Positions 1-64,000 of a stretch of 64,000 nt of DNA are shown piece by piece. The stretch covers positions 325,630 through 389,629 of the forward strand of contig NZ_CP040602.1 of NCBI RefSeq assembly GCF_005885815.1, read 5' to 3'. The position numbers and the translations under genes are program-made. Each line of letters begins with the position of its first letter. Within the stretch, counting starts at the first letter, position 1. Source of the stretch: Thiomicrorhabdus sediminis. GTDB lineage: Bacteria; Pseudomonadota; Gammaproteobacteria; Thiomicrospirales; Thiomicrospiraceae. Below the pieces are notes generated by a model, which saw nothing but the letters and a program-made list of their open reading frames with translations, was not told where the DNA came from and made no database searches.

Positions 1-1307
1 CACGTCGTATCGAAGTTCATGGGCACCAGGTCAGTGAATATTTAGGCGATGAACGGATTCAGCAGCAAATCAGCGATGATCCTTTGGCGTGGATCGAAGC
101 GTATCAAAATCAATTCAAGGTTTTCGAACAACCGGGTATGCCGGCGTTCAGTGGTGGCTTGGTTGGTTACTTCGGTTATGACACTGTACGTTTTGTCGAA
201 CCGCGTTTGCACAACAGTATGCCGTCTCAGGACGACATCGGTGCCGCCGATGTGCAGTTGTTAGTATCAACGGAATTGGTGGTATTCGATAACTTGAACG
301 GTCAGGTTCATATGATCGTCCATGCCGACCTAACCGAAGAGAATGCATTGGAGCAAGCCAATCAGCGTTTGGATGAACTGCAGACCCAGCTAAGTCATAC
401 CACGAGTGTGCCGCAAGACAGCAAGCAGCCGAGCATTGTTAAAGAAGAAGATTTTGTTTCCAGCTTTGGTGAAGAGCCTTTTAAGCAGGCCGTGGATAAA
501 ATCAAAGAATATATTCTCGCCGGTGATGCGATGCAGGTGGTGATTTCACAGCAGATGTCGATCGATTTCGATGCCGCGCCAATCGACCTGTACCGTGCCT
601 TGCGCTTTTTGAACCCGTCACCTTATATGTTCTTTGTCGATATGGGCGATTTGCAGATTGTCGGTTCATCACCGGAGATTCTGGTTCGTCTCGAAGACAA
701 TACGGTAACGGTGCGTCCAATTGCCGGAACGCGTCGTCGCGGTGTGACAGCGGAAAAAGACAAAGAACTTGAAATTGATTTATTAAACGATCCGAAGGAG
801 TTGGCCGAACATCTTATGTTGATCGATTTAGGCCGCAACGATGTCGGCCGTATCGCTGAGATCGGTTCGGTCGAATTAACCGAGAAGATGGTGGTCGAGC
901 GTTATTCCCACGTGATGCATATTGTTTCCAATGTTAACGGTCAAGCCAAAGCGGGAATGAGTGCGATGGATGTATTGCGCGCCACCTTTCCGGCCGGAAC
1001 CGTATCCGGTGCGCCGAAAATCCGTGCGATGGAAATCATCGATGAAATGGAACCGGTCAAGCGCGGCGTTTATGCCGGTGCGGTCGGTTATTTGGGGTGG
1101 CATGGCAATATGGATACCGCGATTGCCATTCGTACCGCGGTCATTAAAGATAATAAGCTGTTTGTTCAGGCCGGTGCCGGTATTGTCGCCGATTCGGTGC
1201 CGCAATCGGAATGGGATGAAACCATGAATAAAGGTCGTGCCATTTTTAGGGCGGCGCAGTTTGTTAGCGAAGGCTTGCATGCCGATACATTGCAGAACAA
1301 GAAATAG
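1..1307 (+). CDS. trpE: Anthranilate synthase component I (5' end outside window)
   Basis: With TrpG it converts chorismate and glutamine to anthranilate, the first committed step of tryptophan synthesis in the cytoplasm. The reading frame is open from base 3, so the true start lies upstream. The chorismate-binding domain fills the C-terminal two thirds, with PIAGTRRRG near 717-743, [11 protein letters not shown] near 822-854 and [15 protein letters not shown] near 991-1035. These motifs are shared with PabB, but the adjacent trpG, trpD and trpC make TrpE much more likely. trpG starts 24 bases downstream, consistent with one transcript. The N-terminal domain that carries the feedback tryptophan site is mostly missing from view. 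Confidence 0.95.
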
Positions 1308-1331
1308 GTAAAGGTCAGTAAGGAAAATTTT

Positions 1332-1922
1332 ATGTTGTTGATGATTGATAATTACGATTCTTTTACCTATAACATCGTGCAGTATTTTGGTGAGCTAGGT
1401 CAGCAGGTTGAAGTCCACCGTAATGACCAGATCGATATTGCCACCATCGAGCAGATGAATCCGGAATTCTTGGTAATTTCCCCCGGCCCTTGTACGCCGA
1501 CAGAAGCCGGCATCTCCGTTGAAGCCATTAAGCATTTTGCCGGCAAGATTCCGATTATGGGGGTCTGCCTAGGTCACCAGAGTATCGGTCAGGCGTTTGG
1601 CGGCAATATCGTGCGTGCCAAACAGGTGATGCATGGTAAGACTTCTCCGGTTTATCATCGTAACTGCGGCATGTTTACTGATTTGCCAAATCCGGTGCAG
1701 ACCACGCGTTATCACTCGCTGGTTATCGAGCAAGCCAGTTTGCCGGATTGCCTTGAGGTCACCGCTTGGACACAGGATGAAAACGGCGAACTTGATGAGA
1801 TTATGGGTGTACGTCATAAAGAACTGCCGATCGAAGGGGTCCAGTTCCATCCAGAATCGATTCTCACCGAGCAAGGCCACCAGATGCTAAGAAATTTTTT
1901 GGACCAGAAGGGCTGTAAATAG
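1332..1922 (+). CDS. trpG: Anthranilate synthase component II (glutamine amidotransferase)
   Basis: This class I glutamine amidotransferase releases ammonia from glutamine and passes it to TrpE; the same subunit often serves PabB in folate synthesis. The 196-residue length is typical. The nucleophile-elbow motif [10 protein letters not shown] holds the catalytic Cys, and GVQFHPES near the C-terminus holds the catalytic His and Glu. The start at 1332 follows an AAGGAAAA ribosome site; a second in-frame ATG three codons later (MIDNYDSF) is also possible. It lies between trpE and trpD with short gaps, so it is probably co-transcribed. TrpG and PabA cannot be separated by sequence alone; context favours trpG. 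Confidence 0.95.
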
Positions 1923-1944
1923 TCACACTGATTAGGAAAACGAT

Positions 1945-2964
1945 ATGGAATTGAAAGCCGCCTTAGAAACGCTATTAAGCCGACAAGATTTAAGTACAGA
2001 TCAGATGGAATCTGTCATGCATCAATTGATGTCGGGTAAAGCCACCGATGCACAGGTCGGCGCAATTCTTACCGCGCTGCGCATGAAGGGAGAGACTCAA
2101 GATGAAGTCACCGCTGCCGCGCATGTGATGCGTTCGCTGGCTTCCGCGGTTCCAATCAGTGATAAATCCAAATTGGTCGATACCTGCGGTACCGGTGGAG
2201 ACGGTGCCAATACCTTCAATATCTCCACCGCGAGTGCGTTTGTGGTAGCCGCCGCAGGTGCCACCGTTGCCAAACACGGCAACCGTTCTATTTCGAGTAA
2301 GTCCGGCAGTGCCGATGTACTTGAAGCCGCCGGTGTAAATCTGAATCTTACGCCGCAACAAGTGGGTGAGTGTATTGACCAGACCAATGTCGGTTTTATG
2401 TTTGCCCCGGCGCATCATAGTGCGATGAAGCATGTGATCAATGCCCGTAAAGAAATGGGTGTCAGAACCGTGTTCAATATGCTGGGGCCTTTGACCAATC
2501 CAGCCGGCGCACCATTTCAGGTGATTGGTGTCTATGCAAAAGAATTAACTACCTTGTTTGCCAAGGTTCTGCAGCGTTTAGGTTCCAGCCATGTCATGGT
2601 GGTTCACGCCGAAGACGGTTTGGATGAAATCAGTATCGCCAGCAGAACCTTTGTTGCCGAATTGAAAAACGGTGAGGTCACTGAATGGGTTTTAGACCCA
2701 GCCGATTACGATATGGATCATGCCACCTTGGAAGAGCTTGCGGTGGACTCGGCTTTGGATAGCTTGAATATCATCCGTGCGGTTTTTGCCAATAACGAGT
2801 CGGCCGCCAAGGATATTGTTTGTTTGAATGCCGGCGCCGCTTTGTATGTCGCAGGTTTAGCGGATAATTATGCCGAGGGCGTTTTACTGGCGCGAACCGT
2901 GATTGCCGATGGACTGGCGCAGCAGAAATTCAATGAATTTATCAGCAAGACACAATCCCTTTAA
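1945..2964 (+). CDS. trpD: Anthranilate phosphoribosyltransferase
   Basis: It transfers the phosphoribosyl group of PRPP to anthranilate, the second tryptophan-specific step. The 339-residue length fits the stand-alone family. The PRPP-binding glycine-rich motif DTCGTGGDG is present, followed by FNISTASAFV and KHGNRSISSKSGSADVLE, which hold the phosphate and anthranilate contacts. GPLTNPA occurs near the middle. A TAGGAAAA ribosome site precedes the ATG, 22 bases after trpG. The gene is intact and lies in the usual trpGDC order. Confidence 0.97.
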   Translation: MELKAALETLLSRQDLSTDQMESVMHQLMSGKATDAQVGAILTALRMKGETQDEVTAAAHVMRSLASAVPISDKSKLVDTCGTGGDGANTFNISTASAFVVAAAGATVAKHGNRSISSKSGSADVLEAAGVNLNLTPQQVGECIDQTNVGFMFAPAHHSAMKHVINARKEMGVRTVFNMLGPLTNPAGAPFQVIGVYAKELTTLFAKVLQRLGSSHVMVVHAEDGLDEISIASRTFVAELKNGEVTEWVLDPADYDMDHATLEELAVDSALDSLNIIRAVFANNESAAKDIVCLNAGAALYVAGLADNYAEGVLLARTVIADGLAQQKFNEFISKTQSL

Positions 2965-3045
2965 ATAAAGGACGCGGAGTATTGGTTCCGTGTTGATGTG
3001 TCGGCATGGCTTTTTAGCCTTTTGTATGTTTTAAAGGAACGCTCA

Positions 3046-3849
3046 ATGAGTGGTACACCAACCATTTTAAAAAAGATTATTTTCCGTAAATTAGAAGAGA
3101 TTCAAGAAGGCTGTGAGAAAATCCCGCTTCGTGAAATGAAGCAAAAAGCCCTAATGATGAGCACTACGCCAACGCGTGGTTTTGCCGATGCTTTACAAGC
3201 CAAGTTAGACAAGGGTGAATCGGCGGTTATCGCTGAAATCAAAAAAGCCTCGCCATCCAAAGGTGTTTTGCGTGATCCGTTTGATCCGGTGGAAATCGCC
3301 AAGTCTTATCAAGAAAACGGTGCCGCTTGTTTATCGGTTCTGACCGATAAGGATTTCTTTCAAGGGTCCAATGAGTATTTGCAGCAGGTTCGAGAGGCGG
3401 TTGAATTGCCGATTATCCGCAAGGACTTTATTGTCGATGACTATCAGGTTTATGAAGCGCGTGTTATCGGTGCCGACTGTATTCTATTGATTGCCGCGGC
3501 GATCGGTGATGCACAGATGTTCGAACTGACTCAAACGGCGATGCAACTCGGTATGGATGTGCTGATCGAAGTGCATAACGAAGAAGAACTGGAGCGCGCG
3601 TTGCGTTTACCTTTACCAATGATCGGTATCAACAACCGCGATTTGCATAGTTTTGATGTCACTTTGGAAACCACGTTGAAAATGCTCGATAAGATTCCGG
3701 ATGACCGTATTGTGATTACCGAAAGTGGTATTTTGGGGCCGGAAGATGTCGCCAAAATGCGCGAGCACCACGTCAATAGTTTCTTGGTGGGTGAAGCCTT
3801 TATGCGTGCCGATAACCCGGGTGAGAAATTGGCGGAGTTATTCAAATAA
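3046..3849 (+). CDS. trpC: Indole-3-glycerol phosphate synthase
   Basis: It closes the indole ring, converting CdRP to indole-3-glycerol phosphate on a TIM-barrel fold. The motifs [12 protein letters not shown] (catalytic Lys), [32 protein letters not shown] and ITESGI occur in family order. The 267-residue product is typical and has no fused PRAI (TrpF) domain. I chose ATG 3046 because AAAGGAAC lies just upstream; the frame extends to a GTG at 2998, but those 16 residues have no family counterpart. It is the last gene before a terminator, so trpF, trpB and trpA are not part of this transcript. Confidence 0.96.
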
Positions 3850-3891
3850 TCCCACGCTTGTCCACAGCAGGCTCAGTCATGCCTATATTCC

Positions 3892-3918
3892 AAAGCCAGT
3901 CAGTTGACTGGCTTTTTT
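3892..3918 (+). terminator. Rho-independent terminator after trpC
   Basis: An 11-bp perfect stem (AAAGCCAGTCA with TGACTGGCTTT) is followed by six T. It lies 43 bases after the trpC stop and separates trpEGDC from the trpB-like gene. Confidence 0.85.
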
Positions 3919-3936
3919 GTGAGTGGAGAAGTCGTA

Positions 3937-3966
3937 TTATTATCAATAATCTTTAGTTGATAATAA
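3937..3966. repeat. Perfect 10-10-10 inverted repeat upstream of trpB-like gene
   Basis: TTATTATCAA at 3937-3946 and its exact complement TTGATAATAA at 3957-3966 are separated by 10 bases. Half-site centres are 20 bp apart, about two helical turns, which suits a dimeric regulator. It lies between the trpC terminator and the trpB-like start, about 80 bases before the ATG. It does not resemble the E. coli TrpR operator. It could instead form an RNA hairpin. Its function is unknown. Confidence 0.5.
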
Positions 3967-4048
3967 AAATTACCAGCCGCAGGCATGTCTTGATTTGGTT
4001 ATGATGAGTGCTACAAAAAAACATCATTCGATAATCAAGGAGCAATTC

Positions 4049-5245
4049 ATGTCATATTTAAAAAGTACGCCGAATAAGGAAGGTTATTTTGGTGATTTCG
4101 GTGGTGCGTTTTTGCCCCCGGAACTGATTCCGCATTTCGAACAGATCAATAAAGCCTATTTGGAACTAGGTCGTTCGGCGGACTTTTTAAATGAGCTTAA
4201 ATATATCCGTAAGCATTATCAAGGTCGTCCAACGCCGGTTTATTATGCACATAACTTAAGCCGTGAAGTGGGCGCGCATATCTATTTGAAGCGTGAAGAC
4301 CTGAATCACTCGGGCGCACATAAATTGAATCACTGTATGGCCGAAGCCTTATTGGCGAAACACATGGGTAAAACCAAACTGATTGCCGAAACCGGTGCCG
4401 GTCAGCATGGTGTGGCGCTAGCAACCGCAGCGGCGTATTTCGGGATGGAGTGTGAAATCCATATGGGTGAAATCGATATTGCCAAAGAAGCGCCCAATGT
4501 CACCCGTATGAAATTGTTAGGTGCTCAGGTTGTGCCGGTTGGTTTTGGCGGACGTTCTTTAAAAGAGGCGGTCGACTCGGCATTCCAATCTTATGTACCG
4601 CAAGCGGATACCGCACTATTCGCGATCGGTTCGGTGGTCGGGCCACACCCATTCCCGATGATGGTGCGTGACTTCCAGTCGGTGGTTGGCTTTGAAGCGC
4701 GTGAACAGTATTTGGAAATGGTTGGCGAATTGCCGGATGAAGTAGGCGCCTGTGTCGGTGGTGGATCAAATGCGATGGGCTTGTTCTCCGGGTTTATGGA
4801 TGATGAGGGAGTCGGCAAAAATGGTGTCGAACCTTTAGGTCGCGGAACCAATCTGGGTGAGCATTCGGCAACCATGACTTATGGTAAACCGGGAATGATT
4901 CACGGTTTTAAATGTCTGGTATTGGAAGATGAAGAGGGTAACCCGGCGCCGGTTCATTCGATCGCATCCGGTTTGGATTATCCGGGAGTCGGGCCTGAGC
5001 ACTCTTATCTGAAAACGGTAGGGAAGGTGAATTATCATGCGGTCACCGATGATGAAACCTTGGATGCGTTCTATAAGTTATCGCGTATGGAAGGGATTAT
5101 CCCTGCGTTGGAAAGTTCTCATGCGGTGGCCTGGGCAATGAAGCACGGTAAAGCAAATCCGGGTTCTACCATCTTGATCAATTTGTCGGGGCGCGGCGAC
5201 AAGGATATTGATTATGTTGCCGACAATTTCGGTACCGGTGAATAA
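4049..5245 (+). CDS. trpB: Tryptophan synthase beta chain family protein (divergent, no adjacent trpA)
   Basis: This PLP enzyme of the TrpB family would condense indole with serine to give tryptophan. At 398 residues it matches ordinary TrpB length. The PLP lysine is Lys92 in GAHKLNH, the catalytic glutamate is Glu114 in ETGAGQHG, and the PLP-serine loop SGRGDKD is near the C-terminus. The segment after the lysine reads [13 protein letters not shown] where E. coli TrpB has QVLGQALLAKRMG, so it is a divergent member. ATG 4049 was chosen for its AAGGAGC site; the frame opens at 3995. No trpA or trpF lies nearby and a terminator separates it from trpC. It may be a second, stand-alone TrpB that uses free indole, with the main trpFBA set elsewhere. 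Confidence 0.85.
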
Positions 5246-5269
5246 TCCCTGCCCGAAGTTTAGAGGAAT

Positions 5270-5295
5270 AAACGCGCTCTTGAGCGCGTTTTTTT
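5270..5295 (+). terminator. Terminator after trpB-like gene
   Basis: AAACGCGCTC pairs with GAGCGCGTTT in a 10-bp GC-rich stem with a minimal loop, ending in a run of T. It lies 24 bases after the trpB-like stop. Confidence 0.88.
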
Positions 5296-5390
5296 ATGGC
5301 TGTGATCTAGCTTCATTGTCCGGATTATGAAGATTTGCTGACGCAGGCTGACATCTTTTTTACGGAACCCTTTAAGTGAGCAATTCGCTT

Positions 5391-5419
5391 TTGCAGTTTA
5401 GAAAGGCCTTTGCTATGCT
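5391..5419 (+). promoter_or_regulatory. Probable sigma-70 promoter for the PA2779/PA2778-like pair
   Basis: TTGCAG (5391-5396), a 17-base spacer and TATGCT (5414-5419) precede the ATG at 5449 by about 30 bases. This fits a single promoter for the two overlapping genes that follow. Confidence 0.55.
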
Positions 5420-5448
5420 AAAACTCCTTATCGAGAGGAGATTACAAA

Positions 5449-5826
5449 ATGAGAAAAGCAATTACATTAAGTGTTTTATTGTCGTTCTTTAGTGTATTGG
5501 CGTTACCGGTGCAGGCGGCAATGGTAGGCACTGAAGAAATTGTGCAAAACGCACAAATGATCGATGAACGCGCTAAGCTGAACGAGTTTTTGCAGCGTGA
5601 AGATGTCAAAGTCCAGTTTGAAAATATGGGAGTCGCATCTCAAGATATCGAACAGCGTGTGGCGGCACTGACAGATCAAGAAGTCATACAGCTTAATCAG
5701 CAGATGGAAACCCTGCCTGCCGGTGAAGGTATTGTCGGATTGGCGGTATTTTTATTTGTGGTCTTTATCATTACCGATGCATTAGGGGCGACCGATCTAT
5801 TCGATTTTGTCGATCCGATTCGTTAA
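5449..5826 (+). CDS. PA2779 family protein (small exported protein)
   Basis: This is a 125-residue protein of unknown function resembling Pseudomonas PA2779. Residues 1-23 form a signal peptide ending PVQA. A charged middle part (ERAKLNEFLQRE, then DIEQRVAALTDQEV) resembles a short helical regulatory segment. Residues about 98-115 form one hydrophobic span (VGLAVFLFVVFIITDAL), so the mature protein is probably membrane anchored. AGGAG precedes the ATG. Its stop overlaps the start of the peptidase-like gene by one base (TAATG), so the two are very likely translated together and may act together. The family name is recognised from sequence; no biochemical role is known to me. Confidence 0.8.
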   Translation: MRKAITLSVLLSFFSVLALPVQAAMVGTEEIVQNAQMIDERAKLNEFLQREDVKVQFENMGVASQDIEQRVAALTDQEVIQLNQQMETLPAGEGIVGLAVFLFVVFIITDALGATDLFDFVDPIR

Positions 5827-6839
5827 TGACAAGCGCATTAATACAGCGATTACACACCCGGCTTTTGTCGGGTGTTTTGTTTGTGCTGATTGTTGCGGTA
5901 ATGCAAGGCTGTGCCTATGCGCCACAGGTTAAGCAACTGCAACAAAACGGTTGGGACAATTTATCGATTGCCAAGGCCGTCGAGTTGACCGATGTGCCCT
6001 TTTTCCCCCAACAGAAATATCAGTGTGGGCCGGCGGCCTTGGCGACAGTGCTTAACTACAACAATATTAATGTCGAGCCGGAAGAGCTGCGCGCCAAAGT
6101 TTATGTGCCGAAACGTCAGGGCAGTTTTCAAATAGAGATGATTGCCGCGACTCGCCAATACGGCAAACTGCCTTATCCATTGGATCCGAGTCTTGAGGAT
6201 CTGCTAAGAGAAGTTGATGCAGGCAATCCGGTGCTGGTGTTGCAAAATTTGGCTTTCGAGAACATGCCGCAATGGCATTTTGCGGTGGTAGTCGGTTATG
6301 ACCTGAATCGCTCTGAAATTATTTTACGTTCAGCCACCAGCAAGCGCTGGACAACGTCGCTGAGCAATTTCGAACAAACCTGGCGTAAGTCGAATTATTG
6401 GGCATTGGTGGTTACCGATGCCGATAAGGTTCCGCCTACAGCAACCGTTTCCAAATGGTTGGCGGCCGGTTTGGATTTAGAAAAAATAAAGCGTTATCAA
6501 CAGGCGCAACAATCCTATCGGGCGGCAACGCGAAACTGGCCGTTACAAGACAAGCCATGGTTAGCCTTAAGCAATCTGTTTTATAAGCAAAAGCGTTATC
6601 AGGATGCATCTGCCGTGCTCAAGCAAGCGCTGAGCAATATTAAAGACAGTGCCGAGCTATGGAATAACTATGCGTATCTGTTAAAACACGAAGGTTGTTA
6701 TCAGAGCGCGCAACAAGCCGCTGCATGTGCTTTGCAATTAAAGGCCGATGACAAGAATATCATCGCGACTTGGCAAGAGATGCAGCAGTTGGATTTATCC
6801 GGTTCGAAAAGCTGTGAGGCCATTCAATGCGACCGTTAA
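5826..6839 (+). CDS. PA2778 family cysteine peptidase (C39-like domain plus TPR), lipoprotein
   Basis: This is a 337-residue exported protein. A hydrophobic signal ends at VMQGC, a lipobox-like site with Cys29. The papain-like C39 domain follows: Cys67 in YQCGPAALATVLNY is the likely nucleophile, and His151 in WHFAVVVGYD the likely partner. Residues about 205-320 are helical repeats of TPR type (KRYQQAQQSYRAA, then KRYQDASAVLKQAL). Bacterial C39 domains cleave leader peptides, but here there is no ABC transporter and the domain sits outside the cytoplasmic membrane, so the substrate is unknown. Overlap with the PA2779-like gene suggests a functional pair. It converges with the oxygenase gene on the other strand with a single base between stops. 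Confidence 0.85.
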   Translation: MTSALIQRLHTRLLSGVLFVLIVAVMQGCAYAPQVKQLQQNGWDNLSIAKAVELTDVPFFPQQKYQCGPAALATVLNYNNINVEPEELRAKVYVPKRQGSFQIEMIAATRQYGKLPYPLDPSLEDLLREVDAGNPVLVLQNLAFENMPQWHFAVVVGYDLNRSEIILRSATSKRWTTSLSNFEQTWRKSNYWALVVTDADKVPPTATVSKWLAAGLDLEKIKRYQQAQQSYRAATRNWPLQDKPWLALSNLFYKQKRYQDASAVLKQALSNIKDSAELWNNYAYLLKHEGCYQSAQQAAACALQLKADDKNIIATWQEMQQLDLSGSKSCEAIQCDR

Positions 6840-6840
6840 A

Positions 6841-7482
6841 TCAGCGTGCCGGGTCGAGGTTTATCGCCGTTGAGGCATTGCAACGGAACCAGCCGGCGAT
6901 ACTGGCACGGGGTTGCTGTGTCGGCAATACCTCGTGTGGTGTCTGTTCACTTAAGAAAACCACCAACTTGCCGATTTCCGGCATTGCGGTATGTAAAACC
7001 TGTTCACCATCTTCACTGTAGATGACCAATTCACCGCCCCATTCATTTTGCCATTGCGGATTAAGGTAGAGTACGGTGGTAATCATGCGATTGGCATTGC
7101 CGCGGAAACTGTCGCTGTGTTTTTTATAGAAGTCGCCCGGGCTATAAAGCGCATAGTGGCATTCGTATTCAAACAAACCCATAAACAGCTCACGATTGAG
7201 TTGCTGTTGTAGCAGTGCCATTTGTGCGAGATACTGTTGTTGCGCTTCACTTTGACCGTTTAGCCAGTAGATAGAATCGCGGCGGATACCATGATTTTTT
7301 TGGTGTTGTTGTCCACGACCAATCCCGGCTTCTTCCATCTGACCTTGTTCATCCAAGGCGTCCAGTTCATTGAGCAGTTGCAAACATAGCTCATTGGAAA
7401 TGGCATTCGGCCATTCACACCAGCCTTTTTCGACCAGCGCATCAATCATGTGCGCAATGATTTCTACCGATAAGCTCTGCAT
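6841..7482 (-). CDS. 2-oxoglutarate/Fe(II)-dependent oxygenase (prolyl-4-hydroxylase-like)
   Basis: This is a 213-residue double-stranded beta-helix oxygenase. The iron ligands are visible as His122-x-Asp124 in YKKHSDSF and His183 in TPHEVLP, with Arg192 in QPRASIAGW as the likely 2-oxoglutarate carboxylate contact. TTVLYLNPQW and GGELVIY are typical of the P4Hc/2OG-FeII_Oxy_3 group. Members hydroxylate proteins or small molecules; EF-Tu and ribosomal protein hydroxylases belong to this broad class, but the substrate here cannot be read from sequence. It is a lone gene converging on the C39-like peptidase gene, with the sRNA/leader region behind it. Confidence 0.85.
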   Translation of the reverse strand: MQSLSVEIIAHMIDALVEKGWCEWPNAISNELCLQLLNELDALDEQGQMEEAGIGRGQQHQKNHGIRRDSIYWLNGQSEAQQQYLAQMALLQQQLNRELFMGLFEYECHYALYSPGDFYKKHSDSFRGNANRMITTVLYLNPQWQNEWGGELVIYSEDGEQVLHTAMPEIGKLVVFLSEQTPHEVLPTQQPRASIAGWFRCNASTAINLDPAR

Positions 7483-7620
7483 AAGAATGCTTCCAAATTT
7501 TGAGGAAGCGAATTATGCGCTTGTTTTTGATTTTTAACAATAAAAATAATCGAGGTGATGGATGGCCGGCATCAGTTTTAAAAAATAAGTGATTTTTATT
7601 ATTAGGTAAAAGATTTCTTT

Positions 7621-7649
7621 TTGTTTTTTAAAGAGTGGGTTGCTATCTT
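7621..7649 (+). promoter_or_regulatory. Probable promoter of candidate small RNA
   Basis: TTGTTT (7621-7626) and TATCTT (7644-7649) are spaced by 17 bases. Initiation would fall near 7656, just at the start of a strong stem-loop. Confidence 0.45.
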
Positions 7650-7653
7650 AGCT

Positions 7654-7812
7654 ATACCTGCCCGCTATAAGTCATTACGGGCAAGTATTTCACCTAAGGC
7701 AACACTAGGTAAGCGAGTGGCATAGTGATCTAAGTCTTTCGATTGCTAGTGAGGAATAATCAAACAATACTCACTTTTAAAAAAGTTTGTACGCGCTTCG
7801 GCGCGTTTTTTT
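7654..7812 (+). ncRNA. Candidate small RNA of about 155 nt
   Basis: No protein fits this stretch. It begins with an 11-bp stem (7654-7664 with 7678-7688, one C-A mismatch), contains AGTGAG (7748-7753) complementary to CTCACT (7770-7775), and ends in a textbook terminator with a TTCG tetraloop. A promoter-like pair lies just upstream. It matches no RNA family I recognise: it does not look like 6S, 4.5S, CsrB or tmRNA. It could be an independent sRNA or a prematurely terminated leader of the speD operon. Confidence 0.45.
7791..7812 (+). terminator. Terminator with UUCG tetraloop
   Basis: ACGCGC-TTCG-GCGCGT is followed by seven T. There is no coding region directly upstream on this strand, so it must end a non-coding transcript. 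Confidence 0.88.
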
Positions 7813-7873
7813 ATGCCTGAAAATGCGTATTGGCTCCGCTAAAAGAAAATTTGCTGACAGGATAAAAAAATAC

Positions 7874-7903
7874 TTGCTTTTTTTTCAAAAAATCCAATAA
7901 TAC
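7874..7903 (+). promoter_or_regulatory. Probable promoter of the speDEC operon
   Basis: TTGCTT (7874-7879) and TAATAC (7898-7903) are spaced by 18 bases in a T/A-tract-rich stretch. Initiation near 7910 would give a leader of about 200 bases before speD. Confidence 0.4.
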
Positions 7904-7985
7904 GCATCTTCCTTTTTCACACAGAAACCTTTGAAATTTTTGCAAAAATGCGAATTAACTAAAGGCAACAGAAAGAAAAATGGTT

Positions 7986-8088
7986 AACACCTCACATGAC
8001 AGAAATCATGTGGTTGGGGTTCAACAGACTAGCCTTTGTCCGTTGGACTAATATTAATCATTCATCCGTAGCTCATCTAATTTTACGG
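7986..8088 (+). other. Structured 5' leader of speD
   Basis: CACATGA (7993-7999) pairs with TCATGTG (8006-8012), extended by AACACC against GGGGTT (7986-7991 with 8016-8021). A small hairpin GTCC-GTT-GGAC follows at 8038-8048, and CCGTA (8066-8070) can pair with TACGG (8084-8088) just before the ribosome site. No ORF occupies the region. It could be a cis-acting element sensing polyamines or S-adenosylmethionine, but this is inference. Confidence 0.4.
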
Positions 8089-8110
8089 GTGTTTTCAAAA
8101 GGTGCTCAAG

Positions 8111-8608
8111 ATGTCACATTCAGAAAATGTACTGGTTACCAGTAACGACCATTTTGAAGTTGTAGAAAAAACAACAATCATTGACGATTCATGGCCAACA
8201 CATGACCAAGCGGTAGAAGATCAGACTTTGGATCATTTCATTACCCGTGAAGGTAAAACGTTTGCCGGAACTCACATTATTGCAGACTTTTGGGGTGCTT
8301 CGCGCTTGGATGACTTGCAGTTGATGGAACAAGCCCTGCGCGAAGGTGTGGAAAAAGCTAAAGCAACCTTGTTGCATATCCACCTTCATCACTTTACACC
8401 TAACGGCGGAATTTCCGGTGTTGCGGTATTGGCCGAATCACATATCAGTGTGCATTCTTGGCCGGAACGCAACTATGCGGCATTCGATGTCTTTATGTGT
8501 GGTGATTCTCAGCCTGAACTGGCGATTGAAGTGCTTAAACAGGCCTTTACGCCAACTGATGTTAAGGTGGATAACCTGCTGCGTGGTGAGGTGAAGATCG
8601 ATGACTAA
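8111..8608 (+). CDS. speD: S-adenosylmethionine decarboxylase proenzyme
   Basis: It decarboxylates S-adenosylmethionine to give the aminopropyl donor for spermidine. It is the short self-cleaving bacterial type: the motif [12 protein letters not shown] holds the processing serine, Ser110, which becomes the pyruvoyl group, and Cys130 follows in FDVFMCG. The protein is 165 residues because about 47 residues precede the region that aligns with the compact Thermotoga/Bacillus form. ATG 8111 has AAAAGG eight bases upstream; a GTG at 8102 in the same frame lies inside that site. The stop overlaps speE by eight bases, so the two are co-translated. A structured leader lies upstream. Confidence 0.95.
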
Positions 8609-9449
8609 TACTTACTTGGAAACACTTTACCCGAGTTGGGGCCAGCAGTTTGTGATGGACGAAGTGTTGTTTGAAGTAAATACGGGTCATCAGCATCTGG
8701 TTATTTTTAATAATGCCCAGTGGGGCACGGTAATGGCGCTGGACGGCGTTATCCAAACCACGGAAAAAGACGAATTCATCTATCACGAGATGATGGTGCA
8801 TGTGCCGATGATGGCGCATGGCAATGCCAAAAAGGTGTTGATCATCGGTGGTGGTGACGGCGGTATCCTGCGCGAAGTGCTAAAGCATGACACGGTTGAG
8901 TCAGTGACTCAGGTGGAGATCGACCAGCAGGTTATCGACATGTGTATCAAGTATCTGCCCAATCATTCCGCAGGTGCTTACGACAACCCGAAAGCAAACA
9001 TTGTGATTGCCGATGGAGTCGATTTTGTTAATGAATGTACAGAAAAATTCGATGTCATTATTTCAGACTCGACCGATCCGATGGGGCCGGGTGAAGTGCT
9101 GTTCACATCGCGTTTTTACCAAGGCATTAAAAATTGCTTGAATGACGATGGGGTTTTTGTCGCACAAAACGGTGTCAGCTTTATGCAGACCGATGAAGTG
9201 ACAACGACCTATAAGCGTCTGTCACCTTTGTTCAAGCAGGCGAGCTTCTATAGCGGCGCGGTACCGACCTATGTCGGCGGTATTATGACGTTCGCTTGGG
9301 CTACCGATAATTTAGATTTGATCGAAACGCCAGATGAGGTTATCAAGCAACGTTTCAAAGCGTCCGGTATAAAAACCCGGTTTTATACTCCTGAGGTACA
9401 CAAGGGGAGCTTTGCGTTACCTCAATATGTTTTGGATTGCCTAAAATGA
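8601..9449 (+). CDS. speE: Spermidine synthase
   Basis: This aminopropyltransferase joins decarboxylated S-adenosylmethionine to putrescine, giving spermidine and methylthioadenosine. The 282-residue length is standard. It shows the Rossmann nucleotide motif IIGGGDGG (residues 81-88), the acidic residue in VEID, the catalytic region [11 protein letters not shown] (residues 155-165) and a C-terminal GGIMTFAWA. It overlaps speD at its start and shares ATGA with the decarboxylase gene at its end, so the three genes form one tightly coupled unit. Confidence 0.97.
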
Positions 9450-10648
9450 TTAACCATACTGAGTTAGAGCAGCTGTTTGCTGAAGAAACACACCCTGATG
9501 TGTTACAAGAATTTGACCGTGCCAGCTTGCAGGAGCTGGTGGAAAAGCATGAAACACCGTTTATGGTGTTGGATTTGAGTGAGGTCGAATATCAGTATAA
9601 ATCGCTACAGGCGGCATTGCCTGGCGTGAAGCTGTTCTATGCGCTGAAATCGCTTTCTCATCCTGAATTGATCAAACGTTTGAAGTCGATCGGCGGCTAT
9701 TTTGACCTGGCTACGATTGGCGAAGTGGAACTGGTCGAATCTTTAGGGATCACCGGCGACCGCTGTATTCATACACACCCGATCAAAAAGGATAAGGAGA
9801 TTAAGCGCGGTCTGGAGTTCGGCTGTACCCGGTTTGTTATCGATAATATGGATGAGCTGAAAAAATTCATTCCTTATGCCGGTCAAGCGCAGTTGATTAT
9901 TCGAGTCAGTTTCCGTAGCCAGCAGGCGGTGGTCGATCTGTCACGTAAATTCGGCTGTTCGCTGGAAGAACTACCGGTTTTGGTTGAGTTTGCGCAGTCT
10001 CACGGTATTGACGTTGTCGGCTTGTCGTTCCACGTCGGTTCACAGTCATTATCGCCAATGACTCAGGTCAATGCGGTGCGTGCCAGTGTGGCGGCGATGA
10101 AAGTCATGCCTCATGTTAAATGGCAGTTTTTGGATATAGGTGGCAGTTTCCCGGTTTCCTATCAGGAAGAAGTGCTACCGATTGACGATTTCTGTGCGCC
10201 TTTACGTGAAGCGCTTACAGAAGTTCCGGATGGTGTTGACGTGTTTGCCGAGCCGGGACGTTTTATCTCGGCACCGTCTATGATCGAGGTGGTATCGGTA
10301 GTCGGTAAAGCCAAGCGTGGTGCGCGTATGTGGTATTACCTGGATGATGGCGTTTATGGTGGGTTCAGTGGACAGATGTTCGACCATGCACAGTATCCGT
10401 TGGCGCCTTTGAAGCCGTTCGACCCGACCGGTGAGTTCTTACCGAGTGTGTTGGCAGGGCCGACGTGCGACAGTATCGACGTGGTCGCTGAAGATATCGA
10501 ACTGCCGGAACTGGAGGTCGGTGATATTTTGATCGGTAAGCAGATGGGGGCTTATACCATTGCTTCTGCCACCGAGTTCAACTATTATCCGAAACCAAAA
10601 GTGGTGGTGGTCGAAGACATTTTTGACCCGGAGACCGAAGCCCTTTAA
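9446..10648 (+). CDS. speC: Ornithine decarboxylase, eukaryotic-type fold III
   Basis: This PLP enzyme of the alanine-racemase fold decarboxylates ornithine to putrescine. Lys68 in FYALKSLS is the Schiff-base lysine. HVGSQ, EPGRF and PTCDSID are visible; the CDSID cysteine (about residue 341) is the hallmark of ornithine/lysine decarboxylases as opposed to diaminopimelate decarboxylase. The ATG shares ATGA with the speE stop; a TTG three codons earlier is less likely. Position after speD-speE supports putrescine supply for spermidine. Arginine or lysine could also be substrates in this family, but context favours ornithine. Confidence 0.9.
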
Positions 10649-10697
10649 ACTTGGCTTAGGTCAGAATGGTTTAAATTAACGGTATATAGGAGACAGC

Positions 10698-11117
10698 ATG
10701 GCAACAGTAATCAAATGGCAAGGCGGAATGGCGTTTGAAGGCACTACCGAAAGTGGGCACTCTGTATTGATGGATGCGGCCCCTTCCGTAGGTGGTGAAA
10801 ATAAAGGCGCGCGCCCTATGGAAATGGTGCTGTTGGGTCTAGGTGGTTGTACTTCGATTGATGTGGTGATGATGCTTAATAAAAGCCAGCCTGATCAAGT
10901 CAAAGACTGTCAGGTGGAAATCACCGCTGAACGTGCCGATAGTGTGCCGAGTGTATTTACCAAGATCCATGTGCACTTCAAGGTGTTCGGAACCGATCTG
11001 AACGAAAAGAAAGTCGCTCGTGCGGTGAGCTTGTCGGCCGACAAGTACTGTTCGGTTTCGAAAATGTTGGAAAAAGCGGTAGAGATGTCGCACGACTATG
11101 AAATTATCGAAGCCTAA
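10698..11117 (+). CDS. OsmC family protein (YhfA-like)
   Basis: This is a 139-residue protein of the OsmC/Ohr fold. Two conserved cysteines are present: Cys51 in LGGCTSIDVV and Cys118 in SADKYCSVSK. That is the expected pair for a thiol-dependent peroxidase active site, although YhfA-type members have no firmly assigned substrate. GGENKGARPMEMVL precedes the first cysteine as in the family. A TAGGAG site precedes the ATG. It lies 49 bases after speC and 41 bases before a methyltransferase gene. Regulation is not apparent. Confidence 0.9.
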   Translation: MATVIKWQGGMAFEGTTESGHSVLMDAAPSVGGENKGARPMEMVLLGLGGCTSIDVVMMLNKSQPDQVKDCQVEITAERADSVPSVFTKIHVHFKVFGTDLNEKKVARAVSLSADKYCSVSKMLEKAVEMSHDYEIIEA

Positions 11118-11158
11118 TAAGCGCTAAGCACTACAATCGGGTAAGCAAGGAGGCCGTG

Positions 11159-11830
11159 ATGCCAAACTGGTTTTTGATGTTAACTATGACAATTTTAAAA
11201 CTGGTAATGAGCAAAAAAGGCCTCGCCAAGCAAGCCCGGCAACCATCAGGCTGGTACGGTAAATATATCGCCCAGCCGATGTTCATCAACGGCAATGCCG
11301 CTCTCAATCAACTTATCTTCTCCTCTCTTGATCTAAAGCATACCGACCATGTTCTGGAAATCGGCTTTGGTCCAGGAGTTTTGCTGCAACAGATTGCTGT
11401 CAAGGTGGATAGACCTTATCAAGTTTTTGGTTTGGATTTTTCCACAACGATGGTTGAGCAGGCTTCTCAGCGTAACCGTCAATTATTGACCGATCATAAA
11501 CTGCAATTGCAACTGGGTAATAGTGTACAGATGCCTTATGGTGATGCTCGGTTCGACAAGGTTTGTTGTGCCAATACGCTCTATTTCTGGCAGCCTTTGG
11601 CTCCGCATCTGCTAGAAATCCTTCGTTGTTTAAAGCCACAGGGACAGTTGGTTATCGGCTTCAGAGACGCTGAACAGATCAATGCCATGCAGTTGGATGA
11701 GGAATTGTTTGCTCGCTATAGTCGCGAGCAAGTCAAGCATTTGCTGCTTGATGCCGGGTTTTCCGATGTGCGGATTATTGCCGAATCGGCACTGCCGCTA
11801 GACTCTTATGTGGCGATTGCCACTAAGTAG
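11159..11830 (+). CDS. Class I SAM-dependent methyltransferase
   Basis: This is a 223-residue Rossmann-fold methyltransferase. Motif I is VLEIGFGPGVLLQQ near residues 62-75, followed by FGLDFS, the acidic ribose contact, and a UbiE/Methyltransf_11-like FDKVCCANTLYFW. The N-terminus is hydrophobic (WFLMLTMTILKLVM), so it may sit at the membrane. ATG 11159 follows a perfect AAGGAGG; the GTG one codon earlier is too close to that site. The substrate cannot be assigned. It stands alone between the OsmC-like gene and the ZntB-like gene. Confidence 0.85.
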   Translation: MPNWFLMLTMTILKLVMSKKGLAKQARQPSGWYGKYIAQPMFINGNAALNQLIFSSLDLKHTDHVLEIGFGPGVLLQQIAVKVDRPYQVFGLDFSTTMVEQASQRNRQLLTDHKLQLQLGNSVQMPYGDARFDKVCCANTLYFWQPLAPHLLEILRCLKPQGQLVIGFRDAEQINAMQLDEELFARYSREQVKHLLLDAGFSDVRIIAESALPLDSYVAIATK

Positions 11831-11886
11831 ATGGCATACTATAGACAGCTCTATTTGCATTAATGGTGATATCTAAAGGTAAAGCG

Positions 11887-12855
11887 ATGACACAAGGTTT
11901 GATTTACGCATTTTTGCTTGACGGACAAGGTGGAGCCAAGGCATTGAGCTGGCAACAGGTGAAAAACTGGCATGCCGAGCAGGGCGAATTGTGGCTGCAC
12001 CTTGATTACAGTCAGTATGAAGTCAAGGAGTGGTTGTTTCATGAATCCGGTTTGGATATCTCCGTTGCCGAAACCCTGTTAAGCAGTGAGTCGCGTCCGC
12101 GTTGCCAAAGTTATGCTGAAGATTTGCTGATGGCTTGGCGAGGCATCAATCCAAATCCGACCTCCGATCCGGATGATATGGTTGCGGTGCGTATGTGGCG
12201 TGACAATAAGCGCCTAATCAGTACCTTGAAGCGTGATTTGCAGGCAATCAATGATGTGGTGTTGCGCTTGGAACGCGGATCAGGTCCTTTAACACTTGGT
12301 GAGCTGGTAATCGAACTGGCCGACAGAATGGTCTGGGAAATCAGCTCGGTGGTGGAAAAGTTCGATGATGCCATGGGGGATCTGGAAGCACGCGTATTGG
12401 AAAGCAAGCAATTGGTGCTGCGAACCGAGTTGGGGAATCTGCGCCGCCAGGTGATTGCCTTAAGACGTTATCTGTCACCGCAAAAAGAAGCCCTAATGCG
12501 TCTGACCATGGAAAAACTGGCTTGGATCGATAGCGACGACCGCATATTGTTGCGCGAGGTAGTCGACCGGGTCACGCGTGCCTTGGAGGATTTGGAGGCG
12601 ATTCGTGAAAGAGCGATGGTCGCGCAGGAAGAATTGCAGAACCGCATTAGCGAAGAGCTTAATAATCGAATGTATGTATTGTCGATCATTACCGCGGTGT
12701 TTTTGCCTTTAGGCTTCTTAACCGGTTTGTTAGGCATCAATGTCGGCGGTATTCCGGGGGCGGAAAACCCGCAAGCGTTTCGTTATTTTATTTGGATTAT
12801 TATCGGTCTGATTGTCGCCCAGATAATGTTCTTTAAATGGAAGCGCTGGTTTTAA
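11887..12855 (+). CDS. zntB: ZntB-like CorA-family zinc/divalent cation transporter
   Basis: This 322-residue membrane protein belongs to the CorA superfamily. It has a long charged cytoplasmic helical domain, then two C-terminal membrane helices. The inter-helix signature reads GIN (LTGLLGINVGGIPG) rather than CorA's GMN, which is the ZntB form. ZntB proteins move Zn2+, coupled to protons. ATG 11887 is chosen for AAAGG seven bases upstream; the frame opens at 11863. A terminator follows and is shared with the convergent peptidase gene. Metal preference cannot be fixed from sequence. Confidence 0.88.
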   Translation: MTQGLIYAFLLDGQGGAKALSWQQVKNWHAEQGELWLHLDYSQYEVKEWLFHESGLDISVAETLLSSESRPRCQSYAEDLLMAWRGINPNPTSDPDDMVAVRMWRDNKRLISTLKRDLQAINDVVLRLERGSGPLTLGELVIELADRMVWEISSVVEKFDDAMGDLEARVLESKQLVLRTELGNLRRQVIALRRYLSPQKEALMRLTMEKLAWIDSDDRILLREVVDRVTRALEDLEAIRERAMVAQEELQNRISEELNNRMYVLSIITAVFLPLGFLTGLLGINVGGIPGAENPQAFRYFIWIIIGLIVAQIMFFKWKRWF

Positions 12856-12880
12856 CATAAAAATGACAGTGCTAAACAAT

Positions 12881-12915
12881 AAAGCCACCGTTTGCTATGC
12901 AGTCGGTGGCTTTTT
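12881..12915. terminator. Terminator between zntB-like and M42 peptidase genes
   Basis: AAAGCCACCG pairs with CGGTGGCTTT around a 13-base loop, followed by T on the plus strand and a weaker T-rich tract on the minus strand. It probably serves both convergent genes. Confidence 0.82.
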
Positions 12916-12935
12916 ATGTATCGGTGTTGCCTAAA

Positions 12936-14003
12936 TCAATGACTGTAATGAGTATCGCGCAGATTCGCCAATGTCATTATCACTTGCATAAAGGCTTCTA
13001 CCGAAGCGATCGATGCGGTCTCATTCATGGTGTGATACCCGGTGGTTGGAATCTGAATGGTCGTGCCATGCACCAGACCTTGCGAATTGGCGGTAATTCG
13101 GCCTAATTCGGTACGCCCGATATTACTGCTGTTTTCCGGCGACAACTGGTTCTGTTCCAGAATATAGAGGTCTTTATAGCCGTATGGAATCTCCAGTTTT
13201 TCACAAAGTTGGGCAACCTTCTGGGTGGTAAGCGCATTAAATTCCGCGAATTCATCACGGTTGCGCAATACCACCAGTTGTTTATCCGCTTCAAAACGGT
13301 TTTTGTAGGGGCTGGTGTCCAATACATAAAGCTCATTGGTCGAGCCACCGAAACGACGGAACCATTCGAGCAGATAACGCCAGCTCGCGCCGCACTCTTC
13401 TTCGGCTGTGAAAAACGCCGTACCTTGATAACCCAAACTAAACAGGTGAACCAGAATCGCTGCAGTCAAGACATTGTCGAGTTGTCCCGATAATAAGCCG
13501 TTATTGATTTTCAATTTATCGCGAAAACCGACCGGTGTGCCGGCCACAACGTGCTCCAAGCCTTCCAGTTCGAAAATAAGGTTATTGCGGAACTCGCAAA
13601 TATAAGCGTTATTGATTTTACCGGTACCGCGATAAGCGCCCGACCATGGCTCATAGGCCAAAACCTGGGTATTCTCAAAACGGTTCATCAATGTCATTTT
13701 CAGTTCATTGCTGATTGAGCTTTCCGGATAGTTGTTATTGGTTTTACCGGCAACAAACGCGGCAAACTGGAACTCGTTAGGCCCGGTACAGACCAGGCCA
13801 TGACGGTCGATATGGCTGGAGAACATCGCGCTGTTCGGTTCATTGCCTTGTGCGACCAATAAGCCTTCATACCAGGTGACCTTGGCACCGCGTTCTTCCA
13901 GTTCACGCTGTAGTACACGAAAAAACGCGTGCTCGGCACCGACGACACTCGGTTCGCGGATTAGTGATTTAAGAAGGTCGATAAATTCATTAAAGTGTTC
14001 CAT
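12936..14003 (-). CDS. Peptidase M42 family aminopeptidase-like protein
   Basis: This is a 355-residue di-zinc peptidase of the M42/M28-like fold. Visible metal and catalytic residues are His64 and Asp66 in SSHIDRHGL, Asp176 in GQLDNVLTAA, Glu201-Glu202 in TAEEECGAS, Asp229 in VLDTSPY and a C-terminal GYHTMNE. M42 enzymes are cytoplasmic aminopeptidases, often forming large shells. No signal peptide is seen. ATG 14003 has GGGAG upstream; a GTG five codons earlier precedes that site and is unlikely. It is monocistronic, convergent with the zntB-like gene and divergent from the pentapeptide gene. Confidence 0.88.
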   Translation of the reverse strand: MEHFNEFIDLLKSLIREPSVVGAEHAFFRVLQRELEERGAKVTWYEGLLVAQGNEPNSAMFSSHIDRHGLVCTGPNEFQFAAFVAGKTNNNYPESSISNELKMTLMNRFENTQVLAYEPWSGAYRGTGKINNAYICEFRNNLIFELEGLEHVVAGTPVGFRDKLKINNGLLSGQLDNVLTAAILVHLFSLGYQGTAFFTAEEECGASWRYLLEWFRRFGGSTNELYVLDTSPYKNRFEADKQLVVLRNRDEFAEFNALTTQKVAQLCEKLEIPYGYKDLYILEQNQLSPENSSNIGRTELGRITANSQGLVHGTTIQIPTTGYHTMNETASIASVEAFMQVIMTLANLRDTHYSH

Positions 14004-14252
14004 GTGAAACTCCCACACTTAAGCGGACATGGCAGAATTTAGGGCAGGCAAATTGTGGTGAGCTGTTAAGAATTCTGTTGCGTCAAATTAGTAAAAACAA
14101 CGCTGAAAAATCAGTCGATAGAAATTGCGATTTTATAGTGAATTGCAGAAAAAGCTATTAATTATTTAATGATTTTGCAGGTTAAATTTTATGTTTATTG
14201 GTAAAACATCGTATAGTTGGCTTTGGCAGTTTTCGTAACGTGGGGAAATTTT

Positions 14253-15704
14253 GTGGCTTGGTTAAAGATAATCGTTTTTTCTTTTTTAGTGCTTGCTTTA
14301 GGTGTCATGGGATTCGATACGACTATTGCATTAGTTAAGTTACCGATAGATATTCTTTTAACTTTATTAATTGGCATTACGGGCTTGGCTTTATTGGTGT
14401 GGTTAGTTGCCGTAGATCATTCAGTAAGCAAAATATGGAAGTTTTGTGAGCCATACTGTAAGGGTTGGTCTCTTTATTTATTTGAACCGGAAATTAGGGT
14501 CAAAGATGAAAATTGTGAGGGGTTCAAGGCACTAAGCCATGAGCAGAAAATTAAAGTTCTGCAGAAGAAATATGCTTCGGTGCCAAGGAAGTTTGAAAGT
14601 CGTGTAAGATTGCGCTGGATTGTAGTTTCGGGTTTAGTTTCATTTGGGGTTCTACTTCTACTTTGGCAGTTTGGTCAAATGAATACTGTAGATACTAGAG
14701 TGTTTTCGGCTGCGGTTGCACTTTTGGTGGGGGCACCAGTGGCATTAATGGTTTGGTATTTTCGTGATCAAAATAATATTCGAGAATTGGAGCGTCAACA
14801 TCATGATGTAACGCTAAAAGAATTTCAAAAGCTTCAAGAATGGGCTACCGGTAATATTTCTGATGGATATGAAGATGGTAAGAAAACAAAACGTGTGGAA
14901 ACACTGCAGATTTCAGCTTTACATTCTTTGCGAACTTATCTAAGAGGAGAGTTTGGAGAAATATTTAAGCGCAGTGCTTTTGAAGTTTTTGTAAGTGTTT
15001 TAAGTGTTGAGCACTATGAGATACTGAAGTACATTACTGAGAATTCTAAAAATCCTTCAAATTTTGAAATTCAATGGCAGATAGAACACCGACCACTAGC
15101 TAGACAAATTAATCAAATAGCATCAGAGGAATGGTTTAATTTATTGATGAATCATTCATATTCATTGAGAGGAATTAGTCTACTTGGAGTAAGTCTAAAA
15201 AATACCTACTTAGTAAATTTAGATTTTACAGCTTCTACTATGCAAGGAGTCTGTTTCGAAGGTGCTGAGCTTGAGAATATAGATTTCACAAGATGCTTGC
15301 TGTTCAATGCAGATTTTACTAATGCGCGATTAAAATACTGCAATTTTTTAGTTGCAAATTTAATTTCAGCTTCATTTTTAAGAGCACGATTTGATTCTGT
15401 TTTATTTAAAAGTGCAGAAATGCAATTGTGCGATTTTGCGCTGGTGAAGTCAAAGCATAGCTATTTTTCAGAAACAATGCTTCAGGCGACAAACTGGGAT
15501 GGTTTTTCAACAAATGAAGATGTCTTTAGGGGGTGTGATTTTAGCGGGGCTTTTGCGGTATTTCATGTTAAATCTTTCAAAGACGTAGTATTGACCCGCA
15601 TAGGTAAGCCAGCAGATGTTGAACCTTTAAAGAGATTAAATGGTAAAGGTAATAAGTTTGACTCATATTCGTTAGATGATGCTAGAAGCTGGTTACATAT
15701 TTAA
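14253..15704 (+). CDS. Membrane-anchored pentapeptide repeat protein (AT-rich gene)
   Basis: No precise function is known. The N-terminal half has about four hydrophobic segments: two near the start (LKIIVFSFLVLALG and ILLTLLIGITGL) and two near residues 142-185. A charged region follows, then about 120 residues of pentapeptide-like repeats (A/F-D/N-F/L-x-x), for example NIDFTRCLLFNADFTNARL, predicting a right-handed beta-helix. The gene is visibly AT-richer than its neighbours and uses A/T-ending codons, suggesting transfer. GTG 14253 follows GGGGAA; TTG 14217 is an alternative start. Its 3' end overlaps the convergent bioA end by 12 bases. Confidence 0.75.
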   Translation: MAWLKIIVFSFLVLALGVMGFDTTIALVKLPIDILLTLLIGITGLALLVWLVAVDHSVSKIWKFCEPYCKGWSLYLFEPEIRVKDENCEGFKALSHEQKIKVLQKKYASVPRKFESRVRLRWIVVSGLVSFGVLLLLWQFGQMNTVDTRVFSAAVALLVGAPVALMVWYFRDQNNIRELERQHHDVTLKEFQKLQEWATGNISDGYEDGKKTKRVETLQISALHSLRTYLRGEFGEIFKRSAFEVFVSVLSVEHYEILKYITENSKNPSNFEIQWQIEHRPLARQINQIASEEWFNLLMNHSYSLRGISLLGVSLKNTYLVNLDFTASTMQGVCFEGAELENIDFTRCLLFNADFTNARLKYCNFLVANLISASFLRARFDSVLFKSAEMQLCDFALVKSKHSYFSETMLQATNWDGFSTNEDVFRGCDFSGAFAVFHVKSFKDVVLTRIGKPADVEPLKRLNGKGNKFDSYSLDDARSWLHI

Positions 15705-17009
15705 ATTTAGTATTGCTTTTGTAATTCCCGAACTTAAAATCCTTAAATTATGATTGTTAATATTATAGGCTGGCATGGTGTAAACCAGTTTGCCGAATGG
15801 TCTTAGCCAAATACCGTTTTCTATCGCCGCGGCTTGCACGGCTGGGCCTAAATCACTTCGTTCCAGTTCAATTACGCCAATCGCACCCAATACACGTACA
15901 TCGGCGACACCATCCAATTCTTTTAGCGGTAATAGCGTATCGTTAAAGTGTTGTTCAATACGTTGGATATTGGCTTGCCAGTCGGAAGCTAGCAATACAT
16001 CAATATTGGCAACCGCCGCGGCACAAGCTAAAGGATTGCCCATAAAGGTCGGGCCATGGGCGAGAATGCCGGGGTTGCCGCTATTCAGTGTTTCGGCAAT
16101 ATGTGTGCTTGCCAGCGTTGCCGCCAAGCTGATATGACCTCCGGTCAGGGTTTTACCTAGGGTGATTATGTCCGGGCTGATTCCCGCCCATTCACAGGCG
16201 AACAGTTTGCCGGTGCGACCAAAGCCGGTAGCGATTTCATCGGCAATCAATAACACATCAAACTCATCACATAATGCGCGCAGCTGTTTTAGATAGTCCG
16301 GGCGGTAAAAACGCATGCCGCCGGCACCTTGGACAATCGGCTCGATAATAAAGGCGGCGGTTTCCTGATGGTATTGTTCCAGCATTTGGCGCACTTGGTT
16401 AATATCTTCATTGTCGCTGTTAGCGTCAAAGCCCATTTGCGGCGCGTCGCAAAAATGGTGCTGTGGTAAAACCTCTTTAAACAAACTGTGCATGCCATTG
16501 ACCGGGTCGCACACCGCCATGGTGGCGAAAGTGTCGCCGTGATAACCGTTTTTCACGGTCATCAGTTTGTGTTTTTGCGGTTTGTCCTGGCTGATCCAGT
16601 ATTGCAAGGCGATTTTCATTGCCACCTCAACGGCCACCGAACCGGAGTCGCTGATAAATACTTTATCCAGCCCTTGTGGTGTTAGTTCCACCAGGCGACG
16701 GCTCAGTTCAATCGCCGGTTCATGGGTCAGGCCGCCAAACATAATGTGCGGCATGGTATCAATCTGATTCTTCATTGCAGCCGTAATCGCAGGATGATTA
16801 TAGCCGTGCAAGGTCGCCCACCAGGAACTCATGCCATCAACCAGTTCACGTCCATCGGCTAGAGTGATAATCGAACCTTGGGTTTTTGCTACGCCGATTG
16901 CCGGAATTTGACTAGGGCTTTGCGCATAGGGGTGCCAGATATGTTGTTGGTCGTAATCCAACAATTCTTGCCAGTGTTGTGACAGTTGATGCGTGGTTGA
17001 TTGGGACAT
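15693..17009 (-). CDS. bioA: Adenosylmethionine-8-amino-7-oxononanoate aminotransferase
   Basis: This class III aminotransferase makes 7,8-diaminononanoate from KAPA in biotin synthesis, using S-adenosylmethionine as amino donor. The 438 residues are full length. IWHPYAQ and MSSWWATLHGYNHP are the BioA substrate motifs; NGYHGDTFATMAV and LIADEIATGFGRTG follow; LGKTLTGGHI holds the PLP lysine; and GPTFMGNPLACAAA is present. It lies 51 bases downstream of truC on the same strand and may share its transcript. No other bio gene is nearby. The last codons are AT-rich and overlap the pentapeptide gene. Confidence 0.96.
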   Translation of the reverse strand: MSQSTTHQLSQHWQELLDYDQQHIWHPYAQSPSQIPAIGVAKTQGSIITLADGRELVDGMSSWWATLHGYNHPAITAAMKNQIDTMPHIMFGGLTHEPAIELSRRLVELTPQGLDKVFISDSGSVAVEVAMKIALQYWISQDKPQKHKLMTVKNGYHGDTFATMAVCDPVNGMHSLFKEVLPQHHFCDAPQMGFDANSDNEDINQVRQMLEQYHQETAAFIIEPIVQGAGGMRFYRPDYLKQLRALCDEFDVLLIADEIATGFGRTGKLFACEWAGISPDIITLGKTLTGGHISLAATLASTHIAETLNSGNPGILAHGPTFMGNPLACAAAVANIDVLLASDWQANIQRIEQHFNDTLLPLKELDGVADVRVLGAIGVIELERSDLGPAVQAAAIENGIWLRPFGKLVYTMPAYNINNHNLRILSSGITKAILNLNM

Positions 17010-17060
17010 GGTTTTTTAATCTTTTTGACAAATTATCTACAGACTAGTTTATCAGTAACG

Positions 17061-17801
17061 TCAAGAGGTGAGTTTGAGTATGTTCAGTGTCTCTGCAAAG
17101 CTGTCTTCCAATGGCGCTTTAATGCTGATTGCTTGTTCTGTATCCGGATGAATAAACTCGAGCTGGGTGGCGGCAAGGTATAAGCGGTGGATTCCTAGCC
17201 AGTCATTAAACAGGTGGTTATGGTGGCGGTCACCATAGCGCACATCGCCGATAATCGGGTGGTTGATAAAGTTCATATGACGACGCAATTGGTGTTTGCG
17301 CCCGGTCTGCGGCTTTAGCTCCAACAATGAATAACGCTGTTGCGGGTATTTGCCCAAAGGCTTGTCCAATGTCGTGGTCGCCAAGGTACGGTAATCGGTA
17401 AAGGCCTCTTGAATCAGTTCCTCGTCACGGCGCGTCTTATCGGCGATCTTGTCCTTATGGAATTTCAGCGCGTGATCGATATGGCCTGACTCATTTGCCC
17501 AGCCGCGACAGATTGCCCAATAGGTTTTACTTAGGCTGTGTTGCATGAATTGTTCACCTAGATGACGTGCGGCGTCTTTATTAAGGGTAAACAGCAATAA
17601 GCCCGAGGTGGGTTTGTCGAGACGATGCACCGGAAAGACTTCTTGGCCGATAAGGTCACGAGTCATCTGTACAGCAAATTGGGTTTCATGTTTATCGATA
17701 GGAGAGCGGTGCACCAACAAGCCTGCCGGTTTATGAATCGCAACCAGGGATTCGTCTTGATAGACAACGGATAGATTGTGATAACGGCATTCAGTGTGCA
17801 A
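17061..17801 (-). CDS. truC: tRNA pseudouridine(65) synthase
   Basis: This is a 246-residue pseudouridine synthase of the RluA/RsuA-like fold. HRLDKPTSGLLLF contains the catalytic aspartate, and the PTSG form is typical of TruC, which modifies U65 of tRNA-Ile and tRNA-Asp. LVHRSPIDKHE and QTGRKHQLRRHM support the call; there is no S4 domain. The start is a TTG at 17801 with AGGAG eight bases upstream; no ATG gives the conserved N-terminus. RluA-family alternatives are possible, but the PTSG motif favours TruC. bioA follows on the same strand. Confidence 0.88.
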   Translation of the reverse strand: MHTECRYHNLSVVYQDESLVAIHKPAGLLVHRSPIDKHETQFAVQMTRDLIGQEVFPVHRLDKPTSGLLLFTLNKDAARHLGEQFMQHSLSKTYWAICRGWANESGHIDHALKFHKDKIADKTRRDEELIQEAFTDYRTLATTTLDKPLGKYPQQRYSLLELKPQTGRKHQLRRHMNFINHPIIGDVRYGDRHHNHLFNDWLGIHRLYLAATQLEFIHPDTEQAISIKAPLEDSFAETLNILKLTS

Positions 17802-18118
17802 AGCCAGGCTCCTGCGGTTGATAAATTAACAATAGTGACCGGCTTATTATATAAGTAATGGCCGGGAGGGATTATGAAAGCCGTATGTCAGTACAGAAAT
17901 AGTGAAAAACAGATAAAAAATATTTGCCGGCAGGTGGCTAAGAACGCGTTGAATAAATCATTGTGGAATAAATTGCGATAAAACAGCAAAGTAAATAAAT
18001 ATGCCACGTTTACAATTAAGCTATTGATTGATAATATGATTTTTCAAATTGAGTCGGGCGCGCTATTTTCTAGGCTTCAATGAATTGAAATAAAATTCAT
18101 CTTTTGTGAAATTTGTTG
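17802..18118. other. Intergenic stretch before the tRNA-tuf cluster
   Basis: No ORF or RNA gene is supportable here. CCGGC (17839-17843) and GCCGG (17861-17865) flank a T/A-rich dyad, and the last 150 bases are A/T-rich tracts of the kind seen upstream of strong stable-RNA promoters (UP element or FIS sites). The role is inferred. Confidence 0.35.
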
Positions 18119-18146
18119 TTGACAGAGGGTGATATTTCTATAGAAT
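18119..18146 (+). promoter_or_regulatory. Strong sigma-70 promoter of the tRNA-tuf operon
   Basis: A perfect TTGACA (18119-18124) and TAGAAT (18141-18146) are spaced by 16 bases. Initiation near 18153 lies about 9 bases before tRNA-Tyr. Confidence 0.8.
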
Positions 18147-18161
18147 ACGCACTCACAATTT

Positions 18162-18246
18162 GGAGGGTTTCCCGAGCGGCCAAAGGGGGCAGACTGTAAA
18201 TCTGCTGGCTCAGCCTTCGGTGGTTCGAATCCACCACCCTCCACCA
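18162..18246 (+). tRNA. tRNA-Tyr (GTA)
   Basis: GGAGGGT pairs with ACCCTCC in the acceptor stem, the anticodon loop CTGTAAA carries GTA, a class II long variable arm is present, GGTTCGAATCC forms the T arm, and CCA is encoded. First of the tyr-gly-thr array before tuf. Confidence 0.96.
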
Positions 18247-18247
18247 A

Positions 18248-18322
18248 GCGGGTATCGTATAGTGGTTATTACCTCGGCCTTCCAAGCCGATGACGGGGGT
18301 TCGATTCCGCCTACCCGCTCCA
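18248..18322 (+). tRNA. tRNA-Gly (TCC)
   Basis: GCGGGTA pairs with TACCCGC, the anticodon loop CTTCCAA carries TCC, GGTTCGATTCC forms the T arm, and CCA is encoded. It lies one base after tRNA-Tyr. Confidence 0.96.
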
Positions 18323-18329
18323 CTATTCC

Positions 18330-18382
18330 AAAGGCTCTCTTTGTTAGTTTGACTTGTTCAGATTGATGGGGAGGGCCTTTTT
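18330..18382 (+). terminator. Terminator-like hairpin between tRNA-Gly and tRNA-Thr
   Basis: AAAGGCTCTC (18330-18339) pairs with GAGGGCCTTT (18371-18380) with one G-U, around a 31-base loop and followed by T. It may partially terminate or guide processing of the tRNA-tuf transcript. Confidence 0.4.
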
Positions 18383-18387
18383 AATTT

Positions 18388-18463
18388 GCTTCCATAGCTC
18401 AGTAGGTAGAGCGCATCCATGGTAAGGATGAGGTCGCCAGTTCGATCCTGGCTGGAAGCTCCA
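18388..18463 (+). tRNA. tRNA-Thr (GGT)
   Basis: GCTTCCA pairs with TGGAAGC, the anticodon loop ATGGTAA carries GGT, AGTTCGATCCT forms the T arm, and CCA is encoded. It lies 59 bases before tuf. Confidence 0.96.
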
Positions 18464-18522
18464 TTTTATAATGACGGTGTCGTTATGCTTTGTGCATGCG
18501 TCGCTATAACGGAGTTTGCATC

Positions 18523-19713
18523 ATGGCAAAAGAAAAGTTTGAACGTTCCAAACCGCACGTAAACGTTGGTACTATCGGTCACGTTGACCATGGTAAGACA
18601 ACTCTTACAGCGGCACTAACAATCGTACAGGGTAAGAAGTACGGTGGTGATGTAAAAGATTACTCATCTATCGATAACGCACCTGAAGAGCGTGAGCGTG
18701 GGATCACAATCTCAACAGCACACGTTGAGTATGAATCAGAAACACGTCACTACGCACACGTAGACTGCCCAGGTCACGCTGACTATGTTAAAAACATGAT
18801 CACTGGTGCTGCGCAGATGGACGGCGCGATCCTAGTATGTTCTGCAGCAGATGGCCCAATGCCACAGACTCGTGAGCACATCCTTCTATCACGTCAGGTA
18901 GGTGTACCATACATCGTTGTATACCTAAACAAAGCTGACATGGTTGATGATGAAGAACTAATGGAATTGGTAGAAATGGAAGTTCGTGAACTTCTAGATA
19001 CTTACGATTTCCCAGGTGATGACACTCCTGTAATCATGGGTTCTGCTCTTAAAGCAATCGAAGGTGACCAGTCTGAAATCGGTGAGCCATCAATCGGTCG
19101 TTTGATCGATGCACTTGATGAGTACATCCCGACTCCAGAGCGTGAAACAGACAAGCCATTCCTAATGCCTGTAGAAGATATCTTCTCTATCCAGGGTCGT
19201 GGTACTGTTGCAACAGGTCGTGTTGAAACCGGTGTTGTAAAAGTTGGTGAAGAAATCGAAATCGTTGGTATTCGCCCAACAACAACTACAACAGTTACTG
19301 GTGTAGAAATGTTCCGTAAGCTTCTAGATCAAGGTGAAGCGGGTGATAACGTAGGTATCCTATTACGTGGTACTAAGCGTGAAGACATCGAACGTGGTCA
19401 GGTACTTGCTCATAAGGGTACAGTAACACCACATACTAAGTTCGAAGCGGAAGTATATGTACTTTCAAAAGACGAAGGTGGACGTCACACTCCATTCTTC
19501 AACGGTTACCGTCCACAGTTCTACTTCCGTACAACTGACGTAACTGGTGCGTGTGAATTACCGGCTGGTACAGAAATGGTTATGCCTGGTGATAACGTAC
19601 AGATGACTGTAGAATTGATCAACCCGATCGCGATGGCAGAAGGTCTACGTTTTGCTATCCGTGAAGGTGGACGTACAGTTGGTGCGGGTGTTGTTGCTAA
19701 GATTCTTGACTAA
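18523..19713 (+). CDS. tuf: Elongation factor Tu (copy 1)
   Basis: This GTPase delivers aminoacyl-tRNA to the ribosome. The 396 residues include GHVDHGKT (P-loop, residues 19-26), DCPGHADY (G3) and NKADM (G4). ATG 18523 has GGAG eight bases upstream; an in-frame ATG at 18490 is not homologous. The protein is identical to the copy at 34871. At the DNA level I see one synonymous difference, at codon 3 (AAA here, AAG there), and identity runs to just past the stop. This copy sits behind three tRNA genes, as tufB does in E. coli, and ends in a strong terminator. Confidence 0.99.
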
Positions 19714-19740
19714 TCTCTGAAACACGCTTGCCTTAGCGAA

Positions 19741-19769
19741 AAAAGGGGGTTATAATCCCCTTTTTTTTT
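19741..19769 (+). terminator. Terminator after tuf copy 1
   Basis: AAAAGGGG pairs with CCCCTTTT around GTTATAAT, followed by further T. It ends only 15 bases before tRNA-Trp. Confidence 0.88.
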
Positions 19770-19783
19770 CGCGAACTAAATCC

Positions 19784-19860
19784 AGGGGTATAGCTCCAAT
19801 TGGCAGAGCACCGGATTCCAAATCCGGGTGTTGGGGGTTCGAATCCCTCTACCCCTGCCA
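19784..19860 (+). tRNA. tRNA-Trp (CCA)
   Basis: AGGGGTA pairs with TACCCCT, the anticodon loop TTCCAAA carries CCA, GGTTCGAATCC forms the T arm, and the 3' CCA is encoded. It lies just before secE, a common gammaproteobacterial arrangement. Confidence 0.96.
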
Positions 19861-19867
19861 CATTTCG

Positions 19868-19901
19868 ACGACCTGCATTTTAGCGAATGCGGGTCGTTTT
19901 T
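19868..19901 (+). terminator. Terminator-like stem between tRNA-Trp and secE
   Basis: ACGACCTGCATT pairs with AATGCGGGTCGT over 12 bp with one G-U, followed by five T. Only 19 bases remain before the secE ATG, so secE must be read through this element or start within it. Confidence 0.7.
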
Positions 19902-19920
19902 AATTTAGCTAATAGATTTT

Positions 19921-20304
19921 ATGAGTAAAGAAATAGAGAATCAGGAAAGCTCGAGTTCATTGGATACGGTTAAGATTTTATTGTCTTTAGCGGTGTTGAT
20001 TGGCTCTGTCGTTGGATATTATGTTTTCCAGGAAATGCACCCAGTCGTTCGAGTCTTAGGAGTAGTTGCTGGAGCAGCTATTTCAATGTTCATTTTATAT
20101 CAGACATCTGTTGGTAAGAGTTGGTTTCAGTATCTGACGCTGGCGAAACGAGAAGTTCGTCAGGTCGTTTGGCCAACACGCCCTGAGACAGTGCAAATGA
20201 CGCTAATCGTCTTTGTGGTCGTTATTTTAATTGGGATCTTTTTGTGGTTGGTTGACATGTTCTTCCTATGGGCAGTCAAGCTATTAACAGGACAAGGTGG
20301 TTAA
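19921..20304 (+). CDS. secE: Preprotein translocase subunit SecE
   Basis: This is an essential small subunit of the SecYEG inner-membrane channel. The 127 residues equal the E. coli length and give the three-helix enteric form: two N-terminal helices (residues about 17-35 and 42-60) plus the essential C-terminal helix ([18 protein letters not shown]). The conserved amphipathic segment before the last helix, [15 protein letters not shown], is clear. nusG begins two bases after the stop, the usual secE-nusG pair. Confidence 0.97.
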
Positions 20305-20305
20305 G

Positions 20306-20839
20306 ATGGCGCAAAGATGGTATGTAGTTCACGCGTATTCAGGGTATGAGAACAAAGTAAAGAAAAGTTTAGCGGAATACGTTGAGCGTGCCGGTTTAAC
20401 CGATCAGTTTGGTGAAATCTTGGTTCCTTCGGAAGAGGTGGTTGAGATTCGTGACGGTAAGAAGCGCACTTCAGAGCGTAAGTTCTTCCCAGGTTATGTA
20501 TTGGTTCAGATGGATATGAACGAAGATACATGGCACTTGGTTAAGAGTGTACCTCAGGTGATGGGTTTCATCGGCGGAACGAGTGATCGTCCGGCTCCGA
20601 TTACGCAGAAAGAAGTGGATCGTATCCTTCAGCGCGTTGAAACGAGTGTTGATAAGCCGCGTCCTAAGGTTATCTATGAGCCAGGCGAAATGGTTCGTGT
20701 TATCGATGGTCCTTTCAAAGAATTTGAAGCGGTTATCGAAGGTGTCGATTACGACAAGAACAAGCTACAAGTTTCGGTATTAATTTTTGGTCGTTCAACT
20801 CCGGTTGAGCTTGAGTTCACTCAAGTCGAAAAGAATTAA
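20306..20839 (+). CDS. nusG: Transcription termination/antitermination factor NusG
   Basis: It binds RNA polymerase near the beta' clamp, suppresses pausing, and links polymerase to Rho or ribosomal S10. The 177 residues hold the NGN domain ([15 protein letters not shown], then [12 protein letters not shown]) and the C-terminal KOW domain ([22 protein letters not shown]). ATG 20306 starts two bases after the secE stop; an overlapping GTG at 20297 is possible but adds nothing conserved. The gene begins the run nusG-rplKAJL-rpoBC. Confidence 0.97.
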
Positions 20840-20907
20840 TATTTTTTCATCGGGAAGCTGAGTGTCTGGTTGGATGCGAGGCGTTATACCCAAATTAGGA
20901 GAAAATC

Positions 20908-21336
20908 ATGGCTAAGAAGATTGAAGCCTATATCAAGTTGCAGGTTCCTGCGGGAAATGCAAACCCTAGTCCACCAGTTGGTCCTGCTCTAGGTCAGCAC
21001 GGTGTTAACATTATGGAATTCTGTAAAGCGTTCAACGCACAGACTCAGAGCCTTGAAAAAGGTATGCCAGTTCCTGTTGTTATCTCTGTATACAGCGACC
21101 GTAGCTTTACATTCATCACTAAGACTCCTCCAGCGTCAATTCTTTTGAAGAAAGCGGCTGGCATCAAGTCTGGTTCTGGTGTTCCAAACGTAAACAAAGT
21201 TGGTACAGTGACACGCGCTCAGCTTGAAGAGATCGCTAACACTAAAATGGCTGATTTGAATGCAAACGATTTGGATGCTGCAGTTAAGATCATTGCGGGT
21301 TCTGCTCGTTCAATGGGTCTAGTGGTAGAGGGTTAA
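20908..21336 (+). CDS. rplK: 50S ribosomal protein L11
   Basis: It binds the GTPase-associated region of 23S rRNA and the base of the L7/L12 stalk. The 142-residue length equals E. coli L11. The N-terminal [19 protein letters not shown] is the stringent-response and thiostrepton-contact region, and [13 protein letters not shown] closes the RNA-binding domain. AGGAG precedes the ATG. rplA follows after four bases; the two form the L11 operon half, in E. coli autoregulated by L1. Confidence 0.99.
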
Positions 21337-21340
21337 TAAG

Positions 21341-22030
21341 ATGGCAAAGTTGACTAAAAAACAAAAGCTTTTCGCTGAAAAAGTAAACCGTGATGCATCT
21401 TATGACATCGTTGAAGGTCTAAACCTGGTTAAAGAGTTAGCGACTGCTAAGTTCGTAGAATCAGTTGATGTTTCAGTTCGTCTAGGTATCGATCCTCGTA
21501 AATCTGATCAGGTTGTACGTGGCGCGACTGTAATGCCTAACGGTACTGGTAAAGACGTTCGCGTAGCAGTATTTACAGGTGAAGCTAACCAGGCTGCTGC
21601 GAAAGAAGCGGGTGCTGAATTCGTAGGTATGGAAGACCTGGCTGACGAAATCAAGAAAGGTATGATGGATTTCGACGTAGTAATCGCTTCTCCAGACGCT
21701 ATGCGCGTTGTTGGTATGCTGGGTCAGGTTCTAGGTCCGCGTGGTCTTATGCCTAACCCTAAGACTGGTACTGTAACACCTGATGTTGTTGGTGCTATCA
21801 ATAACGCTAAAGCTGGTCAGGTTCGTTTCCGTGCAGATAAAGCGGGTATCATCCACGCTTCTATCGGTACTGTTGCTTTCGAAGCAGACAAGCTGAAAGA
21901 AAACTTAAATGCCTTAATGGAAGACCTAAACAAAGCGAAGCCTGCTTCAGCTAAAGGTACTTACGTTAAGAAAGTGACTATCTCATCTACAATGGGTCCA
22001 GGCCTAGTAGTTGATCAGTCATCACTATAA
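21341..22030 (+). CDS. rplA: 50S ribosomal protein L1
   Basis: It forms the L1 stalk that contacts E-site tRNA, and in many bacteria represses its own operon by binding the rplK leader. The 229-residue product contains [20 protein letters not shown], the family signature, and the usual [17 protein letters not shown] end. It directly follows rplK. The 185-base gap after it carries the L10 leader. Confidence 0.99.
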
Positions 22031-22049
22031 TGATGGTTGCGCCGAGTAA

Positions 22050-22200
22050 TCGGTGCAGGCATTATTTGCGAATAGGGTCTCCTAAAACCTATAGGTTGAT
22101 AGAGAGCGCCCATCGCAGACCGTAGGCGAGTGCATCAATTGTACTCTTAATAGATTTAAGCCTACGTAGATGGAAGAGTTTGATTTGATATGAATCAAAC
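22050..22200 (+). promoter_or_regulatory. L10 (rplJ) autoregulatory leader
   Basis: The 185-base gap between rplA and rplJ has no ORF. It contains CGCAGACCGTAGGCGAGTG, which resembles the conserved kink-turn/L10 binding region of rplJL leaders, flanked by pairing segments (AGCCTACG against CGTAGGC). In E. coli, L10-(L7/L12) binds here to repress rplJL. The assignment rests on position and motif; exact ends are approximate. Confidence 0.65.
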
Positions 22201-22215
22201 TGTTTTGGAGGTTAT

Positions 22216-22716
22216 ATGGCACTCAATATCGAAGATAAAAAGCTGGTCGTTGAAGAAGTTTCTGCTATTGCATCAGAAGCTGGTTCAATCGTAGCTGCTG
22301 AATATCGTGGGTTGACTGTAGAGCAAATGACCACATTACGTGCTAACGCTCGTGAAGCGGGTGTGCAGATTCGAGTTGTTAAAAACTCTCTTGCACGTCG
22401 TGCTGTAGCTGGTACTAAATTTGAAGACATGGCTGACACTTTTACAGGTCCGCTTGTTTATGCATTCGCTGGCGAAGAGCTAGGAACTGCTGCGCGTGTT
22501 TTCAAAGACTTCGCGAAAAGCAATGACAAACTAATCGTTAAGTCATTGTCTATCGGTGAAGGTGTAATGGACGCTAGCCAGTTGGCTGCCGTTGCTGCTC
22601 TACCTACATACGATGAAGCTGTTGCGAAACTTCTATTTGTTATGAAAGAGCCTGTTGCGAAACTTGCTCGCGCACTTACTGCGATCAAAGAACAAAAAGA
22701 AGCGGAAGCCGCTTAA
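22216..22716 (+). CDS. rplJ: 50S ribosomal protein L10
   Basis: This is the base of the stalk that carries L7/L12 dimers and recruits GTPase factors; it also represses its own operon through the leader upstream. The 166 residues match E. coli within one. EYRGLTVEQMTTLR and VVKNSLARRA are the rRNA-binding part, and the alanine/lysine-rich C-terminal helix is the L7/L12 platform. TTGGAGG precedes the ATG. rplL follows after 46 bases. Confidence 0.99.
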   Translation: MALNIEDKKLVVEEVSAIASEAGSIVAAEYRGLTVEQMTTLRANAREAGVQIRVVKNSLARRAVAGTKFEDMADTFTGPLVYAFAGEELGTAARVFKDFAKSNDKLIVKSLSIGEGVMDASQLAAVAALPTYDEAVAKLLFVMKEPVAKLARALTAIKEQKEAEAA

Positions 22717-22762
22717 TTTATTAAACATAAGTTTAAAACCTATTTAATTTTTGGAGATTACA

Positions 22763-23134
22763 ATGTCTGTATCAAAAGATGATATTTTAGAAGCAGTTGC
22801 CAACATGTCTGTAATGGAAGTTGTAGAACTTGTTGAAGCAATGGAAGAGAAATTTGGTGTATCTGCTGCCGCTATGGTTGCTGCTGGTCCTGCTGGTGAC
22901 GCTGGTGCGGGCGCAGAAGAGAAGACTGAATTTGACGTTATCCTAACTGGCGCTGGCGACAACAAGGTTGCAGCGATCAAAGCAGTTCGTGGTGCGACAG
23001 GTCTTGGTCTTAAGGAAGCTAAAGAAGCAGTTGAAAGCGCTCCATTCACACTTAAAGAAGGTGTGTCTAAGGAAGAAGCTGAAGCTATGGCTAACGACCT
23101 TAAAGAAGCTGGTATCGAAGTCGAAGTTAAGTAA
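22763..23134 (+). CDS. rplL: 50S ribosomal protein L7/L12
   Basis: This multicopy acidic stalk protein stimulates factor-dependent GTP hydrolysis. The 123 residues show the N-terminal dimerisation helices ([20 protein letters not shown]), an alanine/glycine-rich hinge ([15 protein letters not shown]) and the C-terminal domain with [20 protein letters not shown] 22763 follows TTGGAG; the in-frame ATG-like extension from 22751 is not conserved. An attenuator-like hairpin follows before rpoB. Confidence 0.99.
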
Positions 23135-23167
23135 TTTAACTTTTACTGCTGATCCACAGCATGAATT

Positions 23168-23193
23168 GGCTGGCGTTTTTGCGTCGGCCTTTT
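23168..23193 (+). terminator. Attenuator-like hairpin between rplL and rpoB
   Basis: GGCTGGCG (23168-23175) pairs with CGTCGGCC (23182-23189) including two G-U pairs, followed by four T. A second hairpin GAGCCC/GGGCTC at 23264-23281 lies before rpoB. In E. coli the same gap holds an attenuator and an RNase III site that lower rpoBC relative to rplJL. Confidence 0.5.
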
Positions 23194-23308
23194 CGTGTTT
23201 TAGAGTGTGTAAAAGTGTGCTAGAGCTTACAAAGGTGGAGCTACCACAGTTTTATGCATTACCGAGCCCCTTACAGGGCTCTCTGACAACTTATCCCTGA
23301 GGTAAACG

Positions 23309-26300
23309 ATGACTTATTCTTTGACTGAAAAGAAACGAGTTCGTAAAGATTTCGCAACTCGCCCATCAATTCTAGAAGTACCTTACCTACTTTCTTTGCA
23401 GAAAGGTTCTTTCCACGACTTTCTACAATTGGATAAAAAGCCAGCCGAGCGCGACTTCGTCGGTTTGCATGCCGCTTTTAGTTCTGTATTTCCAATCGAA
23501 GGTGTTGCCGGCACTGCCGACCTAGAATATGTGAGTTATCACATGGGTCAACCTGAGTTTGACGTAAAAGAGTGTAAGCAGCGTGGTGTGACTTACGCGG
23601 CACCTCTACGTGTGAAAATGCGTTTGGTTATCTATGATAAAGATGCGCCTGCTGGTAAGCGTCCGGTTAAGGACATGAAGGAGCAGGAAGTTTATTTGGG
23701 TGATATCCCGTTAATGACGGATAACGGGACTTTCGTTATCAACGGTACTGAGCGTGTAATTGTGACTCAGTTGCACCGTTCACCGGGTGTAATCTTCGAT
23801 AGCGACAAAGGTAAGTCTCACTCTTCAGGTAAGTTGTTGTTTAATGCGCGTATCATTCCTTACCGTGGTTCTTGGTTGGACTTTGAGTTTGATCACAATG
23901 ATTGCTTGTTCACTCGTATTGACCGCCGCCGTAAATTACCTATTTCAGTATTGTTACGTGCTATGGGTTACTCAAACGAAGAAATTCTGGGAAGCTTCCT
24001 GGAGTCTAACGTTGTTAAGTTCAATAAAAAAGGTTTTGAGCTTGAGATCAACGCCGAGCAGTTGAAAGGCCAGAACTCTCCGTTCGATATTGAACATGAC
24101 GGCAAGAAGATCGTTGAAGTTGGTCAGAAGATCACTGCACGTACCGTTAAGCAGATGGATGCTGCCGGTATCAAGACCGCTAAGGTTTCTCCTGAATATT
24201 TACTGGGTAAAATCCTGGCGACAGGTATTACAGATAAGACAACTGGTGAATTGGTTGCTCGTACCAACGATGTATTGACTGTCGAGCTATTGGAAAAAAT
24301 CGTCGCTATCGGTAAGGGTGAACTTAAGATCCTATTTATCGATGAGCTGGAAAACGGACCATATATCCCAGATACATTGAATCTGGATACAACCACTTCC
24401 CAGTTGGAAGCACAGATTGAAATTTATCGCATGATGCGTCCTGGTGAGCCACCAACGAAGGAATCTTCGGAAGCGTTGTTCCAGAGCCTATTCTTTGATG
24501 ATTCACGTTATGACCTGTCTTCTGTTGGTCGTATGAAGCTGAACCGTCGTTTAGGTCGCAAAGACAATAACGGTAGTCTGGTACTAGAAAACCAGGATGT
24601 TATCGATGTGGTTCGTGAACTGATCAATATCCGTAACGGTTTAAGCACTATCGATGATATCGATACCTTAGGTAACCGTCGTATCCGTGCGGTTGGTGAA
24701 ATGGCTGAGAACGCATTCCGTGTTGGTTTGGTTCGTGTTGAGCGCGCGGTGAAAGAGCGTCTGAACCAGGCTGAATCTGATGGCCTGATGCCTCAGGACC
24801 TAATCAATGCTAAGCCCGTTTCTGCGGCAATCAAAGAGTTCTTCGGATCGTCTCAGTTGTCACAGTTCATGGATCAGGTTAACCCGCTTTCGGAAGTCAC
24901 ACACAAGCGTCGTGTTTCGGCTCTTGGGCCAGGTGGTTTGACACGTGAGCGTGCCGGTTTTGAGGTACGTGACGTACACCCAACTCACTACGGTCGTGTA
25001 TGTCCTATCGAAACACCTGAAGGACCAAACATCGGTTTGATCAATACGCTAGCGATCTACGCTAAGACAAACGAATATGGTTTCCTGGAAACACCATATC
25101 GTAAGGTTGTCGATGGTCAGGTAACAGAAGAAGTTGAATATGTTTCTGCGATCGACGAAGCACAATTCGTTATCGCGCAGGCGAGTGCGAATGTTGATAA
25201 GGACGGTAAGTTCTTAGACAACTTGGTTTCAGCTCGTCACCAAAATGAGTTTACCCTAGCAAATACCGCTGATATCGACTATATGGATGTATCTCCTAAG
25301 CAGATCGTATCGGTTGCGGCATCGCTTATCCCGTTCCTAGAACACGATGATGCCAACCGTGCCTTGATGGGTGCGAACATGCAGCGTCAGGCGGTTCCTA
25401 CATTACGTGCCGATAAGCCTTTAGTAGGAACAGGTATCGAGAAGACGGTTGCAATCGACTCTGGCGTCACGGTGGTTGCAGACCGTGGCGGTGAAGTGCT
25501 TTCATCTGACGCCGCTCGTATCGTGGTTCGTGTCAATGGCGATGAGATCAAAGAGGGTGAATCTGGTGTAGATATCTACAACCTGGTCAAGTACCAGCGT
25601 TCTAACCAAAACACTTGTATCAACCAGAAGCCTATCGTTAAGGCGGGTGATACAGTAGTTCGTGGTGACGTTCTTGCTGACGGTCCTTCTACAGACCTTG
25701 GTGAATTGGCGCTTGGTCAGAACATGCGAATCGCGTTCATGCCTTGGAATGGTTATAACTTCGAAGACTCGATTTTGATCTCTGAGCGTGTCGTTCAAGA
25801 AGACCGTTATACTTCGATTCACATCGAAGAACTAACATGTTTGGCTCGTGATACAAAGCTTGGGCCAGAAGAAATTACAGCGGATATTCCTAACGTTGGT
25901 GAATCAGCACTGGCACGTCTGGATGACTGCGGTATCGTTCACGTAGGGGCTGAAGTCAAGCAGGGCGATATTCTTGTAGGTAAGGTAACGCCTAAGGGTG
26001 AAACTCAGCTGACGCCTGAAGAAAAACTGCTGCGCGCTATTTTCGGTGAAAAAGCATCCGATGTTAAAGATACATCATTGCGTGTAACCAAAGGTGTTGA
26101 AGGGACGGTGATCGACGTTCAGGTATTCACTCGTGAAGGCGTTCAGAAAGATGAACGCGCGCTAGCGATTCAGGAAGAGGAATTGGCTCGCGTCCGTAAG
26201 GATATCGACGAACAGTACACCATTCTTGAAGCCGATATGATGGCTCGTATCCGTACTGCATTGAACGGTAAGAAACTGGTTGACGGTACTAAGGTTGATG

Positions 26301-27367
26301 ATGCATACCTAGATGGTGTTGATGAAGCCAAGTGGTTCTCATTAAATGTTGATGATGCCGATATGGTGACATTCCTGGAGCAGTCCGAAGCCTATCTAAA
26401 AGATAGCCGTAAGAAATTCAACGAAATGTTTGAAGAGAAGCGTAAGAAGCTTACTCAAGGTGACGATTTGGCACCGGGTGTTTCGAAGATGGTTAAGGTT
26501 TACGTTGCTATTAAGCGTCGTATCCAGCCTGGTGATAAGATGGCGGGTCGTCACGGTAACAAGGGTGTTATCTCACGTATCTGTCCAGTAGAAGATATGC
26601 CTTACGATGAAACAGGTCGTCCGGTTGATATCTGCTTGAACCCTCTAGGTGTACCGTCACGTATGAACGTTGGTCAGATCCTTGAAGTTCACTTAGGTTT
26701 AGCCGCTGAAGGTCTGGGTACTAAGATCAATGCAATGCTTCAGCAGCAAGCGGACATTGCCGAGTTCCGTAGCTTCCTAGATAAGATCTACAACGATACG
26801 CAAGGTCAGAAAGTTGATTTCGCGAGTTTCTCGGATGACGAAATTATTGAATTGGCGAATAACCTGAAACGTGGTGTTCCATTAGCGTCACCGGTATTTG
26901 ACGGTGTTAACGAAGATCAGATCAAGGCGTTGTTACGTTTGGCAGATCTTCCTGAGTCAGGTCAGATGACGTTGTTTGATGGTCTGACCGGTGAGAAGTT
27001 CGATCGTCCTGTAACCGTTGGCTACATGTACTACTTGAAGCTTAACCACTTGGTTGACGATAAGATGCACGCTCGTTCAACAGGTCCTTACTCGCTGGTT
27101 ACTCAGCAGCCGTTGGGTGGTAAGGCCCAGTTCGGTGGTCAGCGTTTCGGTGAAATGGAGGTGTGGGCACTTGAAGCATACGGTGCTGCCTTTACCCTGC
27201 AGGAAATGCTAACGGTTAAGTCCGATGACTTGAACGGTCGTACAAGAATGTATAAGAACATTGTTGACGGTAATGAATATATGGAACCTGGTATGCCAGA
27301 ATCATTCAGCGTATTACGCAAAGAAATTCGTGCATTAGGTATTGATATCGAGTTGGAGCAAGATTAA
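23309..27367 (+). CDS. rpoB: RNA polymerase subunit beta
   Basis: This is the catalytic-site-forming beta subunit of RNA polymerase. At 1352 residues it is close to E. coli's 1342. [30 protein letters not shown] and [16 protein letters not shown] mark the rifampicin pocket, all with sensitive-type residues (S, Q, D, H, R, S present). The C-terminal [24 protein letters not shown] joins beta'. Its stop overlaps the rpoC start by one base (TAATG), enforcing equal synthesis. Confidence 0.99.
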
Positions 27368-30300
27368 TGAAAGATTTACTTGGTTTTCTAAAAAAACAAA
27401 ATGTGAGTAGCGACTTTGACGCTATTAAGGTTTCTCTTGCTTCGCCGGAAAAAATCCGTTCATGGTCTTATGGTGAAGTTAAAAAGCCAGAAACAATCAA
27501 CTACCGTACGTTCAAGCCTGAGCGTGACGGTCTGTTCTGTGCGAAGATTTTCGGGCCTATCCGTGACTTCGAATGTTTGTGTGGTAAATACAAGCGTTTG
27601 AAGCACCGTGGTGTCATCTGTGAGAAATGTGGTGTTGAGGTAACTCAATCTAAAGTGCGTCGTGAGCGTATGGGTCACATCGACCTTGCCACTTCTGTAG
27701 CCCACATCTGGTTCTTGAAGTCATTGCCTTCACGTATCGGTTTGATGTTGGATATGACTTTAAAAGAAATCGAAGCGGTGCTTTACTTCGAAGCGTTCAT
27801 GGTTGTTGATCCAGGTCTAACGCCGCTTGAGCCTTGGCAGTTGCTTTCTGAAGAAGAATACCTGGATGCACTAGATGAACATGGTGATGAATTCGAGGCG
27901 CAGATGGGTGCTGAAGCCATCAAGAAGATGCTACAGGCGATCGATCTTGAAGCGGAAGCGGAGCGTCTACGTACAGAGATGGATAACACCAACTCTGAAA
28001 CTAAGCAGAAGAAGATTTCTAAGCGCTTGAAGCTAATCGAATCTTTCCTACAGTCGGGTAACAAACCAGAGTGGATGATTCTTGATGTGCTTCCGGTTCT
28101 TCCGCCTGAGCTACGCCCGCTGGTGCCGCTAGATGGTGGTCGTTTTGCGACTTCTGATTTGAACGATCTATATCGTCGTGTTATCAACCGTAACAACCGT
28201 CTGAAGCGTCTATTGGACCTAATGGCACCGGATATCATCGTACGTAACGAAAAGCGTATGTTGCAGGAGTCTGTCGATTCATTGCTAGATAACGGTCGTC
28301 GTGGTCGTGCCGTAACCGGTACCAACAAGCGTCAACTTAAATCTTTGGCTGATATGATCAAAGGTAAGCAGGGTCGTTTCCGTCAAAACTTGCTTGGTAA
28401 GCGTGTTGACTACTCTGGTCGTTCGGTAATCGTAGTTGGTCCTACATTGCGTCTACACCAGTGTGGTCTGCCGAAGAAAATGGCACTTGAGCTATTCAAG
28501 CCGTTTATCTTCTCTAAACTACAGAAGCGCGGCATGGCACCGACGATCAAAGCGGCCAAGAAAATGGTTGAGCAGGGGCTGCCGGAAGTATGGGATGTGT
28601 TGGATGAGGTTATCCGTGAGCATCCGGTACTGTTGAACCGTGCACCGACACTTCACCGTTTGGGTATCCAGGCGTTTGAGCCGGTGCTTATCGAAGGTAA
28701 GGCGATCAACTTGCATCCACTAGTATGTTCGGCGTTCAACGCCGACTTCGATGGTGACCAGATGGCGGTACACGTACCGCTATCTTTGGAAGCTCAGTTA
28801 GAAGCACGTACATTGATGATGTCGACTAACAACTTGCTGTCTCCTGCTAACGGTGACCCGATTATCGTACCTTCACAGGACGTTGTACTGGGTCTTTACT
28901 ACATCACTCGTGAGCGTATCAACGACAAGGGTGAAGGTATGGCGTTTTCAAGCTGGCATGAAGTTCAGCGTGCGCTAGATTCAAAGGAAGTTAACCTGCA
29001 TACTAAGATCAAGTTGCGTGTCACTGAAACCGTTATCGATGACGAAGGTACCGAAAGCGTTTCAACTCGTATGGTTGATACTACTGCCGGTCGTGCCTTG
29101 TTATGCCGTATCCTGCCGCAAGGTCTAAGTTTCGATTTGATCAACTTGAGCTTGACCAAGAAGAACATCAGTGCGGTATTAAACTCTTGTTACCGTCTAT
29201 TAGGGCCTAAAGAGACCGTAATCTTTGCTGACCAGTTAATGTATGCCGGTTTCAAATGGTCGACTCTAGCCGGTCTGTCTTTCTGTTCGGACGATATGTT
29301 GATTCCAGAAGCGAAAACAGGAATCATCGAACGCGCAGAGAAGCAGGTTGAAGAGATTCAGAACCAGTTTACTCAAGGTTTGGTAACGGAAGGTGAGCGT
29401 TACAACAAGGTTGTTGATATCTGGTCGCACACTAACGAGTTGGTTACCAAGTCGATGATGGACCAGTTGCAGTTCGAAAACGTGGTTGACAAAGAAGGTA
29501 ACGAAGTCCAGCAGACATCGTTTAACTCGGTTTACATGATGGCCGACTCTGGGGCGCGTGGTAGTGTGGCTCAGATGCGTCAGCTTGGTGGTATGCGTGG
29601 TCTGATGGCGAAGCCGGATGGTTCGATCATCGAAACACCGATCACCGCGAACTTCCGTGAAGGTCTAAACGTACTTCAGTACTTCATCTCGACTCACGGT
29701 GCTCGTAAAGGTCTTGCCGATACAGCGTTGAAGACAGCTAACTCAGGTTACTTGACTCGTCGTCTAGTAGACGTTGCTCAGGACGTGGTTGTAACTGAAA
29801 ACGACTGTGGTACTGAAGCGGGTATCCGTATGGCGGCACACGTTGAAGGTGGTGATATCATTGAATCACTAAAAGATCGTGTACTAGGTCGTATTACCAA
29901 TGAAGACGTAATCACTCAAAGTGGTGATGTGTTGGTTGAAAAAGGCACATTGATCGATGAGAAAATCGCTACTTTGATCGATGAGAACGGTGTTGACCAC
30001 GTTAACGTACGTTCACCGATGACTTGTGAAACCAAATTCGGTATCTGTCAGCAGTGTTACGGGCGTGACTTGGCACGCGGTCACCTTGTTAATATGGGTG
30101 AGGCTGTCGGTGTTATGGCGGCACAGTCGATCGGTGAGCCGGGTACTCAGTTGACAATGCGTACCTTCCACATCGGTGGTACGGCTTCTGGTTCTGCGGC
30201 GCAGAGTCAGATCGAAGTTAAGCACACAGGTTCAATCAAGTGGGAAAACATCAAGGCGATCAAGAATTCTGATGGTCAATTGATTGTTACTTCTCGTTCT

Positions 30301-31590
30301 GGTGCGGTATCGGTTGTTGATGAGACAGGTCGTGAGCAAGAGCGTTATAAGATTAACTACGGTTCAACATTAACTGTTGAAGACGGTGGCTCTATTGAAT
30401 CCGGTGCAATTCTGGCTCAGTGGGATCCGCATACTCACCCGGTTATCACCGAAGTTGAAGGTAATATCGCCTTCGGTAACTTCGAAGGAACTGTAGAAGA
30501 GCGTGTTGATGAGTTGACCGGTTTGACATCTTACGTTGTTAAGGATGCTAAAGAGCGCATGGCCTCTGCAAAAGAGACTCGCCCTTATATCACGCTAGTG
30601 GATGCGAAAGGTGAACAGGTTTGTTTCGCCGGTACGCAAACACCTGCTATGTACTACCTGCCTGAAAACTCGGTAGTGGTTGTACAAGAAAGTGCAGCGG
30701 TTGGTTCCGGTGACGTTCTTGCTCGTATCCCGCAAGCGTCTTCGAAGAACAAGGATATCACCGGGGGTCTACCTCGAGTTGCAGACTTGTTCGAAGCTCG
30801 TCAACCAAAAGAGCCGGCTATTATGGCTGAGGTAACAGGTGTTGTTGGTTTCGGTAAAGAGACCAAAGGTAAGCAGCGCCTGGTTATCACTCAGGATAGC
30901 GGTGAGCAGTATGAAACATTGATTCCTAAGTGGCGTACAGTCAGTGTGTTTGAAGGTGAGCGCGTTGAGCGTGGTGACGTCGTTGTTGACGGTAACTCAA
31001 ACCCACATGATATCCTACGTCTTCTTGGTATCGAAAAACTTGCCGAATACATCGTTGATGAAGTTCAAGATGTATATCGTCTGCAGGGTGTAAAAATTAA
31101 CGATAAGCACATCGAGACGATCGTTCGTCAGATGTTGCGTAAAGTTGAAGTCAAGAACGCTGGTGATACAGGTCTGATCCGTGGTGAACAGGCTGAGTAT
31201 GCGAATGTTCTTGAACTGAATGAAAAAGCGCGCGAAGAAGGTAAAGTTGAAGCGTCGTTCGAACGTGTATTGCTTGGTATCACTAAAGCATCGTTGGCGA
31301 CAGAATCATTTATCTCTGCGGCGTCGTTCCAGGAAACAACTCGTGTATTGACCGAAGCTGCGGTAAGCGGTAAACGTGATACATTGGTTGGTCTGAAAGA
31401 GAACGTTATCGTTGGTCGTCTGATTCCGGCTGGTACAGGTTTTGCCTATCACCAGGCGCGTAAGGCGGCAAGCGAAAAATCAATGGCTGAACTGCAGGCT
31501 TTTGTAAATGCTGATACATCAGCGGATGCGGAAGTGTCTGAAGAAGCGGTTGTTGAGAATGTTGAAGGATCTGAAAACTTAGACGCTTAA
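27367..31590 (+). CDS. rpoC: RNA polymerase subunit beta'
   Basis: This is the largest polymerase subunit, and it holds the catalytic magnesium. The 1407 residues equal the E. coli length. The N-terminal zinc ribbon ([20 protein letters not shown]), the absolutely conserved [12 protein letters not shown] with three Mg-binding aspartates, the trigger-loop region [12 protein letters not shown], and the second zinc site ([16 protein letters not shown]) are all present. The acidic C-terminal tail is typical. A new promoter for rpsL lies shortly after the stop, so the beta and str operons abut. Confidence 0.99.
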
Positions 31591-31616
31591 TGTAAATAAT
31601 TTCAAGTAGTTAATGC

Positions 31617-31645
31617 TTGACTTATTGATAATAGGTCTCTAAAAT
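31617..31645 (+). promoter_or_regulatory. Probable promoter of the str operon
   Basis: TTGACT (31617-31622), a 17-base spacer and TAAAAT (31640-31645) lie between rpoC and rpsL. The resulting leader contains a hairpin, AGACCCG/CGGGTCT at 31664-31682, that lacks a T run. Confidence 0.6.
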
Positions 31646-31729
31646 CGTCAATCCTAAATTTGTAGACCCGAATTTCGGGTCTGCGCTATCGTTTATGTGT
31701 AAGAGTTAATCTCAAATTGGAGAAAATTA

Positions 31730-32104
31730 ATGGCTACTATTAACCAGTTGGTGCGTAAGCCGCGTAAGGATAAGCGTAAAGTTTCAAACGTTGCAGCTCT
31801 TGAGGCATGTCCTCAGCGTCGTGGTGTTTGTACGCGTGTTTATACAACAACCCCTAAGAAGCCAAACTCTGCTCTGCGTAAAGTTGCGCGTGTACGTTTA
31901 ACGAATGGTTATGAAGTCGCTTCCTACATTGGTGGTGAAGGTCATAACTTGCAGGAGCACTCGGTAATTCTAATCCGTGGTGGTCGTGTTAAAGATTTAC
32001 CTGGTGTGCGATATCACACAGTTCGTGGTGCATTGGATTGTGCCGGCGTATCTGATCGTAAGCAAGGTCGTTCTAAGTACGGTGCTAAGCGTCCTAAGGG
32101 TTAA
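31730..32104 (+). CDS. rpsL: 30S ribosomal protein S12
   Basis: This decoding-centre protein governs accuracy and is the streptomycin target site. The 124 residues equal E. coli S12. [18 protein letters not shown] includes Lys42-equivalent in the sensitive form, and [16 protein letters not shown] holds the Lys87/88 region and the aspartate that is methylthiolated in E. coli. TTGGAG precedes the ATG. It heads the str operon rpsL-rpsG-fusA-tuf. Confidence 0.99.
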
Positions 32105-32173
32105 TCTGCGGATTAATCGCTTAACATACGTTTAGCAATATTTAGTGTTCAATTTATACCGGAAGAGTTAAGA

Positions 32174-32647
32174 ATGGCAAGAAGAAGAGAAATTCCAAAA
32201 CGTCAGGTACTACCTGATCCAAAGTTTGGAGATACAACGTTAACGAAGTTCGTTAACATGATTATGGTTAGCGGTAAAAAATCCGTTGCTGAAAAAATCG
32301 TTTATGGTGCGCTAGATGTTCTAGTTGAGCGTCGTAAAGGTGGTGAGCAGGCTGAATTGTTAAAAGAAGCCTTAGACAACATCGGTCCAATGGTTGAGGT
32401 TAAGTCTCGTCGTGTTGGTGGTGCTACTTATCAGGTTCCTGTTGAAGTTCGTGCCGATCGTAAGGTTGCTCTAGCTATGCGTTGGCTTGTAGAAGCCTCT
32501 CGTAAGCGTAGTGAAAAAGGCATGATGCTTCGTCTAGCTGGTGAGTTAGGTGATGCGCTTGAGAACCGTGGTTCTGCGATCAAGAAGAAAGAAGATACAC
32601 ATAGAATGGCAGAGGCTAACAAAGCCTTCTCTCATTTCCGTTGGTAA
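32174..32647 (+). CDS. rpsG: 30S ribosomal protein S7
   Basis: It initiates assembly of the 30S head and contacts E-site tRNA; in E. coli it also represses the str operon from the rpsL-rpsG gap. The 157 residues match the common form. [20 protein letters not shown] and [11 protein letters not shown] are signatures. A hairpin lies between it and fusA. Confidence 0.99.
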
Positions 32648-32654
32648 TCTGCTT

Positions 32655-32677
32655 AAGGCCCTGCTAAGGGCCTTTGT
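32655..32677 (+). terminator. Hairpin between rpsG and fusA
   Basis: AAGGCCCT pairs with AGGGCCTT around GCTA, followed by a short interrupted T stretch. It probably acts as a partial attenuator or mRNA stability element rather than a full stop, because fusA follows without an obvious promoter. Confidence 0.5.
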
Positions 32678-32707
32678 TATTTATTGTTTAAATAAAAGGT
32701 TAATAAA

Positions 32708-34810
32708 GTGGCACGTAAAACCCCTTTAGAAAGATATCGTAATATCGGTATCATGGCCCACATCGATGCGGGTAAAACTACAACGACCGAGCGTATCCTT
32801 TACTACACTGGTGTATCTCACAAAATCGGTGAGGTTCATGACGGTGGTGCGACTATGGACTGGATGGAGCAGGAACAGGAGCGTGGTATCACAATCACTT
32901 CTGCTGCGACAACATGTTTCTGGTCAGGTATGGCTCGTCAGTATCCTGAGCACCGCGTAAACATTATCGATACTCCGGGACACGTTGACTTCACTATCGA
33001 AGTAGAACGTTCTCTACGTGTACTTGATGGTGCGGTAACTTGTTTCTGTTCTGTATCTGGTGTTGAGCCTCAGTCTGAGACTGTATGGCGTCAGGCTGAT
33101 AAGTACGGCGTTCCTCGTATGGGCTTCGTCAACAAGATGGACCGTGCAGGTGCTAACTTCCTTAACGTATGTAAAATGGTTGTTGACCGTTTAGGTGCAA
33201 CACCAGTTCCAATGCAACTACCGATCGGTGCTGAAGAATCTTTCCGCGGTGTTGTGGATCTAGTTAAGATGAAGGCAATCTACTGGGAAGAAGAAAACAT
33301 GGGTATGCAGTATACCTATGAAGAAATTCCAGAAGATATGGTTGACCTATGTCAGGAATGGCGTGAAAAAATGGTTGAATCAGCTGCTGAAGCGTCTGAA
33401 GAGCTTATGGATAAGTACCTTGAAGAAGGTGATTTATCTGAAGAAGACATCAAGGCCGGTATTCGTCAGCGCTGTATCGATGTAGAAATCGTTCCTATGT
33501 TCTGTGGTTCTGCTTTCAAGAACAAGGGTGTTCAGACTCTACTAGATGCGGTTATCGACTTTATGCCAGCTCCTGTTGACGTTCCTGCGATCAAAGGTGA
33601 GCTTGAAGACGGTACTCCTGCTGAGCGTCACTCAACTGACGATGAGCCATTTGCGTCACTAGCGTTCAAGATCATGACTGACCCTTATGTTGGTACGCTA
33701 ACATTCTTCCGTGTATATTCTGGTGTGCTTGAAGCAGGTAGCCCGGTTTATAACTCGGTTAAAGAGAAGCGTGAACGTGTTGGTCGTATCCTGCAGATGC
33801 ACTCAAACTCTCGTGAAGAGATCAAAGAAGTCCGTGCTGGTGATATTGCTTGTGCGGTAGGTCTTAAAGATACGACTACTGGTGATACTTTATGTGATCC
33901 GGATAACAAGATCATTCTTGAGCGTATGGAATTCCCTGAGCCGGTAATCTCGATTGCTATCGAGCCTAAGACTAAGGCAGACCAAGAGAAAATGGGTATC
34001 GCTTTAGGTAAATTAGCGGCAGAAGATCCATCATTCCGTGTACATACAGACGAAGAAACTAACCAGACTATCATTTCTGGTATGGGTGAGCTTCACCTAG
34101 ATATCATCGTTGACCGTATGAAGCGTGAATTCAAGGTTGAAGCGAATATCGGTGCGCCTCAGGTTTCTTACCGTGAAACAATCAAGAGCGCTGTTGAAGC
34201 TGATGGTAAGTTTGTACGTCAGTCTGGTGGTCGTGGTCAGTATGGTCATGTTGTATTCAAGATTACCCCACGTGAGCCTGGTGAAGGTTTCAACTTCGTC
34301 AACTCTATCGTTGGTGGTGCGGTTCCTAAAGAATACATTGGTGCGGTTGAGAAAGGTGCACGTCTACAGTTAGAAGCGGGTGTTATCGCCGGCTTCCCAA
34401 TGGTAGATGTAGGCGTTGAGTTGATCGATGGTTCATACCACGATGTTGACTCGAACGAAATGGCTTTCCAGGTTGCCGCTGGTATGGGTATCAAGAACGG
34501 TGTGCAAGATGCTAACCCTGTCCTTCTTGAGCCTATCATGGATGTTGAAGTTACGACACCTGAAGAATACATGGGTGATATCATCGGTGACCTTAACCGT
34601 CGTCGTGGTATGGTTGGTAGCATGGAAGATATCCCTACCGGTAAGTCTATCAAGGCTGAAGTGCCGCTTTCTGAAATGTTCGGTTACTCAAACCAGATGC
34701 GTTCATTGACTCAGGGGCGTGCTAACTACAGCATGTCTTTCGGTAAGTACATGGAAGCGCCTAAGAACATCCAGGAAGAAATCATCGCTAAGACCAAAAA
34801 AGGCGAATAA
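32708..34810 (+). CDS. fusA: Elongation factor G
   Basis: This translocation GTPase moves tRNAs and mRNA after peptide bond formation and, with RRF, recycles ribosomes. The 700 residues are full length. GTP-binding motifs are AHIDAGKTT (residues 17-25), DTPGHVDF and NKMDRAG; the switch-I arginine/glycine region [10 protein letters not shown] is present. The start is GTG at 32708, preceded by AAAGG; no nearby ATG gives the conserved [12 protein letters not shown] beginning. tuf copy 2 follows. Confidence 0.99.
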
Positions 34811-34828
34811 TTAATTTTTTAACCATTT

Positions 34829-34849
34829 GGCCTCGCATGCGAGGCCTTT
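34829..34849 (+). terminator. Hairpin between fusA and tuf copy 2
   Basis: GGCCTCGCATGCGAGGCC is a perfect palindrome followed by three T. It could attenuate or protect the fusA transcript; its T run is short for a full terminator. Confidence 0.4.
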
Positions 34850-34870
34850 GCTAAATAAAGGTAATTTAAA

Positions 34871-36061
34871 ATGGCAAAGGAAAAGTTTGAACGTTCCAAA
34901 CCGCACGTAAACGTTGGTACTATCGGTCACGTTGACCATGGTAAGACAACTCTTACAGCGGCACTAACAATCGTACAGGGTAAGAAGTACGGTGGTGATG
35001 TAAAAGATTACTCATCTATCGATAACGCACCTGAAGAGCGTGAGCGTGGGATCACAATCTCAACAGCACACGTTGAGTATGAATCAGAAACACGTCACTA
35101 CGCACACGTAGACTGCCCAGGTCACGCTGACTATGTTAAAAACATGATCACTGGTGCTGCGCAGATGGACGGCGCGATCCTAGTATGTTCTGCAGCAGAT
35201 GGCCCAATGCCACAGACTCGTGAGCACATCCTTCTATCACGTCAGGTAGGTGTACCATACATCGTTGTATACCTAAACAAAGCTGACATGGTTGATGATG
35301 AAGAACTAATGGAATTGGTAGAAATGGAAGTTCGTGAACTTCTAGATACTTACGATTTCCCAGGTGATGACACTCCTGTAATCATGGGTTCTGCTCTTAA
35401 AGCAATCGAAGGTGACCAGTCTGAAATCGGTGAGCCATCAATCGGTCGTTTGATCGATGCACTTGATGAGTACATCCCGACTCCAGAGCGTGAAACAGAC
35501 AAGCCATTCCTAATGCCTGTAGAAGATATCTTCTCTATCCAGGGTCGTGGTACTGTTGCAACAGGTCGTGTTGAAACCGGTGTTGTAAAAGTTGGTGAAG
35601 AAATCGAAATCGTTGGTATTCGCCCAACAACAACTACAACAGTTACTGGTGTAGAAATGTTCCGTAAGCTTCTAGATCAAGGTGAAGCGGGTGATAACGT
35701 AGGTATCCTATTACGTGGTACTAAGCGTGAAGACATCGAACGTGGTCAGGTACTTGCTCATAAGGGTACAGTAACACCACATACTAAGTTCGAAGCGGAA
35801 GTATATGTACTTTCAAAAGACGAAGGTGGACGTCACACTCCATTCTTCAACGGTTACCGTCCACAGTTCTACTTCCGTACAACTGACGTAACTGGTGCGT
35901 GTGAATTACCGGCTGGTACAGAAATGGTTATGCCTGGTGATAACGTACAGATGACTGTAGAATTGATCAACCCGATCGCGATGGCAGAAGGTCTACGTTT
36001 TGCTATCCGTGAAGGTGGACGTACAGTTGGTGCGGGTGTTGTTGCTAAGATTCTTGACTAA
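34871..36061 (+). CDS. tuf: Elongation factor Tu (copy 2)
   Basis: This is the second gene for the aminoacyl-tRNA carrier GTPase, in the str operon position of tufA. The 396-residue protein is identical to the copy at 18523. The two genes read the same by eye apart from AAG for AAA at codon 3, and identity ends two or three bases past the stop codon, where flanks diverge completely. That pattern is expected from ongoing gene conversion. It ends the str operon and a strong terminator follows. Confidence 0.99.
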
Positions 36062-36084
36062 TCTTTAACAATATTCACGTCTAT

Positions 36085-36113
36085 AAAAAGGGGAGCTTTA
36101 GCTCCCTTTTTTT
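36085..36113 (+). terminator. Terminator after tuf copy 2
   Basis: GGGAGC-TTTA-GCTCCC, extended by A and T tracts on either side, is followed by seven T. It closes the str operon. Confidence 0.88.
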
Positions 36114-36130
36114 GTTTTTAATATAAGGGC

Positions 36131-36159
36131 TTGTTTTAATTTGATTAAATTGCTATAAT
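36131..36159 (+). promoter_or_regulatory. Promoter of the S10 operon
   Basis: TTGTTT (36131-36136), a 17-base spacer and a perfect TATAAT (36154-36159) follow the tuf terminator. The leader to rpsJ would be about 60 bases, shorter than the E. coli L4-regulated leader. Confidence 0.72.
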
Positions 36160-36228
36160 CCCGTCCCTTAGTTTGTATGCCATTGTTTTGGCATGCTTTT
36201 CTATACTTTAAATAAATGAGAGTAAATT

Positions 36229-36540
36229 ATGGCGACTCAGAATATTCGTATTCGCTTGAAGGCCTTTGATCATCGCTTGATCGATCAATCAGCCCGTGAA
36301 ATTACGGAAACAGCAAAAAGAACTGGCGCGCAAGTTCGTGGCCCGATTCCAATGCCAACTCGTAAAGAGCGTTTTACTATTTTGATCTCACCACACGTCA
36401 ATAAAGATGCTCGTGACCAGTACGAAATTCGTACTCACAAGCGTTTGCTAGATATCGTTGACCCAACAGAAAAAACTGTTGATGCGTTGATGAAGCTAGA
36501 TTTGGCTGCAGGTGTTGATGTTCAATTGGAGCTACGTTAA
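36229..36540 (+). CDS. rpsJ: 30S ribosomal protein S10
   Basis: This is a 30S head protein and also the NusE antitermination factor that pairs with NusB and NusG. The 103 residues equal E. coli. [14 protein letters not shown] and [15 protein letters not shown] are signatures, and the ribosome-penetrating loop [17 protein letters not shown] is intact. It is the first gene of the S10 operon; rplC follows after 60 bases. Confidence 0.99.
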
Positions 36541-36600
36541 TTCGTAGTAAAGCGTGTCATCAATCGTAATGACAGGCAATTATAATAATGAGGTAATGAT

Positions 36601-37236
36601 ATGAGTATTGGTATCATTGGTAAGAAAATCGGCATGACTCGTGTGTTTAATGAGGAAGGTGTTTCAACTCCAGTTACTGTTGTTGAAGTTGAGCCTAACC
36701 GTATTACACAAATCAAAACACTTGAGACTGACGGTTATTCTGCTATCCAGGTAACAACTGGAACAGTTCACGCAGGACGTGTTTCTAAACCTGCTGCTGG
36801 GCATTTTGCAAAAGCTGGCGTAGAAGCTGGTCGTGGTCTATGGGAATTCCGTGCAGATGCGTCTGAAATGGAAGGCCTAGAAGTCGGTGCTGAACTAACT
36901 GTAGATCGTTTTGCTGAAATCTCTGTTGTAGATGTTACAGGGACAACAAAAGGTAAAGGTTTCCAGGGTGGTGTTAAGCGTCACAACTTCCGTACGCAAG
37001 ATGCAACTCACGGTAACTCACTTTCTCACCGAGCTAACGGTTCAATCGGTCAGAACCAAACTCCAGGTCGCGTTTTCAAAGGTAAGAAAATGTCTGGCCA
37101 CATGGGTGACGTTCGTCAAACAACACAGAACTTAGATTTAGTTAAGGTTGATGCAGAAAACGGTCTATTATTGATCCGTGGTGCAGTTCCTGGTGCTAAG
37201 AACAGTACTGTCATTGTTCGTAAAGCTGTAAAGTAA
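36601..37236 (+). CDS. rplC: 50S ribosomal protein L3
   Basis: This early-assembly 50S protein has a finger that reaches the peptidyl transferase centre. The 211 residues are close to E. coli (209). [23 protein letters not shown] is split here by the glutamine that PrmB methylates in enterics. [14 protein letters not shown] opens the protein. It lies second in the S10 operon, ten bases before rplD. Confidence 0.99.
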
Positions 37237-37246
37237 GGTGGGAATG

Positions 37247-37867
37247 ATGGATTTAAAATTAATTGAATTAGCTTCTGGTAAGGAAAGCGGTACAGTTGAA
37301 GTTTCAGATGCATTGTTCGCGACTGATTTCAACGAAGCGCTAGTACACCAGGTAGTCACTGCATACATGAATGCAGGTCGTCAGGGAACTAAAGGTCAAA
37401 AGAACCGCGCTGCTGTTAGTGGTGGTGGTGCTAAGCCATGGCGTCAAAAAGGTACGGGTCGTGCTCGTGCCGGTACTACACGCAGCCCGGTATGGGTTGG
37501 TGGTGGACGTGCGTTCCCAGGTCACAACCGTGATTTCTCTCAAAAAGTAAACAAGAAAATGTACCGTGGTGCCATGCGTTCTATTATCGCTGAGCTTAAC
37601 CGTTCTGGTCGTTTGATTGTTGTTGATGACTTTAAAGTAGAAGCACCTAAGACTAAAGAATTTAATGCAAAACTTGCACAGCTAAACGTTTCTGACGCAT
37701 TGGTTGTTACTGAAGCATTCGACGAATACTTATATTTGTCATCTCGCAACCTATATGCTGCGGACGTGTGTGATGTAGCGTCAATCGATCCTGTAAGCTT
37801 GATCGGTTTCCAAAACGTGGTAATGACTCAAGGTGCAGTTAAGCAGCTAGAGGAGCAATTAGCATGA
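37247..37867 (+). CDS. rplD: 50S ribosomal protein L4
   Basis: It lines the exit tunnel and in E. coli represses the S10 operon. The 206 residues carry the tunnel loop with [19 protein letters not shown] and GGGRAFPG. Two adjacent ATGs (37244, 37247) and an upstream GTG are possible; 37247 is best spaced from TAAGGTGGG. The stop shares ATGA with rplW, so the two are translationally coupled. Confidence 0.98.
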
Positions 37868-38160
37868 ATCAAGAAAGAATTCTAAAAGTATTGCTAGCAC
37901 CACACGTTTCAGAAAAGTCTGCTCTTATGGCTGACGCTTCTGCTCAATACGTGTTTAAAGTTGTGCCTTCAGCAACTAAGACTGAAGTTAAAGCCGCAGT
38001 TGAATCTTTATTTGATGTAAAAGTTCAGTCTGTAAATATGATTAACCTTAAAGGTAAGCGTAAAGTGTTTAAAGGCCGTCAGGGACAGCGTAACGGAACT
38101 CGCAAAGCGATTGTTCGTCTAGCTCCTGGTCAAGACATTGACTTCGCTTCAGCTGAATAA
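37864..38160 (+). CDS. rplW: 50S ribosomal protein L23
   Basis: It sits at the tunnel exit and is the docking site for trigger factor and signal recognition particle. The 98 residues match the family; [16 protein letters not shown] and the basic loop [16 protein letters not shown] are typical. Its ATG overlaps the rplD stop by four bases, and rplB follows after 11 bases. Confidence 0.99.
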
Positions 38161-38171
38161 GGAGTTAGCAG

Positions 38172-39002
38172 ATGGCAATTATCAAAAAATCAAAACCGAC
38201 TTCTCCAGGTCGTCGATTTGTTGTAAGTGTTGTTGAGCCTACGTTACACAAAGGTAAGCCTCATTCAGCTCTTTTAGCTAAGAAGTCTAAGTCTGGTGGG
38301 CGTAACAACAACGGTCGTATTACCGTACGTCACCAAGGTGGTGGTCACAAGCAGCACTACCGTATGGTTGACTTCAAACGTAACAAAGATGGTGTACCAG
38401 CTGTTGTTGAGCGTCTTGAGTATGATCCTAACCGTACAGCGCATATCGCTCTATTGAAATATGCTGATGGTGAGCGTCGTTATATCATCGCTCCTAAAGA
38501 TGTCGCTGCCGGTGATGCGATTGAGTCTGGTGAACACGTAGCGATCAAAGCAGGTAATGCTTTGCCACTACGTAATATCCCTGTAGGTACAATCGTACAC
38601 AACGTTGAAATGCGTCCTGGTAAGGGTGCGCAGATTGCGCGTTCTGCAGGTGCTTATGCTTCTATCGCTGGTAAAGATGGTGCTTACGTTCTAGTACGTC
38701 TTCGTTCTGGTGAAATGCGTAAGATCCTTGCTGAGTGTAAGGCGACTATCGGTGAAGTGGGTAACTCTGAGCATTCATTGCGTAAGCTAGGTAAGGCTGG
38801 TGCTAAGCGCTGGCGTGGTGTTCGTCCTACCGTTCGAGGTGTTGCGATGAACCCGGTAGATCACCCACACGGTGGTGGTGAAGGCCGTACTTCAGGTGGT
38901 CGTAACCCAGTAACTCCATGGGGTGTTCCTACTAAAGGTAAGAAGACTCGTAGCAACAAGCGTACTGATACTATGATCGTACGTCGTAGACATAAGAAAT
39001 AA
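38172..39002 (+). CDS. rplB: 50S ribosomal protein L2
   Basis: This is one of the most conserved 50S proteins, needed for subunit joining and peptidyl transfer. The 276 residues hold the RNA-binding [21 protein letters not shown] region in two parts and the C-terminal [13 protein letters not shown], whose histidine was linked to activity. AAGGAG precedes the ATG. It stands between rplW and rpsS with 11-12 base gaps. Confidence 0.99.
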
Positions 39003-39014
39003 GGAAGGACACTG

Positions 39015-39290
39015 ATGCCACGTTCAGTTAAAAAAGGACCTTTTGTTGATCACCACTTGTATAAGAAAGTGGTCGAGGCGCAAGAATCTGGTAATAAACG
39101 TCCAATTAAGACATGGTCACGTCGCTCTATGATCTTACCTGAAATGATCGGTATGACAATTGCCGTTCACAATGGTAAAGAGCATATCCCTGTTTTCGTT
39201 TCTGAAAACATGGTTGGCCACAAGTTGGGTGAATTTTCAATGACTCGTTATTATCGCGGCCATGCTGCGGATAAGAAAGCTAAGCGCTAA
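39015..39290 (+). CDS. rpsS: 30S ribosomal protein S19
   Basis: This 30S head protein contacts S13 and A-site tRNA and forms an intersubunit bridge. The 91 residues match the family, with [14 protein letters not shown] at the start and the signature [22 protein letters not shown] at the end. AAGGA precedes the ATG. It is in normal S10 operon order after rplB. Confidence 0.99.
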
Positions 39291-39302
39291 TAGGGGACTA
39301 TC

Positions 39303-39635
39303 ATGCAAGTAAGTGCAACACATAGATTTGCTCGTATTTCTCCACAGAAAGCTCGTTTAGTAGCTGACTTAATCCGTGGGAAAGACGTAGAAACAGCGGT
39401 TAACATTTTAGCGTTCAGCGATAAGAAAGCAGCTAGCTTAATGAAAGCAGTGCTTAACTCAGCTATCGCTAATGCTGAAAATAACGAAGGTGCTGATATT
39501 GATGAACTTAAGGTTACAGCTGCGTTTGTAAACGAAGGTCCAACAATGAAGCGTATGCGCGCTCGTGCTAAGGGTCGCGGTAACCGTATTCTAAAACGTA
39601 TCAGTCATATCACTGTTACTGTTGGCGATAAGTAA
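39303..39635 (+). CDS. rplV: 50S ribosomal protein L22
   Basis: It spans domains of 23S rRNA and its beta-hairpin narrows the exit tunnel next to L4; hairpin changes give macrolide resistance. The 110 residues equal E. coli. [17 protein letters not shown] opens it and the hairpin reads [21 protein letters not shown], without deletions. It lies between rpsS and rpsC. Confidence 0.99.
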
Positions 39636-39646
39636 GGAGAATCAGA

Positions 39647-40327
39647 ATGGGTCAAAAAGTTCATCCTGTCGGGATTCGTCTTGGGATCACTAAAGATTGG
39701 AACTCGCGTTGGTATGCGGATAGCAAAAACTATTCTGATAATCTAATCAGTGATGTTGAGATTCGTAACGAATTAAATGAAAAACTAAAACATGCATCTG
39801 TCAGCAAGATCGGTATTGAACGTGTAGCGAATGGTATTCGTATCTCTGTTCATACAGCTCGTCCAGGTGTTGTTATTGGTAAAAAAGGTGAGGATATTGA
39901 GAAGCTAAAAGCTGCTTTAACTGCTAAAGCGGGTATGCCGGTCAATATCAACATCGAAGAAATTAAAAAGCCTGAGCTAGATGCGAAGCTTGTTGCAGAA
40001 AGCATCGCTCAGCAGTTAGAGAAGCGTATCCAGTTCCGTCGTGCTATGAAGCGTGCGGTTGGTAATGCAATGCGTCTAGGTGCTGAAGGGATCAAGGTTA
40101 CAGTTTCTGGTCGTTTGAACGGTGCTGATATCGCTCGTGCCGAGTGGTATCGTGAAGGTCGTGTACCTCTACATACTTTCCGTGCTGACATCGACTATGC
40201 AACTTTTGAAGCGGACACAACATACGGTAAGATCGGTGTTAAGGTTTGGATCTTCAAAGGTGAGAAGCTTGGAAAGCTAGCATTAGATGACAATAATCAA
40301 TCTAAGGGCAAAAAAGGCCGTAAATAA
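39647..40327 (+). CDS. rpsC: 30S ribosomal protein S3
   Basis: This 30S protein at the mRNA entry has helicase-like contact residues. The 226 residues show [14 protein letters not shown], a KH domain with [13 protein letters not shown], and [30 protein letters not shown] as the C-terminal signature in two parts. AAGGAG precedes the ATG. rplP follows after 14 bases. Confidence 0.99.
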
Positions 40328-40341
40328 AAGGATTTCTAACA

Positions 40342-40755
40342 ATGTTAATGCCTAAACGTACAAAATTTAGAAAAGTACACAAAGGACGTAACCGTGGTCT
40401 AGCACAAGTCGGTAACAAAGTTAGCTTTGGTGATTTCGGTCTTAAGGCCTTAGAAAGAGGTCGTATGACTTCTCGTCAAATCGAAGCTGGCCGTCGTGTT
40501 ATGACTCGTCACGTTAAGCGTGGAGCCAAGATCTGGATCCGCGTATTCCCTGACAAGCCAATTACCAATAAGCCTCTTGAAGTGCGTATGGGTAAGGGTA
40601 AAGGTAGCGTTGAGTACTGGGTGGCTCAGATTCAACCGGGTCGTGTTTTATACGAAATCCAGGGTGTTGATGAGCGTTTGGCTCGTGAAGCGTTTGAGCT
40701 TGCAGCAGCCAAGTTGCCTTTTAAAACACAAGTTGTAACTAGAACGGTGATGTAA
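40342..40755 (+). CDS. rplP: 50S ribosomal protein L16
   Basis: It organises the A-site tRNA-binding region of the 50S subunit. The 137 residues match E. coli (136). [15 protein letters not shown] corresponds to [15 protein letters not shown], so ATG 40342 and not 40348 is the start. [22 protein letters not shown] is the signature. The next start codon (rpmC) immediately follows the stop. Confidence 0.99.
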
Positions 40756-40947
40756 ATGACTGCACAAGAATTAAATGAAAAAACTGTTGAAGAGTTAAGA
40801 GCAGAGTTGCTTGAGTTGCTTAAAGAGCAATTCAATCTTCGTATGCAACACGCAACAGGTCAGTTGTCAAACTCGGCAAAACTAAAAACGACTCGTCGTT
40901 CAATTGCGCGTGTTAAAACCATCATTCGTCAAAAAGTGAGTAAGTAA
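40756..40947 (+). CDS. rpmC: 50S ribosomal protein L29
   Basis: This small two-helix protein lies near the tunnel exit beside L23. The 63 residues equal E. coli. [18 protein letters not shown] and [14 protein letters not shown] are typical. Its ATG abuts the rplP stop and rpsQ follows two bases after its own, so translation is coupled along this run. Confidence 0.99.
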
Positions 40948-40949
40948 AG

Positions 40950-41213
40950 ATGGCTGATCAAGTTAAAAAAGCTCGTACAATGCAAGGTGTTGTTGTTAGC
41001 AATGGTATGCAAGACTCAATTGTTGTTTTGACTAGCCGCTACATCAAACATGCGAAGTACAAAAAATTCGTTAAAAAGTCTACAAAGATCATGGCGCACG
41101 ATGCGGAAAACGCATGTGGAGTTGGTGATACAGTTACTATTCAGGAAACTGCACCGATCTCTAAAAACAAGTCATGGACTCTATTGTCAATTGACGAAAA
41201 AGCGAAGATTTAA
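40950..41213 (+). CDS. rpsQ: 30S ribosomal protein S17
   Basis: This primary 16S rRNA-binding protein is needed for 30S assembly. The 87 residues match the family (84 in E. coli). MQGVVVSNGMQDSIVV and the signature VGDTVTIQETAPISKNKSW are present. It closes the S10 operon: a 149-base gap with promoter- and attenuator-like structures follows before rplN. Confidence 0.99.
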   Translation: MADQVKKARTMQGVVVSNGMQDSIVVLTSRYIKHAKYKKFVKKSTKIMAHDAENACGVGDTVTIQETAPISKNKSWTLLSIDEKAKI

Positions 41214-41225
41214 GTTTTATAGCAT

Positions 41226-41256
41226 TTCCGAAAATTATCTGGTATAATTCTCGGAA
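41226..41256 (+). promoter_or_regulatory. Extended -10 promoter lying inside a 13-bp dyad (spc operon)
   Basis: TGGTATAAT (TATAAT at 41243-41248) is an extended -10 element. The same bases form the right arm of a near-perfect dyad: TTCCGA-A-AATTAT, loop CTGGT, then ATAATT-C-TCGGAA (one A-C mismatch). No T run follows, so it is not a terminator. It may be a promoter overlapped by an operator, or an mRNA 3'-end hairpin for the S10 operon. Confidence 0.5.
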
Positions 41257-41265
41257 TCTATTTAG

Positions 41266-41322
41266 CCACCTTAAAGATTAAGCCTAATTAGTGATTAGGA
41301 ACTGCTCTTTTCGGTGGTTTTT
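41266..41322 (+). terminator. Terminator/attenuator-like structure in the spc leader
   Basis: CCACC-TT-AAAGA (41266-41277) pairs with TCTTT-TC-GGTGG (41306-41317) around an apical hairpin CCTAAT/ATTAGG (41283-41299), followed by five T. It lies 40 bases before rplN, downstream of the extended -10, so it could attenuate the spc operon. Confidence 0.5.
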
Positions 41323-41362
41323 GTGCTGTAAGTAATTTTTAGTTTATGGATGGAGTACCACC

Positions 41363-41731
41363 ATGATTCAGATGCAAAGTGTGCTTGATGTTGCTGATAA
41401 CAGCGGAGCACGACGCGTCCAATGTATTAAGGTGTTAGGCGGATCTAAGCGCCGTTATGCCAATATTGGTGACGTGATTAAAGTGAGTGTAAAAGAAGCT
41501 ACACCACGCGGAAAAGTGAAGAAAGGTGATGTTTACAACGCGGTTGTCGTACGTACAGCTAAAGGTGTAAGACGTCAAGATGGTTCTTTGATTAAGTTTG
41601 ACGGCAATGCTGCGGTTATTCTTAACACTAAGCATGAGCCTATCGGAACACGTATCTTCGGTCCTGTAACTCGTGAGCTTCGCGGCGATAAGTTTATGAA
41701 AATCGTTTCGCTTGCTCCTGAAGTTTTATAA
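41363..41731 (+). CDS. rplN: 50S ribosomal protein L14
   Basis: It forms an intersubunit bridge with 16S rRNA beside L19. The 122 residues match the family (123). [27 protein letters not shown] is the conserved start in two parts, and [24 protein letters not shown] the signature. It heads the spc operon after a 149-base structured gap; rplX follows after ten bases. Confidence 0.99.
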
Positions 41732-41741
41732 GGAAATCGTA

Positions 41742-42056
41742 ATGAATCGTTTAAGAAAAGGTGATGAAGTTATCGTTATCACAGGTAAGGACAAAGGTAA
41801 GAGAGGTTCTATCTCTTCAGTTCTTGATAACGGTAAGGTTCTAGTAGATGGTATCAACCTTGTTAAAAAGCACGCAAAGGCAAACCCTATGACTGGTGCG
41901 CAAGGTGGGATCGTTTCTAAAGAAATGCCAATCGATGCCTCAAATGTGGCTTTAGTTAACCCTGAAACAAATAAAGCTGACAAAGTTGGTTTTAAAGTTG
42001 AAGGTGAGCAAAAGATCCGCTTCTTTAAATCTAACGGTAAAGCGGTTGACGCTTAA
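41742..42056 (+). CDS. rplX: 50S ribosomal protein L24
   Basis: This is one of two 50S assembly initiators, near the tunnel exit. The 104 residues equal E. coli. The KOW motif [16 protein letters not shown] is at the start, then [16 protein letters not shown] 41742 follows AAGGAAA; the frame extends upstream into rplN but that part is not homologous. Confidence 0.99.
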
Positions 42057-42068
42057 TAGGATATAAAG

Positions 42069-42608
42069 ATGGCAAGATTACAAACATTTTACAAAGATCA
42101 AGTTATTCCTAAATTGATGGAACAGTTTGGTTACAAGTCAGTGATGCAAGCCCCTAAGTTGACCAAGATCACGATCAATATGGGTGTTGGTGAAGCAATC
42201 GGTGACAAGAAGGTTTTAGAAAACGCGATTTCTGACATGGAAACTATTGCAGGTCAGAAAGCAATGAAAACTCTAGCACGTAAGTCAGTAGCTAGCTTTA
42301 AGGTACGTGACGGTTATCCGTTAGGTTGTAAAGTGACACTACGTGGTGAAAAAATGTATGAGTTTTTGGATCGACTAATCAACATCGCGCTACCTCGTGT
42401 ACGTGACTTCCGTGGTGTTAACCCGAAAGCGTTTGATGGTCGTGGAAACTATAACCTAGGCCTTAAAGAGCAAATTATTTTCCCTGAAATCGAGTTTGAA
42501 AAAGTTGACAAGATCCGTGGTATGGATATCAACTTCGCAACTACTGCGCAAACTAATGATGAAGCGAAAGCTCTTTTAGAAGCCTTTAATTTCCCATTTA
42601 AGAAATAA
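42069..42608 (+). CDS. rplE: 50S ribosomal protein L5
   Basis: It binds 5S rRNA and contacts P-site tRNA and S13. The 179 residues equal E. coli. [16 protein letters not shown] and [15 protein letters not shown] are signatures; [17 protein letters not shown] is typical. In E. coli, S8 represses the spc operon by binding near the start of this gene; no attempt was made to fold the equivalent site here. Confidence 0.99.
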
Positions 42609-42619
42609 GAGGTTTTCTA

Positions 42620-42925
42620 ATGGCTAAGTTATCAATGATTGCTCGTGAAACTAAGCGTGCTAAATTGGTTGCAAAATATGCAGCTAAGCGTGCAGAGCTT
42701 AAAAAAATCATCTCAAATCCAGATACCGACTTTAGTGCGCGTATGGATGCAGTAGATGCACTAAACAAATTGCCTCGTGATGGAGCTGCCGTTCGTCAAC
42801 AAAATCGTTGTCGTTTGACTGGTCGTCCTCACGGTGTTTACAGAAAGTTTGGAGTATCACGTAACGTACTTCGCCGTTTGGCGATGAACGGTGATGTTCC
42901 AGGATTAAGAAAAGCTAGTTGGTAA
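42620..42925 (+). CDS. rpsN: 30S ribosomal protein S14 (zinc-free form)
   Basis: This is a 30S head protein near the A site. The 101 residues equal E. coli. [19 protein letters not shown] is the signature. There is a single cysteine and no CxxC pairs, so it is the zinc-independent type. It lies between rplE and rpsH with 11-12 base gaps. Confidence 0.99.
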
Positions 42926-42937
42926 GGATAAATATCT

Positions 42938-43333
42938 ATGAGTATGTCTGATCCAATCGCTGATATGTTGACACGCATTCGTAACGGTCAAATGGCTGGT
43001 CACGCGAATGTTGTAATGCCTTCATCAAAGTTAAAAGCAGCTGTTGCTAAGGTTTTGGCTGACGAAGGTTTCGTTTCTGCATTCAGCATTAATGATAATG
43101 ATGGAAAAGCTGAGCTTTCAGTGGATCTAAAATATTTCGATGGTAAGCCTGTTATTGAAATGATTAAGCGTGTAAGCCGTCCAGGTCTACGTGTTTATAA
43201 AAACAAAGACGAGCTTCCTAAAGTAATTGGTGGTCTAGGTATCGCCGTAATTTCAACGTCAAAAGGTATTATGACTGACCGCGATGCTCGCCAAGCTGGT
43301 ATCGGTGGTGAAGTTGTTTGCTACGTAGCATAA
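42938..43333 (+). CDS. rpsH: 30S ribosomal protein S8
   Basis: This primary 16S-binding protein is the translational repressor of the spc operon in E. coli. The 131 residues match the family. [18 protein letters not shown] parallels E. coli, so ATG 42938 is the start. [26 protein letters not shown] is the C-terminal signature, spread over two motifs. Confidence 0.99.
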
Positions 43334-43343
43334 GGATTAAATT

Positions 43344-43877
43344 ATGTCTAGAATTGCAAAAGCTCCAGTGAACTTACCTGCAGGTGTAGAACTTTCTGTA
43401 AGTGGTTCTACTGTAACTGTTAAAGGTTCTAAAGCATCACTGACTAAAGAATTCAACGAGTCAGTTGTTATTACCAATGACAATGGCGTTGTGACTTTCA
43501 CACCAGTTGATGGTGCAGCTAACGGTTGGGCGCAAGCAGGTACTGCTCGTGCGATTGTTAACAACATGGTTGTTGGCGTAACTGATGGTTTTGAAAAGAA
43601 ATTAGAACTAGTCGGTGTTGGTTACCGTGCAAAAGCAGCTGGTAAGGTTCTTGATCTTACTCTAGGTTTTTCGCACCCTGTTCAGCATGAGTTACCTGAA
43701 GGTATCACTGTTGAAACACCATCACAAACTGAAATCCTTGTAAAAGGCGCAGATAAGCAAGTTGTTGGTCAAGTTGCTGCAGAAATCCGCGCGTACCGTC
43801 CACCTGAGCCTTATAAAGGTAAGGGTGTTAAGTATGCTGATGAGCGCATTTTACGTAAAGAAGCTAAGAAGAAATAA
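43344..43877 (+). CDS. rplF: 50S ribosomal protein L6
   Basis: It lies close to the sarcin-ricin loop and factor-binding site. The 177 residues equal E. coli. It has two similar domains; the signature [14 protein letters not shown] is near the C-terminus and [16 protein letters not shown] at the start. AAGGAT precedes the ATG. Confidence 0.99.
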
Positions 43878-43889
43878 GGCTGAGTCGAT

Positions 43890-44243
43890 ATGGATAAGAA
43901 AACAGCTCGTCTTCGTAGAGCTAAAAAGACTCGCGGTAAAATTGCTGAACTTAAAATGCCAAGACTTTGCGTGCACCGTACGTCTCAGCATATCTATGCT
44001 CAGTTAATTGCTGCTAATGGGTCAGAAGTTATTGCTTCAAGCTCTACTGTTCAGGCAGACGTTAAAAAAGCTATCAGTAACACTGGTAATAAAGATGCTG
44101 CAGCTGCAGTTGGTAAAGCGATTGCTGAAAAAGCAAAAGCAGCTGGCATTACTGCCGTTGCTTTCGACCGTTCTGGTTTCAAATATCACGGTCGTATCCA
44201 GCAGTTAGCAGAATCAGCCCGTGAAAACGGTCTTGAATTTTAA
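43890..44243 (+). CDS. rplR: 50S ribosomal protein L18
   Basis: It binds 5S rRNA with L5 and L25. The 117 residues equal E. coli. [18 protein letters not shown] is the basic N-terminal part; [16 protein letters not shown] and [17 protein letters not shown] are signatures. It is in normal order between rplF and rpsE. Confidence 0.99.
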
Positions 44244-44258
44244 AAGTAAGGATAAATT

Positions 44259-44768
44259 ATGTCTTCACGTGAATTACAAGACGGACAAGATGGCTTGATT
44301 GAAAAGTTAGTAAACGTTCGTCGTGTTGCTAAAGTTGTTAAAGGTGGTCGCATCTTTTCATTCTCAGCACTTGCAGTAGTAGGTGATGGTGAAGGTAAAG
44401 TAGGTTACGGTAGCGGTAAAGCTAACGAAGTGCCTGTTGCGATCAAAAAAGCAATGGAACAAGCACGCCGTAACATGAAAGATGTTCACCTGGTTGACGG
44501 TACTATCCAGTACCCAATCAACTTCAAACAAGGTGCAGCTAACATTGTTATGCTTCCAGCCTCTGAAGGTACTGGAGTTATCGCCGGTGGTGCGATGCGT
44601 GCAGTACTTGAAGCAGCTGGTGTACACAACGTATTATGTAAGTGTGTAGGTACTACACGTCCAGTTAACGTTGTTCGTTCTACGGTTAACGCGCTTTCAG
44701 GAATGAACTCTCCTGAGTATATCGCGGCTAAGCGTGGTAAAACAGTTGATCAAATTTTAGGTGAGTAA
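44259..44768 (+). CDS. rpsE: 30S ribosomal protein S5
   Basis: It affects decoding fidelity with S4 and lies at the mRNA entry. The 169 residues match E. coli (167). [21 protein letters not shown] holds the spectinomycin loop, in the sensitive arrangement as far as I can read, and [19 protein letters not shown] follows. The gene ends one base before rpmD. Confidence 0.99.
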
Positions 44769-44769
44769 G

Positions 44770-44958
44770 ATGTCAGATAACAAAACAGTCAAAGTGACTT
44801 TGGTTAAGAGCACTATCGGGCGCTTACCAGCTCACAAAGCTTGTGTATCTGGTCTTGGTCTGAGAAAGATGCACCAAACAGTAAGCGTTATTGATACTCC
44901 AGAAAATCGTGGAATGATCAATAAGGTTTCCTATTTGCTTAAGGTAGAGGAAGCATAA
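44770..44958 (+). CDS. rpmD: 50S ribosomal protein L30
   Basis: This is a small non-essential-in-some-species 50S protein. The 62 residues match the family (59 in E. coli). [20 protein letters not shown] and [22 protein letters not shown] are typical, given here as motifs. ATG 44770 lies one base after the rpsE stop; an upstream GTG overlaps rpsE and is less likely. Confidence 0.98.
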
Positions 44959-44959
44959 G

Positions 44960-45394
44960 ATGCAGTTAAATACTCTAAGCCCTGCTGAAGGTTCAAAGCC
45001 TTCTAAGAAGCGTGTAGGACGTGGTCAAGGTTCTGGCTGGGGTAAGATGGGTGGCCGTGGTCATAAAGGTCAGAAGTCTCGCTCTGGTGGTATGCCGAAA
45101 ATCGGATTTGAAGGTGGTCAGATGCCACTACAGAGAAGATTGCCTAAAGTAGGTTTCTCTTCTCGTAAATCTGCATTCGTTACTGAGATCCGTCTAGACA
45201 CTTTATCGCGAATTGATGCGGACATCATTGATGTTGCGGCATTGAAAGCTGCCGATGTAATCGGCGATAAAATTAAAGTTGTTAAGGTTATAAACTCTGG
45301 TGAAGTAACCAAAGCACTTAAATTGTCAGGAATTAAGACAACTGCTGGTGCTAAGGCTGCGATCGAAGCGGCCGGCGGTTCAGTAGAAGCTTAA
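44960..45394 (+). CDS. rplO: 50S ribosomal protein L15
   Basis: This late-assembly protein threads into 23S rRNA. The 144 residues equal E. coli. [20 protein letters not shown] and the glycine-rich [19 protein letters not shown] are the conserved basic arm; [18 protein letters not shown] follows. It ends two bases before secY, so the translocase gene is co-expressed. Confidence 0.99.
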
Positions 45395-45396
45395 TT

Positions 45397-46704
45397 ATGA
45401 ATAGTTCTGTTGCATCAGGTATGGGTGATTTGAAAAACAAAATTTTATTTGTTTTAGGTGCTCTAATCGTTTATCGATTAGGGACTCATATCCCTGTACC
45501 ATCAATTGATCCAGTTGCTCTGGCAGCAATGTTTGAACAGCAAAAGGGTACCATTTTAGACATGTTTAACATGTTCTCGGGTGGTGCCCTTGAGCGTTTA
45601 TCCATCTTTGCTTTAGGTATCATGCCTTATATTTCGGCATCGATTATTATGCAGTTACTAACGGTGGTTTCACCTACGTTGGAACAGCTTAAGAAAGATG
45701 GTGAAGCTGGGCGTCGCAAAATCACCCAGTACACCCGTTACGGGACTGTGGTGCTTGCGACATTCCAAGCCTTAGGTGTTGCGATTGCACTGGAATCTCA
45801 AAACGTAAACGGTATGGCCGTTGTAATTGATCCGGGTCTGATGTTTAAGATCACGGCAGTCATTACATTGGTTGGTGGAACCATCTTCTTGATGTGGCTT
45901 GGTGAGCAGATCACTGAGCGTGGTATTGGTAACGGTATTTCGTTGATTATCTTTGCCGGTATCGTAGCGGGTCTTCCATCAGCACTTGGCGGTACTTTTG
46001 AACAGGTAAACACTGGTGCGATGCATGCTATTACAGTATTCATCCTATTGGCGTTAGTTTTTGCGGTCATCGCGTTCGTAGTATTTGTAGAACGTGGTCA
46101 GCGTCGAATTCCTGTTCATTACGCACAGAAGATGCGTGGACGTAAGCTATATGGCGGTCAAGAGTCACATCTACCGCTTAAGCTTAATATGGCCGGAGTG
46201 ATTCCTCCTATCTTTGCTTCCAGCATTATCCTGTTCCCAGCCTCTTTAGGTGGTTGGTTTGGTTCTGCGGAAGGTCTAGGGTGGTTGAAGGACATCGCAA
46301 CGACGATGTCACCTGGTCAGCCTCTATATATCTTCTTGTATGCAATGGCTATCATCTTCTTCTGTTTCTTTTATACAGCGATTGTTTTCAATCCAAAAGA
46401 GACAGCGGATAACTTAAGAAAATCAGGTGCCTATTTACCAGGTATCCGCCCTGGTGCGCAGACAGCTCGTCATATTGACACTATTATGGGTCGACTAACT
46501 TTAGCCGGTGCCATTTATATCACTGCTGTTTGTTTGTTACCGGAATTCTTAATTTTGTATTGGAACGTTCCATTCTACTTCGGTGGAACTTCACTACTGA
46601 TCATAGTAATCGTGGTGATGGATTTTATGACTGCCATACAGGCACAAATGCAATCTAATCAGTATGAAAGCATGATGAAAAAAGCAAATTTAAAGGGTAG
46701 ATAA
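45397..46704 (+). CDS. secY: Preprotein translocase subunit SecY
   Basis: This is the central pore of the Sec translocon in the inner membrane. The 435 residues contain ten hydrophobic segments, the plug-region [21 protein letters not shown] and the cytosolic loop with [10 protein letters not shown], and [20 protein letters not shown] precedes the last loops. It ends the spc operon. In enterics rpmJ follows, but here the 87-base gap to rpsM holds no L36 gene. Confidence 0.99.
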
Positions 46705-46745
46705 CTAATCTAGTTATATATCTGGTATTTAGGTAGAAAGACGTG

Positions 46746-46751
46746 TATAAT
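46746..46751 (+). promoter_or_regulatory. Possible -10 element of the alpha operon
   Basis: A perfect TATAAT lies 40 bases before the rpsM ATG, in the 87-base gap after secY. No convincing -35 is present 16-18 bases upstream. The leader would be about 34 bases, too short for the E. coli S4 pseudoknot. Confidence 0.4.
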
Positions 46752-46791
46752 TGCCCGTTTTTCAGTAGATCGAATTAATAGGGAGCGCAAC

Positions 46792-47148
46792 ATGGCTCGT
46801 ATTGCCGGCGTAAACATTCCAGTAAACAAGCACATTGTTATTGGATTGACTTCAATCTACGGGATTGGCTCAACTTCTGCACAGAAAGTTTGTGCAGCTG
46901 TAGGTATTGAGCCAAGCACGAAGGTTCGAGAGCTAACTGAAGATCAGTTAGAAGCACTTCGTTCAGAAGTTACAAATTATACAATCGAAGGTGATCTTCG
47001 TCGTGAAGTATCTATGAATATCAAGCGTTTGATGGACATGGGTTGCTACCGAGGAATTCGCCACCGTCGTAGTCTGCCACTTCGCGGACAGCGTACAAAG
47101 ACTAATGCACGTACTCGTAAAGGTCCTGTAAGACCTATTAAGAGATAA
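46792..47148 (+). CDS. rpsM: 30S ribosomal protein S13
   Basis: This 30S head protein forms bridges to L5 and contacts P-site tRNA with its tail. The 118 residues equal E. coli. [14 protein letters not shown] opens it and [25 protein letters not shown] is the C-terminal signature, in two overlapping motifs. GGGAG precedes the ATG. It is first in the alpha operon. Confidence 0.99.
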
Positions 47149-47170
47149 CGCAAAATTGCGAGATTAGAAT

Positions 47171-47560
47171 ATGGCAAAAGCAAATTCGCGTGTTAAAAAG
47201 AAAGTAAAACAGGTCGTAACTGATGCAGTTGCGCATGTTCATGCTAGTTTTAATAACACAATTGTGACTATCACAGATCGTCAAGGTAACGCACTGTGCT
47301 GGGCAACTTCAGGCGGTAGCGGTTTCCGTGGTTCTCGTAAGAGTACACCTTTCGCTGCACAGGTTGCTGCAGAACGAGCTGGTCAAATGGCTCACGACTA
47401 TGGTGTTAAGAACATGGAAGTAATGGTTAAAGGTCCAGGACCTGGCCGTGATTCTGCTGTTCGTGGTTTACATAGTGCTGGTTTCAAGATTACATCAATT
47501 TCTGATGTAACTCCGATTCCTCACAATGGTTGCCGTCCACCTAAGAAACGTCGCGTTTAA
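47171..47560 (+). CDS. rpsK: 30S ribosomal protein S11
   Basis: It lies on the 30S platform beside the E-site codon. The 129 residues equal E. coli. [19 protein letters not shown] and the signature [17 protein letters not shown] are present. It follows rpsM by 22 bases and precedes rpsD by 14. Confidence 0.99.
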
Positions 47561-47574
47561 TATTTGAGGTTAAC

Positions 47575-48195
47575 ATGGCTAGATATATTGGTCCAAAGTG
47601 TAAACTTGCTCGTCGTGAAGGTACAGATCTTTTCCTAAAAAGCGGTGTTCGTAGCATCGAATCTAAGTGTAAGATCGATCAGCTACCTGGTCAGCACGGT
47701 GCAGGACGTAAGCGCGTAACAGAATACGGCTTACAGTTACGTGAAAAACAAAAAGTTCGTCGTATGTATGGCGTACTTGAAAAGAAATTCCGCCTTTATT
47801 ATAAAGAAGCGGATCGTCGTAAGGGTTCAACAGGTGTTAACCTTTTACAAATTCTTGAGAGCCGTTTAGATAACGTTGTTTATCGTATGGGCTTCGCTGC
47901 TACACGCGCTGAAGCACGTCAGTTGGTTTCTCATAAAGCTGTAATGGTAAACGGTCAATCAGTTAACATTCCTTCATTTGAAGTGAATGCTGGTGACGTG
48001 GTTTCAATTCGAGAGAAGTCTCGTAACCAATCTCGTATCGCGACTGCATTAGAAATTAATGCACAGTCAGGTACAGTAAGCTGGGTTGAAGTTAACAAGT
48101 CTGCGTTTGAAGGTACATTCAAGAATGTTCCTGATCGTTCAGATCTATCTGCTGATATTTCAGAAAACTTAATTGTTGAGCTTTACTCTAAGTAA
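47575..48195 (+). CDS. rpsD: 30S ribosomal protein S4
   Basis: It nucleates assembly of the 30S 5' domain and affects accuracy; in E. coli it represses the alpha operon. The 206 residues equal E. coli. [21 protein letters not shown] opens it and the S4 RNA-binding domain [21 protein letters not shown] follows, cited as motifs. It lies between rpsK and rpoA. Confidence 0.99.
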
Positions 48196-48222
48196 ACTTT
48201 GATACTACGGAGATAACTTCTA

Positions 48223-49203
48223 ATGCAAGAGATGTTGGAACAGTTGTTAACACCACGCTTAGTTGATATTGATAGAAAAAGCCCGTTCCACAGTCGTGTA
48301 ACTCTTGAGCCGCTAGAGCGCGGCTTTGGTCACACACTGGGGAACGCATTGCGCCGTATTCTATTGTCATCTATGCCAGGTGCGGCTATTGTTGAAGCCC
48401 AGATTGATGGTGTTGTACACGAATACTCTTCAATTGAAGGTGTAAGAGAAGACGTTTTGGCGATTCTTTTAAACCTTAAAGAAGTTGCAGTGAAACTGAA
48501 TGCCAGCGATAGCGCTGAGCTAACACTGAATAAGAAAGGGCCAGCTGTTGTTCGCGCTTCTGACATCGTGCTTAACCACGATGCAGAAATTGCCAACCCG
48601 GATCACGTGATTGCTCACGTATCTGAGGGTGCAGAATTGAACATGACTCTAAAAGTCGAAACAGGTATGGGTTACCGTGCAGCACAAGCTGATAATGATA
48701 CTCAAATCGGTGTTTTACGTTTAGATGCAAGTTTCAGTCCGGTACACACAGTAAGTTACGAAGTTCAGAACGCTCGTGTAGAGCAGCGTACTGATCTAGA
48801 CAAGTTAATTCTTGATGTTGTAACTGATGGTACCCTTGATCCAGAAGATGCGATCAAACAAGCCGCGACGGTTCTACATTATCAGCTTAATGCTTTTGTT
48901 GATCTTAAGCATAAAGAAGTTGTTGCTCCGGAAGAAGAAGAGAACGAATTCGATCCGATCTTCCTACAGCCTGTTGATGATTTAGAGTTAACAGTCCGTT
49001 CAGCTAACTGTTTGAAAGCAGAACAAATCTATTATATTGGTGATTTAGTACAACGAGCTGAGCCTCACCTACTAAAAACACCAAACTTAGGTAAGAAATC
49101 TCTGCAAGAAATCAAAGATGTTCTTGCGCAAAGAGGTTTGAGCTTAGGTACTAAATTAGAAAACTGGCCGCCAGCAAGTTTGGTTAGTAAAGAGTCAGCA
49201 TAA
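48223..49203 (+). CDS. rpoA: RNA polymerase subunit alpha
   Basis: The N-terminal domain dimerises and nucleates polymerase assembly; the C-terminal domain binds UP elements and activators. The 326 residues match E. coli (329). [20 protein letters not shown] is the assembly motif. The C-terminal domain shows [22 protein letters not shown] and [16 protein letters not shown]; its UP-element arginine position reads VRSANC. It lies between rpsD and rplQ as usual. Confidence 0.99.
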
Positions 49204-49218
49204 TATAAGGAAGCTATC

Positions 49219-49605
49219 ATGCGTCATGGTAAAACAGGTCGTAAGTTAAATCGTAACAGCTCACACCGTAAGGCAATGTTTAAAAACATGTCTGCTTCAC
49301 TTATCGAACATGAAGTGATTCGTACTACGGTTGCTAAGGCTAAAGAACTTCGCGGAGTTGCTGAGCCTTTAATTACGCTGGCTAAACAAGACAGCGTTCA
49401 TAACCGTCGTACTGCGTTTGCGCGTTTAGGCGATAAAGCAGCAGTTGGTAAATTATTCTCTGAGATTGGTCCTCGTTACCAAGATCGTCCAGGTGGATAC
49501 ATCCGCATTCTAAAATGTGGTTTCCGCCCAGGTGATAATGCACCAATGGCAATTGTTGAATTGGTTGATCGTCCGGTCAGCGATTCTGCAGAAGCTGCTG
49601 AGTAA
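49219..49605 (+). CDS. rplQ: 50S ribosomal protein L17
   Basis: This 50S protein is near the tunnel exit. The 128 residues match E. coli (127). [20 protein letters not shown] opens it and [19 protein letters not shown] follows. AAGGAAG precedes the ATG. It ends the ribosomal super-cluster and is followed by a strong terminator. Confidence 0.99.
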
Positions 49606-49610
49606 TAAAG

Positions 49611-49635
49611 AAGCCGGTTTATACCGGCTTTTTTT
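49611..49635 (+). terminator. Terminator after rplQ
   Basis: AAGCCGG pairs with CCGGCTT around TTTATA, then seven T in all. It closes the alpha operon and lies 27 bases before the TatD-family gene. Confidence 0.9.
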
Positions 49636-49661
49636 ATATCTGAATTTTCTCCATTGCCGCT

Positions 49662-50405
49662 ATGTTTGATACCCACTGTCATCTCAATAGCCTCTATGCA
49701 TTATCCGCTTCTGAACTGTCTTCTTGTCTTAATTCGAAGCACTATTATTTAGCCGTTTCTAGCAAACAATCCGATTGGGATTCGACATTGGCGTTTTCAC
49801 GTGCACATGAGCTTGTTATGCCCGCATTAGGCATTCACCCATGGTTTGTGTCATCTCATGACGTGAATGTTCTGACTGAGCTAGAAGTTCGCCTGCAAAC
49901 CAATGAGGTTAATGCATTGGGTGAGATAGGCTTGGATTTCCAAAAAAAATACATAGCTGATAAGTCAAAACAGCTGGAATTCTGCCATTATCAATTAGCG
50001 CTTGCCGAGCGTTATCGCTTGCCGGTTTCATTACATATCATTAAAGCTCACAATGAGGCATTGGCATTACTCAAACAGTTTAATGTTACAGGTGTAGTAC
50101 ACGGTTTGGGTGCAAGCACCCAAATTGCTCAGAGCTATCTTTCCTTAGGTTTCAAAGTCGGCATCAATGGTGTGTCTTGTCGCAGTAATGCACGCCGTTA
50201 TCATGAATTGATCGATTTCTGCGGTATTGATAATTTAGTTTTGGAAACCGATTTTCCTAACATTATCTTGCCTGAGCACAATCGTGCGGCGTTATCTGAT
50301 ATAAAAATCATTGCTGATCTCATTGCCAAAAGGTTACAGCTTGATTACCTACAGGTCATTGCAAAAACCGATTATAATGCTCGACAAATTTTCCTAAACA
50401 CATAA
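49662..50405 (+). CDS. TatD family metal-dependent hydrolase
   Basis: This 247-residue TIM-barrel deoxyribonuclease-like protein has all metal ligands: His5 and His7 in DTHCHL, Glu88 in ALGEIGLD, His125 in SLHIIKA, His147 in VVHGLG and Asp197 in LETDFPN. TatD enzymes act on DNA 3' ends; YjjV or YcfH paralogues are close and cannot be told apart here. It starts right after the rplQ terminator with no clear ribosome site at the ATG, so the start is a little uncertain. tcdA follows after 19 bases and probably shares its transcript. Confidence 0.88.
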   Translation: MFDTHCHLNSLYALSASELSSCLNSKHYYLAVSSKQSDWDSTLAFSRAHELVMPALGIHPWFVSSHDVNVLTELEVRLQTNEVNALGEIGLDFQKKYIADKSKQLEFCHYQLALAERYRLPVSLHIIKAHNEALALLKQFNVTGVVHGLGASTQIAQSYLSLGFKVGINGVSCRSNARRYHELIDFCGIDNLVLETDFPNIILPEHNRAALSDIKIIADLIAKRLQLDYLQVIAKTDYNARQIFLNT

Positions 50406-50424
50406 TCTTCTATGTAGGTCATTT

Positions 50425-51168
50425 ATGGATATTAACAACCCGCTTTTTGAACGCAGTCGCCTGGTTTTTGATGATGCAGGCATTCAGGCCTTGGCTGATT
50501 CTCATGTCTTACTTGCCGGAGTTGGCGGTGTCGGTGGGTTTGTTGCCGAGGCGTTAGCACGTGCCGGGGTTGGCGAATTGACCTTGGTTGATCATGATGA
50601 TGTTGCACCTTCCAACAAAAATCGCCAAATCGTTGCCCTGGATAATACGCTTGGACAAAACAAAGCACAAGTTATGGCAGAGCGCATAGCTCAGATAAAC
50701 CCAAACTGTAAGGTTCATATCAATAACAGCTTCTTAACCCCGGAAATGATGGAGCCTTTGTTGATGACCGAATTCGATTATGTGATTGACGCTATCGATA
50801 GTCTTAATTGCAAGGTCGCGCTGGTAGCAACCGCGTATAAAATGAAACGTCCGGTGGTGTCGAGTATGGGTGCAGGCCGTCGCATTGATCCAGCTAAAAT
50901 CGCTTTGTCTGATATCTCTAAAACCCATGGCTGTGCTTTAGCGCGCAATATGCGTCAACGTTTAAAAAAACAGGGCATTAAAAAAGGCGTGATGACGGTA
51001 TTTTCCAGTGAAGTGCCTAAAGAGCCGGGTCCTATGGAATCGATTCAGGGTGCGCGTGGACGTGTCGTTAACGGTACAGCGAGTTATATGCCGGGTATTT
51101 TTGGCTTGATGTTAGCGGGTTACGTTATTTCCGCTTTGGCAAGTCAGGCTCAGACTAATCATCAGTAA
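50425..51168 (+). CDS. tcdA: tRNA threonylcarbamoyladenosine dehydratase
   Basis: This E1-like ATP-dependent enzyme cyclises t6A37 of tRNA to ct6A. The 247 residues show the nucleotide loop AGVGGVGGFVAEALARAG (residues 31-48), the acidic VDHDDV, SNKNRQ with the adenylation arginine, and DAIDSLNCKV. TcdA was formerly called CsdL/YgdL and may receive help from the sulfur acceptor CsdE. It is slightly shorter than the E. coli form at the C-terminus. ThiF/MoeB alternatives are less likely because no thiS or moaD context exists and the RGRVVNGTASYMPG tail is TcdA-like. Confidence 0.92.
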   Translation: MDINNPLFERSRLVFDDAGIQALADSHVLLAGVGGVGGFVAEALARAGVGELTLVDHDDVAPSNKNRQIVALDNTLGQNKAQVMAERIAQINPNCKVHINNSFLTPEMMEPLLMTEFDYVIDAIDSLNCKVALVATAYKMKRPVVSSMGAGRRIDPAKIALSDISKTHGCALARNMRQRLKKQGIKKGVMTVFSSEVPKEPGPMESIQGARGRVVNGTASYMPGIFGLMLAGYVISALASQAQTNHQ

Positions 51169-51244
51169 ACTAAGATTATCATTATCTTCAGATGTCTATC
51201 CATAAAAAAATGGATGTAGCGGCGTTTTATTCTTACGGCACCTG

Positions 51245-51598
51245 TTAATTCAGGTAACGTGCTATGTAGTTGATGACATTTTCAGACTGGCATCCTTGGT
51301 TAAGAATGATCTGATTTGCATGCCTTTCAAAAGAAAGCTGGTAAGAATTAAAAAGTGTTTCCAGTTCCATTTTGTCAGTCAGGTGTAAGCTGTTTTTAAT
51401 GTCTTCAAGTGCCTGTTTTCTTGCTTGACTGAGTTTGTCTTGGTAGTGGTGATGTTCGCGTGAACTCAGGTGGATATTGCACTTTTTAATGATTTCTCCT
51501 GCAACAGCGATACGACTATGCTGGAGCACGTTGTTACCGGCGAATGCTTGAGCCAAAATCAGGTTGCAGAATGTGAATAATATTAGAGCGTTTTTCAT
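51245..51598 (-). CDS. Hypothetical exported protein, 117 residues
   Basis: I do not recognise a family. Residues 1-20 are a signal peptide (MKNALILFTFCNLILAQAFA, cleavage after AFA). The mature part is charged and mostly helical, with two cysteines (in KKCNIHL and NQGCQSE) that could form a disulfide outside the cytoplasm, and a histidine stretch SSREHHHYQ. No TM segment remains after cleavage. It lies between tcdA (convergent) and the DUF2927 gene on the same strand, 125 bases downstream of the latter. Confidence 0.6.
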   Translation of the reverse strand: MKNALILFTFCNLILAQAFAGNNVLQHSRIAVAGEIIKKCNIHLSSREHHHYQDKLSQARKQALEDIKNSLHLTDKMELETLFNSYQLSFERHANQIILNQGCQSENVINYIARYLN

Positions 51599-51723
51599 TT
51601 GAGTGATTTATTAAGTGGTTAATAAGTATATGTGCTTAATGTATCACTGTTCTTATGAAAATAGTACCTTTTTCAATTAGAGTTTTTTATGGTTTATAAC
51701 AAATATAACTTGGGTCTAATGGG

Positions 51724-52560
51724 CTATTCTAGATAGGCATTCAAGCCACCTTTATTCACCAGATGTTGGGCATTGTCGATAATGCCTTGTTGCTGCAATT
51801 GGGTAATAATCGCTTTGATAATTGGTTGGCTACGCTTGCGTGACATGCCGGCTTTGATCTGTCGGTCATATAAAATGGTCAAAAACAGATAGTCCAAGCC
51901 GGTCAGTAATTCAATTTTGCTGACATCATTGGCGATACTTGGATTGACCCAGTCTGAATCGTTCGGTAATCCCATCACCTGGGTGGTTTCCTCAACAATA
52001 CAAGAGACCAATAGCCCCTTGCTGAACAAATGATCAACCGGTAAAACAATTTGTGCTTCACTAATGGCGTCAGAATGTGTTTTAAAACTGCCCATACAAT
52101 GACTCTCACGGGCGATATTGCTGACATTTGAGCTGGTGAATTGGCGAATAACTTGGTTGTAATGGCGATCCCGAGTGATATGGATTAATAGGTTGGCTTT
52201 GTGTTTGCCGCTAGGTTGGATGTTATGTTTGGTGATTTCGGCCAAATGCTTTAGGTGAATGGAAAAAAGGTTTTCCACCATCGTATTTTGCGGCAGGTCA
52301 TGATATTGAAACCGGTAATAGATCGGTTGCTGCCATTTGAGAATCCGTTGTGCGGTAGAGCGGTATTCGTTTTTTAGCGCAATCTCGTTGAAAGCCTTAA
52401 GGATATAGGTCGGCGATTGCCACTCGTCGAGGTTTTGTGCTTGAGCAGCATTGTCAAGTGGAAGGCTAATACAAATCATTAACAGCGCTAAGAGAAAACA
52501 GTCGGCCATCCGCTTGCGTATTTTCGGTTGAATAAAGAACTGAAAAGCCGACTGTTTCAT
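51724..52560 (-). CDS. DUF2927 domain-containing exported protein
   Basis: This is a 278-residue protein with an N-terminal hydrophobic export signal near residues 20-42 (CFLLALLMICISL, then AAQA). The conserved DUF2927 core includes CIVEETTQVMGLPNDSDWVNPSIAND and LTGLDYLFLTILYDRQIKAGM, cited here as motifs. The EExTQxxGLPND pattern resembles a metallopeptidase-type helix but lacks a clear HExxH, so activity is unproven. Its ATG lies 18 bases after the uvrA stop on the same strand, so it may be transcribed with uvrA. Confidence 0.78.
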   Translation of the reverse strand: MKQSAFQFFIQPKIRKRMADCFLLALLMICISLPLDNAAQAQNLDEWQSPTYILKAFNEIALKNEYRSTAQRILKWQQPIYYRFQYHDLPQNTMVENLFSIHLKHLAEITKHNIQPSGKHKANLLIHITRDRHYNQVIRQFTSSNVSNIARESHCMGSFKTHSDAISEAQIVLPVDHLFSKGLLVSCIVEETTQVMGLPNDSDWVNPSIANDVSKIELLTGLDYLFLTILYDRQIKAGMSRKRSQPIIKAIITQLQQQGIIDNAQHLVNKGGLNAYLE

Positions 52561-52578
52561 AACATCACCTCTTAAGCG

Positions 52579-55386
52579 CTAGAGCAGCTTTTTTAAGTAG
52601 TGTCCGGTATGTGATTGTTTGCTGTTGGCAACTTCTTCCGGGCTACCTTGAGCGATAATCTGTCCACCGCCGGAACCGCCTTCAGGCCCCAAGTCGATTA
52701 CCCAGTCGGCGGTTTTAATCACATCGAGGTTGTGTTCGATAATGACAATGGTATTGCCCTGGTCGCGTAAATGGCGAATCACCTTTAACAGCAGTTCAAT
52801 ATCGTGGAAGTGTAATCCGGTAGTCGGTTCATCAAGAATATACAGTGTATTACCGGTATCACGTTTGGACAGCTCTTTAGCTAGTTTAACGCGCTGTGCT
52901 TCACCACCGGAAAGCGTGGTCGCGCTTTGCCCGAGTTTGATATAACCCAGACCCACCTCAATCAACATCTGCAACTTACGCGCAATCACCGGAATCGAAT
53001 CGAAAAACGCTCGCGCGTCTTCAACGGTCATCTCCAGAATTTCGTGGATGTTTTTGCCTTTATATTGAATCTGTAATGTTTCACGATTATAGCGCGCGCC
53101 ATGACAAACATCGCAAGGTACATAGACGTCCGGTAAGAAATGCATTTCCACCTTAAGGACGCCGTCCCCCTGACAGGCTTCGCAACGTCCACCTTTGACA
53201 TTGAAACTGAAACGCCCCGGTGTATAGCCGCGCGCGCGCGATTCAGGCGTTGCCGACAGCAATTCACGAATCGGGGTAAATAGGCCTGTATAGGTCGCCG
53301 GGTTGGAACGTGGTGTGCGCCCGATGGCCGATTGGTCGATATTCACCGATTTATCAAAGTGCTCAAACCCTTCTACCGATTTATAAGGTGCGACATTAAG
53401 CTGGGCGCCATTTAATTGATTGGCTGCTAGTTTGCTTAGGGTGCCGTTAATCAAGGTTGATTTTCCCGAACCGGAAACCCCCGTGACACAGGTAAGCAGT
53501 TTGGCAGGAATGTTCAGTTCGACATCTTTTAGGTTGTTGCCGCTAGCCCCCTTGATGGTCAGCCACTTATCTTTTTCAGGCGATAAACGCTCTTTGGGAA
53601 CTTCAATCTGGCGAATGCCTTTAAGAAACTGTCCGGTCAAAGAGTCGGGGTTGTCGGTAACTTGCTGTGGCGTACCCGATGCCATAATGCGACCACCATG
53701 AATCCCGGCGCCTGGGCCTATATCAAGGACGTAGTCTGCCGCACGAATGGCATCCTCATCATGTTCAACAACTATGACCGTATTGCCTAAGTCGCGAAGA
53801 TGGGTCAAGGTCGCCAACAGGCGGTCGTTATCACGTTGGTGTAGCCCGATAGACGGTTCATCAAGTACATACATAACGCCGACCAAGCCGGCACCGATTT
53901 GCGAGGCCAGGCGGATTCGTTGCGCCTCACCACCGGATAGGGTGTCGGCACTCCGGCTCAACGTTAAATAATTCAAGCCGACATTGACCAAGAAAGTCAG
54001 GCGATCATGCACCTCTTTAATGATCTTGCTGGCGATTTCGCCTTTGGCGCCGGACAAACTCAGGTTGCTGAAGATTTCATGCAGCTCGCCAACCGGTAAC
54101 TCGGTTAAAGACGGTAGGCTATAATCATTGATAAAGACATGACGCGCGGCTTGATTGAGGCGTGTACCCTGGCAGCTAGGACAAGGCGTGGTGACACGAT
54201 ATTTTTCCAGTTCCTCACGTACCGCACGGCTTTCGGTCTCGGCAAAACGACGTTCCATATTCGGGATGACGCCTTCAAAGCGGCGCGTGTCGCTGTATTT
54301 GCCGTGCGGTAACGGAATTTTCTCACGACCGGAACCGAACAAAATGATTTTACGTTGTTTTTCTTCCAGTTCTTGCCAAGGGGTTTCAATATCGAATTGA
54401 TAATAATCCGCCAGCGCTTTCAGTAGGTCGTAATAATATTTATGACGGCGGTCCCAGCCTCGAATCGCGCCACCGGCCAAGCTCAGTTCGGCATGGGTGA
54501 TGACACGGTTTTCATCAAAACTGTCTTTCAACCCTAGGCCGTCACAAGTCGGGCAGGCGCCATGCGGGTTGTTGAAAGAGAAAATACGGGGTTCGAGCTC
54601 CGAAACAGAGTAACCGCAATGTGGACAGGCGAACTTTTCCGAAAACAGCAGCTCGAAATCATCGTCTTCATCCATTGGCAGCACTTTGGCAATCCCTTCG
54701 GCGAGACGCAAGGCCGTTTCAAACGATTCGGCCAAACGCTGTTTCAGGTCGTCACGTACCTTAAAGCGATCGACAATGACTTCGATATCATGTTTTTTGT
54801 TTTTATCCAGCTCGATCGAACCATCCAGCTCACGGATTTCGCCATCGATACGGGCACGGATAAACCCTTGCGCCTGCAACTCGTCGAGTAGCTGATGATG
54901 TTCGCCTTTTTTGCCACGGATAATCGGTGCGATCAACAGGCATTTAGTGCCTTCTGGCAAGGTTAGGGTGTGGTCGACCATCTGGCTGACGGTTTGCGCT
55001 TCCAGATCACAGTCATGTTCCGGACAGCGGGGCGTTCCGGCGCGGGCAAACAGCAAGCGTAGGTAATCGTAGATTTCGGTGACCGTACCTACGGTAGAGC
55101 GTGGATTGTGAGATGTGGATTTCTGCTCGATGGAAATCGCCGGTGACAGTCCCTCGATATGGTCAACATCGGGTTTTTCCATTACCGATAGGAATTGACG
55201 CGCATAGGCGGAAAGCGATTCGACATAGCGACGCTGGCCTTCGGCGTAGATGGTGTCAAACGCGAGAGAGGATTTCCCCGAGCCGGACAGGCCGGTAATC
55301 ACAATCAATTTGTCGCGCGGCAATGTCACATCAATGTTTTTTAGATTGTGAGTGCGCGCACCGCGAATAACAATTTCTTCGAGCAT
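52579..55386 (-). CDS. uvrA: UvrABC excinuclease subunit A
   Basis: This DNA-damage sensor of nucleotide excision repair loads UvrB at lesions. The 935 residues carry two ABC ATPase units: Walker A at GLSGSGKSS (residues 32-40) and GVSGSGKST, two LSGGEAQR signatures, and zinc modules CPHCGYS...CPTCDG and CEACQGDG...[13 protein letters not shown] 55386 ([10 protein letters not shown]) is preferred; a TTG three codons earlier has no better ribosome site. No LexA box of CTGT-N8-ACAG form is visible upstream. The DUF2927 gene follows closely. Confidence 0.98.
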
Positions 55387-55531
55387 AGAATTCAAAACCC
55401 TAAATTGGTTGCAAAGCCGCCATTATAGCAAGAATTGCATTTTAAGAGGCCAATCTATCTATTAATTCAAATGCTTAGCACAAGCGTTTTCGCCAATAGA
55501 GTAAAGCATAAGCGGGCTTTGCAGGCTTGTT

Positions 55532-56287
55532 TTAGTAATGCAAAATCATGCTGCCGTTTAAAGTGATGGTGATCTCACTTTGTCCGCTTTCTATAACCGG
55601 CGCACTACGGGTGGCAAAACTGGCTACATCGGCTTGTGCCATTACCGCCCGTGGTTGAATAAAGGGTTGGTTCTGACGGATTTGGGTATTGGTGATTTGG
55701 AAACTCTGTGCGCCAAAGTCCTCGGCGATGCTTTGCGCTTGTTGACGGAACTTGGCAATTGCTTGGCTTTGCAATTTTTTCAACACCTGCTCACGACGTT
55801 GGTCGGAAACCGAAAAGTGCATCGATTGGTAATTGAGAATATCTTGTAAGCGTTCAACGGCTTTGAGTAGGTCAGGATTATTTTCCATGGCAAGGCTCAA
55901 TACCTGTTTACCACGCCAGTTTTTGATGGTCTGTTTGACATAGACAGGGTAGACCGAATAATGCTCGGTTTTGCTGATGATCTGCGGATACTTTTGCAAT
56001 ACACGCATTGCCGATTGTATTGTACGGTTAATATCGCGTGTGACTTCTTGAGCACTGCCACCTTCGGCGACACTGTTAAAACGGATGATCAGTTCGTCAT
56101 TATCAACCTGAGTTTTTTGCTGTATCTCAAAATGAACACGGTGGCTGCTATCAAGCGAGGTTTCGCTGGCCCAAACATGAGAGGTTTGCATCATGCCCGC
56201 CACAAACAACACAAGGCCGCTAATTAATAGCTTCAAGTGTGTTGAGCGTTCTGGGAATAAACCTGTTTTCTGGATTGAAGAGGTCAT
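55532..56287 (-). CDS. SIMPL domain-containing exported protein (DUF541)
   Basis: This is a 251-residue protein with an N-terminal hydrophobic signal near residues 18-40 ending VWA. The SIMPL domain shows the typical N-terminal beta-strand (DELIIRFNSVAEGGS), the long helical middle with RTIQSAMRVLQKY and the C-terminal QSEITITLNGSMIL. Family members form periplasmic oligomers of unclear function (E. coli YggE lowers oxidative damage). GGAGAACGAGC lies before the ATG. It is monocistronic, upstream of and parallel to uvrA. Confidence 0.85.
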   Translation of the reverse strand: MTSSIQKTGLFPERSTHLKLLISGLVLFVAGMMQTSHVWASETSLDSSHRVHFEIQQKTQVDNDELIIRFNSVAEGGSAQEVTRDINRTIQSAMRVLQKYPQIISKTEHYSVYPVYVKQTIKNWRGKQVLSLAMENNPDLLKAVERLQDILNYQSMHFSVSDQRREQVLKKLQSQAIAKFRQQAQSIAEDFGAQSFQITNTQIRQNQPFIQPRAVMAQADVASFATRSAPVIESGQSEITITLNGSMILHY

Positions 56288-56398
56288 GCTCGTTCTCCTT
56301 AGTCATTCGATACTTTCGGTCAGCCGTTTATAGTATGCAAGGCTCTTGGGTTTGAGTTTGATTATATACCTTAGTAAATCCAATAGAGCAGGATAAAG

Positions 56399-56407
56399 TG
56401 GTATAAT
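56399..56407 (+). promoter_or_regulatory. Extended -10 promoter before the YajR-like gene
   Basis: TGGTATAAT (TATAAT at 56402-56407) has no good -35 partner, consistent with an extended -10 promoter driving the MFS gene and perhaps ssb. Confidence 0.45.
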
Positions 56408-56539
56408 TTTGCGCTATTGTTTTTATCTGCAAGCCCGTTGCTTTCTGTTCTGTTCTAAAGCCTATTATCGATGGCTAATGATATAAAACTGTGACGAAAT
56501 ATTTACTGCTAACTTAATAATGTTTGACCTGTATTATTC

Positions 56540-57931
56540 ATGATTTTAGAAAACCCTGACAAGATGCATCCCAACGAAAAGCGTGCGGCGCTATCGATTG
56601 CCGGTATTTTTTCCACACGTATGCTCGGCCTGTTTATGATTTTTCCGGTTTTTGCGCTGTTTGCCGAAACCGAATTTGAAAATATCACCGGGCTGCAAAT
56701 CGGTATCGCCATTGGTATCTACGGCCTGACGCAAGCGTTGCTACAAATTCCATATGGAATGCTGTCGGATCGTTTCGGGCGTAAGCCGCTGATTATTGTC
56801 GGTATGCTGGTGTTTATGTTGGGGTCGGTGGTTTGCGCTCTGGCCGATTCGATAGAGATGATGATTATCGGCCGTGCCTTGCAGGGAATGGGTGCGGTGG
56901 CCGCGGTATTAATGGCTTCGGTTGCCGATTTGGTCACCGAACAGTTCCGTTTGCGCGCCATGTCGATTGTCGGCATGACCATCGGCTTGTCGTTTACCTT
57001 ATCGTTGATTGCCGGGCCTTTATTGGCAAGCTGGTTTGGTGTTCGGGGTATCTTCTGGGTCACCGCCGTATTGGCGATTATCGGCATGTTGTTGGTTTGG
57101 TTTGCCATGCCCGCCATTAAAAAACAGAGTTTTCAGCGTGAAGCCGAAGCGGTGCCGAGTGATTTTCTGGCCATTTTGAAACATACCCAGTTATTACGTT
57201 TGGACTTGGGTGTTTTTGTATTGCATGCCATTTTGACGGCAATGTTTATCGTTATTCCTCTGAGTTTGAGAGACTCGGGTGGTTTAATCAGTACCGAACA
57301 TTGGATGATTTACCTGCCGGTGATGTTGCTGTCGTTTGTTTTGATGGTGCCGTTTATTATTCAAGCGGAAAGTAAAGGGCGCATGAAGCAGGTTTTTGTG
57401 GGCGCCATTGCCACCATTTTATTGATGCAGCTTGCTTTTATGACCGAGCAGAGTTTCTGGAGCCTGTTTTTCTGGCTGTTAATCTTTTTTACCGCCTTTA
57501 ATTTATTGGAGGCTTCGTTACCGTCTTTGGTGGTCAAGTTGTCACCGGCGGATAAGAAAGGAACCGCTAGCGGAATCTATTCAACTAGTCAATTTATCGG
57601 TGCGGCAGTCGGTGGTGTTTTAGGCGGATATTTTTATCAGCATTATGGTTATAATGGGGTATTTGAATTTACCGCAGTGCTGGCGGCGATCTGGTTGATT
57701 GTAGCCTATAGCATGGAAAAACCATTGCCTTTAAGTATCGCCTCGGTGCCGATTTCACCGATAAGCGAAGCCGATGTCGAGTCGATTACCGAACAGCTGC
57801 TGGCTTATGATGGTATCTATGAAGTGGTGGTGATTGTCGAAGAGCAAAGAGCTTATTTTAAAATCGACAGAACCCAGGTAAATGAAGTAGCATTAATAGA
57901 CTATATCGAAAATAGTCAGCAGACCAATTAA
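56540..57931 (+). CDS. MFS transporter, YajR-like with C-terminal ferredoxin-fold domain
   Basis: This is a 463-residue major facilitator with 12 hydrophobic spans. Motif A reads GMLSDRFGRKPL, and QIGIAIGIYGLTQALLQIP closely parallels E. coli YajR. After the last span (about residue 395) comes a soluble tail of about 65 residues (ADVESITEQLLAYDGIYEVVVI as the core), matching the YAM ferredoxin-like domain of YajR. The substrate is unknown. Start ATG 56540 has no strong ribosome site; ATG 56564 is possible. ssb follows after 27 bases. Confidence 0.88.
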   Translation: MILENPDKMHPNEKRAALSIAGIFSTRMLGLFMIFPVFALFAETEFENITGLQIGIAIGIYGLTQALLQIPYGMLSDRFGRKPLIIVGMLVFMLGSVVCALADSIEMMIIGRALQGMGAVAAVLMASVADLVTEQFRLRAMSIVGMTIGLSFTLSLIAGPLLASWFGVRGIFWVTAVLAIIGMLLVWFAMPAIKKQSFQREAEAVPSDFLAILKHTQLLRLDLGVFVLHAILTAMFIVIPLSLRDSGGLISTEHWMIYLPVMLLSFVLMVPFIIQAESKGRMKQVFVGAIATILLMQLAFMTEQSFWSLFFWLLIFFTAFNLLEASLPSLVVKLSPADKKGTASGIYSTSQFIGAAVGGVLGGYFYQHYGYNGVFEFTAVLAAIWLIVAYSMEKPLPLSIASVPISPISEADVESITEQLLAYDGIYEVVVIVEEQRAYFKIDRTQVNEVALIDYIENSQQTN

Positions 57932-57958
57932 TCTTAGAGATGGAAAGAGAGAGAATTT

Positions 57959-58543
57959 ATGCGTGGTGTCAATAAAGTCATTTTGGTGGGAACCCTTGGC
58001 GCAGATCCAGAGGTCAAATATGCAGCCAATGGTAATGCTATCGCCAATTTAAGTGTTGCGACCAGTGAAGAGTGGAACGACAAAAGCACTGGGCAGAAGC
58101 AGCAGAAAACCGAATGGCACCGTGTTTCCATGTTCGGCAAACTGGCTGAAGTGGCTGGTCAATATCTAACCAAAGGTTCTCAGGTTTACCTTGAAGGTAA
58201 ATTGCAGACGCGTAAGTGGCAAGATCAAAATGGTCAGGATCGTTACACCACCGAAGTGGTATTGAGCGGCTTTGACGGTAAGATGGAAATGCTTGGCGGT
58301 GGCGCTAATGCACGTCAGAATGATGGTGGTTTCAATCAGATGCCGCAGCAGCAAGCTCCACAACAGAACCGAGCTAATCCAGCTATGCAGCAGCCAATGG
58401 GGCAGCAAGGCGGTTTCAATCAAGCGCCACAGCAAGGTATGCAGCAGAATGTTCAGCCAATGGGAGGGCAGCAGCCGGTCCAGCAGCAACAGGCTCCGGC
58501 TTATATGCCTAATGATTTTGAAGACGATGATGTGCCGTTCTGA
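57959..58543 (+). CDS. ssb: Single-stranded DNA-binding protein
   Basis: This is an OB-fold tetramer that coats single-stranded DNA in replication, repair and recombination. The 194 residues have the N-terminal OB domain ([17 protein letters not shown], then [16 protein letters not shown] and [10 protein letters not shown]), a glutamine/glycine/proline-rich linker from about residue 115, and the acidic interaction tip [19 protein letters not shown] precedes the ATG. It lies near uvrA as in many gammaproteobacteria, though a MFS and a SIMPL gene are interposed. Confidence 0.98.
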
Positions 58544-58591
58544 TTGCGACAATACTGTTAATTGTTAAGTTAACGTTTGCATACTCTTACA

Positions 58592-58617
58592 AAAACCTGC
58601 CTTAGAGCAGGTTTTTT
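58592..58617 (+). terminator. Terminator after ssb
   Basis: AACCTGC pairs with GCAGGTT around CTTAGA, flanked by A and T runs, 48 bases after the ssb stop. Confidence 0.88.
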
Positions 58618-58660
58618 ATGTCTAAGAAAAAATAAATGTTACTGTTGATAATAAAACTCA

Positions 58661-58687
58661 AAAGCCCCGTTTAATCGGGGCTTTTTT
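58661..58687 (-). terminator. Terminator overlapping the end of the GGDEF-EAL gene
   Basis: AAAGCCCCG pairs with CGGGGCTTT around GTTTAAT. It is symmetric enough to work on both strands. The stop codon of the minus-strand gene (58671-58673) sits in the loop, so the last codons of the gene form one arm. Confidence 0.82.
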
Positions 58688-61103
58688 GATTTGCCTTGTT
58701 GGGTTTGAGTGATGCAATGTTATTTAGCCACTCTTGGTAGGGCTGTGGTTTGTGAAATAGGTAACCTTGGTAAAGTTCACAGCCGAGGCTAGCAAGAAAA
58801 TTATGTTGTGTTTGGGTTTCCACGCCCTCCGCCACCACGGTATATCCCAAATGATGGGCCATGGCCAGAATGGTTTGTATCAAAGCGGAATCATTGGCAT
58901 CATCGGGAATGTCATTGACGAAACTTTTGTCAATCTTAAGCTCATTCAAAGGCATGCGTTTCAGGTACGACAATGATGAGTAACCGGTACCAAAGTCATC
59001 GATGGAAAAGCGGATGCCGAGATCGGCGAGTGTTTGCATGTCGGCAATCACTTTTTGAGGTTGCTGTATTAACAGGCTTTCGGTAATTTCCAATATCAGG
59101 TGTCGAGGATCGGCGCCGCTTTCAGCCAGCACTTGTTTGACAAAATCGATAAACCCGGCTTGTTGAAAATGTTGTGCGCTGATATTGACCGAAAGGCTAA
59201 AAGCGGACGCCGCAAAGGGCAATTGGCTAAGAGTTTGGCAAGCCTTGGACAGAACCCATTCGCCAATTTTCACAACTTGCCCCGTCTCTTCCGCCAGCGG
59301 AATAAAATCATCAGGAGGAATAAGTCCTTTTGTGGGGTGCATCCAGCGAACCAGACATTCAGCACCAATCATGGTTCCCTCTTTATCAACCTGTGACTGA
59401 AGGTATAGCTCGAGCTCATCATTTTGTAAAGCATTACGCAGTTCCTGCTCCAGCGTAAAGCGCTCGGTGATGCGATCGTGCATTTCGTGTTCGAAAAAAA
59501 TCAGCGTATTGCGACCGTTTTGTTTGGCACGATACATGGCAATATCGGCTTCTTGCAAGATTTCATTAAAGTTTTCGCTGTCCTTCGGGAACACGGAAAC
59601 CCCTATGCTCGCGGTGATTTGACAATTATGTTGATCGATATTTATCGGTTCTGCCAACGCAACGCGTAATTCTTCAGCGATAGACATGGCGGCAATGGCG
59701 GCTTTATTTTGGTCGGTTGACAGAGATGGCAATAAAGCAACGAATTCATCGCCGGCAATTCTCGATACGGTGTCTGTCTTGCGTAGCCGCGAGCTTAAAC
59801 GTTGGGCAACTTTTTTAAGGAGTTCATCGCCCATACTGTGACCATAGACATCATTGATGTTCTTGAATTTATCCAGGTCGATGAAAAGCACGGCACCAAA
59901 ATCATGGTAGCGTTTCGATGTGGCCAGGCTTTTATTGAGAAAATCCTCGAACAACAAACGGTTTGGCAACCCGGTGAGTTGGTCGTGATAGGCCAGTCGT
60001 TCGACCTGTTGATCATGCTGCTTGCGTTCGCTAATGTCTCGTGATGAGCAAAATATCAAGCGTTTTTCATCTTGTTCGACAGGCACTAAACTCAATTCGA
60101 TATCGAGCAAAGAGCCGTCTTTACGCTGATGCACTGTTTCAAACTGCAAACGTTCATTCTGGTAACTGTACTCTTTCAACATGCCAAGCAATTCTTGCGG
60201 ATCGAAAAAGACATCCCACTGGGTAACGTTCATGCCCATGATCTGGTCTCTTGAGTAACCGAGCATTTCACAAAACGAGTCGCTCGCCTCTTGAATATTT
60301 CCTTGTGCATCGAGAATATGAATGCCGTCACTGGCGCTGCGCAGAAACGCCAGGTTCTTTTCCGCTTCTCTTTGCAGTTGTTTCAGTGCGACACTGCGTT
60401 GCACCGTTAATCTATGTGAGAAGATCAACCCCAGAGCCATTAAAAAGAGAGTGATACCAACCAGCAGATTGGAAATGATCAAATCAATCTGATGGGATGT
60501 TTTCGCCAGTGAGAAACTGAAGGCTTCTTCCAGTGGTGTAATATCGGCATTGATGCTGTCTAGTTTCCAGATGAATTCTGTTTCTTCATTGATTGACAGT
60601 CTTTTTGATGAGAGTTTGTGGTGGATCTCTTTACCCAGCACGAGGGTCTGTATGACATATTGATCTGCATCAGTCCAGATCTCAATTGGCTCTTTCATCA
60701 GCGGAGTTTCACTGAAATAGCGAAATAGAAAGATCATATTTGGAATATCCGTCGAATGATTTCTTCCTTGAACAAAGCCTTCGTATGCGGTTTTGAGATC
60801 AGGTTCTGCCTGTTGCAGAGCAATACGGGCTTTCATATCACCAAGAGGAATATTTATTTGCGTTAGAAATTCTTCATAATCTTCGTTCGATTTGCTATGC
60901 AAGTAATTAATCAAAGAGATATGTGCTTGTTTTTGCGCTTTCGAATAGAGACTTTCCCCGGCTACATAGGCACGGACAGCGGTCATGATTTTCAAACTGA
61001 ACAGGGTCGCGCCAAGCAGTACGATAATGATGAGCAGAAACGGCCAAACAGTCTGGATTAGTAAGCGGTTAGTCGACTTAGGTTTGTTCGGTCCATAGAT
61101 CAC
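58671..61103 (-). CDS. Membrane PAS-GGDEF-EAL cyclic-di-GMP signalling protein
   Basis: This is an 810-residue sensor. A first TM helix (about residues 18-40) and second (about 208-228) flank a periplasmic helical region. A PAS domain spans about 245-355, GGDEF about 365-535 and EAL about 545-795. The cyclase site is AGDEF (RIAGDEFVALLPS), an active-type variant. The EAL motif reads ECL (GAECLVRW), while the later catalytic motifs NISAQHF, EITESLL, DDFGTGYSSL and VVAEGVET look intact, so it may both make and degrade c-di-GMP. The start is GTG with AAGGGG upstream. Signal and target are unknown. Confidence 0.9.
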   Translation of the reverse strand: MIYGPNKPKSTNRLLIQTVWPFLLIIIVLLGATLFSLKIMTAVRAYVAGESLYSKAQKQAHISLINYLHSKSNEDYEEFLTQINIPLGDMKARIALQQAEPDLKTAYEGFVQGRNHSTDIPNMIFLFRYFSETPLMKEPIEIWTDADQYVIQTLVLGKEIHHKLSSKRLSINEETEFIWKLDSINADITPLEEAFSFSLAKTSHQIDLIISNLLVGITLFLMALGLIFSHRLTVQRSVALKQLQREAEKNLAFLRSASDGIHILDAQGNIQEASDSFCEMLGYSRDQIMGMNVTQWDVFFDPQELLGMLKEYSYQNERLQFETVHQRKDGSLLDIELSLVPVEQDEKRLIFCSSRDISERKQHDQQVERLAYHDQLTGLPNRLLFEDFLNKSLATSKRYHDFGAVLFIDLDKFKNINDVYGHSMGDELLKKVAQRLSSRLRKTDTVSRIAGDEFVALLPSLSTDQNKAAIAAMSIAEELRVALAEPINIDQHNCQITASIGVSVFPKDSENFNEILQEADIAMYRAKQNGRNTLIFFEHEMHDRITERFTLEQELRNALQNDELELYLQSQVDKEGTMIGAECLVRWMHPTKGLIPPDDFIPLAEETGQVVKIGEWVLSKACQTLSQLPFAASAFSLSVNISAQHFQQAGFIDFVKQVLAESGADPRHLILEITESLLIQQPQKVIADMQTLADLGIRFSIDDFGTGYSSLSYLKRMPLNELKIDKSFVNDIPDDANDSALIQTILAMAHHLGYTVVAEGVETQTQHNFLASLGCELYQGYLFHKPQPYQEWLNNIASLKPNKANQKSPD

Positions 61104-61551
61104 AGTCTAACCCCTTCTTTAGAAATAAGGATGATGGTTGCCTATCGTGGGGTATATCACCCCGTTTCGCTCAATGGTATCGACGGGCTTGTACGAGTTT
61201 GTTATATCACAAGTCTCTGTTATTGCTTGAGTCTGTTGATATTGGAATAGTTCATCTGCTTTATACAGAAGTGACAACGTTATCCGCTAGATGAGTAATG
61301 GATTGTCTCTATTTATAGATTAAAAATCAATAGCATGGTGTTTTGAATACGTATGAATTAGGGGGCAACAATGTTAGCGGAGCTAGATTGTTGTTGCTAT
61401 ATTAGCTAAGCCATAGAGTCAGAATGTTTTTTCAAGTTTGAATGGTTGATACGGCTGGTGGAAGCCTATGCTTAAGGGATTGAAGAGGTGAATAAGTTTG
61501 GCGGTTGAGTTGAAGCATGATTGTCGGTTTGTAGATATCTATTCACAAATA

Positions 61552-61593
61552 TTTATCAACTGGTTGCTTAGATAACCAATGTATAGTGATAAA
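61552..61593. repeat. Nested inverted repeats upstream of dabB
   Basis: TTTATCA (61552-61558) matches TGATAAA (61587-61593), and inside it TGGTT (61561-61565) matches AACCA (61574-61578). The inner element has a T-N11-A-like layout as bound by LysR-type regulators. It lies about 190 bases before dabB. Confidence 0.4.
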
Positions 61594-61685
61594 ACCCTAA
61601 AACTTGTAAAAGTATTTGAATTTATCTATAGGTTATATACGGATTCCCAATTTTTCATTATCAAAATGTTCATCTAATATAAGCG

Positions 61686-61702
61686 CATAGTAAAAAACTA
61701 TG
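61686..61702. repeat. CATAGT-N5-ACTATG dyad upstream of dabB
   Basis: A perfect 6-bp inverted repeat with an AAAAA spacer lies just downstream of the weak -10-like TAATAT and 80 bases before the dabB ATG. It may be an operator or a leader hairpin. Confidence 0.4.
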
Positions 61703-61781
61703 TATTGAAACAAATAACAACTTAAGTATTGGGCGGGCTCTTTAATTAGGGAACGTCGAATAGTATCTAAGGGAAATAGTT

Positions 61782-63338
61782 ATGGATATGCAAATGATAG
61801 GTAACTTTATGTTGCTGCTAATACCGCTGGCGTTTTTTGTTAGTGCTTTGGCGAACGAGCGTAAAGCAAACTGGAAATTAGCAATCAGAGTCAGTTTATT
61901 AGGTCTTTCTTTGACTGCGGTCATGGCGATTGCGGTTATCTTGGGAGTGTTCAAGCTTGGGCAGGCAGGTTCATGGTTCGGGCCGTCTGAAATGAGCTTG
62001 GTGATGCTTGGGTTGGTGAATTTCATTGCCTTTGTCAATATTCGTTATTCAAGCCGTTATATGGCAGGTAATAAAGAAGAAGAGAAGCGTTATCTGCGTT
62101 GGTTGCAGCTGGCTTTAGGTAGTGTTGCCATGGTGGTAATCAGTAACCATATGTTGGTTTTCATTATTGCCTGGATTGCCATCAGTACCAGCTTGCATCA
62201 ATTATTGATCTTTTTCCCACACCGTCAGCGTGCGGTTTTGGCCGCGCACAAGAAGTATATCTTTGCGCGCCTGGCTGAGTTGTTCCTGTTGATTGCGATG
62301 GTGATTCTTTATTTTGAGCACGATACTTGGTTTATCAGCGAAATCTATCAAAAGGTAACCGCTGCGGGTGAACTGAATGCCTTGGATCAATTTGCGGTAA
62401 TGTTATTGGCGATTGCGGCCTTGATTAAATGTGCTCAGTTACCGTTGCATGGCTGGTTGATTCAGGTGGTTGAAGCGCCAACACCGGTTTCGGCTTTGTT
62501 GCATGCCGGTATCATCAATCTAGGTGGTTACCTATTAATCACCTTTGCACCTTTGATTGTATTGTCGAATGCGGCGCAATGGGTGCTATTGATTGTCGGT
62601 GGTTTAACAACCGTTTTGGCGGCATTGATTATGATGACGCGCGTTTCGGTAAAGGTGCGTTTGGCTTGGTCGACCATGTCGCAGATGGGGTTGATGTTGG
62701 TTGAGTGTGCCTTGGGGATGTTCCACTTGGCGCTATTGCACCTGATCGCTCACTCTTGCTATAAAGCCTATGCTTTCCTGAACTCCGGTTCGGAAGTGGA
62801 GTCAAGCATGAAACGAGGGTTATCGAAGTCGATTGCGCCAAGTCGTAAAGACTGGTGGGGCGCGGCGATCTTCTCATTGACGATTGTCATCGGTTTGATT
62901 GCAGTGGTCGGTATTGAAGCGCCTTATAGCCCGTGGCTACTGTTTGCCATCGCCTTGACCCTGTTGATTGCCGAACGTCGAGGACGCATGAGTGCCGGTT
63001 CGGTATTGGGTATGGCCGGTCTTGCTACCGTATTATTGATTGCCTATAGCCTGCAAAAAGACGGTGCCGGATTCATTGTTTCAGGCTTGCCGACCACAGT
63101 TGGCTGGCACGGTGACTTATGGATGGCCTTCCTGTTTGTAATGTTCTTTGCCGGTTATATCATCTTGCGTTATCACGTTGATAATCCGCGCATGATGAAA
63201 GTACGCCGTGCCTTCTATGCAGGTTTCTATCTAGATGAATTTATGACGCGCTTGAATTTGCGTGTCTACCCAACTCGTTTACCGGTGAGATTCAAGCCGA
63301 AGAAATTGGAGATTCCAAAAGAGGAGTTCTATCAATGA
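61782..63338 (+). CDS. dabB: DabB, NuoL-like membrane subunit of inorganic carbon transporter
   Basis: This is a 518-residue integral membrane protein of the proton-conducting NADH dehydrogenase family (NuoL/MrpA). It has about a dozen hydrophobic segments. The conserved functional stretch KCAQLPLHGWLIQVVEAPTP and SALLHAGIINLGGYL holds the Lys/His residues of the antiporter fold. With DabA it forms the DAB complex, which uses the membrane cation gradient to drive CO2 hydration to bicarbonate in the cytoplasm. There are no other nuo genes here, so it is not complex I. Its stop overlaps the dabA start (ATGA). Confidence 0.92.
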   Translation: MDMQMIGNFMLLLIPLAFFVSALANERKANWKLAIRVSLLGLSLTAVMAIAVILGVFKLGQAGSWFGPSEMSLVMLGLVNFIAFVNIRYSSRYMAGNKEEEKRYLRWLQLALGSVAMVVISNHMLVFIIAWIAISTSLHQLLIFFPHRQRAVLAAHKKYIFARLAELFLLIAMVILYFEHDTWFISEIYQKVTAAGELNALDQFAVMLLAIAALIKCAQLPLHGWLIQVVEAPTPVSALLHAGIINLGGYLLITFAPLIVLSNAAQWVLLIVGGLTTVLAALIMMTRVSVKVRLAWSTMSQMGLMLVECALGMFHLALLHLIAHSCYKAYAFLNSGSEVESSMKRGLSKSIAPSRKDWWGAAIFSLTIVIGLIAVVGIEAPYSPWLLFAIALTLLIAERRGRMSAGSVLGMAGLATVLLIAYSLQKDGAGFIVSGLPTTVGWHGDLWMAFLFVMFFAGYIILRYHVDNPRMMKVRRAFYAGFYLDEFMTRLNLRVYPTRLPVRFKPKKLEIPKEEFYQ

Positions 63339-64000
63339 GTAACGCAACAACACAGACAGTAAATGCGAATGAAGTACAGATGACTTCAGCTTTGACAGAA
63401 ACACAATTAACCAAATTGAATGCCGCTTGCGGGCGTATTGCTCCGACCTGGCCATTGGATGAGTTGATTGCGGTCAACCCTTGGTGGGAAATGCGTCACC
63501 TGCATATTTCCAAAGTTTCGGCTAAATTAAGTGCCTTGTCGCAAGCGCATTGTTTGATGCCGAAAACCTATTTCCAGGAAATTTGGCTGGAAAGCTTGCA
63601 GCCTGAGCATTTGCAAAAAGCCATTCAGGTCATGGGAGTGGATTATACGGTTGAAAGCCTAGAACGTTATTTATTGGAAGAAGATGAATATTCGCACTGG
63701 CATAATGTCAGTGATTTTGTCGACAGTGGCCCGGATCGTAAATACAAGATGGCTTGGCGTGATGAAATCACCCACCAGATCAGTCAGTTTTGTGCCGACT
63801 TCTTCCGTTTGAAAGCAGAAAAAGCCAGTTACGGTGAAACCTATAAAGGCTTGTATCAGGAATGGTTGGCGACAACCCGTCAGGATAAGGGGATCGAGAT
63901 TCTGATGGCCGAAGATGGCCTGACCGAAAACTTCGATGATTTACCGGATTCTGCCGAAGAGCTGTTGGCGCAGGCATTGCACGACTTGAATGTCAGCGAA
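63335..64000 (+). CDS. dabA: DabA, DUF2309 inorganic carbon uptake subunit (3' end outside window)
   Basis: The first 222 codons are visible with an open frame to the window edge. The N-terminal hallmark RIAPTWPLDELIAVNPWWEM is that of the DUF2309/UPF0753 family (cited as its motif APTWPLDE...AVNPWW). DabA is a peripheral protein with a zinc site resembling beta-carbonic anhydrase; that site lies beyond the window and cannot be checked. ATGA overlap with dabB indicates coupled translation, as in known dab operons of sulfur-oxidising bacteria. Confidence 0.93.
   Translation, partial: MSNATTQTVNANEVQMTSALTETQLTKLNAACGRIAPTWPLDELIAVNPWWEMRHLHISKVSAKLSALSQAHCLMPKTYFQEIWLESLQPEHLQKAIQVMGVDYTVESLERYLLEEDEYSHWHNVSDFVDSGPDRKYKMAWRDEITHQISQFCADFFRLKAEKASYGETYKGLYQEWLATTRQDKGIEILMAEDGLTENFDDLPDSAEELLAQALHDLNVSE

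Follow-up and report, generated by a model that had tools for sequence, protein, structure and literature searches.

The intergenic region between a divergent 2OG-Fe(II) oxygenase gene and speD in Thiomicrorhabdus sediminis appears, on the evidence of its sequence, to contain a real and strongly terminated non-coding unit (7654-7812) that is known from this one sulfur-oxidizing bacterium. The chances seem to us about even that the unit is a young, lineage-specific non-coding RNA of ~155 nt, and hence a candidate small RNA (sRNA). The conserved RNA of the gap is, as far as alignments can tell, a separate entity, namely the leader of speD (~7905-8113), which lies behind a promoter of its own. 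This leader is the better lead in the gap, and may tentatively be regarded as a new translational riboswitch class or another cis-regulator of spermidine synthesis.

The analysis concerns a stretch of 64,000 nucleotides (the window) from a complete genome of 2.37 Mb in which Hfq is encoded. Downstream of the gap, speD is followed by speE and then by a PLP-dependent ornithine/arginine-type decarboxylase gene, and these genes together form a polyamine-synthesis cluster. On the other side, the C39-peptidase/TPR lipoprotein gene (+) and the oxygenase gene (-) overlap tail to tail at 6836-6841, with no terminator between them. The features under discussion are collected in Table 1.

Table 1. Features in and around the oxygenase-speD gap, numbered from the first nucleotide of the window.
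Feature	Position	Strand	Details
C39-peptidase/TPR lipoprotein operon	5449-6839	+	includes + strand gene 5826-6839
2OG-Fe(II) oxygenase gene	7482-6841	-	divergent; upstream border of gap
Promoter-like pair	7621-7649	+	TTGTTT (7621-7626)-N17-TATCTT (7644-7649)
5' hairpin	7654-7688	+	at predicted 5' end
Candidate orphan sRNA	7654-7812	+
Weak hairpin	7748-7775	+	AGTGAG (7748-7753)/CTCACT (7770-7775)
Intrinsic terminator	7791-7812	+	ACGCGC-UUCG-GCGCGU plus U tract; stem-loop 7791-7806
speD promoter	7874-7901	+	TTGCTT-N16-AATAAT, from alignments; in relatives AATAATAC precedes leader
Conserved structured speD leader core	7976-8113	+	ends in speD start codon (8111-8113)
Conserved loop GCCUUU	8032-8037	+	complementary to speD Shine-Dalgarno sequence (8097-8102)
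speD	8111-8608	+	downstream border of gap

Sequence elements of the putative transcript

All of the strings quoted in the first-pass annotation are present at the locus, and the one element that clearly exceeds chance is the terminator. Its stem is perfect, as had been described, the count of seven T holds when the last stem base is included, and no terminator as good arose in 500 shuffles of the gap. The proposed promoter pair is present with its 17-nt spacer, but only 7 of its 12 bases agree with the consensus. It also possesses a TGn extended -10, an additional feature that had gone unmentioned; an equally good extended -10 site occurs in 41% of dinucleotide shuffles of the gap, so the promoter does not rise above chance, and the pair was absent from the list produced by a promoter scan of the sequence. 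The 5' hairpin begins 4-5 nt past the -10 box and, where a stem of 11 bp had been claimed, consists of 10 Watson-Crick pairs and one C.A mismatch. Its folding energy is low (z -3.2 relative to shuffles), and an inverted repeat just as good is present in 20% of shuffled gaps. The second pairing can form as described, but with a probability of only ~0.3 in the ensemble. The interior of the unit (7689-7790) has a folding energy like that of shuffles (z -0.87), and the value for the whole unit (z -2.7) is largely owed to the first hairpin and the terminator. There is no ATG on the + strand of 7654-7812, and a small protein was rejected on this ground. The first-pass annotation recognized no known RNA family, and indeed no family in Rfam 15 reaches its gathering score for the unit; weak matches in E-value mode lie far under those scores.

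An sRNA is rendered plausible by the combination of a terminator-ended non-coding stretch, a plausible promoter, a 5' hairpin and a genome-encoded Hfq, and the fact that speD has a promoter of its own downstream of the terminator was likewise counted in its favor. Transcription would proceed from the weak extended -10 promoter, the hairpin would protect the 5' end, and the UUCG terminator would supply the 3' end, with a U tail onto which Hfq could be loaded. Such an RNA would act in trans on mRNAs. Transcription, start site, Hfq binding and regulation are all points that we infer from these sequence features. Predicted pairing of the candidate with five nearby regions yielded nothing convincing, the best pairing, with the start of the oxygenase gene, being equalled in 3% of shuffles (uncorrected). 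By itself, the sRNA candidate would, if true, represent one more species-specific regulator.

Distribution among relatives and competing readings

Within the genus, speD was located in 21 of 32 genomes and the regions upstream of it were compared, revealing seven relatives that keep the oxygenase-speD gap (G008, G012, G014, G021, G023, G024 and G030). The alignment of this gap that the first-pass annotation had proposed went partly against the sRNA: the 7654-7688 hairpin and the terminator are found in none of the seven, and stems and terminator alike lack conservation at the locus. Between the oxygenase start and the speD -10 lie 413 nt in T. sediminis versus ~170-210 nt in six of the seven relatives (four of these six values being the position of a coding motif inside the gene, 239-242 nt, minus ~60 nt), so that the extra DNA in the gap roughly equals the unit in length, a point in favor of the sRNA; in G023, where the start codon is uncertain, the distance is up to 283 nt. 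A nucleotide search for homologues of the candidate in the 32 genus genomes returned only terminator look-alikes. A covariance model for which the candidate's sequence and predicted structure were the sole input gave no significant match in these and 63 family genomes, the best match (G097, 24 bits, E 0.026 per genome over 63 genomes) being treated as chance. No second copy was found elsewhere in the genome of T. sediminis itself. The lack of a homologue in the genus and family removes comparative support for an sRNA, and the unit is a lineage-specific orphan. Conservation in close relatives is usual for sRNAs, though it is not a requirement, and a young species-specific sRNA would not be disproved by the lack of homologues.

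Two possible origins of the unit were considered and rejected. A phage, plasmid or viral source found no match among phages, plasmids and viral contigs. Duplication of a piece of the speD leader was suggested by AAGGCAACA, which both share, yet 27% of shuffles score equally.

The most serious rival holds that the terminator keeps transcription of the C39-peptidase/TPR lipoprotein operon from reaching speD, such that no separate sRNA exists. The first-pass annotation saw no coding region upstream that would need the terminator; this is unsafe, as the + strand gene at 5826-6839 has no clear terminator before 7791. None was found on that strand between 6840 and 7790, and read-through termination is a real rival precisely because the terminator at 7791 is the first clear one past 6839. 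A comparable arrangement is seen in some relatives in which a trp gene precedes speD (L035 and L045), the trp-gene terminator lying ahead of the speD promoter. Against this, the terminator stands 950 nt past the stop codon, versus at most 30 nt for the three other equally strong terminators of the window, and it is absent in G014 and G008, whose + strand gene likewise ends upstream of the oxygenase. Read-through termination also leaves the 5' hairpin unexplained. We judge it less likely, and favor the reading of the unit as a young orphan sRNA.

Less probable still is a neutral or decaying insertion, such as what is left of a mobile or regulatory element, still with its terminator but now devoid of function; the confinement of the unit to one genome, the ~200 nt of extra DNA and the lack of conservation would be consistent with such a history, whereas the intact terminator and the lack of any other genome copy argue against it. 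An attenuator of speD, in which a transcript from the upstream promoter would either stop at 7812 or read into the speD operon, is very improbable, for although the unit immediately precedes speD and shares its strand, speD's own promoter comes after the terminator, the predicted folds include no strong alternative anti-terminator, and relatives do without the element.

The conserved leader of speD

The leader core is built on an invariant 8-bp helix (AAUGGUUA/UAAUCAUU), lengthened to nine pairs in most sequences, which encloses two hairpins; a third hairpin follows ahead of the Shine-Dalgarno sequence. Analysis of 19 leader sequences with RNAalifold gave 40 pairs, 11 of which are changed on both sides. 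Among 28 aligned leaders (27 distinct), 97.0% of cells pair and 13 pairs carry compensatory changes in an alignment fitted to the model, with which an independent MAFFT alignment agrees (helix 4 ignored); none of the shuffled and slid controls came near the observed value. The leader in the window itself folds with a z of -3.45.

The distribution of the leader follows that of speD. A model of the core (R2) has matches in 30 of the 63 family genomes, each directly upstream of speD, and in three genera (g1, g6 and g3) the leader is present in 30/30 genomes with speD and 0/15 without it. The model has no match in the other speD-bearing genera (g2, g5 and g7), nor, under strict filters, in 319 further genomes sampled from the class. 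One feature expected of a riboswitch was found, namely a conserved structured leader with covariation that is tied to one pathway. A leader peptide was considered and rejected, as the ATGGTTAACACC frame meets stops early in relatives.

How the leader might act is suggested by its conserved loop, which by sequence is complementary to the Shine-Dalgarno sequence over 6-8 bp in all 28 leaders. Loop variants (GCCUUU/GCCUUGU) match variants of the Shine-Dalgarno sequence, GCCUUGU occurring with GUAAGGU and GCCUUUGU with AUAAAGGU; these matches amount to few lineage-level changes and are suggestive support for pairing. The complementarity fits translational control through Shine-Dalgarno sequestration. 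As a riboswitch or other cis-regulator, the leader might respond to spermidine, S-adenosylmethionine or decarboxylated S-adenosylmethionine, with the CCUU loop hiding the speD Shine-Dalgarno sequence.

The leader also varies in its peripheral parts. In G012 (L047 846-1500) and G023 (L048 1122-1494) it carries insertions of ~170-450 nt in all, which resemble small mobile or repeat elements; they fall within variable loops and leave the conserved flanking helix strands intact. At its 5' end (7905-7975), most Thiomicrorhabdus leaders have an extra hairpin (ACCUU..AAGG) with CACAGAAACC and GGCAACAGAAAG flanks, swapped for a short UUCCAAAAG in others, e.g., T. chilensis (L039/L057) and Hydrogenovibrio sp. 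SC-1 (L063).

Relation to known regulatory RNAs

The candidate sRNA resembles the intergenic Hfq-type sRNAs of Gammaproteobacteria in its intergenic position, promoter-like site, 5' hairpin and U-tract terminator, as well as in the presence of Hfq in the genome. It differs from them in having neither an Rfam sequence or structure match nor a homologue, and in being known from sequence alone.

For the speD leader, no Rfam 15 family, SAM-I included, reaches its gathering score. We found no published description of it in a literature that lay mostly outside subscription papers, and an earlier description is possible. Convincing natural polyamine riboswitches are few. As a compact leader that accompanies speD one-to-one in three genera of sulfur-oxidizing bacteria, it is a directly testable riboswitch candidate. 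The closest published system, found in Gram-positive bacteria, is a spermidine-responsive SAM-I riboswitch variant that acts via transcription termination, in the description of which earlier polyamine riboswitch claims were judged unconvincing (Salvail et al., 2023; PMC10853860). Both are structured leaders of genes for polyamine synthesis, speD among them, but the leader described here is gammaproteobacterial and has no SAM-I match, and in place of the terminator of the Gram-positive riboswitch it presents a loop complementary to the Shine-Dalgarno sequence.
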